Assembly (NCBI GenBank): GCA_024640625.1
Contig: JAHEER010000002.1
Span: 1-64,000, forward strand
Direction of reading: 5' to 3'
From: Desulfobulbaceae bacterium
GTDB taxonomy: Bacteria; Desulfobacterota; Desulfobulbia; Desulfobulbales; Desulfocapsaceae
Length of the DNA: 64,000 nt
Shown here: positions 1 to 64,000 of the stretch, piece after piece
Numbering within the stretch: position 1 is the stretch's first letter
Layout of the letters: every line of letters starts with the position of its first letter
Notes under the pieces: model-generated
Told to the model about the DNA's origin: nothing
Database searches by the model: none
What the model saw: the letters and a program-made list of their open reading frames with translations, nothing else
Program-made: the position numbers and the translations under genes

Positions 1-387
1 GTATGCATCGCACCCCTGGGTGCGGCAGGAGTTGGACAGATGATCTGTCTGTCCGACTGCACCATGCATAAGGAGGCGGTCTCCACGCCTTCCTGTTGTG
101 AGAAAGACCTTGAACATGCAGCCATGGGTGCAGTTGCAGATGGCACGCACTCCCTCCCGCCTCTGGCTCCCTGCTGCGAAAGCTCGCTCTGTTTCGATGC
201 ACCGGCAGCTTCCTCCGAAGTAGCTGCCACCACAAACAGCCCCGAGGCTTCCCTAGAAGCTCCTCCGCTGCTTCTGCATCAGGCGGTACCGAATCCGACG
301 GTCTCCCTGGCAAAATTTTCATCCGATCCACCCACTTTAAGCCCTCCCGTACCGATCTATATACGTACCTGCGCGTACCTGATTTGA
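1..387 (+). CDS. Cys-rich small protein, 5' end outside window
   Basis: The frame is open from the first base, so the start lies upstream and about 128 residues are visible. The visible part has cysteine pairs and cysteines spaced along its first half (CLSDC, SCCEK, PCCESSLC), then a low-complexity Ala/Ser/Pro linker, and ends in a hydrophobic PIYIRTCAYLI tail. I do not recognise a named family. It lies 66 bp upstream of the DUF2318 gene on the same strand and could be the first visible member of that metal-related operon. The Cys/His content would fit periplasmic metal handling, but that is inference. It could also be a chance frame, although its length and the tail argue for a real gene. 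Confidence 0.5.
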   Translation, partial: VCIAPLGAAGVGQMICLSDCTMHKEAVSTPSCCEKDLEHAAMGAVADGTHSLPPLAPCCESSLCFDAPAASSEVAATTNSPEASLEAPPLLLHQAVPNPTVSLAKFSSDPPTLSPPVPIYIRTCAYLI

Positions 388-453
388 ACCTGCCGCGCTT
401 TTCTTGCGTTCTCGTTTCTCCATTTGAATAACCCCCAAAGTACGGAGTTTATT

Positions 454-918
454 ATGAAGAAGGTAGTGGTAACGGCGCTGGTCGCGCTGATCGTTGGTGT
501 CATGTCGATGCATTCCATCCACGAGGCAGAGGCTGCGTTCGGTCTGTTCGGGGCCCACAAAAAAGTAAAAGACGTAAACGGCAAAATCGAGATCCCGCTC
601 AAAAAAGTAGATGACGGCAAGGCCCATTATTTCAAATTTGAGCAGGACGGCACCACGATTAACTTCTTTGTTGTGCAAAGCAACGACGGAGTCATCCGGG
701 CCGCGTTTGACGCCTGTGACGTCTGTTTCCCCGCCAAGAAGGGGTACACCCAGGACGGCGATTTCATGATCTGCAACAACTGCGGCAGGCGCTTTCATTC
801 GAGTCGCATCAATGTTGTCGAGGGTGGCTGCAATCCGGCTCCACTGCGTCGACAAGTGGTGGGTGACAAACTGGTCATCAAAACCTCCGATATCATACCC
901 GGCGCTCGTTATTTTTAG
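454..918 (+). CDS. DUF2318 family Fe-S/metal-site protein
   Basis: A 154-residue protein with an N-terminal signal or anchor segment (about residues 4-25). The ATG at 454 is chosen because a CGGAG ribosome site lies 6 bases upstream; an in-frame TTG at 424 has no such site. The C-terminal half carries the hallmark DUF2318 cysteines: CDVC, then MICNNCG, then GGCNP. These would form a cysteine metal or Fe-S site. In several proteobacteria DUF2318 proteins accompany an FtsX/LolD-type ABC pair in FTR1/P19-type iron uptake loci, and the next two genes here are exactly such a pair. No FTR1 or P19 gene is visible; they could lie upstream of the window. Family assignment is firm, the substrate is inferred. 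Confidence 0.88.
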   Translation: MKKVVVTALVALIVGVMSMHSIHEAEAAFGLFGAHKKVKDVNGKIEIPLKKVDDGKAHYFKFEQDGTTINFFVVQSNDGVIRAAFDACDVCFPAKKGYTQDGDFMICNNCGRRFHSSRINVVEGGCNPAPLRRQVVGDKLVIKTSDIIPGARYF

Positions 919-926
919 GTGGTGCT

Positions 927-2090
927 ATGAATATCGTGACCATTCCGCTTAAAAATATGCGCAGGAAGCCTACCAAGACCCTTCTTCTGCTCCTGGTATT
1001 TCTGCTTGGAGTAATCTCCATTGTGGCCCTTTACCAGGTTTCTCTGGTGGTAGGGCACAGCCTGGAGAAAAAACTCACCGCCTTTGGCGCCAATATCGTG
1101 GTCAAGCCTTCCACCGAGACGCTCAGCGTCAGCTACGGCGGTTTTCACATGGGCGACATGCTGCTCGACATCAAGGATCTGCGGGAGAGCGAAACGACCA
1201 CCGCCATAAGATCAATTGAACTCAATGACCGGATCAGCGTGGTGGCGCCGAAACTGGTCAATATGTTCAAGGTCGGCGAGGTGGCCATTGCGGCTGTCGG
1301 AGTCAGGTGGGAAGAGGAACTCGGCATCAAGAGCTACTGGGCTACGGACGGAGCCATGCCAGAGGGGCCTGAGCAGATTCTGCTTGGTGCCCTGGCGGCC
1401 AGGAAGCTCGGGCTCGAGACCGGCGATGCACTGACTTTGAAAGACCGGCGATTTGAGATCTCAGGCGTGCTTTATGAAACCGGTAGTGACGATGACAGCG
1501 TCATCCTGATGGACCTCTCCACTCTGCAACAGCTGGTTGCCCAGCCCGAGGCGGTAAGTTTCGTCGAGGTCGCGGCGCTCTGTGCCGGCTGCCCCATCGA
1601 GGATATCGTCGCCCAGATACAGACCAATCTGCCCAAAACCTCAGTAATTGCACTTCAGCACGTGGTTAACCAGCGCATGTCCTCGGTCAGGTTTGTGCAG
1701 AAACTGGCACTCTCCATCAGCCTGGTGATCCTGGTCACGGCCTCGGCCATGGTCGGGCTTTCCATGCTCTCGGCGGTCAATGAACGCAAAAAAGACATCG
1801 GCATCCTGCGTTCGCTGGGCTATGGCAAGACACGAGTATTTCTGATTTTCTGTCTCGAAGCCGGCATTATCGGCCTGCTGGCCGGTGCCATTGGCTATCT
1901 GGCGGGCTACGGTATCAGCTTGAAGGCACTCGAGTACCTGAGTTTGACCGAGGTGGCGCGCCCCCTGTTCTCGGTCACGCAACTGGCCTTCTGTGCGCTG
2001 GTATTTCCGCTGATCACGGTTCTTGCGGCGCTCTATCCCGCCTGGAAGGGCAGTTCTATCGAGCCGTCCCAGGCTCTGGTTTCTCTCTGA
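927..2090 (+). CDS. ABC transporter permease, FtsX/MacB family
   Basis: A 387-residue membrane protein: one N-terminal transmembrane helix (about residues 17-38), a large extracytoplasmic domain (about 45-255), then three C-terminal helices typical of the FtsX/MacB fold. The helix-flanking stretch ERKKDIGILRSLGYGK is the usual coupling motif of this family. It starts 8 bases after the DUF2318 stop and is followed 14 bases later by its ATPase, so the three form an operon. Such permeases do not move substrate through a classic pore; they work as mechanotransmission devices for lipoprotein, peptide or metal-complex handling. The partner DUF2318 protein suggests a metal-related role, which is inference. 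Confidence 0.88.
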   Translation: MNIVTIPLKNMRRKPTKTLLLLLVFLLGVISIVALYQVSLVVGHSLEKKLTAFGANIVVKPSTETLSVSYGGFHMGDMLLDIKDLRESETTTAIRSIELNDRISVVAPKLVNMFKVGEVAIAAVGVRWEEELGIKSYWATDGAMPEGPEQILLGALAARKLGLETGDALTLKDRRFEISGVLYETGSDDDSVILMDLSTLQQLVAQPEAVSFVEVAALCAGCPIEDIVAQIQTNLPKTSVIALQHVVNQRMSSVRFVQKLALSISLVILVTASAMVGLSMLSAVNERKKDIGILRSLGYGKTRVFLIFCLEAGIIGLLAGAIGYLAGYGISLKALEYLSLTEVARPLFSVTQLAFCALVFPLITVLAALYPAWKGSSIEPSQALVSL

Positions 2091-2104
2091 TTGAAGGTGA
2101 TACG

Positions 2105-2770
2105 ATGCTCAGCGCAGAACATATAGAAAAAAGTTTTCCCTCGGAGGGAGCCGATGTCGCGGTCCTGAAAGGGGTGTCAGTACATCTTGATGAGGGCGAT
2201 TACGTCGCCATTGTTGGCCGATCCGGCTCCGGTAAAACAACCCTGCTCAATGTGCTCTCCACCCTGGTCAGGCCTGATGGCGGCTTACTCACCTATCGAG
2301 GTGCCAACCTGACCTCGGCGGCGGAGAAACAGCTCAATACGATCAGAAAATCGGACTTTTCGGTGATATTTCAATTCCATCATCTGCTGCCCTACCTCAA
2401 CGTACTCGAGAACACGCTGCTGCCTTTCATGGGTTCATTTCGACCGGTTTCCACTGAGCTCGAGCACCGGGCCTTGAATTGCCTGGAGCGGGTAGGGCTG
2501 GCCGATAAAGCCAGAAGGTTGCCCGGCAACCTCTCGGGAGGTGAACAGCAGCGCGTGGCGATCGCCCGGGCCCTGGTGAAATCCTCCAAGATTCTATTTG
2601 CCGATGAGCCGACCGGCAGTCTGGACAGAAATACCGGAGAACAGATCATGGGATTGTTAGCGGAACTCCACGGTGAAGGGCTGACCATCGTCATGGTCAC
2701 CCATGAACCGGCCTATGCGAAGCTGGCGCAGAGAACCATTGAGATCGAGGATGGGGTGATCGTCCACTAG
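2105..2770 (+). CDS. ABC transporter ATP-binding protein, LolD/MacB type
   Basis: A 221-residue ATPase with every ABC motif visible: Walker A GRSGSGKTT (about residues 38-46), a Q-loop in the FQFHH region, the signature LSGGEQQRVAIARAL, Walker B ILFADEPTGSLD, and the switch histidine in MVTHEP. The length and signature are those of LolD/MacB-class ATPases that pair with FtsX-type permeases. It follows the permease by 14 bases with a GAAGGTG ribosome site, so the two form one transporter. The genes after it run on the opposite strand. Confidence 0.92.
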   Translation: MLSAEHIEKSFPSEGADVAVLKGVSVHLDEGDYVAIVGRSGSGKTTLLNVLSTLVRPDGGLLTYRGANLTSAAEKQLNTIRKSDFSVIFQFHHLLPYLNVLENTLLPFMGSFRPVSTELEHRALNCLERVGLADKARRLPGNLSGGEQQRVAIARALVKSSKILFADEPTGSLDRNTGEQIMGLLAELHGEGLTIVMVTHEPAYAKLAQRTIEIEDGVIVH

Positions 2771-2791
2771 TTGCAAAATAAAAACCAAGGT

Positions 2792-2810
2792 GCCCATGAA
2801 ACATGCGGGC
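2792..2810. terminator. Weak hairpin between convergent genes
   Basis: In the 51-bp space between the converging ABC ATPase and universal stress genes, GCCCATG and CATGCGGGC can pair around an AAA loop with a two-base bulge, and an AT-rich stretch follows. It may act as a bidirectional terminator. The stem is short and imperfect. Confidence 0.3.
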
Positions 2811-2821
2811 GGTTTATATTT

Positions 2822-3259
2822 TCAGACGCTTTCCGGCACCACCAGGACCGGACAGTAAATGGTATTGAGCACCTTGTGGGTAACACTGCCCAAGAACAAC
2901 CCGGCTATATCGCTGTGCCCGTGGGAGCCCATGATAATAAGGTCGAACTCTTTCGATTTGGCCAGATTGCTGAGCATGGTGCCGGGAGCTCCTGAAATAG
3001 GCCTGGTCTCATGGGCGATGTCGTGTTCTGCCAGCTTGCGCGCCGCCTTCTCGAGCACCGACTCGGCCTGAAGCCTCATCTTGTCTTTGATTTCCTCGAC
3101 CACCGAGTCGACGATTTCCGTCAGGCCGCCGAGCCACTCGTAACAGCACACGGCGGTCACCTGGGCACCGCTTAGATTAGCCAGATAGATAGCATGATCG
3201 ACCGCATTGTTCGAGTAATGGGAACCGTCCACCGGGAGAAGAATTTTAGATATCTTCAT
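2822..3259 (-). CDS. Universal stress protein (UspA family)
   Basis: A 145-residue single-domain Usp. The N-terminal strand ILLPVDGS and the C-terminal ATP-binding loop GSHGHSDIAGLFLGSVT (about residues 114-130), followed by PVLVV, are diagnostic of the ATP-binding UspA class. A strong AAGGAGGG ribosome site precedes the ATG. It is transcribed from the minus strand, 121 bp downstream of the thiamine-binding-family gene, so the two may share a transcript. The role would be stress adaptation in the cytoplasm; no specific partner can be read from the sequence. Confidence 0.92.
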   Translation of the reverse strand: MKISKILLPVDGSHYSNNAVDHAIYLANLSGAQVTAVCCYEWLGGLTEIVDSVVEEIKDKMRLQAESVLEKAARKLAEHDIAHETRPISGAPGTMLSNLAKSKEFDLIIMGSHGHSDIAGLFLGSVTHKVLNTIYCPVLVVPESV

Positions 3260-3380
3260 ATGACCCTCCTTGCTGAGATGTCGGGTGAATCTGGGTTATG
3301 TGTATATACATAAAATATCCACGAACCGGTCACAAGGCAAGCGACGATTGTTAAACACGCCGTCTGCAGGTTTCTGCGCT

Positions 3381-3683
3381 TTATCCCTTCAGCTTGGTTG
3401 TTACGCTGTCGACCTTATCGTCCATGGTCTGTTCTTTATCGGTTCGGGTCCCCACCTTGATGGAGCTGGTCAGTCGCGGTACGCCCATCTTATGGAGTGT
3501 TTCGTGGCATTTTTTGACCGCGGCAAACACTTCGTCCCACTCTCCCTCGATATTGGTGCCGTAGGCATGCAGATTGGTCTTCAGGCCCGCCTCGTCAAAT
3601 ATCTTATGGCAAGCGGCGATGTACTTGGAAACCGACAGACCGACCCCAAAAGGGGAGACGGTCAGATCCATGATAACTCTCAT
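3381..3683 (-). CDS. Thiamine-binding-type small protein (MTH1187/YqgV family)
   Basis: A 100-residue protein starting MRVIMDLTVSPFGVG. The ATG at 3683 is preceded by GAGGA at good spacing; the frame is open further upstream, but that part has no family resemblance. Features of the PF01910 family are visible: the N-terminal strand with SPFG, the LHAYGTNIEGEW segment, and the late stretch PRLTSSIKVGTRTDK. Members bind thiamine or related pyrimidines as tetramers; some serve ABC transport of thiamine precursors. No thiamine genes are nearby, so the ligand is not confirmed by context. It is divergent from the chelatase-type pair, with 109 bp between the starts. Confidence 0.85.
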   Translation of the reverse strand: MRVIMDLTVSPFGVGLSVSKYIAACHKIFDEAGLKTNLHAYGTNIEGEWDEVFAAVKKCHETLHKMGVPRLTSSIKVGTRTDKEQTMDDKVDSVTTKLKG

Positions 3684-3792
3684 TTTATTCCTCGTCTGGT
3701 TCTGGTGGGAAATGGGGTTATTGTGCTCGTAATTGTGTTCACACTGTGCTATACAGTTTGGTCTTACCAGATTACTCCTAGTGGAATATAGC

Positions 3793-4983
3793 ATGGAACG
3801 ACAGATATTTCCCTTCAGTGCACTTGTCGGGCAGGAAAAGCTGAAGACCGGACTGCTTCTCAATGCGGTTGACCCGGCTATCGGCGGCATCCTGGTGAGC
3901 GGTCAGAAAGGCACCGGCAAATCGACCGCGGTACGTGCCCTGGCCCGGGTACTGCCTCAGATAGAGGTAGTTAGAGACTGTCCTTACAATTGTGCTCCCG
4001 ACGAGGTTGACAACCTCTGCACCTCGTGTGCCGACAATTACCGGGCCGGACGCCCCCTGGAAACGGTCAGACGGCCGATGCCGTTGATTGAGTTGCCATT
4101 GAGTGCCACCGAGGACCGGGTTGTTGGTACCCTGCACATCGAACAGGTGCTCAAAACCGGTACCAGGAGGTTCGAGCCAGGACTGCTGGCCGCTGCCAAT
4201 CGCGGCATTCTTTATGTTGACGAGGTCAATCTGCTCGACGACCACCTGGTTGACGTGCTGCTCGATGCTGCCGCCTCGGGGGTCAACAACGTGGAAAGGG
4301 AATCGATTTCCTACTCCCACCCGTCACGCTTCATGCTGATCGGCACGATGAATCCCGAGGAGGGCGAGCTGCGCCCCCAGTTTCTCGATCGCTTTGGTTT
4401 GAGCCTCGGGGTGAGCGGCGTGGACCACCCCCTGCAGCGTCGGTTGATCGTCGATCGCCGCATCGAGTTCGATACCAATCCCACCCGGTTCATTGATGGC
4501 TATGGGGATGATGAAGCCCTGCTTTCGGAACAGATTACAGCCGCCAGATCCGCCCTTCAAAACGTCGAGATCCCAGGAGATATGGTCGAGATGGCGGTCG
4601 CCTTGTCGACTGAGGTGCGGGCCCAGGGGCACCGCGCCGAGATAGGCATTATCAAAGCGGCCCGTGCCCTGGCTGCATTTGTCGAGCGTCCTGCGGTGGG
4701 CCCCGAACACGTGATTGAAGCGGCCCGTTTTGTGCTGCCCCATAGAATTACGACCCTCTCCTTTGCAAGTAGTGAGCAGATTGACGAAAAGCTCGAGGAG
4801 ATTTTCCAGAAAGTGCTTGACCAGGAGCGGGGCGCCGAGACGGCGGCGCCGGGTGAAGGTATTCCCGACGACTGGGACGACATTGCCGAACAGGTGCCCG
4901 GTGCTACCGCTGCTTCCAACGTGGGCATGCTCTTCAGCTTTCTGGCCGAAAAAAAAAAGCCGTTTATGAGCCCGACTCCCTGA
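3793..4983 (+). CDS. AAA+ chelatase subunit, ChlI/BchI-like
   Basis: A 396-residue AAA+ ATPase of the magnesium/cobalt-chelatase I-subunit family. Visible motifs: FSALVGQEKLK at the N terminus, Walker A GQKGTGKST (about residues 36-44), a cysteine-rich insert with CPYNC and CTSC (about 62-80) typical of ChlI-like proteins, Walker B ILYVDEVNLLDDHLVD, and sensor GTMNPEEGELRPQFLDRFG. The ATG at 3793 starts the conserved region. The next gene, 5 bases on, encodes the matching VWA subunit. No large chelatase subunit (BchH/CobN) is present in the window, so the metal and substrate are unknown; it might serve cobalamin synthesis or another metal-insertion or protein-remodelling role. Confidence 0.9.
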   Translation: MERQIFPFSALVGQEKLKTGLLLNAVDPAIGGILVSGQKGTGKSTAVRALARVLPQIEVVRDCPYNCAPDEVDNLCTSCADNYRAGRPLETVRRPMPLIELPLSATEDRVVGTLHIEQVLKTGTRRFEPGLLAAANRGILYVDEVNLLDDHLVDVLLDAAASGVNNVERESISYSHPSRFMLIGTMNPEEGELRPQFLDRFGLSLGVSGVDHPLQRRLIVDRRIEFDTNPTRFIDGYGDDEALLSEQITAARSALQNVEIPGDMVEMAVALSTEVRAQGHRAEIGIIKAARALAAFVERPAVGPEHVIEAARFVLPHRITTLSFASSEQIDEKLEEIFQKVLDQERGAETAAPGEGIPDDWDDIAEQVPGATAASNVGMLFSFLAEKKKPFMSPTP

Positions 4984-4988
4984 TCTGT

Positions 4989-5816
4989 GTGGAAGATCTC
5001 AATCTTGACTCCCTGGAGATAAACGGCAAGTTCCGCGGGCGGGCAAAAACCGTGCGCTCTCAGTCAATCAGTGGCCGCTATGTGAAAGCGACGCCTGTCC
5101 AGGAAGCTGAGCGTTCCTACGATCTGGCTGCCGACGCCACCATCCGCTCGGCCCTGCTCAGACAAGCAGGAAACGGCGGTGCCGCGGAGGGGATCACCAT
5201 ATCTTCCGCCGACATCCACAAGAAAATCTATCAACGCCAGGTCAGGTCGCTGATCATCTTCGTGGTCGATGTGTCCGAGTCGATGGGCGAGGACGGTGCC
5301 CAGGCCAGAATCAAGGCCGCCAAAGGCACCATCCTTGGTATCCTGACCAAAGCGTACCAGAAACGGTTCCGGGTGGGACTGGTCTCTTTTGGTGACGAGT
5401 CCGCCGAGATAGTGCTGCAGCCCACTTCGAGTCTGCCGCTGGCACAGAAATGTCTCAGGTCGCTGCCGGTGGGGGGGGCAACGCCTTTCGCTCACGGGCT
5501 GCTGAAGGGCTGGCAGATGATCAAGACGGAGCGGCGCAAAGACCCGGATATCCGGCCACTGATGGTGGTCCTCTCGGACGGGGAAGCAAATGTTGCCTAC
5601 GACGATCGGGTGGCCCAGAACAGCGTTGTCGATGAACTGCTGGGTATCGGTGCTCTGATAGGCCGGGACTCGATTACGTCATTGATTGTCGAGACCCGTC
5701 CCCTGAGGGATCCTTCCGGGACGATGCGCGCCCTGGCGGAAGCCATGGGGGGCAGCTACTATCACTCCACTGCGTTTAAAAACGGCGACCTGCTGCAAGC
5801 GGTTGCTGCCTTTTAA
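4989..5816 (+). CDS. VWA-domain chelatase subunit, ChlD/BchD C-terminal-like
   Basis: A 275-residue protein starting at GTG, 5 bases after the ChlI-like stop. A von Willebrand A domain fills most of it, with the MIDAS motif DVSES near residue 92 and later metal-site residues around TPFAHGL and LSDGEAN. Length and layout match the C-terminal half of ChlD, without the ATPase-like half and the acidic Pro-rich linker. With the preceding AAA+ protein it would form a ring-and-adaptor motor that drives metal insertion by a separate large subunit not seen here. A hairpin 16 bases after the stop probably ends the operon. Confidence 0.88.
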   Translation: MEDLNLDSLEINGKFRGRAKTVRSQSISGRYVKATPVQEAERSYDLAADATIRSALLRQAGNGGAAEGITISSADIHKKIYQRQVRSLIIFVVDVSESMGEDGAQARIKAAKGTILGILTKAYQKRFRVGLVSFGDESAEIVLQPTSSLPLAQKCLRSLPVGGATPFAHGLLKGWQMIKTERRKDPDIRPLMVVLSDGEANVAYDDRVAQNSVVDELLGIGALIGRDSITSLIVETRPLRDPSGTMRALAEAMGGSYYHSTAFKNGDLLQAVAAF

Positions 5817-5832
5817 AACGAAAGAGGAATTG

Positions 5833-5861
5833 GGGACACAATACCTAAGGTGTCCCTCTTT
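5833..5861 (+). terminator. Hairpin with GGGACAC arms; terminator or REP-like palindrome
   Basis: GGGACAC (5833-5839) and GTGTCCC (5850-5856) form a perfect 7-bp stem around a 10-base loop, followed by TCTTT. The arms and the surrounding GGGGACACAATACCT wording resemble REP-type palindromes found near RAYT transposase genes in many genomes, but no transposase lies here. It separates the chelatase pair from the MFS gene. Confidence 0.5.
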
Positions 5862-5883
5862 GGTGTAAAACCAACGTTGGACA

Positions 5884-7173
5884 ATGGCTAAACCTGAACG
5901 ATCTTTCAGTCCGCTGTGGCTGGCCTGGCTCATGTGGGGTCTGGTTGCCGCCTTTTACTGCATAGGTTTTTTTCAGCGCATGGCGCCGGCGGTGATCGCC
6001 GATGACCTGATGCGCGACTTCACCCTGGACGGCGCCCTGCTCGGCAACCTTTCGGCCATGTATTTTTACGCCTACGCCGCCATGCAGATACCGACCGGCC
6101 TGCTGGTCGATCAGATCGGGCCGCGGCGGCTCGCTTCCAGCGCCTGTTTGATAGCGGCGGCAGGCATTCTCATTTTCAGTTTTGGCTCCTCGCTCTGGCT
6201 CGCCTATGTCGGCAGATTTCTGGTGGGCGCCTCGGTAGCCGTGGCCTGGGTTACCTGCATGAAACTGGCCGGCCACTGGTTTCCGGCCAACAGGTTTGCG
6301 ACGGTGACCGGTGTGGCCCTTCTGCTGGGCAATCTTGGAGGGATTATGGCCGGGGTGCCGCTGGCCGTGGGAGTCGATCTGTTCGGCTGGAGAGCAATGA
6401 TGGGAGTGAGCGGTATTCTGACCCTGCTGCTGGCCGTTGCCACCTGGCTGGCCCTGCGTGATGACCCGTCAGAGTACGGCTTTAAAAGTCATGCCCACCT
6501 GGTGGTCCAGAATCACGGCAGCCTGCCTGTCGGTGCCGCCTTAAAATCGGTGATGACGCGCAGAGACACCTGGCTGCTCTTTTTCGGAGGTGGCCTGTCA
6601 ACCGCACCGGTCCTCGTCTTCGCCGGACTCTGGGGCGTTCCCTATCTGACCCAGGTCTACCATCTGAAGACCTCCCAGGCTGCTCTGATGACCTCGACCA
6701 TGCTGCTTTCTCTGGCTTTAAGCGGCCCTGTCTGCGGAGCCATATCGGATCGGCTGGGCAGGCGTAAACTGCCTTACCTGATAGGCACAGTTCTGACCAC
6801 TACCTTCTGGGCCATCTTCCTGCTGGTCAAACTCCCCCACCTGATGTTGTTTCCTCTGCTGGCCGCAATCGGTTTTACTTCAGGGACGATGATCATAGGC
6901 TTTGCCACCGCGAGGGAGGTGAATCATCCCGGTGCCGCAGGAGCGGTTGGCGGAGTGGTCAATATGTCGGTCCTCGGCATCGCTTCGATCATGCAACCGC
7001 TGCTCGGTAAAATTCTCGATTCCCACTGGCAGGGTACCATGGTTGAAGGAGCCCGGGTCTACAATGAAGCGGCCTACAGCGCGGCGTTTTTCTGGCTGGT
7101 CGTCAGTGCTGCGCTGTCCATCATTGTTATCGCATTATCCAAAGAGACCTATTGCCGGATGCGCGACATCTGA
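5884..7173 (+). CDS. MFS transporter
   Basis: A 429-residue integral membrane protein with 12 predicted transmembrane segments in two six-helix halves separated near residue 200-215. The loop after helix 2 reads GLLVDQIGPRRL and the matching loop in the second half reads AISDRLGRRKLPYLIG, the classic MFS motif A positions. It has its own start 22 bases after a hairpin, and a second hairpin follows its stop, so it is probably a single-gene unit. The substrate cannot be read from sequence; overall form suits the anion or organic-acid symporter branch, which is a weak inference. Confidence 0.9.
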   Translation: MAKPERSFSPLWLAWLMWGLVAAFYCIGFFQRMAPAVIADDLMRDFTLDGALLGNLSAMYFYAYAAMQIPTGLLVDQIGPRRLASSACLIAAAGILIFSFGSSLWLAYVGRFLVGASVAVAWVTCMKLAGHWFPANRFATVTGVALLLGNLGGIMAGVPLAVGVDLFGWRAMMGVSGILTLLLAVATWLALRDDPSEYGFKSHAHLVVQNHGSLPVGAALKSVMTRRDTWLLFFGGGLSTAPVLVFAGLWGVPYLTQVYHLKTSQAALMTSTMLLSLALSGPVCGAISDRLGRRKLPYLIGTVLTTTFWAIFLLVKLPHLMLFPLLAAIGFTSGTMIIGFATAREVNHPGAAGAVGGVVNMSVLGIASIMQPLLGKILDSHWQGTMVEGARVYNEAAYSAAFFWLVVSAALSIIVIALSKETYCRMRDI

Positions 7174-7202
7174 GAGCCGGTCTATTGATAATCAGATCCC
7201 CG

Positions 7203-7227
7203 GGTAAATGATCTCGATCCATTTACC
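7203..7227 (+). terminator. Hairpin after MFS gene
   Basis: GGTAAATG (7203-7210) and CATTTACC (7220-7227) are perfect 8-bp arms around a 9-base loop, 29 bases after the MFS stop. Only a short TTT follows, so termination may be partial. The remaining 120 bases to the next gene show nothing else convincing. Confidence 0.4.
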
Positions 7228-7363
7228 ACCTTTGCATATCCCCTCATTACAATCTTCTTCGAGGTCGCTCCGCTTGAGCTGAGCCATACCATCTTGATGT
7301 TCAGCGCCAAGTTGTTATGATTGAATCCTATAAACCGTCCACCCTATTTCTGTGCAGCTTACT

Positions 7364-8275
7364 ATGAGCTTCATCCATCTTCTTGAACAGCACTCGATCA
7401 TATTGTCCGAATGTGCGGTCTCAGAAAGGCTGCGCAGATTGCCCGGAGTCGAACTCCACCCGATACTTTTCAACACGCCGCTGATCTATGAAGCCGAAGG
7501 AAGACAGCGGCTGGCAGAGATCTATTACAGCTACATAGAGGTGGCCAGAAAAGCACAATTGCCGCTTCTTCTCTGTGCGCCGACCTGGCGGGTTGACAGA
7601 ACTCGTATTAAGGAGGCAGGGGTGCCAGACACCATCAATGGCGACGCGGTGAAGTTTATGAAAGAGCTTCAGGAGCGTTATGCGGCAGGGGACTCGCCGA
7701 TTATTGCAGGGGCGCTGCTGGCGCCCCGAAACGATTGTTATTCACCAGCAGCGGCTCTGGACAGGCAAGAGTCTGCGGCAATCCATGGCTGGCAGATAGA
7801 TCAGCTGGCGGACACGGACACAGAGGTGATCATCGCCCAAACCATGCCGGCGGTGAGCGAATCACTGGGCCTGGCGGATAGACTTGGCGGCAGCGCAAAG
7901 CCCTATGTGATCAGCTTTGTCATCGACAGTTCGGGAAAGGTACTGGACGGAACTCCTCTGGCCGAGGCCGTGGATATCATAGACCAGGAGACCGCACGAC
8001 CTCCCGCCGGCTACATGGTCAACTGTGTGTATCCCACCTTTATCCAGGCGGAGCGGCAACCACCAGGATTTTTCAGGCGCCTGATTGGTATCCAGGCCAA
8101 TTCCTCCTCGAAGGACCATGCCGAGCTTGACGGAGCCGAAGAACTGCAGCAGGATCCGCTGCCCGACTGGGGTGCGGGCATGGTGCGGCTCAACCGCGAA
8201 TTCGGGGTCAAGATACTGGGTGGCTGCTGCGGCACCGACCACACCTACCTGCGCTACCTGGCTGAATCTTTATGA
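7364..8275 (+). CDS. Homocysteine S-methyltransferase family protein
   Basis: A 303-residue protein of the Pfam homocysteine S-methyltransferase (BHMT/MetH N-terminal) fold. The C-terminal zinc ligands are clear in ILGGCCGTDHTYL (about residues 283-295), and a third cysteine candidate lies in MVNCVYPT (about 218). The ATG at 7364 opens with MSFIHLLEQ, as in relatives; an in-frame GTG at 7352 is possible, and neither has a strong ribosome site. The enzyme would transfer a methyl group to a thiol such as homocysteine. It stands alone, with no MetE/MetH/MetF neighbours, and faces the next gene tail-to-tail across 34 bp. Confidence 0.88.
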   Translation: MSFIHLLEQHSIILSECAVSERLRRLPGVELHPILFNTPLIYEAEGRQRLAEIYYSYIEVARKAQLPLLLCAPTWRVDRTRIKEAGVPDTINGDAVKFMKELQERYAAGDSPIIAGALLAPRNDCYSPAAALDRQESAAIHGWQIDQLADTDTEVIIAQTMPAVSESLGLADRLGGSAKPYVISFVIDSSGKVLDGTPLAEAVDIIDQETARPPAGYMVNCVYPTFIQAERQPPGFFRRLIGIQANSSSKDHAELDGAEELQQDPLPDWGAGMVRLNREFGVKILGGCCGTDHTYLRYLAESL

Positions 8276-8309
8276 AGTGCGGGTGGCTCAATAGCAATAT
8301 AAGGCAGGA

Positions 8310-9635
8310 TCAATTGCAGGTGAGATTGTCCAACCAGGTGAGATCTATCTCTTCTCGCGTCAGATAGCGCGACCAATGCAGGGCTCCCACTGTGTTCTCA
8401 GACACGGCATTGACATATTCCCACCTCACGCCTTGTTCTGAGATACGCAGTATCCTGGACGAATCGGTCTGTTCGATAAAGACATCGCCGTTGGCCAGAA
8501 TACGAGATCTTCCCTGGGTTATGGAACCAATCTTCTGCGCACGCATCACCGTTGAGTATGGTGTGGTGACCGTGTCTGTTGCAGGATCATAGATGTAGAT
8601 AGTGGATACACCTTTGTCGGCCAGGAAATTACCCGTTTTGTCATAGCCTCGTACCATATCGTTCCCGAAGATACTGTAGCGGCCGTCCGGGAGCAGATTT
8701 ATATCGTGCTGATTGAGCCAGGGACCTGTCTTCAGCCATTTGATTGTGCCCGCTTTCGGGTCGAGCAAAGCAACGGTGGAAAGATGACGACTGCTGATCA
8801 GCACGTCTCCAATCTTGGCGACACCCGCTTCTTCGATAATTGGCTGGGCATCGTTGAGGTGGATTCGATTGTGTTCGAAGCGGCCGATTCCGTATATCAG
8901 TGCTCTATGCCCGTTATCCAAGAGAATTTTTGTGATGGAATATTCATTGCCGAGCGTACCGTCCGGTGACACCACTGCGATGGCGTCATCACGAATCGGC
9001 AGTAATGTTCCCGGGCCATCACCATCGATTTTCGAGCAGGTGACGATATTGCCCTGGTGATCGCGCTCGATCGAGTGGTGGAATTTATGCACCAGTATCC
9101 ATTCGATGTCGCCGCAGCCATTGATTTTCACCAAGGGGCCGGCGCCGGAGGAGAAGACCAGCCCTCCGTCCTCAAGCAGTAGAGGGTGCTGGACCCGATA
9201 GGATTTCTCCATATTGGGGCCGTCTGTGAACTGGGGAGTCTGCTCCAGGATCTTGGCGATGTCGGGTACCCATCTGTGCAGGATCCTGTTCTCAGCAATT
9301 GAGAACAGCTCCACTACCACCTGGCCATAGGCTTTGCTGAAGCCGGAAATAAGCAGATAGCCGTGATCCTGAAAATTGGCATCTTTTATCTTTAACCCGC
9401 CAAAGTCAAACTCCGAGCGGGTCTCCTGGTGGTGCAGTAGTACTTTTTCTGTGGTGGTTTTTTCGGGACCCTCTTTGAAGGTGAAATAGGCGTGCAGTTC
9501 TGAGTAAATCGAGTCCAATTGCTTCCAGGGAAAGACCTGATATTTTCCAACGGCCAGTCCCCAGGCAAAGAAACCCATGGCAAAGAGATAGAGCAAAGCC
9601 AGCAGGGGGAGAAAACGATTCTTGTTTTTGCGCAT
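8310..9635 (-). CDS. Arylsulfotransferase (ASST)-like beta-propeller protein
   Basis: A 441-residue protein with a single N-terminal membrane anchor (about residues 8-28) and a periplasmic propeller-like remainder. Repeated strands with the family phrasing are visible, for example WLNQHDINLLPDGRYSIFGN (about 310-330) and GALHWSRYLTREE near the C terminus. It resembles the ASST-like Pfam families (aryl sulfotransferase and the related Arylsulfotran_2). True ASST moves sulfate between phenols in the periplasm. I cannot confirm the catalytic histidine from sequence alone, so activity is unproven. It is monocistronic as far as can be seen, with a 438-bp space upstream. Confidence 0.8.
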   Translation of the reverse strand: MRKNKNRFLPLLALLYLFAMGFFAWGLAVGKYQVFPWKQLDSIYSELHAYFTFKEGPEKTTTEKVLLHHQETRSEFDFGGLKIKDANFQDHGYLLISGFSKAYGQVVVELFSIAENRILHRWVPDIAKILEQTPQFTDGPNMEKSYRVQHPLLLEDGGLVFSSGAGPLVKINGCGDIEWILVHKFHHSIERDHQGNIVTCSKIDGDGPGTLLPIRDDAIAVVSPDGTLGNEYSITKILLDNGHRALIYGIGRFEHNRIHLNDAQPIIEEAGVAKIGDVLISSRHLSTVALLDPKAGTIKWLKTGPWLNQHDINLLPDGRYSIFGNDMVRGYDKTGNFLADKGVSTIYIYDPATDTVTTPYSTVMRAQKIGSITQGRSRILANGDVFIEQTDSSRILRISEQGVRWEYVNAVSENTVGALHWSRYLTREEIDLTWLDNLTCN

Positions 9636-9845
9636 TGCGACTTTTGGTGCCTGCTTCTCAGGCGATTGTTGTTGGGGTGCGGGTAATGTGAGAGACTTTT
9701 ACCCTATTTCGAAATGTTTCTCACTAGGTGGCTGTCAATTTGCTGGTTTAGAAAAAGATTTTTCTCCTTTACAATGACAATGGTTTGAAGACCATCGAGA
9801 GAAAACAGTCGGCTGTGTTGCAATGGGGGGACTGCTGCAGTAGTA

Positions 9846-9983
9846 TCATGAGCAGTCGATGACACACAGGAAGTAACCTTCTCTGCGTGGCTGGGCAGCA
9901 TAATCGTGCCGCAGAATACCCGGATGAGGCCATCTGACACACTCCCTGAAATTCCCTGTCCCGACATCGAAGAGGTAAAACAT
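9846..9983 (-). CDS. Possible 45-residue small protein
   Basis: In an otherwise empty 438-bp stretch (9636-10073) one minus-strand frame reads as protein-like sequence: MFYLFDVGTGNFREC at the start, an RWPHPGILRHDY middle and a FLCVIDCS end with two cysteines. I do not recognise the family. Its start codon sits in the loop of a strong hairpin (9970-10001) whose upstream arm holds the only Shine-Dalgarno-like AGAGG. The frame stays open 16 codons further upstream without resemblance to anything. The rest of the gap holds a TTGACA at 9733-9738 (minus strand), but no good -10 at proper spacing. Composition is the only support for this gene. Confidence 0.33.
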   Translation of the reverse strand: MFYLFDVGTGNFRECVRWPHPGILRHDYAAQPRREGYFLCVIDCS

Positions 9984-10001
9984 CAGGCCATTTTGCCTCT
10001 T
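9970..10001 (-). promoter_or_regulatory. 11-bp stem hairpin downstream of TSUP gene
   Basis: AAGAGGTAAAA (9970-9980) and TTTTGCCTCTT (9991-10001) pair over 11 positions with one G-U, around a 10-base loop. It lies 73 bases beyond the TSUP stop on the minus strand. It may be a terminator for the TSUP operon, although there is no long U-run, or it may hide the ribosome site of the small reading frame that starts in its loop. Confidence 0.4.
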
Positions 10002-10073
10002 TAATCGTGTCTGAAATATTATAAAGGACACGAGAGACTTTCCGTCCTATGGATCCTGGCTGGCCCCCGGTTC

Positions 10074-10868
10074 TCAAATGATGTCGAGCACCATCTTGGT
10101 GGCGATCAGGATAAGCAGCAGCGCAAATATTTTTTTCAGGTTCTCCACCGGCAATCTATGGGCCAGCCTGGCGCCCAGTGGAGCGGTGAAAATGGAAATT
10201 GCGGCAATCCCGAACAAGGCCGGCAGATAAATGAAGCCGATGGAGTAGTCGGGAAGGCCCTCCGTCCCCCAGCCGATTAACAGATACCCGAGAGTTCCCG
10301 CCGCTGCGATTGGCAGACCAATGGCCGCCGAGGTGCCGATGGCGTGATGCATGGAAATGTTGCACCAAACCAGAAAAGGCACCGACAGTGAGCCGCCGCC
10401 GATACCGACCAGGCTGGAAACAAAGCCGATTACAAAGCCGGCAGCGAAAAGGCCCGGGAGGCCGGGAATCTGGCGTGACGCTCTCGGCTTCCGGTTGGTC
10501 AGCATCTGTACTGAGATAAAATAGAGAAAGAGGGAAAAAAACACGATCAGGGATCTGGTCGACAGAATCGAGGCGAACGACGATCCAGCCAGGGTTCCGG
10601 CTACTATTCCGGCGGCTATCCGGATGACCACCTGCCAATGAACCGCGCCCCGCCGGTGATGGGCCCTGAGGCTCGAAACGGAGGAGAAAATAATGCAGGC
10701 CAAAGAAGTGCCGAGGGCGAGGTGCATGATGATATCCTGGGACACACCCTGGTGGGGGAGGAGGTACACCAGGATCGGAACGATTACCCCGCCGCCTCCA
10801 ACTCCAAGCAAACCCGCCAGAAGGCCGACAATGGCTCCGACCGCGCAGTAGGTGAGCAGGGTCAGCAT
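10074..10868 (-). CDS. TSUP (TauE/SafE) family anion exporter, copy 1
   Basis: A 264-residue membrane protein with about eight helices and the two TSUP signature repeats: GLLAGLLGVGGGGVIVPIL (about residues 15-33) and FVSSLVGIGGGSLSVPFL (about 147-164). TSUP proteins carry sulfite, sulfoacetate, sulfur compounds or organic anions across the inner membrane. It is the last gene of a three-gene minus-strand run, starting 10 bases beyond the stop of the CGH-motif partner gene, so it is probably cotranscribed with the Fe-S module. A close paralogue lies at 27526-28323. Substrate unknown. Confidence 0.9.
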   Translation of the reverse strand: MLTLLTYCAVGAIVGLLAGLLGVGGGGVIVPILVYLLPHQGVSQDIIMHLALGTSLACIIFSSVSSLRAHHRRGAVHWQVVIRIAAGIVAGTLAGSSFASILSTRSLIVFFSLFLYFISVQMLTNRKPRASRQIPGLPGLFAAGFVIGFVSSLVGIGGGSLSVPFLVWCNISMHHAIGTSAAIGLPIAAAGTLGYLLIGWGTEGLPDYSIGFIYLPALFGIAAISIFTAPLGARLAHRLPVENLKKIFALLLILIATKMVLDII

Positions 10869-10878
10869 CAGTGCCGGT

Positions 10879-11559
10879 TTACTCTCCCCTGGCGGCGGTG
10901 TTTAAAATCTTCATCGCCCGCGAGATGTTGAACACCCCGCAGACGCAGAATTTCGCCATGCAGCAGGCGGCATCTTCTGGGTCGATGCGTCCTTCTTTGA
11001 CCCGGTCAATCATCTTTTTGGCGAAATGAGCCGAGACCATGCCATGGCCGCACATGGTCGATATCGACATGGTATCCCTGTCTGGAAGACGGTCGGTATC
11101 TCCATGGAAGCCGAGCGTATATTCCACTGCGTGCGGGGTTATCTCTACCTCGCCGCAGATATCCCTGACGTTGTCGACCAGGGCGCTGACATTGACTGAC
11201 AGGCCCAGATCCAGGGCTTTAACGTCGGCGATGAAATTCTTGACGCGCTCCGGATGGTCAAAGACAACCGCCGCCGATCCGGCCGCCGGAATTTCGTCGA
11301 TCAGCTCTTCATAGGTGGTCTTCTCCTTTCTGCCGGTAAAATAAAGTTTGATGAAGCTCAGATCTTTTTCTGGGCGGTAAAGCGAGTTGACCAGTGCGTT
11401 TCCCATGTTGATCGGTTCATATTTAATGGCGGCTCTGAGAAAAGCCTTAGCTTTGTCGAGAGATCCCTCGTCGTTGAATCCTTTGCCGGCCATGGCAAAC
11501 ACGATGAAGTCGTTGCGTTGGGTATCTTCCGTTCCGTATCGATGCAGTGTGTTCGTCAT
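10879..11559 (-). CDS. CGH/CxCG small partner protein, module copy A
   Basis: A 226-residue protein I do not recognise as a named family. It is a paralogue of the products at 43866-44513 and 45338-45976. Shared features: an MT(H/N)(S/T)LHR start, a glycine-rich N-terminal core, a VSAL(V/I)D-type strand, TPHAVEYTLGFHG, ISTMCGHGMVS (about residues 170) and KFCVCGVFN near the C terminus. Three conserved cysteines and a histidine suggest a metal or Fe-S site. I place the start at the ATG at 11559, not at 11565, because GGAGG is then 7 bases upstream and the start aligns with the paralogues. It follows the 4Fe-4S gene within a few bases, which implies a two-subunit complex. Confidence 0.85.
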   Translation of the reverse strand: MTNTLHRYGTEDTQRNDFIVFAMAGKGFNDEGSLDKAKAFLRAAIKYEPINMGNALVNSLYRPEKDLSFIKLYFTGRKEKTTYEELIDEIPAAGSAAVVFDHPERVKNFIADVKALDLGLSVNVSALVDNVRDICGEVEITPHAVEYTLGFHGDTDRLPDRDTMSISTMCGHGMVSAHFAKKMIDRVKEGRIDPEDAACCMAKFCVCGVFNISRAMKILNTAARGE

Positions 11560-11561
11560 GA

Positions 11562-12383
11562 TCATGCCTCCGCGGCAGCTGCAGACCGGTTGGAGACGCG
11601 GCCCAGTCCAAGATTGACTTTTGCCCAGCCGATTGCGAACCCTTCGGCACGCAGAATATCTTTCAACGGATCAGAACCATCCTCGGCACAGACGGTCGAT
11701 GCGCCAATACTGATTACCGTCTTTGCCGTTGTGCAGATCTCTTTCAAGGCCGCAAGGGTTGAGGCCGTATCCTCGAGTTTGACGGTAACCTCGACGATAC
11801 AGGAAAGCACTTTTTCATCGAGCAGATCTTTTCTGATATGTCCCGTAGCTATATCGGTCATCAGTTGCGTAACCGGATTGCCGGCTTCAAAGGTGATCTT
11901 TTCCTTTGCCAGCGCAGTCGTGACTGTTTCCACATCCCTGAAGTAGGTACCGATTCCAGGACGCCCGAATTCGACCACCACACCGACCTCGCCATGCTTG
12001 ATTCGACCACTGACATCGTTTGTTTTGACCTCTTCCGTCCCCCGGCCGTGGACGCCGGTTGACTCATGGGTTACCATCGGGTCGCTGAAGGCGCGGCGGA
12101 CGATGCGGGGCCATTCCAGGTCTTCAGGGATGAAAGCGTCTGTGGGGCAGACATCAGGGTCAGGCTGAAAGCGCAGGCTGACTGATTTAAGGATTTTGCG
12201 AATCAGCCTGGTGGGGCCGGGCGGCAGATGTTCCGGGCTTAGACTTCGGTGACAGTTATGACACTCAACACAGTTCTCCCGGTTGATTTCCGCCAGTCCG
12301 TCGTCATCGATGAAAATTGCCCCAACCGAGCAGACCGGGACGCAATTGGCGCAGCCGACACATTTATCTTTATTGATTTTCAC
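11562..12383 (-). CDS. 4Fe-4S protein with GRGTEEVKTND domain, module copy A
   Basis: About 273 residues from a GTG at 12383, chosen for its AGGA ribosome site and because it matches the paralogue starts; an ATG at 12446 would overlap the predicted -10 element. The N terminus has one normal [4Fe-4S] motif, CVGCANCVPVC. The second, CVECHNC, is split from its last cysteine (DVCPTDAF) by an insertion of about 29 residues that the two paralogues lack. The rest is a conserved domain with GRGTEEVKTNDVSGR (about residues 110-125) and EFGRPGIGTYFRD. It is probably cytoplasmic and forms a complex with the CGH protein. Function unknown; an electron-transfer or redox-enzyme subunit is inferred. Confidence 0.85.
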   Translation of the reverse strand: MKINKDKCVGCANCVPVCSVGAIFIDDDGLAEINRENCVECHNCHRSLSPEHLPPGPTRLIRKILKSVSLRFQPDPDVCPTDAFIPEDLEWPRIVRRAFSDPMVTHESTGVHGRGTEEVKTNDVSGRIKHGEVGVVVEFGRPGIGTYFRDVETVTTALAKEKITFEAGNPVTQLMTDIATGHIRKDLLDEKVLSCIVEVTVKLEDTASTLAALKEICTTAKTVISIGASTVCAEDGSDPLKDILRAEGFAIGWAKVNLGLGRVSNRSAAAAEA

Positions 12384-12435
12384 TCGACAGTTCCTCGCTT
12401 GATAGTGGCTTTTTAGATCATGGCAAGCGACACCG

Positions 12436-12464
12436 ATTGTATACAACGATCATCAGAAAAGCAA
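12436..12464 (-). promoter_or_regulatory. Sigma-70-type promoter with overlapping palindrome
   Basis: On the minus strand, TTGCTT (12459-12464) and TACAAT (12436-12441) are separated by 17 bases, giving a start about 45 bases before the GTG of the copy-A Fe-S gene. A perfect palindrome, TTGTATACAA (12437-12446), overlaps the -10 box. This is the form of operator bound by many GntR-family repressors, and a GntR gene is present at 35769. The link between them is inference. Confidence 0.45.
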
Positions 12465-12536
12465 CGCTCCATAGCGGCTGGCTGCTGACATGAGCTGTTG
12501 TAATATTCCACATTGACGTTACACTGTTAGTCACTG

Positions 12537-15449
12537 ATGGAGCCAGATAAACCTCTGTACGGACAGGATATGAAGGGACTGGAACAGAGCTTGAAAGCTG
12601 ATGTTGCCGGCGAAGTCTATTTCGACCAGTTCAATCGAGGACGCTACGCCACCGATGCGTCCCACTACCAGGTCATGCCCGATGGCGTGGTAATTCCCAA
12701 ATCGCATCAGGACGTGCAAATCGTGCTGGAACACGCCAAAAGAGCTGGCCTGCCGGTTCTGGCCCGGGGCGCCGGCTCGTCCCAATGCGGCCAGACAGTA
12801 AATCGTGGACTGGTTATCGACCACACCAAATATCTCAACCGGGTACTCGAGTTCGATGCGGCCGGCCGCCGCTGCCTGGTTGAACCGGGCATCGTACTTG
12901 ATGAACTCAATCATTTCCTGCGTCCGCACGGCCTCTGGTTTCCGGTAGACGTCTCGACCTCCTCCCGGGCGACCCTGGGCGGCATGGCTGGCAACAACTC
13001 GGCGGGCAGCCGCTCGATCCGTTACGGTATCATGCGCGACAACGTCATCTCAATCACTGCGACAATGGCCGACGGCAGTGAAAGGAACTTCGGAGTGCTG
13101 GACGGCACTGAAGAGGACGAACTTACTTCCCGACTGCGGGCCATCGGCACACGCGAGCGGGATGAAATAGAGGGCCGCTATCCACGCCTGCTTCGCAGGG
13201 TGGGCGGCTACAACCTGGACGCGCTGCTTCCCGGCCGCGAACCGATTAACCTGGCGCAGTTGCTGATCGGCTCTGAGGGCACCCTGGCCTGGTTCAAGTC
13301 CATCGAACTGAAGCTTTCGCCACTGCCCCAAAACCGCGTCCTCGGGGTCTGCCACTTTCCCACCTTCTATAAGGCGATGGATTCAGCCCAGCACCTGGTC
13401 GAACTGGATCCCACCGCAATCGAACTGATCGATCGGACCATGATCGAACTGTCCCGTGATATCGATTTGTTCAGGCCTGTGGTTGAAAAATTTGTCAGGG
13501 GAGAACCCGATGCCCTGCTGCTTGTGGAGTTCTCCGAGAATGACCAGCAGGAGAATCTGAGCCGTCTGGCCCGACTGAACGAGATGATGGCAGATCTGGG
13601 CCTTACCTGGCAGGGCAGGGGCGACGAATGGGGGGGCGTGGTGGAAGCCATCGACCCGTCTTTTCAGAAAGAGATCTTCGGTGTTCGCAAGCAGGGCCTC
13701 AACATCATGATGTCGATGAAGGACGAGCGCAAGCCGATATCGTTCGTCGAGGACTGCGCGGTGGAGCTTCCCGACCTGGCCGAATACACCGCCCGGCTTA
13801 CCGATATCTTCACTAAACACAATACCACGGGAACCTGGTACGCCCATGCCTCGGTCGGCTGCCTGCATGTCAGGCCGGTGCTCAACCTGCGGCTTGACCG
13901 GGATGTCAAAGCGATGCGCGCCATTGTCGAGGAGGCCCTCGAAATGGTCAGGGAGTACAAGGGCTCGCACTCGGGCGAACACGGCGACGGACTGGTGCGT
14001 TCCGAGTTCCACGAGGCCATGTTCGGAACCCGGTTGGCCAATACGTTCCTGGAGATCAAGCGTTGTTTTGATCCCGACGACCTGTTGAATCCCGGCAAGA
14101 TCGTCAATCCAACCAGGATGGATGATCGAACCCTGTTCCGTTACGGACCAAATTACCGGGTAGAGGAGTTGGACACCGTATTTGACTGGTCGCAATGGCC
14201 CGGGGCCGGCCGAGGACTCCAGGGTGCTGTCGAGATGTGCAACAATAACGGGGCCTGCCGCAAAATCCTGGACGGCGCGATGTGTCCGTCATATCGCCTA
14301 ACTCGTGCCGAACGGGATTCAACCCGGGGTAGAGCGAACACCCTGAGGCTGGCGCTATCCGGTCAGCTGGGACCTGGAGCCCTGGCTTCTGATGAGATGG
14401 CCGAGACTCTCAAGCTTTGTGTTTCCTGCAAGGCCTGCCGGCTGGAGTGTCCGACCGGGGTAGACATGGCCAAGATGAAGATTGAGGCGGTTGCGGCCCG
14501 CAAGAAAAGGACCGGTTTTTCGCTGCACGACCGGCTGATTGCCTCGATGCCGCGTTATGCCCCTTTGCTCTCCAGGGTCCCATGGCTTGCCAATCTGCGT
14601 TCCACCGTGCCGCTGCTGGCCCGTCTTGCCGAAAGGGTCGACGGCTTTACCAGCGACAGATCACTGCCTCGCTGGCGTTCCGATTTCTATGTGGCTGAGC
14701 CGGCGGTGGGCCCTGTTAATGGCAGGGAAGTAATCCTCTTCGGCGACACCTTCAATACCTATTTCGAGGCGGAGAATCTCCATGATGCGCGCGAGGTTCT
14801 GGTCAGGTGCGGGTATCGGGTGCTGACGCCGGAGCCGGTCGATGGCTCCAGACGACCAGTGTGCTGCGGCCGTACCTACCTGACCGTGGGCAAAATAGGC
14901 GAAGCAAAACGGGAAGCCGGGCGGCTGCTCGACACCTTTTTTCCGTACACCAGTCGCGATATTCCGGTCATTGGGCTGGAGCCGAGCTGCCTGCTCTGCC
15001 TGCGCGATGAGATCCCGGCCCTGCTTCCCGGTCCCAAGGCTGAGAGCGTGGCGGGAAAAGCCATGCTGTTTGAGGAGTTCTGGGTGGCGGAGCAGCCCTC
15101 AGTGGAGCTTCAACCGGTTGCCCCCAAGGCGCTGGTGCACGGCCATTGCCACCAGAAGGCCTTCGGGGCGGTCAAGCCGGTCCAGGAGGTGCTGGGCCGG
15201 ATACCGGCGCTGGAGGTGGAGATGATTGACTCGAGCTGCTGCGGGATGGCTGGCGTCTTCGGTTATGGTTCCGAAACCTACGGGGTATCGATGGAGATGG
15301 CTGAGCTGTCACTCTTTCCCGCCATACGCGAAGCTGATCGAGAGACCCAGATTGTGGCCGACGGCGCCTCCTGCCGCCACCAGATCGAGCACGGTACCAG
15401 CCGTACCGCTCAGCACGTGGCCCGGCTCCTCAAGCGCGCCCTGGCCTGA
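12537..15449 (+). CDS. FAD/Fe-S D-2-hydroxyacid dehydrogenase (GlcD/DLD-YdiJ type), copy 1
   Basis: A 970-residue fusion. The N-terminal FAD-binding domain carries ARGAGSSQCGQTV (about residues 74-86) and TLGGMAGNNSAGSRS. An FAD-oxidase C-terminal domain follows, with HASVGCLHVRP and GSHSGEHGDG (about 478-488), then two ferredoxin motifs (CNNNGACRK..MCPSY near 565-585; CVSCKACRLECP near 628-639) and two CCG domains ending in SSCCGMAGVFGY (about 898-909). This layout is known for D-lactate and D-2-hydroxyglutarate-type dehydrogenases that pass electrons to the quinone or electron-transfer chain. No clear ribosome site precedes the ATG. It is divergent from Fe-S module A, and the sigma-54 regulator follows 89 bp downstream. 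Confidence 0.92.
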   Translation: MEPDKPLYGQDMKGLEQSLKADVAGEVYFDQFNRGRYATDASHYQVMPDGVVIPKSHQDVQIVLEHAKRAGLPVLARGAGSSQCGQTVNRGLVIDHTKYLNRVLEFDAAGRRCLVEPGIVLDELNHFLRPHGLWFPVDVSTSSRATLGGMAGNNSAGSRSIRYGIMRDNVISITATMADGSERNFGVLDGTEEDELTSRLRAIGTRERDEIEGRYPRLLRRVGGYNLDALLPGREPINLAQLLIGSEGTLAWFKSIELKLSPLPQNRVLGVCHFPTFYKAMDSAQHLVELDPTAIELIDRTMIELSRDIDLFRPVVEKFVRGEPDALLLVEFSENDQQENLSRLARLNEMMADLGLTWQGRGDEWGGVVEAIDPSFQKEIFGVRKQGLNIMMSMKDERKPISFVEDCAVELPDLAEYTARLTDIFTKHNTTGTWYAHASVGCLHVRPVLNLRLDRDVKAMRAIVEEALEMVREYKGSHSGEHGDGLVRSEFHEAMFGTRLANTFLEIKRCFDPDDLLNPGKIVNPTRMDDRTLFRYGPNYRVEELDTVFDWSQWPGAGRGLQGAVEMCNNNGACRKILDGAMCPSYRLTRAERDSTRGRANTLRLALSGQLGPGALASDEMAETLKLCVSCKACRLECPTGVDMAKMKIEAVAARKKRTGFSLHDRLIASMPRYAPLLSRVPWLANLRSTVPLLARLAERVDGFTSDRSLPRWRSDFYVAEPAVGPVNGREVILFGDTFNTYFEAENLHDAREVLVRCGYRVLTPEPVDGSRRPVCCGRTYLTVGKIGEAKREAGRLLDTFFPYTSRDIPVIGLEPSCLLCLRDEIPALLPGPKAESVAGKAMLFEEFWVAEQPSVELQPVAPKALVHGHCHQKAFGAVKPVQEVLGRIPALEVEMIDSSCCGMAGVFGYGSETYGVSMEMAELSLFPAIREADRETQIVADGASCRHQIEHGTSRTAQHVARLLKRALA

Positions 15450-15538
15450 AGGAGCGTGATGCAGGGCTGACAGGAAAGACGGTAAGTGGCTCTCTCTGGG
15501 CCTGCCGGCGGAAACAGGGACAGAAAGACAGGTTTAAA

Positions 15539-17521
15539 ATGACTGAGATGGCCGAGATACTCTTCATATCCCCCTATCTGGAATTGGCGGAAATCGCCCT
15601 GAAAGTCATTGGCGACAAGGATGATGTCGATATCAAGGTGACCAGGATGGACGAGGCCGTCGAGCTGGCCCGCGAGGCGGAGCGTCAAGGCTATCAGGTT
15701 ATTGTCAGCAGAGGCCTGACCGCTTCAAAAATTAGAAATTCGGGAATCGATCTGCCGGTCATCGACCTCAGAATTGGCGGAACCGATATCCTGCGGGCCT
15801 TTTATGATGCCAAGAAGCTCGGCCAACGGGTCGGTATCGTCGATGTCGAGGAAGTGATCCTCGGATTGTCGAGCCTGGAGAAGCTGACGGGTGAGAAGCT
15901 GGTCAAATACCGCTGCGAGAACGACCTGGATGACATTGCTAAAGGCATCGAGTACCTCAAAGAGCATGGCGTGGACGTGGTCATCGGCAAAATAGCCATG
16001 GCCCGGGAGGCGCGAGCCCAGGGCATGGAAGCGGTAATCATCACCTCGGCCTACGAGACCGTGTGGATGACCATCAACGAGGCGCGCCGGGTAAACCAGG
16101 TGCGCAAGCAGGAGAAGCGGAAAGCTGAACAGCTCAAAGCCATGCTGAATTTCACCTACGACGGGGTCATCGCACTGGACCGCAAGGGGCGAATTACAGT
16201 GTTCAACAAGGTGGCCGAGGAACTCAGCGGCTGGCGAGCGGACGAGGCCCTTGGCCGGGAGGTCACCGAGGTAATCCCCAAGGCGGGGTGTCAGCATCTG
16301 CTCAAGACCGGGAGAACGGAGCTTGGCGCTGTGCTTGAAATAGGCAAAAGCAAGGTGGTTGCCAACCGGGTCCCGATCGTCGTGGACGGCAGAATCGAGG
16401 GAGTGGTTACCACCTTTCAGAAGTTGGATGTGCTCCAGAAAATAGAGTCGAACGTTCGCCGCAAACTGTCTGATAAGGGATTGTCGGCCCGTTACCGTTT
16501 CGAGGACATCATCGGCAGATCGGCACCTGTGCAGTCCACCATCAGCCTGGCCAGGGAATATGCGGCGATTGACTCTACCGTTCTGATCTATGGGCAGACC
16601 GGTACCGGCAAGGAAATTTTCGCCCATGCCATTCATAACGCCAGCCGGCGCAGCGGGGAACCCTTCGTGGCGATCAACTGTGCTGCTTTGCCGGAGAGCA
16701 TCCTGGAAAGCGAGCTGTTCGGCTACGTGGAGGGAGCCTTCACCGGTGCGCGCAAGGGAGGCAAGGCGGGTGTGTTCGAGATGGCCCACGGGGGTACCCT
16801 GCTGCTCGACGAGGTCGGCGAGATGCCCTCGAGATTGCAGTCCAATTTTCTGCGCGCCATCGAACAGCGGGAAATCATGCGCCTTGGGGACAGTCGGATC
16901 GTGCCGATAAACGTCCGGTTGATTGCCTCCACCCACCGGAATCTCAGGGAGATGGTCTCCCGGGGCCAGTTTCGCGAGGATCTCTACTACCGCCTGAACG
17001 TATTGTCGCTGCCGGTCCCGACCCTGCGGGAGCGGGGTGATGATGTGCTGCTGATTGCCGACAAGTTCCTGCGCGAGTTCTATGATATGCAGGGAAAATC
17101 TTACGGGATTTTTTCTGAAGAAGCCGCCCAAGTGCTGCTCGACTACGGCTGGCCCGGAAATATCAGGCAGCTCAGGAACTCCATGGAGCGCTTGTCGGTA
17201 ATGACTGCCGGTGGTCTGCTTGAAGCCTATGAGGTCGAGAGGGCCCTGCAGATTCAGGAGTTTAATGGTGAAGTGACTGATCCGCGCAACCCATGGGACT
17301 CCCCTGAGGCCGGGCCAGTCACTGCTGCTCAGCCTGCAAATGGAGCCAGCGGGGCGTTTCGTTTTCAGGAGGTACTAAAACAGCAGAAAGCGGAGCACGA
17401 AAAGGAATTGATCTACAGTGCCCTGCGGGAGTGCGGAGGGTCGAAAATCAGAGCGGCCCAAAAGCTCGGGATAAGCCGCACGACCCTGTGGCGCAAGCTC
17501 CAGCGCGGTGCTGGGAGATAG
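15539..17521 (+). CDS. Sigma-54 activator with PrpR-type N-terminal sensor
   Basis: A 660-residue bacterial enhancer-binding protein. Domains in order: a PrpR_N effector-sensing domain (residues 1 to about 190), a PAS domain (about 200-310, with LNFTYDGVIALDRKGRIT), the AAA+ domain with Walker A GQTGTGKE (about 350-357), the sigma-54 contact loop GAFTGA (about 398-403) and Walker B GTLLLDEVGEM, then a Fis-type helix-turn-helix at the C terminus (GGSKIRAAQKLGISRTTLWRKL). PrpR_N domains sense small carboxylates or acyl-derived ligands. Its likely target is the TRAP operon just downstream, which has a -24/-12 promoter and a repeated box array in between. It could also control the FAD dehydrogenases. 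Confidence 0.93.
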   Translation: MTEMAEILFISPYLELAEIALKVIGDKDDVDIKVTRMDEAVELAREAERQGYQVIVSRGLTASKIRNSGIDLPVIDLRIGGTDILRAFYDAKKLGQRVGIVDVEEVILGLSSLEKLTGEKLVKYRCENDLDDIAKGIEYLKEHGVDVVIGKIAMAREARAQGMEAVIITSAYETVWMTINEARRVNQVRKQEKRKAEQLKAMLNFTYDGVIALDRKGRITVFNKVAEELSGWRADEALGREVTEVIPKAGCQHLLKTGRTELGAVLEIGKSKVVANRVPIVVDGRIEGVVTTFQKLDVLQKIESNVRRKLSDKGLSARYRFEDIIGRSAPVQSTISLAREYAAIDSTVLIYGQTGTGKEIFAHAIHNASRRSGEPFVAINCAALPESILESELFGYVEGAFTGARKGGKAGVFEMAHGGTLLLDEVGEMPSRLQSNFLRAIEQREIMRLGDSRIVPINVRLIASTHRNLREMVSRGQFREDLYYRLNVLSLPVPTLRERGDDVLLIADKFLREFYDMQGKSYGIFSEEAAQVLLDYGWPGNIRQLRNSMERLSVMTAGGLLEAYEVERALQIQEFNGEVTDPRNPWDSPEAGPVTAAQPANGASGAFRFQEVLKQQKAEHEKELIYSALRECGGSKIRAAQKLGISRTTLWRKLQRGAGR

Positions 17522-17590
17522 CCAGTTCTTTCGCAGCGTACAGGTCAAGATTCACTACGATTAAGCCGTAGTCACCTGATTTATCACCGC

Positions 17591-17615
17591 TGGTCAGCTC
17601 AACCAGCTCTGACCA
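17591..17615 (+). terminator. Hairpin after sigma-54 activator gene
   Basis: TGGTCAG (17591-17597) and CTGACCA (17609-17615) form perfect 7-bp arms about 70 bases after the activator stop. Only TTTG follows, so it is a weak terminator at best; the dyad could also be a regulator site. Confidence 0.35.
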
Positions 17616-17644
17616 TTTGCTGACGTTGAGAGAATGTTTTATTT

Positions 17645-17698
17645 TTGAAACATGTTTCAATTAAGTTTCATAAACGAAACACATTTGAAACGTTTTTC
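17645..17698 (+). promoter_or_regulatory. Upstream activating sequence: phased GAAAC/GTTTC array
   Basis: A perfect 16-bp palindrome, TTGAAACATGTTTCAA (17645-17660), is followed by further half-sites. Box starts are GAAAC 17647, GTTTC 17654, GTTTC 17665, GAAAC 17676 and GAAAC 17687, with a degenerate GTTTTTC at 17692. The last four exact boxes are each 11 bp apart, about one helical turn, so they face one side of the DNA. The array lies roughly 110-160 bp upstream of the -24 element, normal for a sigma-54 enhancer. The neighbouring PrpR-type activator is the obvious binder, which is inference. Confidence 0.65.
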
Positions 17699-17805
17699 GG
17701 TCTCTTATACACGGTCAATCGAGGCGTACCTTCCTGCATTATCCATTCCCTAATGACCGCGCGCGTTTGCGCCGGGGGTAATCTTTTTTCCCCAAACGTG
17801 TTGAT

Positions 17806-17822
17806 CGGCGCACCTCTTGCAA
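17806..17822 (+). promoter_or_regulatory. Sigma-54 (-24/-12) promoter of the TRAP operon
   Basis: CGGCGCACCTCTTGCAA has GG at 17807-17808 and GC at 17819-17820 with exactly 10 bases between, and the -12 element reads TTGCA as in the consensus. Transcription would start near 17832 and give a leader of about 210 bases before dctP. The leader contains a compact hairpin, AGCCCCG/CGGGGCT (17987-18003), but no riboswitch that I recognise. Confidence 0.72.
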
Positions 17823-18041
17823 TGTTATTACGTTGAGGACGTGTCGCGGTGACGACTGCGTGCAGGAGGATCTGCACTCTGCGGATCAGTGTTGCGGAGT
17901 ACATCGCCCGGCAGTGCCCCTTCTGGACCGGGGCAGCGCTTATCGTGAAACGCGGCCTGCAGGACTGAGGAATAATCAAGAAGACGAGCCCCGCTGCGGG
18001 GCTGAACCCGTGAGAACACACATTGACAGGAGGAGGTACCC

Positions 18042-19031
18042 ATGAAGAGATTGACTACCATTTTTATTATGGCGACGTTTGTTGTACTGGGTTTCACGAC
18101 CATGCAGGGCGGAGCCCAGGCTGCTCCAGTAGAACTCAAATTCGGCCATGTGGGCGCGCCCGGTTCGCTGTTCCTGGCATGTGCGGATGAATTCGCCAGG
18201 CGGGCGAACGAGAAACTCGGTGACAAGGCCAAGGTCGTCACCTTTGGCTCCAGCCAGCTCGGTAAGGATCAGGAGCTCTTGAAGAAACTGAGGCTTGGAA
18301 CGGTAGCCTTCTCTCTGCCCTCGACGGTCATGTCTTCAGTAGTCGATGAATTTGGCGTCTTCGAGATGCCTTACCTGGTAATCGATCGCGACCACATGCG
18401 CAAGATTCGCGACGAGGTGTTCTGGTCGATGATCGCCCCCAAGGTCGAGGAAAAAGGCTACAAAGTGATCGCGGTATGGGAGAACGGCTTCAGGAACATC
18501 ACCAACAACGTCAGGCCAATAGTCGGCCCGCAGGATCTCCAGGACATCAAGTTGCGCACCCCGAAGGGTGAGTGGCGGGTCAAGATGTTCAAGGCCTACG
18601 GAGCCAACCCGACCCCGATGGCCCTGTCCGAGGTTTTCGTGGCGCTGCAGACCGGTGTAATTGACGGCCAGGAGAACCCGTTTACCCAGATCTACAGCCA
18701 GAACTTTCATGAAGTCCAGAAGTACCTGTCCTTGAGCGGCCATGTCTACACTCCCGCCTATCTGCTGACCGGCAAGAAAACCTGGGACAGCCTGCCTGCA
18801 GATGTCCAGAAAATCCTGCAGGACGAGGCGGTCGGTATGCAGGAATGGGTATATGAAACTGCCGCCCAGATGGAAACCGATCTTCTTGAGAAGATGAAGG
18901 GCTCCGTCGAGATCAACGAGGTGGACAAGCAGGCCTTTGTGGATGCGAGCGGCCCGATCTACGATGAATTCGGCAGCAAGGTAGCGGGTGCCAAGGAAAT
19001 GATCGACCAGATCCAGGCCCTGGCCAAATAG
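18042..19031 (+). CDS. dctP: TRAP transporter solute-binding protein DctP
   Basis: A 329-residue periplasmic binding protein with an N-terminal signal peptide (about residues 1-27, cleavage near AQA-AP). A strong AGGAGGAGG ribosome site precedes the ATG. DctP features include KLGDKAKVVTFGSSQLG near the start, ENGFRNITNNVRPI (about 147-160), the LKLRTPKGE-type anion-contact segment DIKLRTPKGEW (about 168-178, whose arginine usually salt-bridges the carboxylate), and FVALQTGVIDGQENPF (about 199-214). It delivers an organic acid to the DctQM membrane unit encoded next. Neighbouring hydroxyacid dehydrogenases suggest a lactate- or glycolate-like ligand, which is inference. Confidence 0.95.
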   Translation: MKRLTTIFIMATFVVLGFTTMQGGAQAAPVELKFGHVGAPGSLFLACADEFARRANEKLGDKAKVVTFGSSQLGKDQELLKKLRLGTVAFSLPSTVMSSVVDEFGVFEMPYLVIDRDHMRKIRDEVFWSMIAPKVEEKGYKVIAVWENGFRNITNNVRPIVGPQDLQDIKLRTPKGEWRVKMFKAYGANPTPMALSEVFVALQTGVIDGQENPFTQIYSQNFHEVQKYLSLSGHVYTPAYLLTGKKTWDSLPADVQKILQDEAVGMQEWVYETAAQMETDLLEKMKGSVEINEVDKQAFVDASGPIYDEFGSKVAGAKEMIDQIQALAK

Positions 19032-19049
19032 TCACGATCATCTGCTAAT

Positions 19050-19086
19050 GCCCCGGGACGATCGTTCCGGGGCGGTTCCCTTTTTT
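19050..19086 (+). terminator. Intra-operon terminator/attenuator between dctP and dctQ
   Basis: A 24-base near-perfect palindrome (19050-19073, arms GCCCCGG/CCGGGGC extended by one wobble pair to a 12-bp stem) is followed by GGTTCCC and a run of six T (19081-19086). This looks like a Rho-independent terminator inside the operon. Partial read-through would give much more binding protein than membrane subunits, as is usual for binding-protein-dependent systems. Confidence 0.65.
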
Positions 19087-19111
19087 CACAGCATGGCTGG
19101 AGGGTAGAGGT

Positions 19112-19663
19112 GTGCTTGCACAATTCCAGGAGATATTCAAGAAAGTGATGGAGTACATTGTGATCATCTTGATGATCACTTTGTCCCTGCTGGTGATAGT
19201 CGCAGTGGTCTACCGTAAAATGGGCGACTCCCTGAGCTGGTATGACGAGGTCGCATCGGTCATGCTGGCCTGGCTGACCTATTACGCCTCCGCCCTGGCC
19301 GCTCTGACCAGGGGACATATCGGCTTCAACGGGCTGTTGAACAGTTTGAAACCTGCATGGCGGGGTCCGGTTTTGATCATCGGAGAGATCCTGGTCATCA
19401 CCTTTTTCATCCTGCTCGCCTGGGTCGGCTGGCAGGTACTCGTCATCCTGGAAGGCGATTCACTGACCAGCCTCACCTGGGTTCCAACCAGATTAACCCA
19501 GTCGGTCATCCCCATCGGTGCCGCACTCTTTGTGATCGGTCAACTCCTCAGTTTTCCAGACATGTGGCGCCAGGCTATGTCGGACAAGGGGATTGCCGGC
19601 CACGACGACGTGGAAATACCCGATGACGATCCAGCAAACTCGCTAGAGGAGGCCCGGCCGTGA
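19112..19663 (+). CDS. dctQ: TRAP transporter small membrane subunit DctQ
   Basis: A 183-residue protein starting at GTG behind GGAGG/GTAGAGG. Four transmembrane helices are predicted (about residues 12-35, 50-70, 85-108, 130-152). The family stretch SWYDEVASVMLAWLTYYASALA is visible in part around residues 37-60, followed by RGHIGFNGL. DctQ links to the large permease DctM, whose GTG start overlaps this stop in GTGA. It has an acidic C-terminal tail after the last helix. Confidence 0.92.
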   Translation: MLAQFQEIFKKVMEYIVIILMITLSLLVIVAVVYRKMGDSLSWYDEVASVMLAWLTYYASALAALTRGHIGFNGLLNSLKPAWRGPVLIIGEILVITFFILLAWVGWQVLVILEGDSLTSLTWVPTRLTQSVIPIGAALFVIGQLLSFPDMWRQAMSDKGIAGHDDVEIPDDDPANSLEEARP

Positions 19664-20943
19664 CCATATTCTGGATGTTCGTTGGTCTGTTTGCGCTGAT
19701 CATGGTTAACGTGCCCATTGCGATAGCGCTGGGCATCGTTGCCGTGGTCACCATGGTGATCATGCAGGGACTGGGCAGTCTTCCCAATGTGGCACTGGTG
19801 ATGTTCGACGGCGCCACCAAGTTCCCGCTGCTGGCCATCCCGCTGTTTATCTTCGCCGGCGCGATCATGAATACAGGAGGTATTTCCAAGCGGCTCATCG
19901 CCTTTGCTTCTGCCCTGGTCGGCTTCGTCAAGGGAGGTCTGGCCATGGCCTCGACCGCAACCTCCATGTTTTTCGCCGAGATGTCCGGTTCTGCGGTGGC
20001 TGACGTGGCGGCCCTGGGTTCGATCCTGATTCCGGCCATGAAACGAAAAGGGTACCCCGGTCCATTTGCGGCCGCAGTCATGTCGTCAGCTGCCACCATT
20101 GCGGTGATCATTCCCCCGTCAATTCCGATGATCCTTTATGCGGTCATGGCCGGCAGTTCGGTGGTCAAGATATTCGTCGCCGGGATTATCCCCGGAATCA
20201 TGTGCGGTCTGGCCATGATGGGGTTGTCCTATGCCTTCGCGGTAAAAAGGAACTACCCGGTGGAAGAGGTCTTTCAGCTAAAAAAAGTCTGGGCAACCTT
20301 TAAGGAAGCCTCCTGGGCCTTCATCGTCCCGCTGATTATCCTTGGCGGCATTTTTGGCGGCTTTGTGACTGCTACTGAAGGGGCCGGGCTGGCCGTTCTG
20401 GCCTCTCTTTTTGTCGGTGGAGTGATCTACCGTGAAATCAACTGGCAGCATTTAAAGGAAGCCACTATCGAAGGGGGAATTTCCACTGGAGTGGTGATGC
20501 TTCTCGTGGCTGCCTCGGCGCTGATGGGAACGATTCTGACTGAACTTCAGATCCCGCAGCAGCTGGCTGCAAAAATACTCGGCATCACGACCAACAAATA
20601 TGCCGTTCTGGGCATGTTGAATCTTTTCTTTCTCGTGGTCGGCTGTTTCCTGCATTCGGCAGCCGCCATAATTCTGGTCGTGCCAATCGTGATGCCCCTG
20701 GTGCATGCGGTTGGCATCGACCCGGTTCACTTCGGTCTGGTGGTAACGCTTAATTTGGGCATCGGCCAGCAGACCCCGCCTGTTGCCTCCGTTCTGATCA
20801 CCGCCTGCTCGGTGGCAAAGGCCGATATCTGGGAGGTGAGCAAGGTCAATGTCTATTATGTCGGCTGTATCTTCATCATCTTGATGATATGCACCTACGT
20901 ACCTGCAATACCCATGTTTCTGGTAAACTTTTTCTACGGTTAA
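19660..20943 (+). CDS. dctM: TRAP transporter large permease DctM
   Basis: A 427-residue permease of the DctM family with about 11-12 transmembrane helices. It starts at a GTG that overlaps the DctQ stop. Family stretches are visible: PLLAIPLFIFAGAIMNTGG (about residues 49-67), AEMSGSAVADVAALGSI (about 107-123), IPPSIPMILYAVMAGSS (about 150-166) and NLGIGQQTPPVASVL (about 366-380). It uses a sodium gradient to import the substrate handed over by DctP. The alcohol dehydrogenase gene follows after 12 bases, so the operon continues into the catabolic genes. Confidence 0.95.
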   Translation: MTIFWMFVGLFALIMVNVPIAIALGIVAVVTMVIMQGLGSLPNVALVMFDGATKFPLLAIPLFIFAGAIMNTGGISKRLIAFASALVGFVKGGLAMASTATSMFFAEMSGSAVADVAALGSILIPAMKRKGYPGPFAAAVMSSAATIAVIIPPSIPMILYAVMAGSSVVKIFVAGIIPGIMCGLAMMGLSYAFAVKRNYPVEEVFQLKKVWATFKEASWAFIVPLIILGGIFGGFVTATEGAGLAVLASLFVGGVIYREINWQHLKEATIEGGISTGVVMLLVAASALMGTILTELQIPQQLAAKILGITTNKYAVLGMLNLFFLVVGCFLHSAAAIILVVPIVMPLVHAVGIDPVHFGLVVTLNLGIGQQTPPVASVLITACSVAKADIWEVSKVNVYYVGCIFIILMICTYVPAIPMFLVNFFYG

Positions 20944-20955
20944 TGGGAGGGTTCA

Positions 20956-21945
20956 GTGATTGCCAACAGCGCCTGTCTGACCGGTATCCAAGAAATTGAA
21001 GTACGTGAGAGAAAGCTGCACCCGAAAGATGACGAGCTCGTGATTAAAACTCACGCAGCGGGCATCTGCGGAACGGATAAGAATTTGTACAACGGGGTGA
21101 TACCGCCTTCAGGCGGATTGCACAGCGAGATCAGAAAGGCCTTTGGGTACCCGTATTATTTCGGACATGAAGGCGGCGGTACGGTTGTCGCTGCGGGCAG
21201 AGATGTCAGAAGATTCAAGACGGGCGACAAAGTAATGGCCTTCGGCTGGGTGGAGACCTACTCAGATTATTTCGTGGCCGAAGAAGATGATCTCGAACCG
21301 GTTCCCGAGGGTCTCGATATGGATCTGGCCTGCCTGGGGGAGCCCATCGGGTGTGCTGTATTCTCCGGTCTTTGTTCAAAAGTGCAGCTTGGCGATACGG
21401 TTGCCGTTGTCGGCATGGGGTTTGCCGGCCAGGTTATAGCCCAGGTCGTGAAGAAGAAAGGGGCCTCTCAAGTTATCGGCATCGATGTGGTGGATGAGAA
21501 ACTCGAGCTGGCCAGAACCCTGGGACTTGACCACGCAATCAACAGCTCTACAACTGATCCGCTTACCGCCATCCTTGATTTGACCGGGGGGCAGGGGGCC
21601 GATGTGATGGTGGAGGTGGCTGGAACTGCCGAAGCCGTGCAGTTGTGCATCGATGCAGTCAAGCATAATGGGGTGCTCGTCTTTTACAGTTGGATAACCA
21701 GAGATATCACCCTGAATATCTCACGCTGGCACGACAACTCGTTGGAAATTGTCAATACCGGTCTGGTGCACCATGGAATTATGCAACGCCATATCTGGGT
21801 TCCGCAAGCCCTGAGGCCGGTGTTGCAGGAGCAAATAAGGATTTCCCCGCTGATCACTCACACCTTTGCCTTGAGTGAAATGGCTAAGGCTATGCAGACC
21901 GCCCATGAAGATCCCGCGGCGGTCAAGGTCATGGTGCGTCCATGA
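20956..21945 (+). CDS. Zinc-dependent alcohol/polyol dehydrogenase (MDR family)
   Basis: A 329-residue medium-chain dehydrogenase starting at GTG with a GGGAGGG ribosome site. Catalytic zinc ligands are visible as Cys in GICGTD (about residue 38), His in FGHEGGG (about 71) and Glu in CLGEPIGC (about 131). The Rossmann motif GMGFAG lies near 153-158, and an acidic residue after the second strand (GIDVVDEK) suggests NAD rather than NADP. The four-cysteine structural zinc lobe of classical ADHs is missing, so it belongs to a shorter subgroup. It sits directly behind dctM and is likely to oxidise the imported hydroxy compound or a derivative. Confidence 0.88.
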   Translation: MIANSACLTGIQEIEVRERKLHPKDDELVIKTHAAGICGTDKNLYNGVIPPSGGLHSEIRKAFGYPYYFGHEGGGTVVAAGRDVRRFKTGDKVMAFGWVETYSDYFVAEEDDLEPVPEGLDMDLACLGEPIGCAVFSGLCSKVQLGDTVAVVGMGFAGQVIAQVVKKKGASQVIGIDVVDEKLELARTLGLDHAINSSTTDPLTAILDLTGGQGADVMVEVAGTAEAVQLCIDAVKHNGVLVFYSWITRDITLNISRWHDNSLEIVNTGLVHHGIMQRHIWVPQALRPVLQEQIRISPLITHTFALSEMAKAMQTAHEDPAAVKVMVRP

Positions 21946-22024
21946 TGCAGAAAAGTTATCAGCGATTAGTGAATAGAGGCGTTGTCTTGACCACCGGCTG
22001 GTGCGGCCGGCAAAGCGAATTGAC

Positions 22025-23206
22025 ATGAGCAGTTTTTTCTACAGACAATTAGCAAAAGCCTCACAAAACGGATCTGTCGGGCCCGGCACGATCATCACGG
22101 TGAAGGTTGACCTGGCTCTGGCCCATGACGGCAGCGGGCCGGAGATCCTCAGATTATTCAAGAGGGATGGGCTGCAAGTCGCTCAGAAGAGCAGGGTGCT
22201 CATCACTCTGGATCACTGTTTTCCAGCACCGACCATTGCTGATCGTCAATTTCATAAGGAAATTCAGTCTTTTGCCAGGGAAAACAAGATTAACCTCTAT
22301 AAAAACGGCGAGGGAGTTCTGCACCAGGTCGTGGCTGAGGATGAGTCTTTATGGCCCGGCATGATCATTGTTGGAGCGGACGGCCATGTGGCAACCGCGG
22401 GTGCGTTCGGAGCCATTGCCTTTACAGTGCAGCCGGACGCATTCGTCAAAGCCGTGTGCAAAGGTGTTTATCAGGTTCCGGTGCCGGAGCAGATCGTCAT
22501 CGGTCTGGAGGGAGTTCTCCGGCCCCATGTCATGGCCAGAGATGTCGCTCTCTCTCTGATTGATGAATTCGGGGACCTGATTGCCGAAAAGGCTGTTGTG
22601 TTGACCGGTGATGCGATCGACAAAATGAACATCAGCGAGAAAATGACCCTCTGCAACCTGCTGCCCGAGAGTAAGGCGAGAACCGCTCTGGTCTTGCCCC
22701 AGGGAGAGCGGGAGAGGGTCGATAAAACGGTTGATGCCAAAAGTATCGAACCGATGCTGGCACTGCCATCCATACCGCAACAAATCATTCGCGCCAGTGA
22801 ATGCCGCGATCAGAAAATCAGTGTAGCAATAGCCGGCGGCTGCTCCTCGGGAAGACTGGATGACATGAAGATGATAGCGGATATCTTGTCTAAAAATGAA
22901 GTGCATCAGGATGTGACATTTATTATAACTCCTGGGTCCCGCAGTATCATGGGGTCAATGGACAGAATGGACCTGTCGTCAATTCTGAGGAACAGCGGGG
23001 CAGTGATCATGCCCCCGGGCTGCGGCCCCTGTCCCGGCAGGCATCTGGGGGTACTCAGTGAAGATGATGTGGCGATTACCACAACTACCCGCAACAGTCC
23101 CGGCAGAATAGGTTCTTCTGAAGCAAAAATTTATCTGGCATCTCCGCTGACGGTAGCCTTGTCTGCAGTGCATGGTCAGATTACCGAACCGACCGAACTG
23201 AGCTGA
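22025..23206 (+). CDS. Aconitase/LeuC-like hydro-lyase large subunit, no small subunit nearby
   Basis: A 393-residue protein of the aconitase superfamily, close in size to LeuC-type large subunits. Visible motifs: VKVDLALAHDGSGPE (about residues 26-40), VGADGHVATAGAFGAIAF (about 117-134), the first cluster ligand in GGCSSGRLDD, the CGPCPG pair near 332-337, and TTTRNSPGRIGSSEAKIYL (about 351-369), where relatives have TTRNF(E/P)GR. These bind a [4Fe-4S] cluster and the substrate carboxylate. No LeuD-like small subunit follows; the next gene is an aminotransferase. The substrate would be a hydroxy di- or tricarboxylate; the exact reaction is unknown. The ATG at 22025 fits the family start. Confidence 0.85.
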   Translation: MSSFFYRQLAKASQNGSVGPGTIITVKVDLALAHDGSGPEILRLFKRDGLQVAQKSRVLITLDHCFPAPTIADRQFHKEIQSFARENKINLYKNGEGVLHQVVAEDESLWPGMIIVGADGHVATAGAFGAIAFTVQPDAFVKAVCKGVYQVPVPEQIVIGLEGVLRPHVMARDVALSLIDEFGDLIAEKAVVLTGDAIDKMNISEKMTLCNLLPESKARTALVLPQGERERVDKTVDAKSIEPMLALPSIPQQIIRASECRDQKISVAIAGGCSSGRLDDMKMIADILSKNEVHQDVTFIITPGSRSIMGSMDRMDLSSILRNSGAVIMPPGCGPCPGRHLGVLSEDDVAITTTTRNSPGRIGSSEAKIYLASPLTVALSAVHGQITEPTELS

Positions 23207-23265
23207 GGACCTGCCGCGAGATCAAGTTTCAGATACCGAGAATTCAAACGTAGAAGGAGTAAGAC

Positions 23266-24438
23266 ATGAGTGCACCGAGCGGACGCCATTTTCTGCAAAT
23301 CCCTGGACCGAGTAACGTACCGGACAGAATTCTGCATGCCATCGGTCAGCCGACCATCGATCATCGCGGACCGAAATTCCAGAAGCTCTCGGAGGAGGTG
23401 CTCATCGGTTCCAGGCGGATATTCAAGACCTCGGGGCCGGTGGTGGTTTTCCCGACCTCCGGTACCGGAGCCTGGGAGGCGGCTTTGCTGAATACCCTAA
23501 GCCCCGGCGACAAGGTTTTGATGTTTGAAACCGGCCATTTCGCCACCCTCTGGTGCAATATGGCTAAGAAATTCGGCCTGGAGGTGGATTTTGTCCCGAC
23601 CGACTGGCGTCACGGTGTCGACCCTCAGATCGTCGAGGACAAGCTCAAAGCAGATTCCGGTCACCAGATAAAATCAGTCAATATCGTGCACAACGAGACC
23701 TCCACCGGGGTGCTCAGCAGGGTGGCGGAGGTCAGGCAGGCCATAGACAATGCCGGACATCCGGCCCTGTTCATGGTCGATACCATTTCCTCCCTTGGCT
23801 CCACCGATTACCGGCACGAGGAATGGCAGGTGGACGTCACGGTCGGGTGCTCCCAGAAAGGCTTGATGCTGCCGCCGGGACTCGGCTTAAATGCGATCAG
23901 TGAAAAGGCGCTGGAGGCTTCCAGATCAAACAGCTTCGTTCGCCATTTCTGGGACTGGAACGATATGCTCAACGCCAACGAGAAATTCTTTTATCCGTCG
24001 ACACCCTGCACCAACCTGCTGTTCGGCCTGCGGGAGTCGATTAAGATGCTGGAGGAGGAGGGCCTTGATAAGGTATTCGCCCGGCATGCCCGTTTTGGAG
24101 AGGCTACCCGTCGGGCAGTGCGTGCCTGGGGCCTTGAAATTCTCTGCCAGGAGTCCCTTGAATACAGTCCGGTGCTGACCGCCGTGCTGATGCCTCAGGG
24201 AAAAGGTGCAGATGCGCTGCGCAAGGTGATTCTGGATAATTTCGATATGTCGCTCGGCAACGGCCTGGGCAAAGTAGCCGACAAGGTGTTCCGGATAGGG
24301 CATCTCGGCGACCTGAACGATCTGAGCCTGATCGGCACCCTCGCCGGTGTCGAGATGGGACTGGAACTGGGCGGCATCGAGCACACTAAAGGAGGGGTTG
24401 CAGCGGCCATGCAATACCTCTCGGAAACTGTTTCCTGA
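23266..24438 (+). CDS. Serine/alanine-glyoxylate aminotransferase (class V)
   Basis: A 390-residue PLP enzyme with a GAAGGAG ribosome site. The opening QIPGPSNVPDRILHAI and the segments PTSGTGAWEAALLN (about 65-78), VHNETSTGV (about 143-151) and FMVDTISSLGS (about 167-177) match the serine-glyoxylate/alanine-glyoxylate aminotransferase group. The PLP lysine is in GCSQKGLMLPPGLG (about residue 196). It would convert glyoxylate to glycine with serine, alanine or aspartate as amino donor. With GlcD-type dehydrogenases on both sides, a glycolate to glyoxylate to glycine route is the simplest reading, though not the only one. Confidence 0.92.
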   Translation: MSAPSGRHFLQIPGPSNVPDRILHAIGQPTIDHRGPKFQKLSEEVLIGSRRIFKTSGPVVVFPTSGTGAWEAALLNTLSPGDKVLMFETGHFATLWCNMAKKFGLEVDFVPTDWRHGVDPQIVEDKLKADSGHQIKSVNIVHNETSTGVLSRVAEVRQAIDNAGHPALFMVDTISSLGSTDYRHEEWQVDVTVGCSQKGLMLPPGLGLNAISEKALEASRSNSFVRHFWDWNDMLNANEKFFYPSTPCTNLLFGLRESIKMLEEEGLDKVFARHARFGEATRRAVRAWGLEILCQESLEYSPVLTAVLMPQGKGADALRKVILDNFDMSLGNGLGKVADKVFRIGHLGDLNDLSLIGTLAGVEMGLELGGIEHTKGGVAAAMQYLSETVS

Positions 24439-24640
24439 GGCTTCAGATCATTTTTTCAGGCGGCGTCACTGGCGCTGCTGGCTGCGCACAGCGCCGCCAG
24501 TCTGCTCCGCCGGCGTCTCGTTCGAGCGTTGCCTGAACGGGCGCCTTGGAGCAATGTCGCTACGGGTAGTTTTGCAGCAGCAATGATTAGTCTTTGTGGA
24601 AATTATTTTACCAGGCTGAAGAACGGCAGCAGAGGAACGT

Positions 24641-27505
24641 ATGCAAACCACACACAATCTTTTTACCAGACTCGGTGAAGCCATTGATGGAGATGTGCTG
24701 GACAGCAATCTGAGTCGCTCGCTCTACAGCAGCGGCGCCTCTCTGTACAGGATACTGCCGAGGGCAATTGTGCAACCCCGCACTAAAGAGGACCTGGTAA
24801 CCACAGTCAGATTTGCTGGTGAACACAAGCTGGCGATCACCGCTCGAGGGGGCGGTACAAGCCGCACCGGCAATGAACTCGGGGAAGGGGTGATTGTCGA
24901 TTTCAGCAAATACCTCAATGAGATAGTCGAGTTCAATAGCGAAGAGCGCTGGGTCCGGGTGCAGCCTGGCATCGTGCTTGCCGAACTCAACACCTTCCTG
25001 AAGCCCTACAACCTCTATTTCCCGATCGATCCATCCACCAAGGATGCCGCCACCCTGGGCGGCATGATCGCCAACAATTCCAGCGGGCCTCACGCGGTAA
25101 AATACGGAACCACAAGGTCCCACGTCAAAGAACTGGAATTGATACTGGCCAACGGGGAAATGATCAGAACCGGTAGAAAACCGGTAAACAAGGAAGTTCC
25201 CGCCACCACTGCCGGCCTGGCGGAGCGCCTCTATCACTATATTCCTGAAATCATTCAAAACTACAGTCAATTTCTGGAGCAGGAACGTCCCTACACAAGC
25301 AAGAATTCCTGCGGCTATCATATCTGGGATCTCATCGCCGACGGCACCATCGATTTAACTCCGCTGCTGGTGGGTTCTGAAGGTACGCTGGCCCTGGTTT
25401 CCGAGGCTACTTTGAAGCTTTCTCCCCTGCCTGAGAAGGCCCTCAGCGGCTTTGTCTATTTTGATGACCTGGGCAACGTTGGAGCGGCAACCCAGGAAAT
25501 CCTGGCAGAAGGGCCTTCCATGGTAGAGATCATGGAAAAGCACATACTTGATCTTGCCCGGGAACAGAAACCGGAGCTGGCCGAATATTTTCCCGAAAAT
25601 ACCGAAGCATCCCTGTTCATAGAATTTCAGGAAGAAAGTGATGAAAGACTGCAGGAGAAGTTCGCCTCGGTGCGCAGGCGTGTGCTGGAAGACAATAAAC
25701 TGGCAGTGAGCGTCCTGCAGGCCAAAAATAAGCAGGATATGGCGACCTTTACCAAGGTGCGCTCGATATCCGGACCTATCCTGAACAGGATGAAAGGGCC
25801 GAAGCGGCCCATTGCCTTCATAGAGGATGCCGCCGTTCATGTCACCCGCCTGCCCGAGTACATCAGCGGACTTCGTGCATTGTTTGAAAAATTCAACGTT
25901 AATGCGGCCATTTACGGCCATGCCGGGGATGGTAACCTGCACAATATGGCCATTCTCGATCTCAGGCAGCAGGAAGATGTAAAAACGATGCTCGATCTTG
26001 CCGATGCTGTCTGTGAGCTGGTTCTGAGCCTGGGCGGCACCATAAGCGGCGAGCATGCCGACGGTCGGCTGCGCACCCAGTATGTGGTTCGCCAGTATCC
26101 TAACCTCTACCATGCGATGCGAGAAATTAAAGCATTGTTCGATGCCGACAACATTATGAATCCGGGGGTAATTATATCGGAGAATGACCAGCTGCTCGGC
26201 AGCGACCTGAAGTATGGGCCCGATTTCACCATTGTTCATACCGGCACCTCATTTGATGCGGTCGGCAATCAGGAACAAATTGGCAGTTGCTCAGGGTGCG
26301 CGCAGTGCCGTTCCTATTGCCCTATCGCCTCCCACCACCTGGAGGAGTGGACCAAGGGGCGCGGCAAGGTGACGATCCTGCGTGAGCTCATGTCGGGTAA
26401 GCTCGATCCGGCAATTTTGGAAGAGCCGGAGTTCAAGAAGATTATTGATACATGCATCAACTGTAAACGCTGTCTGACCGAATGCCCTTCCGGGGTTGAT
26501 GTGCCCTGGCTGTCCATAACGAGCCGGGCTGATGTGGTGCGGCGCCAAGGAGAGGATTTTTCCAGCCGCATTCTCACCGACACCCAGAAGCTTTGCCGGC
26601 AGGGCAGCAGGTTGGCCCCGGTGGCCAACCTGGCCACTTCCCTCAGCCCCATTCGCTGGGGGTTACAAAAAGCTATCGGCATGGAGGCGACGAGATACCT
26701 TCCTCAATTTCGCAGCAGGACCTTACGCAAGATTCTTGCCGGTCGTCCGCAGGTCGAAGGAAGCAGGGAGGTGGTCTTTTTCCTCGGCTGCTTTGCCAAC
26801 TACAACGATCCCGAAGGTGAAGGCCTGGCCGTCATCGAGGTGCTGGAGCACAACAATATCAAGGTCATCCTGCCGGAGCTCAAGTGCTGCGGCATTGCCC
26901 GCATCAGCTCGGGTGGGCAGGATATGATCCTGGATGATATTAGGTATAATATCGGTATATTGTCTCAATACGCCGGGAATGACATTCCGATCCTGTTCAG
27001 TGAACCGAGTTGCGCCTTGGCCGTTAAATGCGAATATCCACGAATCATTGATTCGGAGCAGGCCCGGATGGTGGCGGAACACACCGTTGACATTCATCAG
27101 TATCTCCTCCAGTTGCACCGGGACGGGGAATTGAAAACCGATTTTGGCCGCTTGGATATGAACGTTGGGTACCATGCTCCGTGCCACCTGAAAACCCTGG
27201 GTGTGACGGATGAACCGGTTCATTTGATGGAACTTATCCCGGGTGTAACCGTGGAAAAATTCTCTGACAAGTGCTGTGGCATGGGCGGCACCTACGGGCT
27301 CAAGTCCAAGAATTTCGATCTATCCATGAAGATAGGAGAGCGACTGTTTGAGGAGATCAACTCCTCCGCTACTGATCAGATCGTCACCGGATGCGGTGCC
27401 TGCGGTATGCAGATCCATCAGGGAACCATGCGCGAATCAGTGCATCCGCTGAAACTGCTGTCCCTGGCATACCAGGAAGAGAAGGCGGCCAGTTCGGTAG
27501 CTTGA
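24641..27505 (+). CDS. FAD/Fe-S D-2-hydroxyacid dehydrogenase (GlcD/DLD type), copy 2
   Basis: A 954-residue fusion with the same architecture as the gene at 12537 but clearly divergent in sequence. FAD-binding motif ARGGGTSRTGNE lies at about residues 68-79 and TLGGMIANNSSGPHA near 139-153. The oxidase C-terminal domain contains YGHAGDGNLHN (about 424-434) and GTISGEHADGR. Ferredoxin motifs are CSGCAQCRSYCP (about 550-561) and CINCKRCLTECP (about 606-617); CCG domains include KCCGIAR (about 749) and KCCGMGGTYGL (about 878). The GAGGAACGT ribosome site fixes the ATG. A 202-bp space precedes it, with a non-terminator hairpin at 24471-24495. Confidence 0.92.
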   Translation: MQTTHNLFTRLGEAIDGDVLDSNLSRSLYSSGASLYRILPRAIVQPRTKEDLVTTVRFAGEHKLAITARGGGTSRTGNELGEGVIVDFSKYLNEIVEFNSEERWVRVQPGIVLAELNTFLKPYNLYFPIDPSTKDAATLGGMIANNSSGPHAVKYGTTRSHVKELELILANGEMIRTGRKPVNKEVPATTAGLAERLYHYIPEIIQNYSQFLEQERPYTSKNSCGYHIWDLIADGTIDLTPLLVGSEGTLALVSEATLKLSPLPEKALSGFVYFDDLGNVGAATQEILAEGPSMVEIMEKHILDLAREQKPELAEYFPENTEASLFIEFQEESDERLQEKFASVRRRVLEDNKLAVSVLQAKNKQDMATFTKVRSISGPILNRMKGPKRPIAFIEDAAVHVTRLPEYISGLRALFEKFNVNAAIYGHAGDGNLHNMAILDLRQQEDVKTMLDLADAVCELVLSLGGTISGEHADGRLRTQYVVRQYPNLYHAMREIKALFDADNIMNPGVIISENDQLLGSDLKYGPDFTIVHTGTSFDAVGNQEQIGSCSGCAQCRSYCPIASHHLEEWTKGRGKVTILRELMSGKLDPAILEEPEFKKIIDTCINCKRCLTECPSGVDVPWLSITSRADVVRRQGEDFSSRILTDTQKLCRQGSRLAPVANLATSLSPIRWGLQKAIGMEATRYLPQFRSRTLRKILAGRPQVEGSREVVFFLGCFANYNDPEGEGLAVIEVLEHNNIKVILPELKCCGIARISSGGQDMILDDIRYNIGILSQYAGNDIPILFSEPSCALAVKCEYPRIIDSEQARMVAEHTVDIHQYLLQLHRDGELKTDFGRLDMNVGYHAPCHLKTLGVTDEPVHLMELIPGVTVEKFSDKCCGMGGTYGLKSKNFDLSMKIGERLFEEINSSATDQIVTGCGACGMQIHQGTMRESVHPLKLLSLAYQEEKAASSVA

Positions 27506-27525
27506 ATCAGATTGTGCGACGTCAC

Positions 27526-28323
27526 TCAGAAGATGCTGATCAGCATCCTGGTGCCGACGACGATCAGCAACAGGGCGAATATCTTTTTAAGCTTGCCGAC
27601 CGGCAGGCTGTGTGCGAGCTTTGCTCCTAAAGGGGCCGTTAAGATACTGACAGCGGCGATGCCAACCAGAGCGGGCAGGTAGATAAAACCCATCGAGTAT
27701 TGCGGAAGCAGTTCATTTTCCCAGCCGTTGAAAAGAAACCCAACCGTTCCCGAAATTGCAATGGGCAGACCGATTGCCGCTGAGGTTCCGATGGCCCGGT
27801 GCACCGGGACATTACACCAGACCATGTAGGGTACGCTGACCGCTCCACCGCCGATACCGACCAGGCTTGAAATAAAGCCGATGATGTTGCCGACCCCAAA
27901 CATGCCGGCCGTCCCCGGCAACTCACGGGAGGGTTTGGGTTTTTTATTGGTCAGGAATTGGTAGGCGACAAAGTAAAGGAAAAAAACGAAGAATCCTTTG
28001 AGAATGTTGGTAGACAAAAGCGAGGCAAAGCAACTTCCCAGAAACGTACCGGTAAGAATCCCCAGAACAATGCGTCTGACAATATTCCAGTGGACGGCTC
28101 CACGCCGATGATGGGCCATGAAGCTGGATATAGAGGTGAAGATGATACTGGCCAGAGAGGTGCCAAGTGCCAGATGCATGATAATCTCGGAGGAGACACC
28201 CTGCAAATTGAAAGAAAATACCAGAATAGGCACGATAACAAGTCCGCCGCCGACGCCCAGGAGGCCGGCGAGGAGGCCGACAAAGGCGCCGACGCAGCCA
28301 TAGATCAGAAAAGATGAGAGCAT
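27526..28323 (-). CDS. TSUP (TauE/SafE) family anion exporter, copy 2
   Basis: A 265-residue membrane protein, a close paralogue of the product at 10074-10868 over its whole length; both share GVGGG and SSLVGIGGG repeats, MHLALGTSLA and AHHRRGAVHW. About eight transmembrane helices. It lies on the minus strand 23 bases after the formyltransferase gene, so those two form an operon that converges on the FAD dehydrogenase. The two TSUP copies thus bracket the whole 12.4-27.5 kb catabolic region. The substrate is not identifiable. Confidence 0.9.
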   Translation of the reverse strand: MLSSFLIYGCVGAFVGLLAGLLGVGGGLVIVPILVFSFNLQGVSSEIIMHLALGTSLASIIFTSISSFMAHHRRGAVHWNIVRRIVLGILTGTFLGSCFASLLSTNILKGFFVFFLYFVAYQFLTNKKPKPSRELPGTAGMFGVGNIIGFISSLVGIGGGAVSVPYMVWCNVPVHRAIGTSAAIGLPIAISGTVGFLFNGWENELLPQYSMGFIYLPALVGIAAVSILTAPLGAKLAHSLPVGKLKKIFALLLIVVGTRMLISIF

Positions 28324-28346
28324 GGAAGTTCCTTGTGGGGGTCCGG

Positions 28347-29264
28347 TCAGGTAGTGAATCGGTCCCCAACCTTGAGGTTGAGGCTGGCAATGAAATCTGC
28401 GGCAGCCAGCTTTTTCTGTCCCGGCGGTTTAGCTGAGGTGATGGTGATGGCTCCGTCCCCGGTGGCCACCGTGAACCCATCGGCGGCTATGTCAATGACT
28501 GAACCGGGATCGCCTTTCTTAGCGCTGGGAGCTGCATCGAAGAGGGAACAGACCTGATCGCCAAGGGTGGTCACTGCACCGGGGCTGGGATTGGCTCCTC
28601 GAATCAGGTTGTAGACCTGGTTGGTTGTCTGGGACCAGTCGATGGCTGTATCGGCGCTGGTGATCACCGGTTGGAAGGAAGCCGCGGACTCATCCTGCGT
28701 GACAGATACTGCGCCGCCCTCCCTGATCAACCGTACGGCCTCGGCGATCATTTTGACGCCCAGTGGGTAGAGCTTGGTAAAATAGACCGACTTCACCGTA
28801 TCGTCAGGGGTAATGTCTACCTTTTCCTGGAGCAGGATAGGCCCGGTGTCTACGCCTTCGTCGATAAAATGGATGGTTACCCCAGTCTCGGTTTCACCAT
28901 TGATTATCGCCCAGTTAATGGCAGAGCCGCCGCGGTATTTGGGCAGCAGCGAGGGGTGGTAATTTATGCCGCCGTGGCGGGCCAACTCGATCATCTCCAT
29001 GGGTACGAAGGCGGTGACAAAGCCCAGAACCAGAAGATCAGGCTGCAGCGTTCTCACCCAGTCGATCGCCTCCTCTTTTTTCAGATAGTTCGCCTGGTAG
29101 AGTGCGATGTCGTTTTTTATGGCGCACTCTTTCACCGGATTGGGATATTTCTGGTTGGGAACATCCTCGACGGTGATTACCCCCACCACATTCTCTCCCT
29201 GCTTAATCAGTGCTTCCAGCGATTCTTTACCGAACGGCGCCTGACCGATGAATACGATCCTCAT
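28347..29264 (-). CDS. Formyltransferase, methionyl-tRNA formyltransferase (Fmt)-like
   Basis: A 305-residue protein with the Fmt fold: N-terminal MRIVFIGQAPFG, the formyl-folate active site INYHPSLLPKYRGG (Asn and His at about residues 106 and 108), and the catalytic aspartate in DEGVDTGPILLQ (about 144). The C-terminal third matches the oligonucleotide-binding FMT_C type domain (INWSQ-like IDWSQTTNQVYNLIRGANP). A GGGAGG ribosome site precedes the ATG. It is not next to def, sun or priA, as a housekeeping fmt usually is, but is coupled to a TSUP exporter. It may be a specialised formyltransferase or hydrolase; the housekeeping role cannot be excluded. Confidence 0.85.
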   Translation of the reverse strand: MRIVFIGQAPFGKESLEALIKQGENVVGVITVEDVPNQKYPNPVKECAIKNDIALYQANYLKKEEAIDWVRTLQPDLLVLGFVTAFVPMEMIELARHGGINYHPSLLPKYRGGSAINWAIINGETETGVTIHFIDEGVDTGPILLQEKVDITPDDTVKSVYFTKLYPLGVKMIAEAVRLIREGGAVSVTQDESAASFQPVITSADTAIDWSQTTNQVYNLIRGANPSPGAVTTLGDQVCSLFDAAPSAKKGDPGSVIDIAADGFTVATGDGAITITSAKPPGQKKLAAADFIASLNLKVGDRFTT

Positions 29265-29754
29265 GTCTATCCTCCCTAAAAAAGCAAAGCTCTCGCGTCG
29301 TATAGTAGAAACCGGACCTCAAAAAGATTCTATACGGAGCTTGGTAATACTGGCTAAGTATCAGATTTAGTGCAGTATTTCCTGCCCCCAAGAAGACACG
29401 TATACACGTCGTTTTAACTGGCACATCAGCCAGAGCATGCAAAACGAAATGACTCTAACTCGATTGTCGTAAAAGATAAAGCACCAATCTTATCAAGCGC
29501 CCCTGGTGCTCTGCAGTAGAGAGTAAGGAAGGAGGAGTCCACGGGGAATTCAAGTTGTGGTGCTAATGGTAAAGCAGTCACCCGGAGGATAAAGTTCTAT
29601 CCGATAATAACATCAACCAGGGAGAGGCTTAAAGATGCCAAGGCCCGCTCTCAGCTTCTGAATTAATGGACAGTGGTGAGTGTGAGCAGGGGTATAAGAT
29701 ATGTTTAAATCAGGATGACAAAGAATCCATATTTGTGAATAGAGCCTTCCTGGA
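29265..29754. other. 490-bp non-coding stretch
   Basis: No frame here reads as a convincing protein. It holds the upstream region of the formyltransferase gene and the downstream region of tarD, both on the minus strand. I see a 7-bp inverted repeat, AGCACCA/TGGTGCT (29480-29510), and a purine-rich AAGGAAGGAGGAG near 29526 without a start codon at proper distance. No tRNA or clear terminator is visible. Confidence 0.5.
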
Positions 29755-30945
29755 TTATTGAAAATGTTTATGAAAAAGGTTGATCAGATCGGCTTTTGCT
29801 TCAAATCCCACTCCCGGATAATCAGTTAGGCGTATCATCCCGTCGTGTACCGGTGTTGCATCAGCAAATCCTCCAAATGGCTGGAAAACACCAGGGTACG
29901 ATTCATTCCCGCCAAGCCCCAGGCCCGCTGCCAGATGAAGGGCGAATTGATGCCCGCCGTGGGGTATGCAGCGACCAGGAGACCAGTTGAACTGTTCAAG
30001 AATTTCAAGCATCCGCAGGTATTCAACGAGTCCATAAGCCAGGGCCGGATCCATTTGCAGGTAATCCTGCTCGGGTCTCAATCCCCCGTAGCGCAGAAGA
30101 TTGGCGACATCCTGGTGGGAAAACAAGTTTTCACCAGTGGCAAATGGGTTATCGTAGGCAGCGGCGAGTTCACTTTGTAAGTGATAATCGAGGGGATCGC
30201 CGGCTTCCTCATACCAGAAGAGATTCAGTGGCTGGAGCTCACGGGCATAGGCTAACGCCGTGTTCAAGTCAAATCGACCGTTGGCATCCACCGCCAAATG
30301 ACCGCCCGGGGAATCCCCGGCAGCGAAATAGTTCGCCAATTCCTTGAGCACCGCCTCAATCCGTTTCATATCCTCAGAGAGGGTCGCCGCTCCGATTTTC
30401 ATCTTTACAACGTTGTAGCCATCTTCGAGATACCCTCGCATCTCCCGCACCAGGGCATCAGTTCCTTTGCCGGGGTAGTAATATCCACCCGCGGCATACA
30501 CAAACACCTCTTCCTCTGGTTGTTCTTGGTTAAATCGTTCAGCCAGCAGTCTATAAAGCGGTTTCTCCTCAATTTTTGCTACCGCGTCCCAAACCGCCAT
30601 ATCAAGGACTCCAACCGCCACAGACCTTTCACCGTGACCACCAGGCTTCTCATTGGTCATGAGAATGTTCCAAATTTTGAAAGGATCGAGATTGTCACGC
30701 TGTTCATCCAGCAGTTGCTCAGGCTTTGCTTCAATCAACCTGGGCAGAAATCGATCTCGCAAAAGCCCAGACTGGGCATAGCGGCCGTTCGAGTGGAACC
30801 CATAACCAACGACCGGTTTCCCCTCTTTGATCACATCAGTTACAACGGCAACTATCGAAACGGTCATATTGCTGAAATCGATATAGGCATTCTGGATTTC
30901 AGAAGCTATTGAGACAACGTTTTCCTTGATTTGCAGAATTCTCAT
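29755..30945 (-). CDS. tarD: D-tartrate dehydratase (enolase superfamily)
   Basis: A 396-residue member of the enolase superfamily that closely matches characterised D(-)-tartrate dehydratase in wording and spacing. Visible sites: NAYIDFSNMT (about residues 19-28), YGFHSNGRYAQ (about 48-58), the KxK base in NVVKMKIG (Lys181/Lys183), the metal ligands in VDANGRF, WYEEAGDP and ATGENLFSH, and the histidine of the His-Asp dyad in CIPHGGHQ (about 330). It would dehydrate D-tartrate to oxaloacetate in the cytoplasm. It lies in a minus-strand set with a second enolase-superfamily gene and an MmgE/PrpD gene, facing a tricarboxylate transporter operon. Confidence 0.9.
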   Translation of the reverse strand: MRILQIKENVVSIASEIQNAYIDFSNMTVSIVAVVTDVIKEGKPVVGYGFHSNGRYAQSGLLRDRFLPRLIEAKPEQLLDEQRDNLDPFKIWNILMTNEKPGGHGERSVAVGVLDMAVWDAVAKIEEKPLYRLLAERFNQEQPEEEVFVYAAGGYYYPGKGTDALVREMRGYLEDGYNVVKMKIGAATLSEDMKRIEAVLKELANYFAAGDSPGGHLAVDANGRFDLNTALAYARELQPLNLFWYEEAGDPLDYHLQSELAAAYDNPFATGENLFSHQDVANLLRYGGLRPEQDYLQMDPALAYGLVEYLRMLEILEQFNWSPGRCIPHGGHQFALHLAAGLGLGGNESYPGVFQPFGGFADATPVHDGMIRLTDYPGVGFEAKADLINLFHKHFQ

Positions 30946-31077
30946 TTTTTACCCTGCTGATTGAGATAAATGATTTGAGACGCCAGGATGTTCCGGATGC
31001 AGCCGCCGGCGGATAGGTTTACCCTTCACCTCGAGAGAATCTTAGCAGCTCACGTCTGTAGGAGAAAGATCGGTTTC

Positions 31078-32229
31078 TCATGCTTTAGTCAATTGATCGC
31101 GGTTGGTCAACATGCCCCCTTCCAAAAGTTCAGCCGGGTTCTTGACGAGACTGTCCTTCAGCATATCGTAGTCGGGCTCAAAGCCCAGCCCCGGCTTATT
31201 GGGTATTTTTACCTGGTTGTTCTCAGGTCCCGGAGAGCCTTTGAAAAATCGTTGTCCCGCCTGCCACATGCCCCAGTGAAACTCGGTCCATGTGCCGTTC
31301 ATCAGTCCAGCCATGGTGTGCATGTTGAAGATCGGCCAGCCTCCGCCATTTGCTATCGGCAGGTTATAGGTCTGGGCCAGATGGGCCGCTTTCTGGGATT
31401 CGGTGTAGCCGCCGTTATAGCAGCAGTTGGGCTGCAGGATATCGATTGCTTCCTTTTCCACCAGTTCGCGAATGCGCCAGCGATGCCCCTCCATCTGGCC
31501 AGCCGCGATTGGAATGTTAGTGCGACTGCGTAGGTCGGCAAGCGCCCTGGCGTCGTTCTGGTGCAGCGGCTCTTCGAACCAGGTCAGGTTTAACTCCTCG
31601 ATTTCTCGACACAGCAGACGTGCCTCCAACGGCGTAAATTTGTAATTGGCGTCTATCATCAGGTCGATATCAGGGCCCACCGCCTCCCGAACGGTGCGTA
31701 TACGCCGGGCGTCTTCGCGCCACCCGCCTTTGTCGCAGGCGACAACCATCTTTAATCGGGTATTGCCCTCGGCGACAAATTTCTGGGCGTACTCGACCAG
31801 CTGATCGTGATCGAAAAACGGATAGCCGAAGGTGATATAGGTATCTGAATAGTCCTGGTGGCCGCCGATCAGCTGGGCTACAGACCGGCCGGCCTCTTTA
31901 CCCTTGATATCCCAGAGGGCGATATCGAGGGCAGCCAAGGCGTTCGAGATGACCCCTGTATAGGTGCGGGTGTTGAGTGTCCACCATATTTTCGCATGGA
32001 TGGCCTCGGTATCCCTCGGGTCCATGTCCGTAATAACGGGCAGGATATCATGCTGCAGTGCCATCACGATCGACCAGGGCAGAAAGGCACCAGTTACGCC
32101 GAAGCCTTTGTGCCCCTCCTCAGTCTCGACTTCGCAGAACGTGAAAATCCGGTGCTCAAGCGGCTTATCGATCATCGGCAGATACACTGGAAATTGGTGC
32201 ACGCTTGCTTTTATTTGTTTTATTTTCAA
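31078..32229 (-). CDS. Mandelate racemase-like enolase-superfamily protein, atypical active site
   Basis: About 383 residues. I prefer a TTG at 32229 because GGAGG lies 8 bases upstream; the ATG at 32244 would place that ribosome site inside the gene and has none of its own. Metal-ligand positions Asp in LMIDANYKF and Glu in TWFEEPL are present. The third ligand position, usually Glu in a (A/I)xGE motif, reads AAGQMEG, and the strand-2 base reads RLKMVVA, a KxV in place of KxK. The C-terminal catalytic region ANGGGWPIFNMH has histidine late. Likely an acid-sugar or hydroxyacid dehydratase or racemase of unknown substrate, acting with TarD and MmgE/PrpD. It begins 35 bases after the MmgE stop. 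Confidence 0.85.
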   Translation of the reverse strand: MKIKQIKASVHQFPVYLPMIDKPLEHRIFTFCEVETEEGHKGFGVTGAFLPWSIVMALQHDILPVITDMDPRDTEAIHAKIWWTLNTRTYTGVISNALAALDIALWDIKGKEAGRSVAQLIGGHQDYSDTYITFGYPFFDHDQLVEYAQKFVAEGNTRLKMVVACDKGGWREDARRIRTVREAVGPDIDLMIDANYKFTPLEARLLCREIEELNLTWFEEPLHQNDARALADLRSRTNIPIAAGQMEGHRWRIRELVEKEAIDILQPNCCYNGGYTESQKAAHLAQTYNLPIANGGGWPIFNMHTMAGLMNGTWTEFHWGMWQAGQRFFKGSPGPENNQVKIPNKPGLGFEPDYDMLKDSLVKNPAELLEGGMLTNRDQLTKA

Positions 32230-32264
32230 TGTAGCATCCTCCATTCAGGGTGGTTAATAAAATC

Positions 32265-33701
32265 TCAAACGGCCAGAGCCTCGGTCAGCTCAGCAAGATT
32301 GGTAAGAGAATCCAGTTCGGCGATCAGGGCTACGATCTTTTCAGCTTTTGCCCTGGGCCAGCCAGCGTAATCGGCACAGCCGTAAAACTTTTCAGCTACT
32401 TCAGCGTAGGTAAAAGGATTGCTGGGTGAGCCTTTGCCAAAGTCTGAGCGGCCCTCTATCTTCTCTCCATTATCGAGATGAATAGTGATTAAGGAGGTCA
32501 TCTTGTCGTATCCAGCCGCTTCCGCCTCAGAATCTTCCTTGAAATCCACCCGCTTGATCAGTTCCTGCACGTCAGGCCGCAGCACTACCTGATCGGTGAA
32601 CTCCTGCAGGTGGGCTCTTCCCTCCAGCAACAAAATAGCCATACAGAATTCCATTGAAAATTTAGCCTGGAGTTCATTGACCGGACGGTGGTGGATGAGA
32701 GCATTGAGCATATTGTGATTGGTACCGACTTCTACCCGCACCACGTTTTTAGCCTGGATCGAGTGTTTCTCGATCAACTCGCTCATCAGGGTCATGGCAG
32801 GGTGGGTCAGCGAACCGGAAGGATGCGGTTTGATTGAGATGCCGGGATCCGAGAACGTCCATGGCGCACCAAGCTTTCCTCTGATTGCCTCCGGGTCGTA
32901 ACCGCCACCGTGGGCCTGAAAGAAGCCGCGGGGGGCCTCCAGAATTTCGCTGGTCGCGGTCCAGCCCATTTCCGCGAGATCGCAGGCGACAACACCCGAC
33001 TCTGCAGCTCTGCCAGCATGAAATGGCTTGGTCATCGTGCCGAAGTTTTCGCGCAGACCACCGCTCTGGCTTCCTGCGATTCCCAAAGCCCGTTCGAGGA
33101 CTTCCCGATCGAAGCCGCGCAATCTACCCGCAGCGCCGGCTGCCGCGAACGGACCACAGGTCGCCGTGGAATGAAACCCGTGCTGATAATGACGGGGCGA
33201 TATCGCTTCGGAAATTTTACACTCTGTTTCCACCCCCACGACGTAGGCCGCCAGGAATTCTCGGCCACTCCGGTTCAGCACCTGTGCTTCAGCAAAAGCG
33301 GCAGGAAGGCAGGGGGCCGTCGGATGGGTCAACAGGCCATATACCCTGTCGTGAGCAACGGCCAGCTGTGTGTCATCATAATCATCGGCATGAATTCCGA
33401 CACCATTGGCAAAAGCGGCGAATCTTGTACTCGTCTGAAGCGGGGTGCCTATGACAACCGCCCCACCGGGGCTCGCCAGCGTGCCCATATATTTTTGCAC
33501 CATTGTTCCTGACGCTGCAACAGAGCCGGCCAGAGCAAGACCAAAGCCATCCAAGATCGACTTTTGGGCAAGCCTCACCGCAGCAATGGGGATGTCCTCG
33601 AAACTGGTACTAAGAATGAACTCCGCCACTTCTCTGGTCAACCCCTTGCCTGATTCTGGATCCAGTTGCGGGGTATAATGTTTAGGAGCTGCACTGGTCA
33701 T
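32265..33701 (-). CDS. MmgE/PrpD family protein
   Basis: A 478-residue cytoplasmic protein. The ATG at 33701 follows GAGGTAACAAA; the frame is open a little further upstream but without a ribosome site. MmgE/PrpD features: SILDGFGLALAGS (about residues 35-47), HADDYDDTQLA near 105, an HPTAPCLPAAFAEAQ stretch (about 127-141), GFHSTATCGPFAAAGAAGRL (about 175-194), and IKPHPSGSLTHPAM in the second half. Family members are 2-methylcitrate dehydratase, cis-aconitate decarboxylase and iminodisuccinate epimerase, all acting on small di- or tricarboxylates. Position as first gene of the minus-strand tartrate-type operon fits such a role; the precise reaction is unknown. Confidence 0.9.
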   Translation of the reverse strand: MTSAAPKHYTPQLDPESGKGLTREVAEFILSTSFEDIPIAAVRLAQKSILDGFGLALAGSVAASGTMVQKYMGTLASPGGAVVIGTPLQTSTRFAAFANGVGIHADDYDDTQLAVAHDRVYGLLTHPTAPCLPAAFAEAQVLNRSGREFLAAYVVGVETECKISEAISPRHYQHGFHSTATCGPFAAAGAAGRLRGFDREVLERALGIAGSQSGGLRENFGTMTKPFHAGRAAESGVVACDLAEMGWTATSEILEAPRGFFQAHGGGYDPEAIRGKLGAPWTFSDPGISIKPHPSGSLTHPAMTLMSELIEKHSIQAKNVVRVEVGTNHNMLNALIHHRPVNELQAKFSMEFCMAILLLEGRAHLQEFTDQVVLRPDVQELIKRVDFKEDSEAEAAGYDKMTSLITIHLDNGEKIEGRSDFGKGSPSNPFTYAEVAEKFYGCADYAGWPRAKAEKIVALIAELDSLTNLAELTEALAV

Positions 33702-33752
33702 TTTGTTACCTCGATATAAAAGAGACCCTCTCAAGCGAATCTGTTGAAGTGA

Positions 33753-33780
33753 ATGGTATACCCGGAGCAGGCGGTGCCAA
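33753..33780 (-). promoter_or_regulatory. Candidate promoter and operator for the MmgE-tarD operon
   Basis: On the minus strand TTGGCA (33775-33780) and TACCAT (33753-33758) are 16 bases apart. A perfect GGTATACC palindrome (33755-33762) overlaps the -10 box and resembles the core of UxuR/ExuR-type FCD GntR operators. The GntR gene at 35769 is a candidate regulator. The rest of the 33702-33968 space shows nothing I can name. Confidence 0.4.
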
Positions 33781-33968
33781 TATCATTTTTTCTTAACAGA
33801 AATGATTTGTATCTATCCAGGCAGGCGACTAAATAGAAACGCCCCGAAGCTGAGGGCGCACTGATGACTGGTAATCCAGAAAATGGTAAGATGGCTTACT
33901 CGCTCACCAATAATGTTGTAACTGCTAATCAGTATTTTTATCCTGTCAATGGAATGCGGCACTGAGCC

Positions 33969-34646
33969 ATGGTCCCCCAGTCACAAGACCCGAGATCGCT
34001 CCCCCGACTTCTGGCTGAAAAGGCCATAGCAGAGGGAGACCCGCTCGCCTGGTTCGAGCGCTTTTACCGGCTGGCCCTTGCTGAAGGCTACCCCATACCC
34101 TGGGCCGATATGAAGCCGAACCCCAACCTGATGGAACTCTGTGAGCGTATTCCAGACCTGCGGTCTCCCACCAACCTGCTCGTCGTGGGGTGCGGCCTGG
34201 GCGATGATGCCGAGTGGCTGGCCCACCAGGGCCACGAAGTCACCGCCTTCGATATATCTCCCAGCGCCATTACTCACTGTTGCAGGCGGTTTCCCGACTC
34301 TCCCGTTGACTATCTCGTAGCCGACCTCTTTGATCCGCCGGAAAGCTGGCAGAAGCATTTCAAAATTGTTCTGGAATCCTACACCTTGCAGGTTTTCAAA
34401 GGTTCTTTGCGCAACGAAGCTGTGCTGAGGATCAGTGAACTAATCAGCCCCAGCGGATTACTCGTACTGATAAGTCGAGGCCGCAATGAATCAGAGTCAG
34501 CAGGGACCATGCCATGGCCGCTTACCCGAGATGAAGTGGACGTTATCCCCGAACTCGGTTTCCGGGAACTCTTTTTTGAGGATTATCTGGATCGCTCGGA
34601 AGAAAGACCGATACGCCGGTTTCGAGCCTGCTACCAGAAACTATAA
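33969..34646 (+). CDS. Class I SAM-dependent methyltransferase
   Basis: A 225-residue methyltransferase. Motif I reads LLVVGCGLGDDAEWLA (about residues 69-84), followed by the acidic end of strand 2 in VTAFDIS (about 93-99) and a strand-4 region FKIVLESYTLQVF (about 133-145). Size and layout are like thiopurine-methyltransferase-type or small-molecule methyltransferases rather than rRNA enzymes. No partner gene defines its substrate. It stands between the tartrate-type operon and the TIM-barrel gene, on the plus strand, and has no strong ribosome site before its ATG. Confidence 0.85.
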   Translation: MVPQSQDPRSLPRLLAEKAIAEGDPLAWFERFYRLALAEGYPIPWADMKPNPNLMELCERIPDLRSPTNLLVVGCGLGDDAEWLAHQGHEVTAFDISPSAITHCCRRFPDSPVDYLVADLFDPPESWQKHFKIVLESYTLQVFKGSLRNEAVLRISELISPSGLLVLISRGRNESESAGTMPWPLTRDEVDVIPELGFRELFFEDYLDRSEERPIRRFRACYQKL

Positions 34647-34751
34647 TTTTATCCCCGCCAGCCTGGGCTGACCTGAGCACCAGACGGAATTATTCTACCC
34701 TGCAATTTTTCTAAAGGACACTTCTTGTCTGCTCCCTCCACTCTATTCCTG

Positions 34752-34780
34752 TTGACAGGATGAGTCAGTTATACTATAAG
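34752..34780 (+). promoter_or_regulatory. Strong sigma-70 promoter
   Basis: TTGACA (34752-34757) and TATAAG (34775-34780) with a 17-base spacer: an exact -35 box, ideal spacing and a five-of-six -10 box. It would start transcription near 34787 for the TIM-barrel gene and the GntR gene after it. The leader of about 107 bases contains a candidate operator at 34800. Confidence 0.65.
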
Positions 34781-34799
34781 TGGACTTACAGGTAAAACC

Positions 34800-34809
34800 G
34801 GTCAGACCA
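34800..34809 (+). promoter_or_regulatory. Candidate GntR (FCD) operator
   Basis: GGTCAGACCA contains GGT-N3-ACC, the core of FadR-subfamily sites. It lies about 13 bases downstream of the predicted start from the TTGACA/TATAAG promoter, where a bound repressor would block transcription. The GntR regulator encoded at 35769, in the same transcript, would give autoregulation; this is inference. Confidence 0.45.
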
Positions 34810-34893
34810 ATTTTTTTTAGTAAATAGTATCAACCAGTTATCAGAATAAATGTGGCTGCTGTTTGAACAACCAGTAACAACGGGAGGTTAGGT

Positions 34894-35721
34894 ATGAAAC
34901 TGTGCTTTAACGCTGGTCCTGAACCGATGGAAGAATATTTCTCCTTCGCTCATGAAAATGGTTTCCCGTGGATGGAATTGAGCTGCAACAACCCAAACAA
35001 TTTCCTGGATAAATGGAACCCGGAACGGATCGACGGGATCAAGCGGCTCAGGGATAAATACGGGCTGCGCTACGGCCTCCATTCCGCCTCCTTCGTCAAC
35101 GCCGCGGAGATAGAACCCACGGTGAGGGTTGCCGCCCGGCAGCACCTGCTCGACTATGTCCAGCTGGCCCACGATCTGGAAGCGGAATATATCGTGCTGC
35201 ACTTCGGTTACCACTTCAGCCTGTTCATGGACGAAGTCTTCCGCTGCCTGGTGGAGACGTACAAACCGGTGGTGGAACTGGCCGAGAAATACGAGTTGCC
35301 GATTGGTATCGAGAACATGAACAAGATGCATGAAGATTGCGAGGTCGCTTACCTGGGAGTCACCCCGGACGAACTCGGTCGCGTCTTCGACGAGATACCG
35401 TCGGACTATTTTGGGCTGACGCTCGACATCGCCCACGCCAGCCTGCTCCCCGGAGGCTGTGACCCGTTTATTGATCGCTATATGGACAGGATCATTTCCA
35501 CTCATGTCAGCGACAACGACCTCGTACTGGACCATCACCTGCCGGTAGGGGAAGGAAAGATAGATTTCAAGGCGGTGTTCAAACGACTGATCGACATCGA
35601 CTTCAAGGGCACCTTGAATATCGAGCTGCCGCGCAGCAACGAGGACAGACTGCTGAGCAAGAAACGGCTGGAGCCTATTCTCGAAGAACTCGGCGTGCTT
35701 GATGCGGCGCTGCAGCCATAG
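34894..35721 (+). CDS. Sugar phosphate isomerase/epimerase-like TIM-barrel protein
   Basis: A 275-residue protein of the xylose isomerase-like TIM-barrel superfamily. A GGGAGG ribosome site precedes the ATG. Barrel strand ends with likely metal ligands are visible: VLHFGYH (about 107-113), PIGIENMNK (about 137-145, Glu), LTLDIAHASLL (about 177-187, Asp and His), STHVSDND (about 204-211, His) and LNIELPRSN (about 241-249, Glu). The ligand set is that of metal-dependent isomerases, epimerases or inosose-type dehydratases and AP endonuclease relatives. It probably acts on the acid or sugar acid handled by this locus. The GntR gene follows 47 bp later. Confidence 0.87.
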   Translation: MKLCFNAGPEPMEEYFSFAHENGFPWMELSCNNPNNFLDKWNPERIDGIKRLRDKYGLRYGLHSASFVNAAEIEPTVRVAARQHLLDYVQLAHDLEAEYIVLHFGYHFSLFMDEVFRCLVETYKPVVELAEKYELPIGIENMNKMHEDCEVAYLGVTPDELGRVFDEIPSDYFGLTLDIAHASLLPGGCDPFIDRYMDRIISTHVSDNDLVLDHHLPVGEGKIDFKAVFKRLIDIDFKGTLNIELPRSNEDRLLSKKRLEPILEELGVLDAALQP

Positions 35722-35768
35722 GACGGTTGCCGGCAACGACGTTATGCAGTGATTAGAGAGAGGTCCGG

Positions 35769-36509
35769 ATGGTTCCTTTTGGCAAGATGACAATGGCGAA
35801 ATACAAGAGTAAAGGCGCCATCATTGCCGAACAAATTCTGCTGAAAATCGAGTCAGGCGAGTATCCGTCCGGCAGCAGGCTGCCGGCCGAGCGGCTGATT
35901 TCCGAGCAGATGGGCGTCAGCCGCCCCTCGGTGAGGGAGGCCATTTCTGCCCTGCATATCATCGGTATTGTCGAAAGCAGACCCGGCGACGGTAATTACG
36001 TGGCGGAACATCTGGATTTCGGCGGGCTTTCCTACCAATTGAAGAATATCTTCGACGAAAGCGACAGCCCGTTTGAGATTCTGCAGGCCCGCAAAGCCTT
36101 CGAAGCCGGTGCAGTCAGCCTGGCCATCGAAGAGGGAAGCGACCGGGATATCGAGAATATCGCCAGGATCTGGAACGAGAAACGGGCCCTGGGCCGCTCA
36201 GGGGATTTTAACAGCTACACCCGCATGGGCAATGAACTTCACTACACTATTGCCCAGGCTACCGGAAACCGCATCGTGATCAGCGTCGTCGAACGGCTTC
36301 TGGACATTACCGATCAACCCCTCTGGCCGCGTATGCGTCAATTGTACCTGGAGAAGCACCCCGAACAGATGCAGCGTTCACTCGACATCCATGACCGGCT
36401 CGTCCAGGCGATCCAGGAACGCAACTCCTACGAGGCAATCAAGGTGATAGAAGAACATTTCAACCTGCTGATCGGACAGCTCTATAACGCGACTGGGATG
36501 GATGAGTAA
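35769..36509 (+). CDS. GntR family transcriptional regulator, FadR/FCD type
   Basis: A 246-residue regulator. The N-terminal winged helix (about residues 15-80) contains YPSGSRLPAERLISEQMGVS and SRPSVREAISAL. The C-terminal FCD domain (about 95-235) carries likely metal-ligand histidines in NELHYTIAQATGN (about 158) and DIHDRLVQAI (about 208-217), with an aspartate in between. FCD regulators bind small carboxylates, often through a metal. Its position between a TIM-barrel enzyme and tctCBA suggests control of uptake and catabolism of a dicarboxylate. Candidate operators lie at 34800, 33755 and perhaps 12437. A strong terminator follows its stop. Confidence 0.92.
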   Translation: MVPFGKMTMAKYKSKGAIIAEQILLKIESGEYPSGSRLPAERLISEQMGVSRPSVREAISALHIIGIVESRPGDGNYVAEHLDFGGLSYQLKNIFDESDSPFEILQARKAFEAGAVSLAIEEGSDRDIENIARIWNEKRALGRSGDFNSYTRMGNELHYTIAQATGNRIVISVVERLLDITDQPLWPRMRQLYLEKHPEQMQRSLDIHDRLVQAIQERNSYEAIKVIEEHFNLLIGQLYNATGMDE

Positions 36510-36532
36510 CCTCTGCGAAAAAGATAATGCTG

Positions 36533-36560
36533 AAAGCGAGAAGTGTGCCCTTCCGCTTTT
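36533..36560 (+). terminator. Rho-independent terminator after gntR
   Basis: AAAGCG (36533-36538) with a one-base bulge and GAAG pair to CTTC and CGCTTT (36550-36559), a 10-bp stem around a six-base loop, with the final T's continuing to 36560. It lies 24 bases after the gntR stop and would separate gntR from tctC. Confidence 0.6.
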
Positions 36561-36623
36561 ACATACAGGGCAGGTTATAAAGACCATGATCTGTCTTCCA
36601 TTAACCCACAGGAGGAGGAAAAC

Positions 36624-37595
36624 ATGAAAAAACTACTTTTCAGTGTGTGCATGGCAGTGTTGGCACTTGGGTTCGCTGTCCAGTCCGGTGTTGCGGCCGA
36701 CGACAAGTACCCGAGCAAACAGATCAACTGGTATATTCACTCGTCAGCCGGCGGAGGTACTGATATTTTCTCGCGAACCGCCGCACTCCGATTACGCCGG
36801 ATTCTCAAAGTGCCCATTGTAATCTCGACCATGAGCGGCGGCTCCGGCGCCCGCATGCTCAACCACATGATGGAACAGCCGGCGGACGGTTACACCATCG
36901 TGTCATTGACAAATTCCAACCTGGCCACCATGGCTCGGGGCAGGACAACCGCTCAACGCGAGGACATCATCGGCATCGCCCGGGGCTGCTATGACCCCCA
37001 ATCCCTGGTAATCAAAGCCGATGGCAAGCACAAGGATATCCAGGGAATCCTGGCCGCAGCCAAAGAAAAACCCGGCAGTATCAAGATTGGCGTGGCCCAT
37101 ATGGCAAGCATTGACCATGTTGCTTCCTATGCCCTTGGGAAAGCGGCCGGCGTCGAGTTCGAATTTGTACCTTTCGATGGCGGAGGTGAGATTATCGTAG
37201 CGCTGCTGGGCGACGTGATTGACATGGGCGTCCTCAATCCCAGCGAGTTCATGGGACAGTACGAGGCCGGTAAAGTAAAACCGGCGGTATTCCTGGTTGC
37301 CGATCGTCTGGAGGGCTTTCCCGACACCCCGACGGCAAAGGAACTGGGCTATGACGTGGAGATGGCCACCTGGCGAGGCGTCGGTGTGAAAGCCGGAACC
37401 CCGCCGGAAGTGGTAAAGATCCTGCGTGATGCGTTCCAGGAGTCCATGTCTCACAAGATCTACCAGAACTACCTGGCGGACAACTCCATGGGTCCTGAGT
37501 CCGTGCTGACCGGCGAGGAATGGGATGCATTTCTAGATCAGAAGTGGCCCATCTGGAAGGAAACCATGGATGAACTTGGATACGTCGAGAAATAG
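36624..37595 (+). CDS. tctC: TTT transporter solute-binding protein TctC (Bug family)
   Basis: A 323-residue periplasmic binding protein with a signal peptide (about residues 1-26, ending GVAA-DD). An AGGAGGAGG ribosome site precedes the ATG. Bug/TctC features: YPSKQINWYIHSSAGGGTDIFSR in part (about residues 29-50), IGVAHMASIDHVA (about 154-166), and GVGVKAGTPPEVV (about 252-264). These proteins bind di- and tricarboxylates or other small polar ligands and hand them to TctAB. It begins tctCBA and is well separated from gntR by a terminator. With TarD nearby, a tartrate-like ligand is plausible. Confidence 0.93.
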   Translation: MKKLLFSVCMAVLALGFAVQSGVAADDKYPSKQINWYIHSSAGGGTDIFSRTAALRLRRILKVPIVISTMSGGSGARMLNHMMEQPADGYTIVSLTNSNLATMARGRTTAQREDIIGIARGCYDPQSLVIKADGKHKDIQGILAAAKEKPGSIKIGVAHMASIDHVASYALGKAAGVEFEFVPFDGGGEIIVALLGDVIDMGVLNPSEFMGQYEAGKVKPAVFLVADRLEGFPDTPTAKELGYDVEMATWRGVGVKAGTPPEVVKILRDAFQESMSHKIYQNYLADNSMGPESVLTGEEWDAFLDQKWPIWKETMDELGYVEK

Positions 37596-37605
37596 ACCTA
37601 ACCCA

Positions 37606-37633
37606 GGGCAGGTCCGCCTAGCCGGACCTGTCC
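37606..37633 (+). terminator. Intercistronic hairpin between tctC and tctB
   Basis: GGGCAGGTCCG (37606-37616) pairs with CGGACCTGTCC (37623-37633), 11 bp with one G-U, around a six-base loop, 10 bases after the tctC stop. There is no T-run, so it may stabilise the tctC transcript or attenuate read-through rather than terminate fully. It parallels the dctP-dctQ hairpin. Confidence 0.45.
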
Positions 37634-37716
37634 GCTCCCGTCGTGATACGTCCGCTGATAACTGAGTGCAGCGGCACAGCACGATTCTCGGAAACACCTG
37701 AAATGAGGATGAACCG

Positions 37717-38172
37717 TTGAATAATAAGGACCTGCGCATGTCAATCGTGATGATGATCATTTTCATCATCCTTTTCGCCCTCAGCTTCACCTTCAAGAGT
37801 TCCGATGTGGTGAAAAGCCATACCACCGCTTCATTCTTCCCTCAGGTAGTGCTCGTGGTTGCGATGTTCCTGAACGCCATCATGATGTACCAAAGTGTAA
37901 AAAATGGCCCGGATAAAGCAAAGGAGGAAGGTGACCGGGACGCCTTCTGGCGCGTGGTGCTATCAATGGTCGCCGCCATTGCCTTCGGCTTAGGGGTCGC
38001 CTATCTCGGCACGCTTGCTTCGATAAGCCTGTTCATAATCGGCATCATGCTGATATGGGGAGTCAGGAAGAAGTCGACCATCGCGCTCAATGCCGTAATC
38101 ACCCCGATCCTGATCTACCTTATCTTCAACAAGATACTCCTGGTGCAGCTTCCCGCCGGAATCTTAATGTAA
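37717..38172 (+). CDS. tctB: TTT transporter small membrane subunit TctB
   Basis: A 151-residue protein with four predicted helices (about residues 7-25, 38-56, 82-100, 105-145 as two short spans). The start is probably the TTG at 37717, behind GAGG; an ATG at 37738 is an alternative. The pattern of short, poorly conserved helices and the position between tctC and tctA identify it as TctB, which assists the large subunit. Sequence alone would be a weak identification; context makes it firm. Confidence 0.85.
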   Translation: MNNKDLRMSIVMMIIFIILFALSFTFKSSDVVKSHTTASFFPQVVLVVAMFLNAIMMYQSVKNGPDKAKEEGDRDAFWRVVLSMVAAIAFGLGVAYLGTLASISLFIIGIMLIWGVRKKSTIALNAVITPILIYLIFNKILLVQLPAGILM

Positions 38173-38182
38173 AGAGGTCGCC

Positions 38183-39700
38183 GTGTTAGATCAATTGCTG
38201 CTCGGTTTCATGACCATCATGGAACCGATGAATTTTCTGGCCGTGTTCCTGGGGGTGCTGGGCGGCATGATCATCGGCTCCCTGCCTGGACTCACCGCTC
38301 CGATGGGCTGCGCCCTGCTGATCCCGTTCACCTATACCATGCAGCCGGTTCCCGCCATCACCATGCTGGTCAGCCTCTATTGCGGCGCCATGTTCGGCGG
38401 GTCGATTGCCGCCATCCTGGTGCATGCCCCCGGAACGCCGGCCGCCGCAGCGACTACCTTCGACGGCTATCCGCTGGCTCAGAAAGGCCAGGCCGGCAAG
38501 GCCCTGGGCATGGCCTGCATCAGTTCCGCCCTGGGCGGGTTATTCAGCGTCGTGGTACTTATCCTGCTGGCACCGGTGTTGGCGGATCTCGCTATTAAGT
38601 TCGGCCCTCCCGAGTATTTCGCCCTGGCGATATTCGGGCTAAGTATGATCAGCAGTCTAGGTTCGAAGTCCGTGGTGAAAAATCTGCTCGGCGGCACAAT
38701 CGGGGTCTTCATAGCTTGCATTGGCATGGATAGCATATCCGGTTTCAGCCGCTATGATTTCGGCATTACCCATCTGATGGACGGAGTGAGTTTCATTCCG
38801 GTCATGATCGGGCTTTTTGCCGCCGCTGAGGTCTTCCGTCAAGCAGAGAAAGGAGTCCGGAAAATCGTTATCGACCGCAAGATTTCGGGGCTGCTCCCGA
38901 CCTGGGAAGAGATCAAATCTGTCAAGACGACCTTGATTCGTTCCTCGCTCATTGGGACCTTCATCGGTATCCTGCCGGCCGAGGGCGGCACCGTCGCATC
39001 TTTTATCGGCTACAATGAGGCGAAACGCTTCTCCAAAGAACCTGAGAAGTTTGGCACCGGGGCACTTGAGGGGGTTGCCGCCGCGGAATGCGCCAACAAC
39101 TCTGCAACCGGCGGGGCAATGGTCCCTACCATGGCTCTGGGCATCCCTGGCAGCGGCACTACGGCCGTCATCCTCGGCGCCCTGCTCGTGCATGGCATGC
39201 GCCCGGGTCCGCTACTTTTTATCCAGCACACGGATGTGGTCTATGCCGTGTTCATTGGCATGTTCTTTGCCAATCTCATGTTCCTCGGCTTGGGTCTTGG
39301 AGGGGCAAAGGTGTTCTCCCAGATCCTGCGAGTCCCGACCTATGTGTTAAGCCCGATTATTTTGGTACTCTGCGTGGTTGGCACCTATGCGCTTCATAAT
39401 AACATGGCTGACGTCTGGATTATGCTGATCTGCGGTCTAGTGGGCTACAAGATGAAGGAATACGGCTTTGCCGCGGCGCCCATCGTGCTGGGACTGGTAT
39501 TGGGCGAGTTAATCGAGATATCTCTGCGGCGCTCGCTGATCGTGTTCGACAACAATGCTTTCATTTTTTTCACCCGACCCTGGGCCCTGACCTTCATTGT
39601 GCTGACCGTCCTTGGGCTCTGTTCACCCGCTATTCGATCCTGGGTGGAGCGCCGTGGAGAGAAGAACAAAAAGCAACAGGCTGCTGACTCACAGGAGTGA
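38183..39700 (+). CDS. tctA: TTT transporter large permease TctA
   Basis: A 505-residue permease with about 11-12 helices, starting at GTG behind AAAGAGGT. Conserved TctA segments are visible: GMIIGSLPGLTAPMGCALLIP (first 20 residues of it at about 29-48), GAMFGGSIAAILVHAPGTP (about 71-89), FDGYPLAQKGQAGKALG (about 95-111), GILPAEGGTVASFIGY (about 259-274) and TMALGIPGSGTTAVILGA (about 313-330). It takes up a carboxylate with TctB and TctC. Only 69 bases separate its stop from the CooF-like gene, with no terminator visible, so the Fe-S cluster downstream may be transcribed with the transporter. Confidence 0.94.
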   Translation: MLDQLLLGFMTIMEPMNFLAVFLGVLGGMIIGSLPGLTAPMGCALLIPFTYTMQPVPAITMLVSLYCGAMFGGSIAAILVHAPGTPAAAATTFDGYPLAQKGQAGKALGMACISSALGGLFSVVVLILLAPVLADLAIKFGPPEYFALAIFGLSMISSLGSKSVVKNLLGGTIGVFIACIGMDSISGFSRYDFGITHLMDGVSFIPVMIGLFAAAEVFRQAEKGVRKIVIDRKISGLLPTWEEIKSVKTTLIRSSLIGTFIGILPAEGGTVASFIGYNEAKRFSKEPEKFGTGALEGVAAAECANNSATGGAMVPTMALGIPGSGTTAVILGALLVHGMRPGPLLFIQHTDVVYAVFIGMFFANLMFLGLGLGGAKVFSQILRVPTYVLSPIILVLCVVGTYALHNNMADVWIMLICGLVGYKMKEYGFAAAPIVLGLVLGELIEISLRRSLIVFDNNAFIFFTRPWALTFIVLTVLGLCSPAIRSWVERRGEKNKKQQAADSQE

Positions 39701-39769
39701 ATTCCTGCAATTCTGCAGAAGTACCCGTCAGCCTCCGACCATTCGAGACGTCGACAGAAGGAGTTGCAA

Positions 39770-40321
39770 GTGAAGACTATCGCAGTACACCTTGAGCGCT
39801 GCACCGGCTGCAGGACGTGCGAACTCTATTGTGCGACTGAAAGAGGAAGCAACAGCAAGACGCTGCTGCAGGCCGCTCAGGAAGATGTTGCACCCAAGGC
39901 CAGGATACGGGTCGAGGGCAGCAACCGGTTATCCGTGGCTCTGCAGTGCAGGCACTGTCTGCAGGCGCCCTGTTTAGACTCTTGCCTGACAGGGGCATTG
40001 AACCGCGACAGTGCAACCGGGACCGTACTTATCCAGGAGAACCTCTGCATCGGCTGCTGGACCTGCACCCTGTTCTGCCCGTATGGCGTCATCTATCCCT
40101 GGCCGGAACGCAAGATTGCCCTGAAATGCGATCGCTGTATCTACATGGAGGTTCCCGTCTGCGTCGATGTCTGTCCAACCAAGGCGCTGGTACTGATTGA
40201 AATGGATCAGTACGAAGAGGCTATCAGACGAAAGACCTCCCGCCTTATCACGGACCTGCAGGACGAAAACGGGCGGGAATCGACCCTGCTGCTCGATCTG
40301 GCAAGCCCAGGCGGTCGTTGA
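39770..40321 (+). CDS. CooF-like polyferredoxin (four 4Fe-4S motifs)
   Basis: A 183-residue cytoplasmic ferredoxin of the CooF/DmsB class. The GTG at 39770 has AAGGAG six bases upstream; a TTG at 39764 overlaps that site. Four cysteine groups are visible: CTGCRTCELYC (residues 11-21), CRHCLQAPCLDSC (about 60-72), CIGCWTCTLFC (about 90-100) and CDRCIYMEVPVCVDVC (about 119-134). CooF proteins carry electrons to or from the CO dehydrogenase CooS. The gene directly downstream is CooS-like and the one after is an FAD/NAD oxidoreductase, the common CooF-CooS-FNOR order. The next start lies about 30 bases on. Confidence 0.9.
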   Translation: MKTIAVHLERCTGCRTCELYCATERGSNSKTLLQAAQEDVAPKARIRVEGSNRLSVALQCRHCLQAPCLDSCLTGALNRDSATGTVLIQENLCIGCWTCTLFCPYGVIYPWPERKIALKCDRCIYMEVPVCVDVCPTKALVLIEMDQYEEAIRRKTSRLITDLQDENGRESTLLLDLASPGGR

Positions 40322-40350
40322 TAACCAAAAAACCAGGAACCGGAAGAGCA

Positions 40351-41826
40351 ATGGAAACTATTCATTTAAAAACCGCTGACCCGGTCAGCCAGCAGCTGTT
40401 GCGTTCCGCGGCGCAACGGGGAATCGATCTCTTCTGGGACCGCTACGAGAAGGCACAACCCCAGGATGGCTTCATGCGGCTGGGGCTCTATTGTCCGTTT
40501 GAATGTATGTACGGCCCGTGCAGGATCGACCCGTTCGGACGGGGCCCTGCACTCGGCATCTGCGGTCTTGACCGGGACCAGATGGTGGCCGCGACCATGC
40601 TGAGGCTCTGCCACCAGGGAGCAATGCAGGCCCTGGCCGCTGCACCACACTGCACTGGATCAGACGAACTGGCTTCCAGCAGCGTTCTCGGGGCCCTGAT
40701 CGACACCGCACTCTCGGCCACGCAGCAGGAAACCCTCTGTTGCTCGGAGATTTTCGAGACAGCAGGACTGCTACAGCGCAGTTCACCCAGTCATGAAGAA
40801 TTACTGACCAGAGCCTTGCGACTCGGCCTGCTGACGCTGGCCCTAGTCGAGCAGGCCAGCACTCCTGCAGGCGCTGACACCCTGGAGTGCAGCCTGGGCT
40901 ATGGGGTCTTCCCGGAGACCGGGGTCAGAATCGGATTCAGCGGTCGACCGCCCCGGGATCTGATACAGGCTCTGGAGCAGGCACTGCTAAAGGAGCCCGA
41001 GTCGCCGGCTGTTCTGTTGTCACTGGGCGATTGGCTCCAAGTTGACGACCGGTTTATACCGATTGGCACCACCTCGGGCGAAGCCGAACTGGTGCTGAGC
41101 AGCGGTGCCATTCACCTGCTGGTTGCCGGGCCGGGCACGGATCCCGGTCTTCTGCATGTCAGTGAGCAGACAGGCGTGCCGGTCGTGCTGAACAACACCA
41201 CGCCTGACGCCATCGACATTCTCAAACGTGCCCGGACCCGTGCCGAACTATCGTCCCACCCGGATCCGTTTACCGACGTTTCGGCCGAACTGCTTACCAG
41301 GGTAATCATGTCCGCTACTTCATTTTCGATGGCGGTTGTGAGCGACTCGGTAGATCAGGTCGCCCTGATCGGTGGCAGCGACACACCTCACCTGCCGCTC
41401 GGAAGTCTCACTGCCGATCTCGTCTCTGGGCTGGCCGACAGCGGCATAAGAATTGCCGGCTGGGGAGACACGGCCCTGTGGATGGCCAAACAGACGCAGG
41501 CAGAAGCGCCAGGGCAGCAGCCCCTCACTCTGGAAAACGGTCAGGGGCCCCTGCTGGCCGTCAAAGGGCTGGCCGCAGCCGGCAAACTCGATGCCCTCAG
41601 AGGGATCTGCTTTACCGGCATAAAAGATGTCAAAGACTTCAGCATGGCCCTGGGCCTGGCCTATCTCGGCTGCCGGGTCAGCATGGCCACGCCCATTCCA
41701 GTACAGGGCAGTAAAAACGTCGTGCACTCACTGGCGCGCATGATCGGGGACCACGGTGGGGAACTGCTCCATTTTGATCATCCTGCCGAGGCGGAGAGTC
41801 TGACAGATTGGTTCACTGCAGTTTAG
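40351..41826 (+). CDS. CooS-like protein lacking the C-cluster ligands
   Basis: A 491-residue homologue of the Ni-Fe CO dehydrogenase CooS, which is normally about 630. The N terminus keeps family wording: GIDLFWDRYEKAQPQ, then CPFECMYGPCRIDPFG (about residues 48-63) and GICGLDRDQM. These supply the four B-cluster cysteines, with one extra residue between the first two. Both D-cluster cysteines are replaced (QDGF and LYC positions). The C-cluster ligands of real CooS are not found: AGCNN reads LIGGSD, TGCGAG reads IAGWGDT, and MGSCVDNSR reads CFTGIKDVKD. It therefore probably does not oxidise CO. It may relay electrons between the CooF-like ferredoxin and an unknown partner. Confidence 0.85.
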   Translation: METIHLKTADPVSQQLLRSAAQRGIDLFWDRYEKAQPQDGFMRLGLYCPFECMYGPCRIDPFGRGPALGICGLDRDQMVAATMLRLCHQGAMQALAAAPHCTGSDELASSSVLGALIDTALSATQQETLCCSEIFETAGLLQRSSPSHEELLTRALRLGLLTLALVEQASTPAGADTLECSLGYGVFPETGVRIGFSGRPPRDLIQALEQALLKEPESPAVLLSLGDWLQVDDRFIPIGTTSGEAELVLSSGAIHLLVAGPGTDPGLLHVSEQTGVPVVLNNTTPDAIDILKRARTRAELSSHPDPFTDVSAELLTRVIMSATSFSMAVVSDSVDQVALIGGSDTPHLPLGSLTADLVSGLADSGIRIAGWGDTALWMAKQTQAEAPGQQPLTLENGQGPLLAVKGLAAAGKLDALRGICFTGIKDVKDFSMALGLAYLGCRVSMATPIPVQGSKNVVHSLARMIGDHGGELLHFDHPAEAESLTDWFTAV

Positions 41827-41833
41827 TGGTCAT

Positions 41834-43132
41834 GTGGATGATGACAATCAACGGAGTCTGGCAGTGGATTGCGTAGTAATCGGAGGCGGCGTTGCCGGCC
41901 TGCAGGCGGCACTGAGCTATCGCAGGGCGTTTAAGGAAAAAACCGTAACCCTTATCGATGCCGAGCGTGAAGTGGGCTACTACCGTACACTTCTTCCCCA
42001 ATTCATGAATCGCTCCATCCCGGAAAACAAACTATTCTTCTGGCACAACCAGGATGATCCGCAGTTCAGGCTGATTTCCGGGGTAAGAGTCGAGACCGTT
42101 AATCGCGACAACAGGACATTGTCGCTCAGCAACGGATCACAGGTAGAGTATCGCCGGTTGATCATCGCCTCGGGCGGCCGTCCCATTGTCCCGCCGGTAT
42201 GCGCGGTCGATCGGATCGATGGAATCTTCCCGGTACGGAGCCTGACCGCGGCCAGGGCTGCCCGTGACTGGCTGCCGCAGCACCCTGGCGTGGTCATTGT
42301 CGGCGGCGGACTGGTCGGGGTGAAGACGGCTGCCCATCTTGCCGGACAGGGTTTTCCCGTCACCCTGGTCGAGAAAGAAAACCACCTGCTGCCCCAGGCC
42401 CTGTCCAGCCAGGCTGCAGAACTGGTGGAAGAGCATCTGCAGAGGAAAAAGGTACGGCTGCTGCTGGGAAGTACCGTTGAAGATATACAATCCACCGATA
42501 GTTCCATCCGGGCAGTCAGGGCTAACGGTCAATGGCTGGATTGCCAGACCCTGTTCGTGGCTGCCGGATCGGTTCCCGAGATCGATTTTCTCGCCGATTC
42601 GGGGTTGCTCAGGAAAGGAAATCTGGAGGTAAGTCGAACGCTGCAGACCGAGGACGAATACATCTTCGCAGCCGGCGATGCCGTCACCATTGTCGAGCGC
42701 GGCTCTTTTACTCCGTGGACATGGCCCCAGGCCGTGGTGCAGGGACAGCTGGCTGCCGGCAACCTGTATGCACCGGCTCCGGTTTCGCTCTCCTGTCTGT
42801 CCAGGGTCAACGCGATGAACTTGAACGGCCTGTCCCTCGTTGTGCTCGGCATACCGGTTGCTGGAGCCCGACGGAGCATGCTCTCAAGACCCGGTGACGG
42901 AGTGCTCAGAGAGCTGTATCACGTAGACGGCAAGATCGTCGGCGGGGCGCTGGTAGGTGATATCACGAACGCGGGAAGACTGCACTGGATGATGACTGTC
43001 GGTGAACGGGTAGATATCGATTTCACTGCACTGCTCGAACCCCGCATCAATACCTTTGCCCGCCTGTCACCCAGTTGTGTTAACCATAACCTACGGGCCG
43101 TGCTGCTGCCCTCCAGGGAGTGTGAAACATGA
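41834..43132 (+). CDS. FAD/NAD(P)-dependent oxidoreductase (FNOR type)
   Basis: A 432-residue two-dinucleotide-binding flavoprotein, starting at GTG. The FAD motif is VIGGGVAGLQAA (about residues 15-26), the NAD(P) motif VIVGGGLVGVKTAAHLA (about 152-168) with an acidic end of strand 2 (TLVEKE) favouring NAD, and the flavin-contact motif EDEYIFAAGDA lies near 273-283. The redox-active cysteine of NADH oxidases and CoA-disulfide reductases (near residue 43) is absent; that region reads YYRTLLPQFMN. This fits an NADH:ferredoxin or rubredoxin-type reductase. In CooF-CooS-FNOR operons it links the Fe-S chain to NAD(H). Its stop overlaps the next start. Confidence 0.88.
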   Translation: MDDDNQRSLAVDCVVIGGGVAGLQAALSYRRAFKEKTVTLIDAEREVGYYRTLLPQFMNRSIPENKLFFWHNQDDPQFRLISGVRVETVNRDNRTLSLSNGSQVEYRRLIIASGGRPIVPPVCAVDRIDGIFPVRSLTAARAARDWLPQHPGVVIVGGGLVGVKTAAHLAGQGFPVTLVEKENHLLPQALSSQAAELVEEHLQRKKVRLLLGSTVEDIQSTDSSIRAVRANGQWLDCQTLFVAAGSVPEIDFLADSGLLRKGNLEVSRTLQTEDEYIFAAGDAVTIVERGSFTPWTWPQAVVQGQLAAGNLYAPAPVSLSCLSRVNAMNLNGLSLVVLGIPVAGARRSMLSRPGDGVLRELYHVDGKIVGGALVGDITNAGRLHWMMTVGERVDIDFTALLEPRINTFARLSPSCVNHNLRAVLLPSRECET

Positions 43133-43854
43133 TCGTTTTCAAGGATGTGTGCGTAGGGTGCGGCAGGTGTCAACCCTATTGCCCGGCCGGTGCAATCCAT
43201 TTCGAGGATTATTGCTCCACTGTCGACCAGGAACTCTGTTTCGAGTGCGGAACCTGTCTGCGCAGCGAGATCTGTCCGGTCGACGCGATCCGCGAACCCT
43301 CCAATGTCTACCAGTACCCCCGCGCACTGCGAAAGTATTTCAGCGATCCGACCTCGACCCATGCCGTGACCGGCATCCAGGGACGAGGAACGGAGGAATC
43401 CAAGACCAACGACGTGACCCTGCGCTGCGGCCCGGGCCAGGTCGGTATCGCCATCGAGATCGGCCGACCGACGCTTGGCATGGGGCTCGAAGATATACAG
43501 AAAATCACCCGGGCGCTGGCCCGCAACGGCATCCATGAAATCGAACCGAACAACCCGATCAATTCGATGATCCTCGACCACCGGACCGGCGATCTCAAGC
43601 CTGAGCTGCTCGGAGAACGGGTGCTGAGCGCCATCATCGAAATGAGCATCGACCGGGAGCGGCTGCCGGATATCCTGCGGGCAATCCGGGAAGTGATCCC
43701 GGAGCTGGACTCCGTTTTCACGCTCGATGTCGTGACCATGCTTGAGCCCGGTCTGACCGTACCATCCGATGTCCTGAGTTCTATCGAGGCGGAAGGGTTA
43801 ACCTGGCGGCCAAACGCGAAAATCAACATGGGGCTCGGCAAAATAACCGAGTAG
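43129..43854 (+). CDS. 4Fe-4S protein with GRGTEE(V/S)KTND domain, module copy B
   Basis: A 241-residue paralogue of the products at 11562 and 44592. Two complete [4Fe-4S] motifs: CVGCGRCQPYC (residues 8-18) and CFECGTCLRSEIC (about 37-49). The rest is the module domain: SDPTSTHAVTGIQ, GRGTEESKTNDVTLR (about 85-99), EIGRPTLGMGLEDI, and a C terminus KINMGLGKITE. Domain and length match copy C; copy A differs by an insertion in its second cluster. ATG overlaps the FNOR stop (ATGA), which couples translation to the flavoprotein. It probably receives electrons from FNOR or the ferredoxins and acts with the CGH protein next to it. Function unknown. Confidence 0.86.
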   Translation: MIVFKDVCVGCGRCQPYCPAGAIHFEDYCSTVDQELCFECGTCLRSEICPVDAIREPSNVYQYPRALRKYFSDPTSTHAVTGIQGRGTEESKTNDVTLRCGPGQVGIAIEIGRPTLGMGLEDIQKITRALARNGIHEIEPNNPINSMILDHRTGDLKPELLGERVLSAIIEMSIDRERLPDILRAIREVIPELDSVFTLDVVTMLEPGLTVPSDVLSSIEAEGLTWRPNAKINMGLGKITE

Positions 43855-43865
43855 ACAAGAAAACC

Positions 43866-44513
43866 ATGACACACAGCTTACACCGTGAAGGGACTCTCGA
43901 ATCGCTGGACAAAGACTATGTCGTCTTTATCTATCCAGCCCGGGGCTATAACTACAAGGGTTGTGCACCCAAGGTTCGGCACCTGGTGGAGATCGTCTAC
44001 GAGGTCGGCCCTGCCAACATGATCGCGACGACGCTGAGAAAAAACTTGTACAGCGGAGTGGAGCCGGACGAGGTCCTGGACAGTATAGAGGAGGGCTGCC
44101 GGGTTTTCACCGTGTTCAACAGCAGGGAAAAACTGAAGGAGTTGCTGACCTCTTTCAAGGAGGCAGACGAGGGCATCTCTATCGTGGTCAGCGGCCTCAT
44201 CGATCGGGTCAGGGAGGTAGCAGCCGAGGTCGGCCTCAACCCCCATACCATCAATCTTTCACTAGGCATCCATGGCGGAACCGAAGCCCTGCCTGCCGCA
44301 GAGATCCGTGAGTTCACGACGATGTGCGGCCATGCGATGATTGCTCCCCACCTGGTCGAGGATGTCATCCGCCAGGTCAAGACGGGCAAACTCGATACCT
44401 GGGAAGGCAGCATCAGGCTGGCGAAACCATGCGCCTGCGGAATCTACAATCCTTATCGCTCCATGGAACTACTCGACAACCTGGCTCCGCTCTACACGGT
44501 GTCGCGCTGGTAA
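43866..44513 (+). CDS. CGH/CxCG small partner protein, module copy B
   Basis: A 215-residue paralogue of the products at 10879 and 45338, 11 bases after the copy-B Fe-S gene. Shared features: MTHSLHREG start, DYVVFIYPARGYN, VVSGLIDRVREV (about residues 109-120), NPHTINLSLGIHGG (about 127-140), TTMCGHAMIAP (about 154-164) and KPCACGIYNPYRS (about 188-200). The first residue of the CxCG pair is conserved, although the preceding Phe is a Pro here. Three cysteines and a histidine are invariant among the three copies. There is no signal peptide or membrane segment, so a soluble cytoplasmic subunit is expected. Confidence 0.85.
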   Translation: MTHSLHREGTLESLDKDYVVFIYPARGYNYKGCAPKVRHLVEIVYEVGPANMIATTLRKNLYSGVEPDEVLDSIEEGCRVFTVFNSREKLKELLTSFKEADEGISIVVSGLIDRVREVAAEVGLNPHTINLSLGIHGGTEALPAAEIREFTTMCGHAMIAPHLVEDVIRQVKTGKLDTWEGSIRLAKPCACGIYNPYRSMELLDNLAPLYTVSRW

Positions 44514-44591
44514 GGAGACTGAAAAGGCGGGGTAGAGACGACCAGGAAAATATCACCTAAAGTTATATCAACCACGACCAGAGGAAGAACA

Positions 44592-45320
44592 ATGCCTGCA
44601 ATCGACAAAGAAACATGCACCGGCTGCCGGATCTGCCAGACGTACTGCACGGTCGATGCCATCGAATACGCCGACCGTAAATGCTACATTGACAGGGATT
44701 TATGCACCGAGTGCTATGTCTGCCTGCGTATGAAGGTGTGCCCTGAAGATGCAATCTTCGCCGAGGAACTGGTGGGCTTCTACAAACAGTTCCAGCATGT
44801 CATCAGCGACCCGGTTGAGAACCACGGGGTGACCGGCGTGACCGGCCGGGGCACCGAGGAGGTGAAAACCAACGACGTTTCCGGTCGGGTCAAAAAAGGC
44901 TGGATCGGTCTCTCCATCGACATGGGGCGGCCCGGTCTCGGCGTCTACCTCAGGGACGCCGAGAAGGTTGCTATGGCAATGGCGCGGGCTGGATTCAAGC
45001 TGGCTCCGCAGGAAGAATCACCGCTCGCCGCCCTGATGCCCGATGATAGTACCGGGAAGCTTGAAGAGGGCTGCCTCGATTACCGGTTGCTATCGGTAAT
45101 CATCGAGGGACGCTGTGAGGAGAAGAATGCCAAAGACGTATTCAAGGCCCTGCTCAAGATTGAAAAAGAGATCGACACCGTTTTCTCGGTCGGCCTGATC
45201 AGCCGGGTAGACGAGAATGGATACTGCCGGGCCCTCGAGTTTCTCGACGAACTCGGCATCGAGCGGCCCCATCGCGGCAAGGTCAACCCCGGCCTCGGCA
45301 AACCATTATCAATTGATTAA
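44592..45320 (+). CDS. 4Fe-4S protein with GRGTEE(V/S)KTND domain, module copy C
   Basis: A 242-residue paralogue of copies A and B. [4Fe-4S] motifs CTGCRICQTYC (residues 9-19) and CTECYVCLRMKVC (38-50) are complete. The module domain has SDPVENHGVTGV, GRGTEEVKTNDVSGR (about residues 87-101), DMGRPGLGVYLRDAEKV and a C terminus KVNPGLGKPLSID. In wording the domain is nearer to copy A than to copy B, so B and C are not a very recent tandem duplication. The gene is 78 bp after copy B of the partner, preceded by AGAGGAAGAAC, and is followed 17 bases later by its own partner. Confidence 0.86.
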   Translation: MPAIDKETCTGCRICQTYCTVDAIEYADRKCYIDRDLCTECYVCLRMKVCPEDAIFAEELVGFYKQFQHVISDPVENHGVTGVTGRGTEEVKTNDVSGRVKKGWIGLSIDMGRPGLGVYLRDAEKVAMAMARAGFKLAPQEESPLAALMPDDSTGKLEEGCLDYRLLSVIIEGRCEEKNAKDVFKALLKIEKEIDTVFSVGLISRVDENGYCRALEFLDELGIERPHRGKVNPGLGKPLSID

Positions 45321-45337
45321 CCGGCAGGAGATATATC

Positions 45338-45976
45338 ATGACTCATTCACTTCACCGCTCCGGCGATATAGAATCCCAGAAGAAGGACTACGTCTGGTTC
45401 ATGTACCAGACCAAGGGCGTCAACGATGTCGATATCAAGCCCAAGGCGCTCGAGTTCATCGCCGTAGCCGAGGCTGTCGGTTCGGAGAACTGGGGAGACG
45501 TCAAAACCGGCCCGAAGCTGCGCTACTCGATCGAGGAGATCAAGGACGGCATCACCGACAAGTCGCGGCTGCGTGGGATTTTCACGAAAAAGGAACAGGT
45601 CGTCGACTTCCTGAAACAGATCAAGGAGAAGGACCTGGGCATGTCGGTGATCATTTCCGGCGTCCTGTCGGAGGTGATTCCCGCCTGCAGGGAGGCCGGA
45701 GTGACCCCGCACTCGATCAATTACTCGCTCGGGGTCTGGGGAAAAAAGGACAAGCTGCCCGACGAGGATACTCTGGCGATTACGACGATGTGCGGTCACC
45801 ACATGATCCCGCCGAAGTTCGTCGCCTATGTGAAGCGCCGGGTCAAGAAAGGCAAGATCACCCCTGAGGAAGGGGCGAAAATGCTGGCCGAATTCTGTTA
45901 TTGCGGCATCTTCAACCACATCCGCTGCGCCGACATTTTCAAGGAGAAACTGGCGGCGGAGCACACAGACGAATAG
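45338..45976 (+). CDS. CGH/CxCG small partner protein, module copy C
   Basis: A 212-residue paralogue of copies A and B with a GGAGAT ribosome site. It opens MTHSLHRSGDIESQKKDY, then has VIISGVLSEVIPA (about residues 104-116), TPHSINYSLGVWGKKDKLPD in part (about 121-139), TTMCGHHMIPP (about 147-157) and EFCYCGIFNHIRC (about 184-196). It keeps the invariant CGH and CxCG groups; the extra histidine after CGH is unique to this copy. It is highly charged and soluble. It closes the duplicated part of the cluster before the DUF1932 dehydrogenase. Confidence 0.85.
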   Translation: MTHSLHRSGDIESQKKDYVWFMYQTKGVNDVDIKPKALEFIAVAEAVGSENWGDVKTGPKLRYSIEEIKDGITDKSRLRGIFTKKEQVVDFLKQIKEKDLGMSVIISGVLSEVIPACREAGVTPHSINYSLGVWGKKDKLPDEDTLAITTMCGHHMIPPKFVAYVKRRVKKGKITPEEGAKMLAEFCYCGIFNHIRCADIFKEKLAAEHTDE

Positions 45977-46021
45977 ACCCCTGTGGCGTGCGTGCGGGGC
46001 AATCAGCGATACGGGTAGGTT

Positions 46022-46909
46022 TTGGTAAAACTTGGATTCATCGGTTTCGGCGGCGCCGGCTATGGTCTTGCCAGGGGCTTGCGGGAAGGGGGGGCGATTG
46101 ACATCTTTTTTTTCGACCCGATGCTGCACGATGAGTCGGCCGGTCCCTTGCTTAACAAGCGTGCTGACGAAACCGGAGCCCGGCCCTGCAGCGGCATCGC
46201 TGAACTGATCGAAGGGGCTGAGATCATCATCTCCTGTGTGACCGGTTCAGCTGCGCTGGCGGTGGCCGAGGAGGCTGCTCTGCATCTGGGGCCGCAGCAC
46301 CTGTTCGCGGATGTCAACACCGCATCTCCGCGGACCATGGAGCTTGTGTACGAAACGCTGCGGGGGAGCGGTTCCGCGTTCGCCGACGTTGCACTCATGG
46401 GAGCTGTCCCGGCATTTTTGCACCGAGTCCCGTGTCTTGCTTCCGGCAACGGCGCGCAGCGGCTGAAAACCTCCATGGAACCGCTTGGCATGGACATTAC
46501 CTGGGTCGGACAGGCGCCGGGCCAGGCTTCGGCCATCAAGATGCTTCGTTCTGTCTTTATGAAGGGATTCCTGGCGCTGCTGATCGAGACGCTTGGGGCG
46601 ACTCACCGGTACGGGGTCGACGGCATCGTACTCGATTCCCTGGCCCGCACCATGGCGCAGAACGACTTCCTCGAAACCGTCCGGCTGCAGCTCGCCAAAG
46701 GGGTCATCAGCGCGGAGCGCATGTCCCATGAAATGGAGGCCGTGGTGCAGACCCTGGTCGAGATGGGCCTGCCCGCCACGATGTCCGCAGCAACCCGGGA
46801 CACTCTCCACTGGTGCAGCGGACTTGAACTGGCGAAATATTTCAATCACGAAACGGACGGTTCTCTCGAAGAGATTCTTGACGCGTTGACCGTTGAAGCC
46901 CGGAAATGA
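46022..46909 (+). CDS. NAD(P)-dependent hydroxyacid dehydrogenase-like protein (DUF1932 C-terminal)
   Basis: A 295-residue protein of the 6-phosphogluconate/3-hydroxyisobutyrate dehydrogenase superfamily, starting at TTG behind GGTAGGT. The Rossmann motif GFIGFGGAGYGLARGL is at residues 5-20. The substrate-binding segment DVALMGAVP (about 121-129) and the likely catalytic lysine in ASAIKMLRSVFMKGF (about 160-174) are visible. The C-terminal half matches DUF1932, found in dehydrogenases of unknown or acid-sugar substrates. Its start is 45 bases after module copy C and its stop overlaps the MFS start, so it is part of the same operon. It may interconvert a beta-hydroxy acid and its oxo form. 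Confidence 0.85.
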   Translation: MVKLGFIGFGGAGYGLARGLREGGAIDIFFFDPMLHDESAGPLLNKRADETGARPCSGIAELIEGAEIIISCVTGSAALAVAEEAALHLGPQHLFADVNTASPRTMELVYETLRGSGSAFADVALMGAVPAFLHRVPCLASGNGAQRLKTSMEPLGMDITWVGQAPGQASAIKMLRSVFMKGFLALLIETLGATHRYGVDGIVLDSLARTMAQNDFLETVRLQLAKGVISAERMSHEMEAVVQTLVEMGLPATMSAATRDTLHWCSGLELAKYFNHETDGSLEEILDALTVEARK

Positions 46910-48105
46910 AGAAAAACCTGACGTTGCTGCTCTGCTTTTTCTTCGGCCATGCGGTTTTTCACTTCCTGGCCCAGAGCTTTGCCGTCCTGCTGCCGTCCAT
47001 CCAACAGACATTTGGCGTTACCCCGGTCCAGATCGGTGCCCTGATCACCGTCAGGGAAATCGCCACCGGTCTGATCTCGCTTCCCGGCGGCCTGCTCTCC
47101 GACTATTTTGCCAAGCGCCGGGCTCTCCTGCTCAGCGGCTGTCTGGTGCTTTACGCCATTGCCTGGCTCCTGATCGGCTGGGCCCCTTACTTTGCAGTAC
47201 TCTCCATCGGCATGGTGCTGATTGCAGCAGCCAGCGCCGTATGGCACCTGCCGTCGCTGGTCGAACTGGGCGCCCGCTTCCCGGACAGGCGCGGCACCGT
47301 GTTCGCGATCCACGGGGCCGGAGGCAGTTCGGGAGATATCGTCGGTCCGATGGCTACAGGAATGCTGCTTGCCTATTTCTCCTGGCGGGAGATCCTGACC
47401 ATCTACACCGCCCTGCCGCTGGTCATCGCGGTTTGGACTTTCCTGCTGATCAGCAGACTCTACCGCCGCGGAGAGACCGGTCAAAATCACAAGGCGGTGC
47501 AGCAGCGGGCCAACTCTAAGGAGAATCTTCGGCTCTGCTGGGCGATCCTGAAAACCACCGATATCTGGCTCGTGAACGTCGTTGCGGGTTTACGCTCGAT
47601 GTGCTTTACCGTGCTGATCACCTTCCTGCCGATATACATGCACGACAGCGGCTTCAGCGCGCCCTCGATCGGTTTCCATTTCGGCCTGCTCTGGGCCATC
47701 GGGTTGCTGGCCAGCCCGGCCATGGGCTTCTTCTCCGATCGCTGGGGGCGCAAAATCGTGCTGGTCCCGGCTTTACTTTATTCGAGCATGATGGTCGGAA
47801 TCCTTGCCTTTTACGGCACCGGTCCGCTGTTCACGCTGCTCATCGTCCTGCTCGGTTTTTCCATCAGGAGCGACTATTCGCTGATCAATGCGACGATCAT
47901 CGACATCGTCAAAGGCAGGGTCGAGAATACCATGCTCGGCATCCTGTCATTCTCCCGCTCCCTGATGGGAGCAGTTGCACCTCTGCTTGCCGGTTTTCTT
48001 TACCAGCAGTCGGGTATGCGAGCTGCTCTGCTCTTTATCAGCGCGTTATTTCTGGTGGCGGCGGCTCTCTTCTCGATTGCCAGACTGGATCGTGCTCAGC
48101 CTTGA
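46906..48105 (+). CDS. MFS transporter
   Basis: A 399-residue permease with 12 predicted helices. Motif A of the first half reads GGLLSDYFAKRRALLLSG (about residues 63-80), and the second-half equivalent is GFFSDRWGRKIVLVP (about 273-287). The central cytoplasmic loop is around residues 188-215. The ATG overlaps the dehydrogenase stop in ATGA, so it belongs to the CooF-to-MFS run and probably imports or exports that pathway's metabolite. The 236 bases after its stop contain only a short CTTGC/GCAAG repeat (48158-48175) and no clear terminator. Confidence 0.9.
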   Translation: MKKNLTLLLCFFFGHAVFHFLAQSFAVLLPSIQQTFGVTPVQIGALITVREIATGLISLPGGLLSDYFAKRRALLLSGCLVLYAIAWLLIGWAPYFAVLSIGMVLIAAASAVWHLPSLVELGARFPDRRGTVFAIHGAGGSSGDIVGPMATGMLLAYFSWREILTIYTALPLVIAVWTFLLISRLYRRGETGQNHKAVQQRANSKENLRLCWAILKTTDIWLVNVVAGLRSMCFTVLITFLPIYMHDSGFSAPSIGFHFGLLWAIGLLASPAMGFFSDRWGRKIVLVPALLYSSMMVGILAFYGTGPLFTLLIVLLGFSIRSDYSLINATIIDIVKGRVENTMLGILSFSRSLMGAVAPLLAGFLYQQSGMRAALLFISALFLVAAALFSIARLDRAQP

Positions 48106-48341
48106 TAATGATATTTTCCTCACAGGATTGTCTATAAGGATTACCAGAAGTGTTGATCTTGCCTGCCTGTGCAAGTCTCCCACCCCGATATATGATACCA
48201 ATCTTGCTTTTCCTGTTTTCATATTTATTTTTAGAGTCCGTTGGTTAACATTCACACCCCATGACTTCGTCTCGCGGTCCTCGAGAAAATGGTTCAAAAC
48301 AGCCTTGATGCGGAGGCCTTGGGGTTGGATAGAGATGTCAC

Positions 48342-51014
48342 ATGCAGCACCTGTCAGCGAGTTATTGGCTTATCGCATTGTGGGTTGGACTTGTAAGTCT
48401 TCTTCCGCCTGCCCACGCCAACGCCGGCAACTCCTCCCTCGACCAGGCTCAAAAAGCCTCCCAGCAAGGAAATTATAAAGATGCCCTTGGCCTTTATGAC
48501 CTCGTCTCAGGTCAGGATCGGCTTGCCGCAATTGTTGGTGCGAATCGCATCCGGATTGTGACCGGCGACTATTCCGAGGCAGAGCACTCTTTAAGGCAGT
48601 CACTCGCAGCATTCGAGAAAAACGAAACAATAAGTTCCCTGTTAGCTGAAATACTCACCCTGACCGGTCGGTCACATGAGGCGCTTGAGGTTTTGCAGCC
48701 TTTTATTGAGGATCAGCTTGCCAGCGTGCGAAGTTTGGTGCAGTTTGGCACTATTCTCACTCTTCATGGACGACGGTCTGAAGCCGAGCCTTATTACTTG
48801 CAGGCAATCTCCTATTATGATCGGGGGCTGGTTTTCGAAGCTGAAGATATTGCCTGGGTGGGTGAGGCTTGCCGTGAACTGGAGCGCTTTCACGATGCCA
48901 ACAGCCTATTTCGAGAAGCTGCCCGCCTCGATCCCGAGAATTTAGCGGTCCACCAGCTCTGGGGAGATCTTTTTCATGAAAAATACAATATCGCCGAAGC
49001 ACGGCGCTCCTATGGGGACGTTCTCAAACAAAATGAAAACTATGTCCCTGCGCTTGTCGGCATGGCGATAATTGAGGGAGGGCAGGAAGCTCACTCATTT
49101 CTGGACAGTGCCCTTACCATTAACCCGCGCTCCGTACCGGCTTTTGTGGCCCGTGCAGCTTTACTAAGCGAGGACGAACGCTATGATGAGGCGATTTATT
49201 GCCTTGAGCAGGCACTGCATATCAATCCCGAGTCCATTGATGCCATGGCCATACTGGCGGCCATTGCCTTCTTGAAAGACGATGATGAGACGCTTCAGCG
49301 ACTGGAAAAACAGGCAGCGGAATTGAGTCCCGGTAATGGGGGATTTTATACCCGCATTGCTGAGCTGTGCGGCCGCAGCTATCGCTTCGACAAAGCCGTT
49401 GAGATGGCCCGTAAAGCCGTGGCGCTGAATAGTCGACTCTGGAGCGGGCACATTACCTTAGGTATCAACTTGCTGCGCCAGGGAGAGGAAATCGAGGCGC
49501 TCTATCACCTTGAAGAGGGCTTTCGGGGAGACCCATTCAACCTTCGGGCGGTGAACTTGCTGAAAGTGCTTGACGTACTCGAAGATTTTGAAACTCGAAC
49601 AACTGACAACTTTGTTGTCCGTATGCATTCCTCTGAGGCAAATGTTCTCTGGCCTTATCTGAAACCGCTCCTGGAAGAAAGCTGGACAACGCTCACCAGC
49701 AAATACGATTTCATCCCCCAAGGGCCTATTCTCATTGAATTATTTTCCGATTACCAAGACTTTGCGGTGCGAACTTCGGGGCTGCCGGATATAGGTCACC
49801 TCCTCGGGGTCTGTTTTGGCAGCGTAATCACTCTCGGTTCCCCAAGAGGGCATAAACCGCCTGGAACGATTAACTGGCAGGAGGTCGTCTGGCATGAATT
49901 CGCCCATGTCATCACCCTGCAGATGACCAGAAACAATATACCGCGCTGGCTCTCCGAAGGCATTTCTGTTTTTGAAGAAAAAAACGGCCGAACCGAGTGG
50001 GGACGGCACCAGGAGATTGAGCTCATAAAGGCGGTTCAGGAAAACAGGATGATCGGGCTCAGTGAGCTGAACGAGAGCTTTTCCCGGGCCAAATCCCTGG
50101 CGGACCTGGATTTTGCCTACTATCAGGCTTCCCTGCTGGTTGAGTTCATTGTGGAGCGCTATGGATTTGAGATGCTCAAATCGCTTATCTATGGTTTTGC
50201 AAAACAGGTGGACATGAGCGATGTTTTTAAAACAGTTTTCGGCATGCCGCTGGAAGAAGTTGAAGGGCAGTTTATTTCCTGGATCAACGGACGGGTAGAA
50301 ATGCTTGACGTCGATCTGGATCAAGCCTTGTTTGACAACCATGGCTCGTATGCTGATCAGCACGGCGGTAAAAGCCCGGTGGCCTCGGAGGACCAGAAGA
50401 ACGGATTAATAGAAGCGTTATACCAGCATATTGAGACCAGCCCGCGCAACTTCTTTGCTCATTTACAATTGGGACTGATTTTTTATGCGGACGAAAATCT
50501 TGTAGGAGCCTTAGATCACTTGACCAGAGCCAGTGAGCTGCTGCCAACCTACGGCGGCTCCCCCAATCCACGGCAGATCCTGGCCGCGATATATGAGGAA
50601 CTTGAGGATGTTCAGGCCATGACCCGTGAACTGGAAGCCCTGTTGCATGTCCATCAATACGCCTATGGCGCCTGCCTGAAATTAGCCCAGGTGGCGCACT
50701 CAGGCAGCGACTATGACCGGGCCGCCTATTATCTGGAAAAAGCCATTGCTCTTAATCCCTACGATCAGGCGGTCCATCGTTCGTTGGCTGCTGCTGCAAT
50801 GCAGCAATTGGATTATCCGACGGCCATCCGGGAATACGCCGTTTTGTTGGCTTTGGACGACACAGATCCGGCTTTGGCCAATGTAAATCTTGCCGAAGCC
50901 TTCCTGCTCTACGGCAACAAATTAGAGGCAAAACGTTATGCGCTGGCGGCTCTGGAAATTGCACCCATGTTTGAGCGGGCCCAGAATATTCTCCTGGCTG
51001 CAGTGGATCCTTAA
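48342..51014 (+). CDS. TPR protein with gluzincin (peptidase MA-like) domain
   Basis: An 890-residue exported protein with a signal peptide (about residues 1-28). TPR repeats fill the N-terminal part (about 30-400), for example DEAIYCLEQALHINPESIDA, and more lie at the C terminus (about 690-880). Between them is a metallopeptidase-like domain with the zinc motif HEFAH (about residue 518) and the downstream glutamate in PRWLSEGISVFEE (about 535-547), the Peptidase_MA pattern. It is the first gene of the MoxR-type module. It may process or scaffold periplasmic protein complexes. Both halves of the zinc site look intact. Confidence 0.88.
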   Translation: MQHLSASYWLIALWVGLVSLLPPAHANAGNSSLDQAQKASQQGNYKDALGLYDLVSGQDRLAAIVGANRIRIVTGDYSEAEHSLRQSLAAFEKNETISSLLAEILTLTGRSHEALEVLQPFIEDQLASVRSLVQFGTILTLHGRRSEAEPYYLQAISYYDRGLVFEAEDIAWVGEACRELERFHDANSLFREAARLDPENLAVHQLWGDLFHEKYNIAEARRSYGDVLKQNENYVPALVGMAIIEGGQEAHSFLDSALTINPRSVPAFVARAALLSEDERYDEAIYCLEQALHINPESIDAMAILAAIAFLKDDDETLQRLEKQAAELSPGNGGFYTRIAELCGRSYRFDKAVEMARKAVALNSRLWSGHITLGINLLRQGEEIEALYHLEEGFRGDPFNLRAVNLLKVLDVLEDFETRTTDNFVVRMHSSEANVLWPYLKPLLEESWTTLTSKYDFIPQGPILIELFSDYQDFAVRTSGLPDIGHLLGVCFGSVITLGSPRGHKPPGTINWQEVVWHEFAHVITLQMTRNNIPRWLSEGISVFEEKNGRTEWGRHQEIELIKAVQENRMIGLSELNESFSRAKSLADLDFAYYQASLLVEFIVERYGFEMLKSLIYGFAKQVDMSDVFKTVFGMPLEEVEGQFISWINGRVEMLDVDLDQALFDNHGSYADQHGGKSPVASEDQKNGLIEALYQHIETSPRNFFAHLQLGLIFYADENLVGALDHLTRASELLPTYGGSPNPRQILAAIYEELEDVQAMTRELEALLHVHQYAYGACLKLAQVAHSGSDYDRAAYYLEKAIALNPYDQAVHRSLAAAAMQQLDYPTAIREYAVLLALDDTDPALANVNLAEAFLLYGNKLEAKRYALAALEIAPMFERAQNILLAAVDP

Positions 51015-51156
51015 GTGGCCGGCAGAGAACGACTTGTTCGCGGCAGACGCCAAGGCTGCGTAAAGTTTAGGAGCCTTCAGCTCTCACCTTATCCGGTCAG
51101 GTGTTCCAGCTCATGGATGATACATCGGGGTGTAACAACAGCATCTGAAATCTTGC

Positions 51157-51173
51157 GCAGCCTCACAGGCTGC
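51157..51173 (+). terminator. Hairpin before DUF4159 genes
   Basis: GCAGCC and GGCTGC (51157-51173) form perfect arms around TCACA, followed by ATTGTTAG. It is a weak terminator-like element in the 196-bp space between the TPR/gluzincin gene and the first DUF4159 gene; no clear promoter is visible next to it. Confidence 0.3.
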
Positions 51174-51210
51174 ATTGTTAGGGAGGCTTGAAAGTAAAAG
51201 GCGGGTGGCC

Positions 51211-52041
51211 ATGAAGCCTCTTTTATTGCTCATAGTAATGGTGCTGCTGAGCATGAGTAGTGCGCTGGCGCAGGATGAATCGATGCTTGCCGAAAGGGCA
51301 CGCGCGCCAGCAGAAAAAGGTGCCGGGGAGCATGAATTCGTCTTCATGAGGGGCAAATATGTGAATTATCCAACGGGCGTATCTTCGGGATATCGAGATT
51401 TTCGCAACCGTGCCTGGTGGCAGACTGATTTTGATGGCGCCGAGCGCAATTTGCTGCGCGCTCTGAGGCGCTATACATCGATCGACACCTCCAGTGAAAG
51501 TTTTAAGGTTCTGTCGTTGACGGATCCGGAGCTTTTCGAGAATCCATTTTTGTACATCAACATGAAGCGGGTGCCTCTATACTCCGGCAACGGCCCCAAT
51601 TTTTCCGTGCAAGAAGCGGCCGCCCTGAGAGAATACATGCTGCGGGGAGGATTCGTCATGGTGGATGATTTCTGGGGTCCTGAACACTGGCAGGATTTTC
51701 TCGTTGAACTCGCTAAAATCTTCCCGAAGCGTAAACCACGGGAATTGGCTTTGAGCCATCCAATATTTCATTGTTTCTTTGATATCGATGAAATCACGCA
51801 GGTCCCAGGTCGGGGAGTTACCTGGAATTTCGGCTGGGGGTTTAGCCTTGACAACGCAGACTACCCAACCTCGGTGCATGGTTTGTTCGATGATGAGAAC
51901 AGGTTGATGATGGTAGTCAATTTCAACACGGACCTTGGCGACGGACTGGAGCACACCTTCGACCAATTTTACCCAACCCGCTACTGTAACGAAGCTTACA
52001 AGCTGGTCATCAACTATATTATTCACGCCATGAGCCATTAA
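51211..52041 (+). CDS. DUF4159 protein, copy 1
   Basis: A 276-residue exported protein; the ATG at 51211 opens a signal peptide (MKPLLLLIVMVLLSM..SALA) and has GGGTGG upstream, while an in-frame TTG at 51175 adds only unrelated residues. The DUF4159 domain fills the rest: WWQTDFDGAERNLLRALRR (about residues 68-86), LREYMLRGGFVMVDDFWGP (about 140-158) and PIFHCFFDIDEI (about 184-195). The fold is related to class I glutamine-amidotransferase-like Rossmann proteins without an evident nucleophile. DUF4159 proteins recur in MoxR/DUF58/BatA clusters. Copy 2 follows after 1 base. Confidence 0.87.
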   Translation: MKPLLLLIVMVLLSMSSALAQDESMLAERARAPAEKGAGEHEFVFMRGKYVNYPTGVSSGYRDFRNRAWWQTDFDGAERNLLRALRRYTSIDTSSESFKVLSLTDPELFENPFLYINMKRVPLYSGNGPNFSVQEAAALREYMLRGGFVMVDDFWGPEHWQDFLVELAKIFPKRKPRELALSHPIFHCFFDIDEITQVPGRGVTWNFGWGFSLDNADYPTSVHGLFDDENRLMMVVNFNTDLGDGLEHTFDQFYPTRYCNEAYKLVINYIIHAMSH

Positions 52042-52042
52042 C

Positions 52043-52834
52043 ATGAAAACCAATGTCCTGCTCTGTGCCTTTGTTGCCGGCTTGTCTTTGCTCGTTACAC
52101 CCAGTGCAGCTGAAATTTCCCTCTCCATTGATCAGGATCCAGAGCTGCATGAAGCAGGCGATGCCTTCACCTTTGTCCGTGTAGAATATGACACAACCAG
52201 CGGCGGTTGGTATGGGGATGATGAGTGGGGAGGATGGCACACCTGGGCTGTAGATTTTCCAGCTGCTGATCAAAATTTTCTGCGGGGTGTGCGCCGGCTG
52301 ACCAATATCCATGTAAACAAAGAGCCAATCGTCATGCGGCTTGATGATGATCGAATTTTTGAATACCCCTTTCTGTACATGCTTGAAGTTGGCCGGCAGG
52401 GGATCCAATTTTCGGAAAAAGAAATGGACAATCTTCGTGAATACCTTTTACGGGGAGGCTTTCTTTTTATCGACGATTTTTGGGGAACCTGGCAATGGGC
52501 TAATTTTTATGAAACCTTTTCACAGGTCTTTCCGGATAAATCTGTCGTGGAGCTTAGCAAGGATCATCAAATATTCCATTCTTTCTATGACATCGACGGT
52601 CCGCAGATGATCCCCAGAGTCAATAACGTTGATAATTATCCTGAACAGGATGTTGATGTCGCCATCAATCGTGCGGTCCTCGATGATGACGGGCGGGTAA
52701 TGGTACTGATGAATTGGAACTCGGATATTGGTGACGGTTGGGAGCATACGTATCATCCTGTCTACCCGACCCACTATGCCAATATGGCATATCGGCTTGG
52801 CATAAACTACTTGATGTACGCGCTGACCCACTAG
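52043..52834 (+). CDS. DUF4159 protein, copy 2
   Basis: A 263-residue paralogue of the preceding gene with its own signal peptide (residues 1-25). Matching stretches: WAVDFPAADQNFLRGVRRL (about residues 71-89), LREYLLRGGFLFIDDFWGT (about 132-150), HQIFHSFYDIDGP (about 174-186) and a shared ending with EHTYHPVYPTHYANMAYRLGINYL in part. It diverges from copy 1 mainly in the N-terminal third. The pair probably forms a heteromer or two related periplasmic subunits; the MoxR gene follows after a 130-bp space. Confidence 0.87.
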   Translation: MKTNVLLCAFVAGLSLLVTPSAAEISLSIDQDPELHEAGDAFTFVRVEYDTTSGGWYGDDEWGGWHTWAVDFPAADQNFLRGVRRLTNIHVNKEPIVMRLDDDRIFEYPFLYMLEVGRQGIQFSEKEMDNLREYLLRGGFLFIDDFWGTWQWANFYETFSQVFPDKSVVELSKDHQIFHSFYDIDGPQMIPRVNNVDNYPEQDVDVAINRAVLDDDGRVMVLMNWNSDIGDGWEHTYHPVYPTHYANMAYRLGINYLMYALTH

Positions 52835-52964
52835 TCGGGTAGACAGGCCAGAATCTGCCTTACTGCCACGTCGTTAAAACTTTGCGTGGTACAGCCCGAG
52901 TAGTTCTGTTGGAGTTCGACAACTGCACAACGGGTCATGAGAGATGACAATGGAGGTCATACCA

Positions 52965-54008
52965 ATGTCTGAAACGAAGGTAAAAGAAACCAAACCCCTC
53001 GTCGATAGCGAAGATGAAATTGCTCTGGTCGAGCGTATGAAAGCCGGCCGGAAAAAAATAGCCAGGGAGCTCAGAAAAGTTATTGTCGGCCAGGATGAGG
53101 TGATTCAGGAAGTTTTGATCGCCCTTTTTGCCGGGGGACATTCATTGATAACCGGTGTTCCCGGACTGGCCAAGACCCTGCTCATCAAAACGATTGCCGA
53201 TATCACCCAGCTCAGCTTCGGGCGGATTCAATTTACCCCTGACCTGATGCCGGCAGATGTCATTGGCACCGAAGTCGTAGAAGAAGATTCGCTTACGGGA
53301 CGGCGACTTTTGAAATTTGTCAAGGGCCCTATATTTGCAAACATCCTGCTGGCCGACGAAATTAATCGCACGCCTCCCAAAACCCAATCAGCCCTGCTCG
53401 AAGCAATGGAAGAGCAGCAGGTGACCGCCGGTGGGGTTACCTACAAAATGGATACTCCTTTTTTCGTCCTCGCTACTCAGAATCCCATTGAACTGGAGGG
53501 CACCTACCCGCTTCCGGAGGCCCAACTGGACCGTTTCATGTTCAAGATAATGATTGATTACCTGCCGGAAGATGAGGAAATCGCTGTTGTCAACGCTACC
53601 ACCGGTACAGCTTCAATCATAGTCGAGCCGCTCTTGTCCAGCCAGGATATCATTGATTTCCAGCATATTGTCAGACAAGTCCCGGTTGCTGAAGAGGTCA
53701 CTCGCTTTGCTGTTCGCCTCGTGGCCGCGAGCCGGCCGGGAAACAGTTCTGCTCCTGATTTCGTCCACAAGTATGTGAGCTGGGGCGCCGGTTTGCGGGC
53801 TTCGCAATTCCTGGTGCTGGGGGGAAAAGTGCGGGCTCTCCTCAAGGGGCGCTTTCATGTCACCTATGAGGATATTCGCGCCTTGGCGCACCCGGTGATG
53901 CGGCATCGCATTATCGTCAATTTTCATGCCCACGCCGAGCGTATTGATACTGCTCAAGTCATCGACAGGCTGTTGGAAGCCGTACCGGCGCCATCTTCCG
54001 GTTTGTAG
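52965..54008 (+). CDS. MoxR family AAA+ ATPase
   Basis: A 347-residue AAA+ ATPase. The ATG at 52965 is chosen because GGAGG lies 8 bases upstream; the ATG at 52944 would put that site inside the gene. Walker A is TGVPGLAKT (about residues 62-70), Walker B ILLADEINRTPPKTQSALLEAM in part (about 126-146), sensor 1 FVLATQNPIE (about 167-176), and the arginine finger region EAQLDRFMF (about 185-193). MoxR proteins act as chaperones that remodel or insert metal into VWA-domain partners. Three VWA proteins follow in the same run. Confidence 0.94.
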   Translation: MSETKVKETKPLVDSEDEIALVERMKAGRKKIARELRKVIVGQDEVIQEVLIALFAGGHSLITGVPGLAKTLLIKTIADITQLSFGRIQFTPDLMPADVIGTEVVEEDSLTGRRLLKFVKGPIFANILLADEINRTPPKTQSALLEAMEEQQVTAGGVTYKMDTPFFVLATQNPIELEGTYPLPEAQLDRFMFKIMIDYLPEDEEIAVVNATTGTASIIVEPLLSSQDIIDFQHIVRQVPVAEEVTRFAVRLVAASRPGNSSAPDFVHKYVSWGAGLRASQFLVLGGKVRALLKGRFHVTYEDIRALAHPVMRHRIIVNFHAHAERIDTAQVIDRLLEAVPAPSSGL

Positions 54009-54030
54009 GAGATCTCAAAGGAAATTGACC

Positions 54031-54927
54031 ATGCTTCAGGCTGAACACACAACTCTCGATCCGGCAGTCCTGGCCAGTATAAAGGACCTCGAGCTTCGTG
54101 CCAAGGTTGCCGTGGAGGGCTTTCTGGCCGGTTTGCACAAGAGTCCGCAGCGAGGCTTCAGTTCGGAATTTTCTGACTACCGGCATTATTACCCAGGCGA
54201 CGACATGCGCTATGTGGATTGGAAAGTATATGCCCGCTCAGGCAAATTCTACCTAAAGCAATTTGAGGATGAAACCAATGTCCGTTGCTATATCCTGATG
54301 GACTGCAGCGCCTCCATGGGGTACGGGTCCGGTACCGTGACCAAGCTGGAATTTGCCCGCACTCTGGCCTCGGCATTGGCCTACTTTATCAGCGGCCAGC
54401 AGGATGCGGTGGGACTGATTACCTTCGATCATAAAATACAGCAATACCTGCCTTCCCGTTATCGCCAGGGACACCTTGTGCGCATTCTCAGGGCCCTGAT
54501 AGAGACGGATATCGGCCATGCAACTGATATCCTTCAGCCTTTAGAAAACCTTGCTCATTCGCTTAAGCGCAAGGGGCTGGTCATCTTGATCAGTGATCTA
54601 CTCGACGACAACGAAAACACCATGAAAGGTCTGCAGCAGCTGCGGGCAAAGGGGAATGACGTTATTGTCTTCCATGTTCTGGACCATGCCGAATTGACCT
54701 TTCCCTTTCAGCGCATTGCCGATTTTGAAGACAGCGAGACTCATGAAATTCAAAAAACGGTGCCGCAGCGTGTCCGTGAAACCTATTTACGGGAAGTCGA
54801 GCAGTTCTGCGACTACTACAAGGAAAAATGTAGGTCGGGCGGGATTGATTATTGCCTGCTGAACACCTCAGAACCCTTGGATAGTGCTTTGGCTTCATAC
54901 CTTTCAAAGAGAGCCAGAAGCTTTTAG
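54031..54927 (+). CDS. DUF58 protein with VWA-like domain
   Basis: A 298-residue cytoplasmic protein. The ATG at 54031 follows AAGGA at 8 bases; the open frame upstream overlaps MoxR and does not resemble the family. The DUF58 core is visible in GFSSEFSDYRHYYPGDDMRY (residues 42-61, which includes the D-R-Y-WK motif region) and a MIDAS-like DCSAS at about residue 91. DUF58 proteins are standard partners of MoxR. It lies 22 bases after moxR and 10 bases before the BatA-like gene. Confidence 0.92.
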   Translation: MLQAEHTTLDPAVLASIKDLELRAKVAVEGFLAGLHKSPQRGFSSEFSDYRHYYPGDDMRYVDWKVYARSGKFYLKQFEDETNVRCYILMDCSASMGYGSGTVTKLEFARTLASALAYFISGQQDAVGLITFDHKIQQYLPSRYRQGHLVRILRALIETDIGHATDILQPLENLAHSLKRKGLVILISDLLDDNENTMKGLQQLRAKGNDVIVFHVLDHAELTFPFQRIADFEDSETHEIQKTVPQRVRETYLREVEQFCDYYKEKCRSGGIDYCLLNTSEPLDSALASYLSKRARSF

Positions 54928-54937
54928 GAATTCATAG

Positions 54938-56983
54938 ATGTCATTTTTGTCACCATGGTACCTGCTGGGTCTGCTCGGAATCGGCATCCCTCTGGCAATC
55001 CACCTGATAAGACGGCAACAAGCTGAGCGTGTGATACTGCCAACCGTGCGTTTCCTGAAACGGGCACCGAAGAAACTGGTGTATTTTCAGAGGCTGCAAA
55101 ACGTGCTCCTGCTGGCCTTGAGGATTGTCATAATAGGCCTGCTGGCCTTGGCTTTTGCACGGCCCATCTTCACCGGCGCTTTTTCAACGCTGGTAGAGGC
55201 GGTACCGCAATCAATGGTCATTCTGCTGGATACATCAATGAGCATGCAGTATTCAGATCGACTGGCTCAGGGCAAAAGGGCGGTTTTCAGTGAGTTAGAG
55301 TCGCTGCGGCAAGGGGATGAGGCGGCCATAGTCACCTTCGCTGACAGTCCGGAAAAGGTGCACCAGCTGACGACCGATCTCACGGCCTTAAGAACCTTCG
55401 TGGGCAACACTCCAGGACCCGGCTATCGTTCCACGAATTTCCTGTCGGCCCTGCATCTGGCAGATCAGATTCTGCAATCAGCACATTATCAGGAGAAAAC
55501 CATAGTACTGGTTTCAGATTATCAGCGCAGCGCAGCACCGGCACTGGATTCTGCTTGGAAATTAAGTCCGAACATTCGGCTTAAAACCATCAAGGTCGGA
55601 GACGCAAAGACTGAAAATCTGTCAATAACGGAAGTCAGCACAAGGGAGCTTTCTACTCAGGGGCAGGAGACGCACCGAATCGTCGGCCGTATCAAAAATT
55701 TTGGCAGTGCAGCCAGAGCCAAGGTTCAGGTAGTTCTCACCATCGATGGCGTGGAAGCGGCAACCAGATTAGTGGATCTGGGGGAGAGATCTGAGGTTGT
55801 CGTGGAATTCCCCGTAGTGCTCAACCAGTTTGGTGTGCATCGCTGCACTATGCGTGTAGCCGATGACCGTTTTGAAGCTGACAATACCTATTATTTTACC
55901 ATCCGTGTTGAGCCGCCCATGAGGGTCCTATGCATTTCCGGAAGATCAGGCGCCAGCCAGCTAGACAAAGCGTACTGGTTTCGTTCAGCTCTTGCCCAGC
56001 ACGTCACTGTACCTTTCCAGGTTGACGTCATTGACCCCCGGGAATTGGTGCCTGAGGCCCTGCCGTCTTATGCAGTTATTGCCTTGATGCAGGTGGAATC
56101 TCTGGCTGAAGAACAGATAAATGGTCTGCGATCTTATGTAAATGGCGGAGGCGGTCTTTTGCTGGCGCTGGGCGACCGGGCCGAAGCGGCATCGTTTAAT
56201 CGAGATTATGCGGATTTGACTCCCGCTATGCTGCTGCGTAAACATATCTTAAGTGAGAGTGCAACTGTGTCTATTTCCCAGGCTCAAAGCTACCATTCCA
56301 TTATTCGTGCACTGCAAGACAGCGGGCCAGTAGATTTCAGTGCCGCACGATTTCATGGCTACTGGAGCGTTGAGCCTGTTGCGGGCAGCGAGGTGGTCCT
56401 GAGATTCGAAAACGGTGCTGCGATCCTGGTTGCGGGCAATGCGGGAAATGGGCGTGTGCTTTTCTTTGCCTCCTCCCTGGACCCTGAGTGGAACAATTTC
56501 CCTCGTCAGGTGATGTATTTGCCTCTGCTGCATGAGGCCATGCGCTATCTGGCCGGCAGCCAGATGCACAAGAGTGTTTACCAGGTTGGAGAGTTCGTTC
56601 CCTTCCCTGTTGCACCGGGAGGTGCTGCGCGGATTGTAGCGCCGCAGGGCGAAGCTACCCTCCTGCGCCACACACCAACGGGTCCTACATTTTATCAGTC
56701 AGCCGATCAACCGGGCTTCTACGAGGTACGATCGGGAAAATATTCGAGCAGTTTCGCGGTGAATGCAGCTGCTCGAGAGTCTGATCTTACCACTATTGGT
56801 GTGGATGATATTGAGGCAAGGATGACCTATTCTGAAATACAGAAAGAAGCATCTTCTACAGAGCAGATTTCACCGTTGAAGGTCCAACTGGAAAAATCTC
56901 AGCAGTCATGGTGGTGGATTCTGCTCGGGGTTCTTGGGCTGGGTATTGTTGAAATCTTTCTAGCAAACCGCACGTACCGCTGA
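54938..56983 (+). CDS. BatA-like VWA membrane protein
   Basis: A 681-residue inner-membrane protein. The opening MSFLSPWYLLGLLGIGIPL with HLIRR is the BatA N-terminal signature; a second helix lies at about residues 58-78. A VWA domain follows with MIDAS DTSMS (about residue 98), then a CARDB/beta-sandwich-like middle (about 225-330), a Rossmann-like region (about 330-520) with GGGGLLLALGDRAE, and a final membrane helix (about 655-675). The VWA domain faces the periplasm or cytoplasm depending on topology, which I cannot settle. It is a probable MoxR client. Confidence 0.9.
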   Translation: MSFLSPWYLLGLLGIGIPLAIHLIRRQQAERVILPTVRFLKRAPKKLVYFQRLQNVLLLALRIVIIGLLALAFARPIFTGAFSTLVEAVPQSMVILLDTSMSMQYSDRLAQGKRAVFSELESLRQGDEAAIVTFADSPEKVHQLTTDLTALRTFVGNTPGPGYRSTNFLSALHLADQILQSAHYQEKTIVLVSDYQRSAAPALDSAWKLSPNIRLKTIKVGDAKTENLSITEVSTRELSTQGQETHRIVGRIKNFGSAARAKVQVVLTIDGVEAATRLVDLGERSEVVVEFPVVLNQFGVHRCTMRVADDRFEADNTYYFTIRVEPPMRVLCISGRSGASQLDKAYWFRSALAQHVTVPFQVDVIDPRELVPEALPSYAVIALMQVESLAEEQINGLRSYVNGGGGLLLALGDRAEAASFNRDYADLTPAMLLRKHILSESATVSISQAQSYHSIIRALQDSGPVDFSAARFHGYWSVEPVAGSEVVLRFENGAAILVAGNAGNGRVLFFASSLDPEWNNFPRQVMYLPLLHEAMRYLAGSQMHKSVYQVGEFVPFPVAPGGAARIVAPQGEATLLRHTPTGPTFYQSADQPGFYEVRSGKYSSSFAVNAAARESDLTTIGVDDIEARMTYSEIQKEASSTEQISPLKVQLEKSQQSWWWILLGVLGLGIVEIFLANRTYR

Positions 56984-57038
56984 TGGGTTTTTAGTGGGTA
57001 CCGATTGGTGATGAACCATACGACTTTTTGAGATCAAA

Positions 57039-60000
57039 ATGAATTCGCCAACAACCATAGAGGAACTGCGCCAGACCATCAGAAAAGTAAGGAGGCGCCG
57101 CACCCTGATTCTGCATGTTCAGCATATCAGCTGGAGTCTGGCAATTCTGGCTGCCGTGTTCATCTTTTTCGTTATTCTGAAAATGACCGTGCCTCTTCCA
57201 AGCTTCACCAACATGCTTCTCTTTTTTCTTTGGGGCGCCACGATTGGACTATTGTGTTGGTGGTATGCTCGAGCGGTGCACCGTTTCGGCAGTGATGATC
57301 GGCGTTTGGCACACTACATTGATGAGCGCATACCGAGTCTTGAACAACGCCTTATTACCTCCATGGAGTTGTATGAAAAGCAGGGAACGGATTCGGCTTC
57401 CCAACTGGCGGAATCTTTATGGCTCGATACGGTTACCCATGTTCACAGCGGCAATGTTCAGCAGGTGACCAGTAGCCGACCGGCCTGGTTTGCTGCAGCA
57501 ACAGCTTTTGCGCTTGTCTGTTTACTGGCCGGTGCACTCTGGAATTCGACACGATTTTCAGGCGCCGCGCGGCAGGTGGCCTGGCCCTGGTCGATCCCGG
57601 TTGCAGATGTAATGACATCTGAAAGCTTCAGGATTACCCCAGGGGATATTCTCATACGGCGCGGCAACGATGTGGCCATCGCGGCGACGATAAAAAATGG
57701 CACTGCGAAAAATGTCTATCTTCACCTTCGTAAAAATGCATCGGAATGGAAGCGAGTCCCCATGCGGATCGACGAAAAGACCTCTGACCACCTCTATTAT
57801 CTACCCGAGGTTACCACTGACATCTCCTACTACGTGAACAGCGGTGCTGCCAGATCCAGAGAATACAGCATCAAAGTCTATGATCTGACCAGAGTTGAAA
57901 CCATCGATATACATTATCTCTATCCGGAATATACCGGCATAGAAGATAAAACAGAAAAAAATGGCGGCGACATCATCGCGCCTGCAGGAACCAAGGTTCA
58001 GTTGCGGATAACCTTCAATGGGCCCATAGAGAGTAGTGTGCTGAAATTTGAGGATGGCACGACCGTTGATTTAAGCCATGCGGATAACGTTGCCAGCGGC
58101 GAATTTATTGTGGCAAAAGACGGTACATATATTGTTGACGCCTTTGATCAACAGGGCAGACATATCGAAAACCCGATGGAATACCTGATCCGTTCCACTC
58201 CGGATCTTCCCCCAGAGATATCCGTTAACATGCCTGGCAGGGATCTCAAGGTAATGGCACTGGAAGAGGTCAGTATCGACGTCTCGGCCAGAGATGATTT
58301 TGGTATCACCAGACTCGCTTTGAACTATAACATTGCCGGCACGCTCGAGCACCAGGTCAATTTTCTCAATGGCGAATCAACTGCCGCTCCTTCGGCTGTG
58401 GACAAGAGAACAGTACTCTATCTGGAAGATCTGCAGGTGTCACCGGGAGATTTTATCGCCTATTTCCTGACGGCTGAGGACAATAATAGCGGCAGCCCTT
58501 CCGAGGTTCTTTCCGATATCTATTTCCTGGAAGTCATCAGCACCGACGAAGAATTTCTGCGCGGTTCCCAGCAGGGAGGAGGCGGCGGACAGTTTGGCCA
58601 GCAGCAACAGCCAAGCGCTTTGCTTGAGAACCAGAAAAATATTATTGCCGCTACCTGGAAACTGTTGAACCGAAAGAAAAATATTCCGGGGGAGACCTTT
58701 ACAGAAGATGTAAGAATCGTGGCCGAGTCTCAGCAAAGCATTGCCCAACGCACGCAAATGTCGCTCGCTCGGCTCAACGAAAGGTTTTCCCTTGCAGATG
58801 AAAGTTATGATCGGGCCGTCACCCATCTGCGCGAAGCGCTAGAGCATATGCAGGCAGCTGCAGAAAAGCTGTTTTCCGAGCAGTTGGAAGAAGCCTTGGG
58901 CCCCGAACAGGCAGCTTTGCAGGCCATTCTCAAGGCCAACGCTCAGAATCGCCGAACGGCAATCCAAATGGCTTCTCAACAGCCCACTGGCGGGACAGGC
59001 AGCGGGTCCTTGAGTGAGCGTGAGGATCTGCGTGAGTTGTTCGAAATGGAGATGGGCCGCCTGGAAAACCGTTATGAGATGCCCCGCACTGCATCAGCAA
59101 GAGGGCGGGCCGAGCAGGAGGAGGCGCTCCAGCGGCTGCGCCAGCTGGCCCAGCGGCAAGAACGGTTGAACCGAGCCCAATTGGATGCCAAGCGTCGCCA
59201 AGACCGCCTGACTGAAGCCCAGCAAAGGCGCCATTTGGAAGAACTCCGGCGTGAGCAGGAAGCCTTGCGCCGTGCAGCCGAATCGCTGGCCCGAAAATGG
59301 TCGCAGCAGGCCGGAATAAGCCGGACCCAGTCTTCTTTGAACTCTCTTGAGCAGGCAGTCTCTCAGATGCGGGAGGCAGCCCGCAATCTAGAGCAACAAG
59401 ATCCGGAAATTGCGGCCGCCAGCGGCCGAAGAGCTTTGCAGAATCTGCGCGATCAGCAAAAACGCATCGAGCGCCGGCAGGGGACTTCCACTGGTGATCT
59501 GGCGAGAGAACTCAATGAAAAGGCCGAGCAACTGCAGGCGCAGGAAGATGAAATTCTTGCTCAGATGGAAGGATTTCAACCTTCCATGTCTGGAAAGCAA
59601 CAGGGTATCAATAGAATTATTGCAGAAAAGGACCATTTACAGGGGATGCTCCAAGAAACGGAAGATCTCATTCGGACGGCTGGCGCCGCCGGGCGCCAAT
59701 CACAGCCTGAGCTCGAGCGGAAGGCCCGGGAGGCTCTGCGGTCTTTGCAACAAGAAGACATTGAACGGCGAATTGAGGCCAGCAAAACTGGTATGCTCGA
59801 TGGACAGCTGGAGGATGCGCTGGCAATGGAGAAAGAAATCAAACAGTCCATCCACCGCCTCAGCGACCGCCTGCGTGAATTTGATCTGCTTGTTCCTCAA
59901 ACCGGAGTTACCAAAAATCAACGGGCCGCTGCCGCCGCTGCTGCCTTGTCTGGTGAGCTGGAAACCCTTAAACAGCAAGTTGAAGCCCTGAGATTAGGGC

Positions 60001-60401
60001 AACAGAAGCCCACGTTGCCGGGGAATGAGCCCGGAAACTTCGGTCCTGATCAGCCAGCAGATTTGAATACTGTTCGCGATGGGTTGGCGCGCAGCCGAAG
60101 ATATGCCGAAGGCCTTCTGGAACCCTGGGCTCAGGGTGAAGGCTGGGCGGTGAATGCCAGATCAATTTATCGGGAATTGAGCCGCGCGCAGATAGAAGAT
60201 TTTATGAACCAGCCTGCTCTTTGGCAGACTCTACTGGAACCTGCCCGCGAGCTGGCTTCGTTGCTGCAGGCACAGATTGAGATGGAGCGACTCAACAACA
60301 GAGCCTTTTCTCCAGCAGAACAGGCACCGCCGTCACTCTATGAGTCCCAGGTTGAAACATATTACAGATCCTTGTCCGAAATAGCCCAGAAAAGAGAGTA
60401 G
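57039..60401 (+). CDS. DUF4175-like giant coiled-coil membrane protein
   Basis: A 1120-residue protein. The N terminus has two or three helices (about residues 25-75 and 145-165). A beta-rich extracytoplasmic region follows (about 190-515), then a GGGGGQFGQQQQ linker (about 522-533), and a long Gln/Arg/Glu-rich coiled coil (about 545-1000) with repeats such as LRREQEALRRAAESL. The layout matches DUF4175-type proteins that occur in MoxR/VWA clusters. It may form a spring-like or scaffold element in the envelope. The coiled coil is the most biased region in the window and could mislead similarity searches. Confidence 0.82.
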   Translation: MNSPTTIEELRQTIRKVRRRRTLILHVQHISWSLAILAAVFIFFVILKMTVPLPSFTNMLLFFLWGATIGLLCWWYARAVHRFGSDDRRLAHYIDERIPSLEQRLITSMELYEKQGTDSASQLAESLWLDTVTHVHSGNVQQVTSSRPAWFAAATAFALVCLLAGALWNSTRFSGAARQVAWPWSIPVADVMTSESFRITPGDILIRRGNDVAIAATIKNGTAKNVYLHLRKNASEWKRVPMRIDEKTSDHLYYLPEVTTDISYYVNSGAARSREYSIKVYDLTRVETIDIHYLYPEYTGIEDKTEKNGGDIIAPAGTKVQLRITFNGPIESSVLKFEDGTTVDLSHADNVASGEFIVAKDGTYIVDAFDQQGRHIENPMEYLIRSTPDLPPEISVNMPGRDLKVMALEEVSIDVSARDDFGITRLALNYNIAGTLEHQVNFLNGESTAAPSAVDKRTVLYLEDLQVSPGDFIAYFLTAEDNNSGSPSEVLSDIYFLEVISTDEEFLRGSQQGGGGGQFGQQQQPSALLENQKNIIAATWKLLNRKKNIPGETFTEDVRIVAESQQSIAQRTQMSLARLNERFSLADESYDRAVTHLREALEHMQAAAEKLFSEQLEEALGPEQAALQAILKANAQNRRTAIQMASQQPTGGTGSGSLSEREDLRELFEMEMGRLENRYEMPRTASARGRAEQEEALQRLRQLAQRQERLNRAQLDAKRRQDRLTEAQQRRHLEELRREQEALRRAAESLARKWSQQAGISRTQSSLNSLEQAVSQMREAARNLEQQDPEIAAASGRRALQNLRDQQKRIERRQGTSTGDLARELNEKAEQLQAQEDEILAQMEGFQPSMSGKQQGINRIIAEKDHLQGMLQETEDLIRTAGAAGRQSQPELERKAREALRSLQQEDIERRIEASKTGMLDGQLEDALAMEKEIKQSIHRLSDRLREFDLLVPQTGVTKNQRAAAAAAALSGELETLKQQVEALRLGQQKPTLPGNEPGNFGPDQPADLNTVRDGLARSRRYAEGLLEPWAQGEGWAVNARSIYRELSRAQIEDFMNQPALWQTLLEPARELASLLQAQIEMERLNNRAFSPAEQAPPSLYESQVETYYRSLSEIAQKRE

Positions 60402-60408
60402 ACAGCAC

Positions 60409-62724
60409 ATGGCAGGAATCGTCGAATTTCTCTTTGGACATACGGCAGATGTGTGGACAGAAGGGAATATTACCTTACAGACACCCTTGGGAACATATGC
60501 CATTGCCGGCGCTGTTGCTCTGCTGATCTTAGCTGTCCTTCTCCTCTATCGACAGACAACCGCCCCTGCACCCCTGAGACTGAAAACAGTCTTGATCCTG
60601 CTGAGGTCCATGGCCCTGATAATCCTTTTGCTCTGTCTTTTACAGCCCATTGTGACCATCTCATCGCCCAGACCTCGGGAAAGTTACGTCGGCCTCCTGA
60701 TAGACAGCTCAGGCAGCATGAGCATCGGCGATATGGAGCAGTCGCTCTCACGCGGAGAGAAGGCCACGGATCTGTTATACGGTGAAGACGGTCTGATCGA
60801 GCAACTGCAGAAAAATTTCACTTTGAGGCTTTTCGCTTTCGACCGCACTACCCGCCCCGTCGCAGAGCCTGGAGATTTGTCTTTCGCCGGTAGCAAAACA
60901 CATATGGCCAGGGCTATGCAAGACGCTGCCGAAGCGCTGCAGGGCTTACCCTTTGAAGCCCTGGTATTGGTTACAGACGGTATCGACAACAGCAGTGAAG
61001 ATCCGCTGCATATGGCAAGCATCATCAATGCCGGAAAGACCCCAGTTCACCTCGTCGGTATCGGCGCCGATAGGGCAGCCAAAGATATTGAAATCAGCCA
61101 GGTCAGCACCTCTGGATCGGTCATGGAAGGGGGAATTTTCGAGGTGCAAGTCACGGTGCAGAGTCGTGGGTATGCAGGGCACGAATCTGATTTACTGATC
61201 GAGGTCGGTGAAGATATCGTTTCCGCCAAGAAGATCAGACTGGGACCCGACAACATGCTGCAGCGATATAGCTTTTACTTGACACCATTGCAAGAAGGGG
61301 CCCTTGCCTACAGCGCGCGAATACCTCTAAAGGAAGATGAAATTATCAAGGAAAACAATATATTGCCATTTCTTGTGGACAATCCGGCTAAAGAGGTTGA
61401 AATTCTGTACATCGAGGGGCATCCGCGCAACGAGTACAAATTTATCCGTCGGGCAGCTGAGACCGATACTGCCGTACGCTTAAAAACATACTTGATGACA
61501 GGTCCACAAAAATTCCTTCGTCAGGGCATCGATTCGACCATGGAATTGGCGAGCGGTTATCCGGACAGTGAGGACGCGTTGTTTAAATACGACGCCGTCA
61601 TTTTTGGGGATCTTACCAGAAACCTCTTTACCGACGAGCAATTAGCCTTGACCCGGGATTTTGTTTCTCGACGCGGAGGAGGCTTTCTCATGCTTGGCGG
61701 CACAACTGCGTTTGACCAGGGATTTATCGGCACCCCAATCGAGGGTCTCCTGCCAGTGTCCTTGGTCCATGAAAAAGATCTGCCACCGGCCTTGCGGGGT
61801 GGCGTAGGTAAGGGTGATCATCCTAGCGGACAAACTTTCGCTCCGCGCCTGACCACCGAAGGACAGCGGTCCACGATTCTTCGCCTGGAGATTGAGGATG
61901 AGGTCAATCGAAGGCTGTGGCGTGATATGCCAGAGCTCCAAGGGATTAACGTCAGCGGATGGGCAAAGCCGGGTGCAGCTGTACTGGCCGTCCATCCGAC
62001 GCTCACTTTTCAGGGGGAACCTTTGCCGGTTTTGGCCTATCAGCGCTATGGTCGCGGTCGAACGATGTCACTCATGACTGCGACGACCTGGAGATGGCAG
62101 ATGCTCAAACCCCATGAGGACACCTCACATGAGAGATTTTGGCGGCAGGTTCTGCGCTGGCTGACTGGTAGTGCACCGACCCCCGTCGAGATCTTTCTCG
62201 AGCGCAACAAATTCAGTACCGGTGATGAGGTGAAGGTCAAGGCACGGGTGTACGATGAAGTCTATGAACCGGTTTCCGATACCACCGTCTGGTTAAAAAT
62301 AACAGATCCCGATGGCGGAATTGAGGATATTCGGATGCTCGCGGACATAGACCGGGCCGGCGATTACATTGCTTCATTCAGCGCAGCGAAATCGGGGGTT
62401 CATCATCTGGAAGTCTCATCTTCAGGAGGACTGTCCAAGGATGGCTATGCATCCTTGAGTTTCCTGGCCGCGAATTCTATGCACGAGATGCGTGGCGCTG
62501 CTGTGATGAACCGTGACTTGATGGAAAAAATTGCTCAGGTTGGTGGCGGTAACTATTATACGCCAGAAAACGCCGATCTGCTGGTCAAGGACCTGAACAA
62601 CAAGCGGAAGGTCCATACCGTGACGTACAAATTAGACATCTGGAATATACCTATTGTCTTTTTCCTGCTGTTCTTCTGTTTTGGTTTGGAATGGCTGCTG
62701 CGCAGGAGAACGGGACTGTCATGA
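60409..62724 (+). CDS. VWA-domain membrane protein with glutamine-amidotransferase-like region
   Basis: A 771-residue protein, 7 bases after the DUF4175 gene. Two N-terminal helices (about residues 26-46, 60-82), a VWA domain with MIDAS DSSGS (about 99-103), a beta-sandwich middle, and a class I glutamine-amidotransferase-like Rossmann region (about 380-520) with RDFVSRRGGGFLMLGGTTAF. A C-terminal helix (about 748-765) and an Arg-rich tail follow. This is the same architecture family as the BatA-like gene upstream. No amidotransferase nucleophile is evident, so the Rossmann region is likely a binding domain. The stop overlaps the next start. Confidence 0.88.
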   Translation: MAGIVEFLFGHTADVWTEGNITLQTPLGTYAIAGAVALLILAVLLLYRQTTAPAPLRLKTVLILLRSMALIILLLCLLQPIVTISSPRPRESYVGLLIDSSGSMSIGDMEQSLSRGEKATDLLYGEDGLIEQLQKNFTLRLFAFDRTTRPVAEPGDLSFAGSKTHMARAMQDAAEALQGLPFEALVLVTDGIDNSSEDPLHMASIINAGKTPVHLVGIGADRAAKDIEISQVSTSGSVMEGGIFEVQVTVQSRGYAGHESDLLIEVGEDIVSAKKIRLGPDNMLQRYSFYLTPLQEGALAYSARIPLKEDEIIKENNILPFLVDNPAKEVEILYIEGHPRNEYKFIRRAAETDTAVRLKTYLMTGPQKFLRQGIDSTMELASGYPDSEDALFKYDAVIFGDLTRNLFTDEQLALTRDFVSRRGGGFLMLGGTTAFDQGFIGTPIEGLLPVSLVHEKDLPPALRGGVGKGDHPSGQTFAPRLTTEGQRSTILRLEIEDEVNRRLWRDMPELQGINVSGWAKPGAAVLAVHPTLTFQGEPLPVLAYQRYGRGRTMSLMTATTWRWQMLKPHEDTSHERFWRQVLRWLTGSAPTPVEIFLERNKFSTGDEVKVKARVYDEVYEPVSDTTVWLKITDPDGGIEDIRMLADIDRAGDYIASFSAAKSGVHHLEVSSSGGLSKDGYASLSFLAANSMHEMRGAAVMNRDLMEKIAQVGGGNYYTPENADLLVKDLNNKRKVHTVTYKLDIWNIPIVFFLLFFCFGLEWLLRRRTGLS

Positions 62725-63770
62725 GATTAACCTTTTTCCTGGTGCTGTCTGCCTGTCTGTTCTGCACTGCTCCGGCTTCTGCTCAACAGCGCGATTATTT
62801 TCTGCCCAAACCCACCGTGCAGAAATATGTGGTAATCCTTGCCGGAGCGGCAGTCGAAGAACAATATAAAGAACAAATCAAGCGCTGGGCTTTGCTCCTG
62901 CATGATATCCTGACAAAAGATTACCGCTATGAGGCTGGTCAGATTGTCCTGCTTATGGATCAGGCCGATCCTGAAGACCCGAGAATCTCAGGATCCAGCC
63001 GAGGTGAGAATATCAAGGATGAGCTGCGACAACTCAAAGAAGCTGTTAGCCCCGGCGACCAGATCTTTATCTTCTTGCTGGGCCACGGTACGAGCAATGA
63101 GGAGGCTGCCAAGTTTGTTATCAGTGGAGTAGATATCACTGCCCGGGAGGTAGCAGCAATATTACAAACCTTCTCCGAGCAGGATATTGTCTTGGTCAAT
63201 GCAACCAGCTCGAGTTATCCGTTCTGCACATTACTTTCAGGGCCGGGGCGTGTTATCGTTTGTGCCACTCGTTCCGGGGCTGAAAAATATGACACGATAT
63301 TTGCCGAATTTTTTATTGCTGCTCTGGATGGCCATACCGGCGACAGGGATAAAAACCGGCGTGTATCCATATGGGAAGCTTTCAGGTTTGCCAGCCAAAA
63401 AGTCGAAAAATGGTATGAGGATCAGAACCGCATACCCACCGAACATGGTGTACTTGATGATAATGGTGACGGTGTGTTCAGCGCTGATCCTGACCAGCCT
63501 GAAAACGATGGAAGGCTCGCCCAGATAGCATATCTCGATCTTATTCCGGCAAAACTTGCTGACGATAAAAACTCAACAGCAGCGGATAGTGCCATCATTC
63601 GGGATCTCACTGCTCAAGTAAGGGAGTTGGAGCGCTCTGTCTTCCTCTTGCGAAACCGCAAGGCGGAGTTGCCGGCCGAATTGTACCAGAAGGAAATGGA
63701 GGTGCTGCTGATCGATCTTGCCAGGATGTCCAGAAAGCTAAATAAGATGACTACCGTACCAGGCGATTAG
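62721..63770 (+). CDS. Caspase-fold (peptidase C13/C14-like) protein, probably inactive
   Basis: A 349-residue exported protein with a signal peptide (about residues 1-22). ATG at 62721 overlaps the previous stop. The caspase-like fold is visible from KYVVILAGAA, the histidine loop FIFLLGHGTSNEE (His about residue 121) and the strand DIVLVNATSSSYPF (about 154-167). At that second position an active enzyme has cysteine in a D/N-x-C-x-(S/G) motif; here it reads N-A-T-S-S. So the catalytic cysteine is probably lost. A later VICATRSGAEKYDT matches the substrate-pocket strand. It ends in a short coiled coil and closes the module. Confidence 0.83.
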   Translation: MRLTFFLVLSACLFCTAPASAQQRDYFLPKPTVQKYVVILAGAAVEEQYKEQIKRWALLLHDILTKDYRYEAGQIVLLMDQADPEDPRISGSSRGENIKDELRQLKEAVSPGDQIFIFLLGHGTSNEEAAKFVISGVDITAREVAAILQTFSEQDIVLVNATSSSYPFCTLLSGPGRVIVCATRSGAEKYDTIFAEFFIAALDGHTGDRDKNRRVSIWEAFRFASQKVEKWYEDQNRIPTEHGVLDDNGDGVFSADPDQPENDGRLAQIAYLDLIPAKLADDKNSTAADSAIIRDLTAQVRELERSVFLLRNRKAELPAELYQKEMEVLLIDLARMSRKLNKMTTVPGD

Positions 63771-64000
63771 CCGAACCAGGAGAAGCGGATAACATCTCTA
63801 CGCGTATAGTTGGCGGACTTTTTGTCTCTTTGTAGTCTATGGCTGCTGGCAGCTGGCAGAAAAAGCATAACTAGCGTCGCTTGAAGAGGCGGTTTTTCCA
63901 GTATCGACTAAGTACCTATCATTTTAATTGCCTGCGTTATTATAATGCGGATGGCCAATATAAAGAGCAACACACGGAAAACACGAATAAAGATTTGTTC
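63771..64000. other. Non-coding end of window
   Basis: No coding frame is convincing. A perfect TATAAT (63941-63946) lies here, but the -35 region at proper spacing is poor, so a promoter for a gene beyond the window is only possible. An imperfect GCTGGCAGCTGGC repeat lies near 63845, not long after the last stop. Confidence 0.4.

Follow-up and report, generated by a model that had tools for sequence, protein, structure and literature searches.

Gene clusters in which a CO dehydrogenase (CODH) gene lies beside genes for CooF and FNOR have been described as groups C-1, C-2 and others (PMC6344411), and one such cluster is known from Geobacter (PMC4703632). The locus reported here likewise has these three components as neighbors, with CooF and FNOR as the route by which electrons pass to or from NAD(P), and its electron half is a variant of this known arrangement. 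It differs in that its CODH-family subunit is not catalytically competent, as judged from the absence of the C-cluster ligands. Another point of comparison is the clade D enzyme CODH-V of Carboxydothermus, which has an Fe-S-O hybrid cluster and no CO activity and belongs to a clade whose genes are reported to be mostly standalone (PMC13240472, PMC13056359). CODH-V resembles our protein as a CODH-family member lacking CO activity, but it retains its active-site metal cluster, whereas our protein has none of the ligands. One survey excluded sequences shorter than 550 aa or scoring below 200 bits (PMC6344411) and another excluded those with altered C-cluster cysteines (PMC13240472), and therefore a conserved CODH lineage wired to another enzyme would have been missed.

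A chain running from NAD(H) through a flavoprotein and a polyferredoxin to a catalytic Fe-S enzyme, as proposed for our locus, is also found in PadEFGHI, the NADH-dependent phenylglyoxylate dehydrogenase. Our block is distinguished from that enzyme by having no TPP/2-oxoacid subunits (no POR or TPP domain was found with Pfam in its nine genes) and by an FNOR and a CooF that score far under the PadH and PadI family cut-offs. The FNOR has PadH as its best match, at 155 bits against an NCBIfam cut-off of 475, and the CooF reaches 69 bits against a PadI cut-off of 700 and also scores with HydN-type proteins. The mechanism we propose would most resemble that of an NAD(P)H-linked oxidoreductase of the ferredoxin type, which is a known kind.

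The window analyzed is a stretch of 64,000 nucleotides from a Desulfobulbaceae bacterium (contig JAHEER010000002.1). Its features relevant to this study are as follows.

10074-10868: TauE gene, after FeS_C/CGH_C
10879-12446, - strand: third module copy (CGH_C 10879-11565, FeS_C 11562-12446)
34894-35721, + strand: AP_endonuc_2 TIM-barrel protein, sugar-acid isomerase-like; kept in L012 (85%) and L129 (78%)
35769-36509, + strand: GntR/FCD regulator upstream of tctCBA; kept in L012
36543-37595, 37717-38172 and 38183-39700, + strand: tctC (PF03401), tctB and tctA, tripartite tricarboxylate transporter
39764-40321, + strand: CooF-like polyferredoxin (open reading frame; Pfam Fer4_11 and related)
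40351-41826, + strand: CooSL, CooS-like protein of the CODH family with B-cluster cysteines only (TIGR01702 score, alignments, homologue starts, dN/dS)
41834-43132, + strand: FNOR, FAD/NAD(P)-dependent pyridine nucleotide oxidoreductase (Pyr_redox_2; best NCBIfam match PadH)
43129-43854, + strand: FeS_B, 2[4Fe-4S] ferredoxin domain, GRGTEExK and PII/ACT-like plait
43866-44513, + strand: CGH_B, partner subunit in which C154-G-H156 and C189-x-C191 are invariant (alignment; AlphaFold2 pLDDT 93)
44592-45320, + strand: FeS_A, second FeS subunit, 39% identical to FeS_B
45338-45976, + strand: CGH_A, second CGH subunit, 38% identical to CGH_B
46022-46909, + strand: DUF1932/NAD_binding_2 dehydrogenase (Pfam, NCBIfam)
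46906-48105, + strand: MFS permease (Pfam MFS_1)

An earlier note on this DNA had described nine packed genes on one strand directly behind tctCBA, with FNOR overlapping a module gene and two module copies in the run. All nine open reading frames are present at 39764-48105 of the + strand, separated by -4 to +78 bp, and the other elements of that description hold as well. The distance from TctA to CooF is 63 bp, followed by 29 bp (CooF-CooSL), 7 bp (CooSL-FNOR), -4 bp (FNOR-FeS_B, an ATGA overlap), 11 bp (FeS_B-CGH_B), 78 bp (CGH_B-FeS_A), 17 bp (FeS_A-CGH_A), 45 bp (CGH_A-DUF1932) and -4 bp (DUF1932-MFS). The third module copy at 10879-12446, which went unmentioned in the note, is divergent from the other two. 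CooF is 185 aa long from its TTG at 39764 (alternative start GTG 39770), and its 16 Cys, read from the translation, correspond to four [4Fe-4S] cubane motifs. For CooSL, the ORF caller chose TTG 40318, which overlaps CooF by 4, and the start is probably ATG 40351 because the beginning METIHLK is conserved in homologues. All nine genes are under purifying selection (dN/dS 0.03-0.21 against Desulfofustis L011), and Rfam and tRNA scans gave no matches.

CooSL keeps all four B-cluster cysteines in alignments, and the pattern CPxxCMxGPC...GxCG is conserved across the type 1 homologues described below. Its D cluster is gone, with PQDGF and GLYCP/GLSCP replacing the two D-cluster cysteines of the dimer interface, and all six C-cluster ligand positions are substituted (His261, Cys295, 333, 446, 476 and 526 in Carboxydothermus hydrogenoformans numbering). 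Its score against NCBIfam TIGR01702 is 53 bits over residues 20-103, below the cut-off of 478, and the Pfam Prismane/CO_DH_cata models match only the first ~100 residues. Two real CODHs are encoded elsewhere in the same genome (L091, 593 bits; L092, 579 bits), and CooSL aligns with both across the whole fold, though it is shorter. Lacking the D cluster and the six C-cluster ligands, it cannot, on these alignments, be a CO dehydrogenase, which agrees with the earlier proposal of a CODH-derived protein that has lost its catalytic cluster. The dN/dS of CooSL is 0.16-0.21 (0.21 against L011), several-fold above the values for FeS_B (0.04) and CGH_B (0.05), and the protein has long tree branches and evolves faster than its neighbors. 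A dN/dS of 0.21 thus indicates that CooSL is constrained, yet less tightly than the adjoining module.

We defined the FeS/CGH family as an FeS protein with eight Cys and GRGTEExK encoded next to a CGH protein with C-G-H and C-x-C, and the modules of the window fit this definition. Invariant in alignments are, for FeS, the eight cysteines followed by GRGTEExK, GRP and KxNxGxG, and, for CGH, H6-R7, N29, C154-G155-H156 and C189-x-C191; metal binding by CGH is deduced from its conserved Cys and His residues. CGH matched no Pfam or NCBIfam family and gave only chance-level matches to PDB sequences. For FeS, nothing beyond the ferredoxin domain was matched among PDB sequences, apart from one weak match of the C-terminal domain to glycerate kinase (E 0.0038). 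In the libraries searched, this putative catalytic half of the system is outside every family. AlphaFold2 predicts a plait and a helical C-terminal part for CGH (pLDDT 93) and a ferredoxin plus PII/ACT-like plait for FeS (pLDDT 88). The best Foldseek/VIA comparisons (Z 7.4 for CGH; Z ~8 for the FeS plait with PII-like proteins) lie in the range of common arrangements for that fold, and so we claim no structural relationship.

FeS and CGH are adjacent at almost every locus. The FeS protein is found in roughly nine phyla, among them Thermodesulfobacteriota, Bacillota, Synergistota, Chloroflexota, Acidobacteriota, Rokubacteria, Gemmatimonadota and Pseudomonadota, with metagenome bins as the source of some phylum labels. 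Few genomes carry it (29 of 395 in the window's phylum and 5 of 391 in a sample of the class Clostridia), Anaerosolibacter carboniphilus DSM 103526 has a single copy, and a plasmid tblastn search with FeS_A and CGH_C gave no match. 6-Hydroxynicotinate reductase (Hnr) is an anaerobic ferredoxin-dependent reductase whose combined size is similar to that of FeS plus CGH, a likeness by description and a tentative lead. Neither a fused FeS-CGH protein nor a nicotinate context was found in the genomes matched in Clostridia (5/391) and Alphaproteobacteria (2/385). In the latter group, both subunit profiles strongly match the same two genomes, giving two clear module matches, the second read as unfused.

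A genome-wide search with the FeS profile gave at least 80 loci and at least 247 confirmed relatives. The order CooF-CooSL-FNOR-FeS_B-CGH_B recurs in Thermodesulfobacteriota (L011, L012, L015 and L049), in a genome labelled Myxococcota (L057), in Rhodospirillales (L055) and in Halanaerobiales (L034). The CooS-like protein of L034 is shorter (422 aa) and keeps the equivalents of Cys333, 446, 476 and 526. The earlier note had suggested a neighborhood search for an association between the module and CooS-like proteins, and these four groups show it to be conserved, which speaks for the note's proposal. Searching 395 genomes of the window's phylum with a CooSL profile and fetching the regions added more type 1 loci (L125-L127, L129-L132), type 2 loci with the same gene order as type 1 (L134-L137), and type 3 loci with the order FeS-CGH-FNOR-CooF-CODH-like-tctCBA (L141-L144 and L150). 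Two further type 3 loci, L139 and L140, are truncated by the beginning of their contigs. CooF and FNOR are kept beside the CooS-like protein in all three types.

Across these 395 genomes, 17 of the 129 CODH-family matches have an FeS gene within 10 kb, and 16 of these 17 are open frames shorter than 600 aa, a few of them cut by contig ends. Among 96 CODH-family frames of at least 600 aa, only one is near a module (G007, type 3). Four of the short unlinked cases that were looked at are at contig ends (G199, G093, G215 and G237), and the one real exception (L138, in G122) has a CooS-like protein and FNOR without the module. Greedy ORF calls mislabelled some genes in GC-rich loci, and therefore the absence of a gene from a neighborhood listing is not proof. 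An apparent FNOR of 853 aa in L015 probably results from an artefact of the open frame, since CooSL has its own ORF of 482 aa at that locus.

The proposal that the genes form one functional unit is supported, and the part of it that forms a conserved block is the five-gene core. DUF1932 adjoins the module in L011, L012, L015 and L034 as well, a near relative, L011, is the only other locus seen with an MFS gene in this place, and FeS_A-type modules normally adjoin tct genes with no CooS-like partner. By this comparison, the MFS gene and the extra module copy are features of the local version and lie outside the conserved core. The pairing of CooS-like protein and FeS/CGH recurs in distant bacteria and therefore probably represents a genuine redox system.

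A maximum-likelihood tree of 44 CODH-family proteins places those linked to a module, together with L138, on one side of a branch with support 99/97, apart from the other CODHs; the inner order is unsure because of long branches (L138, L034 and type 2). Within type 3, the full set of six C-cluster ligands is present in the proteins of L139, L140 and L142, four of the six are gone from those of L141, L143 and L144, and the matching motifs are also absent from the G007 protein (L118). Loss of the active site has thus probably happened more than once in gene contexts of one kind, which speaks against CO chemistry as the target of selection in this context. Type 1-linked proteins and L034 form one clade in the FeS tree (support 99), and the type 2-linked and type 3-linked proteins form separate clades; the linkage is therefore either old with later losses or was made more than once.

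Genes near the modules suggest the class of substrate. Carboxylate transporters are found there (Tct, 2HCT and DUF401/CitMHS), with Tct homologues adjoining the module in many loci, as are enzymes of hydroxy acids and acid sugars (Ldh_2, IDH/tartrate-dehydrogenase-like, 2-Hacid_dh, HIBADH, DUF1932, PdxA, IlvD, LeuCD-type dehydratases, DHDPS, LarA and MmgE). AOR, POR and RACo occur near the module in some lineages. The DUF1932 dehydrogenase of the window is L-threonate dehydrogenase-like and scores far under that family's cut-off. These neighbors, which differ between loci and name no compound, fit a hydroxy- or oxo-carboxylate; the earlier suggestion of a “tartrate-like” substrate is only compatible with the neighboring genes.

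On balance, we favor a five-protein redox unit that acts on an imported hydroxy- or oxo-carboxylate as the best explanation of the whole. We infer the electron path and its direction, the role of CooSL, the CGH cluster type and the substrate class as follows. The core would comprise CooF, CooSL, FNOR, FeS and CGH, with electrons from NAD(P)H entering at FNOR and passing to CooF. CooSL, with its B-cluster [4Fe-4S] alone, would act as a docking scaffold and one-cluster relay, and FeS, with two more cubanes and a PII-like plait, would convey electrons to CGH. The three invariant Cys and the invariant His of CGH would anchor an open-site catalytic cluster, at which a hydroxy- or oxo-carboxylate imported by TctABC would be reduced (or, in reverse, oxidized), and DUF1932 and related dehydrogenases would process the product. 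NADH is able to drive the reduction of 2-oxoacids and enoates, and a reductase role is therefore energetically reasonable.

Electron input of the kind envisaged in the earlier note (NAD(H), FNOR and ferredoxin) is supported, in the form NAD(P)H/flavin/ferredoxin, by the adjoining FNOR and CooF and by a fusion in Syntrophales. At two loci there (L031 and L032), a GltD-like NAD(P)H/FAD domain forms one protein with FeS. The FeS subunit thus accepts a partner of this kind, and the independent fusion supports a path from NAD(P)H via flavin to FeS, while saying nothing on the direction in the window. No GltD-type flavoprotein is present in the window, where FNOR is encoded separately and belongs to a different subfamily. 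Most module copies have no CooS-like partner, and for this reason CooSL is dispensable for the basic reaction. Copies outside a CooF/CooS-like/FNOR block may draw on free ferredoxin or another flavoprotein.

It seems unlikely to us that CooSL, in place of relaying electrons, senses redox state or gas or assists assembly, using its B-cluster CODH fold to regulate or mature FeS/CGH. Such a role would account for the repeated loss of the catalytic cluster while the fold and B cluster stay, and the fast evolution of CooSL also fits a relict retained for assembly. Redox sensing has been proposed for CODHs without CO activity in a published survey (PMC13056359). Speaking against such a role are the retention of the electron carriers CooF and FNOR in all three types and the failure to detect any DNA-binding or signalling domain in CooSL with Pfam and NCBIfam.

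We give about the same low probability to FeS/CGH being a non-redox Fe-S lyase or isomerase of the aconitase or serine dehydratase kind, in which the substrate binds the open iron of a three-Cys cluster and the redox partners merely keep that cluster reduced. Dehydratases are frequent neighbors (IlvD, LeuCD-type and MmgE), PII/ACT-like plaits are present in both subunits, and the three invariant Cys and His of CGH match open-site clusters in number, but not in motif. No aconitase or serine dehydratase was among the structures listed in the comparison, which does not count against this reading. However, eight invariant ferredoxin cysteines together with fusion or linkage to flavoproteins exceed the needs of maintenance.

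Even less probable is a unit that still handles CO or CO2, with type 3 proteins as active CODHs and the forms lacking a C cluster as decayed derivatives. The complete ligand sets of L139, L140 and L142 would allow this, but their close relatives L141, L143 and L144 have the same arrangement and kept the operon after losing four ligands. The CooSL of the window has none of the six, and no CooC-type gene was found by Pfam and NCBIfam among the nine genes of its block. A chance neighborhood of independent operons packed by a compact genome, with which promoter-like matches inside the run at a rate little above that of shuffles might agree, is very improbable and, for the five-gene core, already disfavored by a block kept across phyla in two gene orders; the recurrence of the order in other genera, phyla and arrangements, together with purifying selection, indicates that the arrangement is more than chance, though less surely for the DUF1932 and MFS genes.

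No description of a link between FeS/CGH and a CODH-like protein was found in the literature searched, which covered few subscription journals. Under the favored reading of a carboxylate-directed redox unit, we tentatively suggest, at somewhat less than even confidence, that a CODH minus its nickel site has been kept as an electron-transfer subunit dedicated to another enzyme, FeS/CGH, which would be a new catalytic Fe-S family acting on hydroxy- or oxo-carboxylates by a reaction absent so far from metabolic maps. The CODH-like lineage forms a graded series, from six C-cluster ligands to none in related gene contexts, and could therefore be used to study how a metalloenzyme turns into an electron-transfer part. 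FeS/CGH occurs in about nine phyla, and no function assigned to it was found in this analysis; identifying its reaction would therefore give many carboxylate operons an annotation in one step.

All six C-cluster ligands are present in the module-linked CODH-like proteins of loci L139, L140, and L142 (561-562 aa), and four of the six are gone in close relatives of these proteins at L141, L143, and L144. The pairing of CooS-like proteins with the FeS/CGH module has one clear exception, L138 (G122:C67), where a CooS-like protein of 364 aa occurs with FNOR and a 659-aa protein and the module is absent.

At two loci, the FeS subunit and a GltD-like NAD(P)H/FAD domain with Fer4_20 form a single fused protein:

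L031:7387-9513, fusion of 708-709 aa
L032:713-2839, fusion of 708-709 aa

The window carries a third copy of the module:

10074-12446, minus strand, FeS_C/CGH_C and a TauE-type exporter gene

A 970-aa FAD/Fe-S oxidase stands opposite this group, which recurs in Desulfofustis (L069) with the oxidase included.

Class V aminotransferases are common to the other hydroxy-acid cluster of the window and the type 3 block of L141:

window 23266-24438, class V aminotransferase
L141:6538-7743, minus strand, class V aminotransferase

A RACo-type ASKHA reductive activator (L136:13296-15332) follows a type 2 CooF-CooS-like-FNOR-FeS-CGH block. In Dehalococcoidia, the module is adjoined by genes for tungsten aldehyde:ferredoxin oxidoreductase (L030, L036, and L048) and lactate racemase (LarA; L030 and L048).
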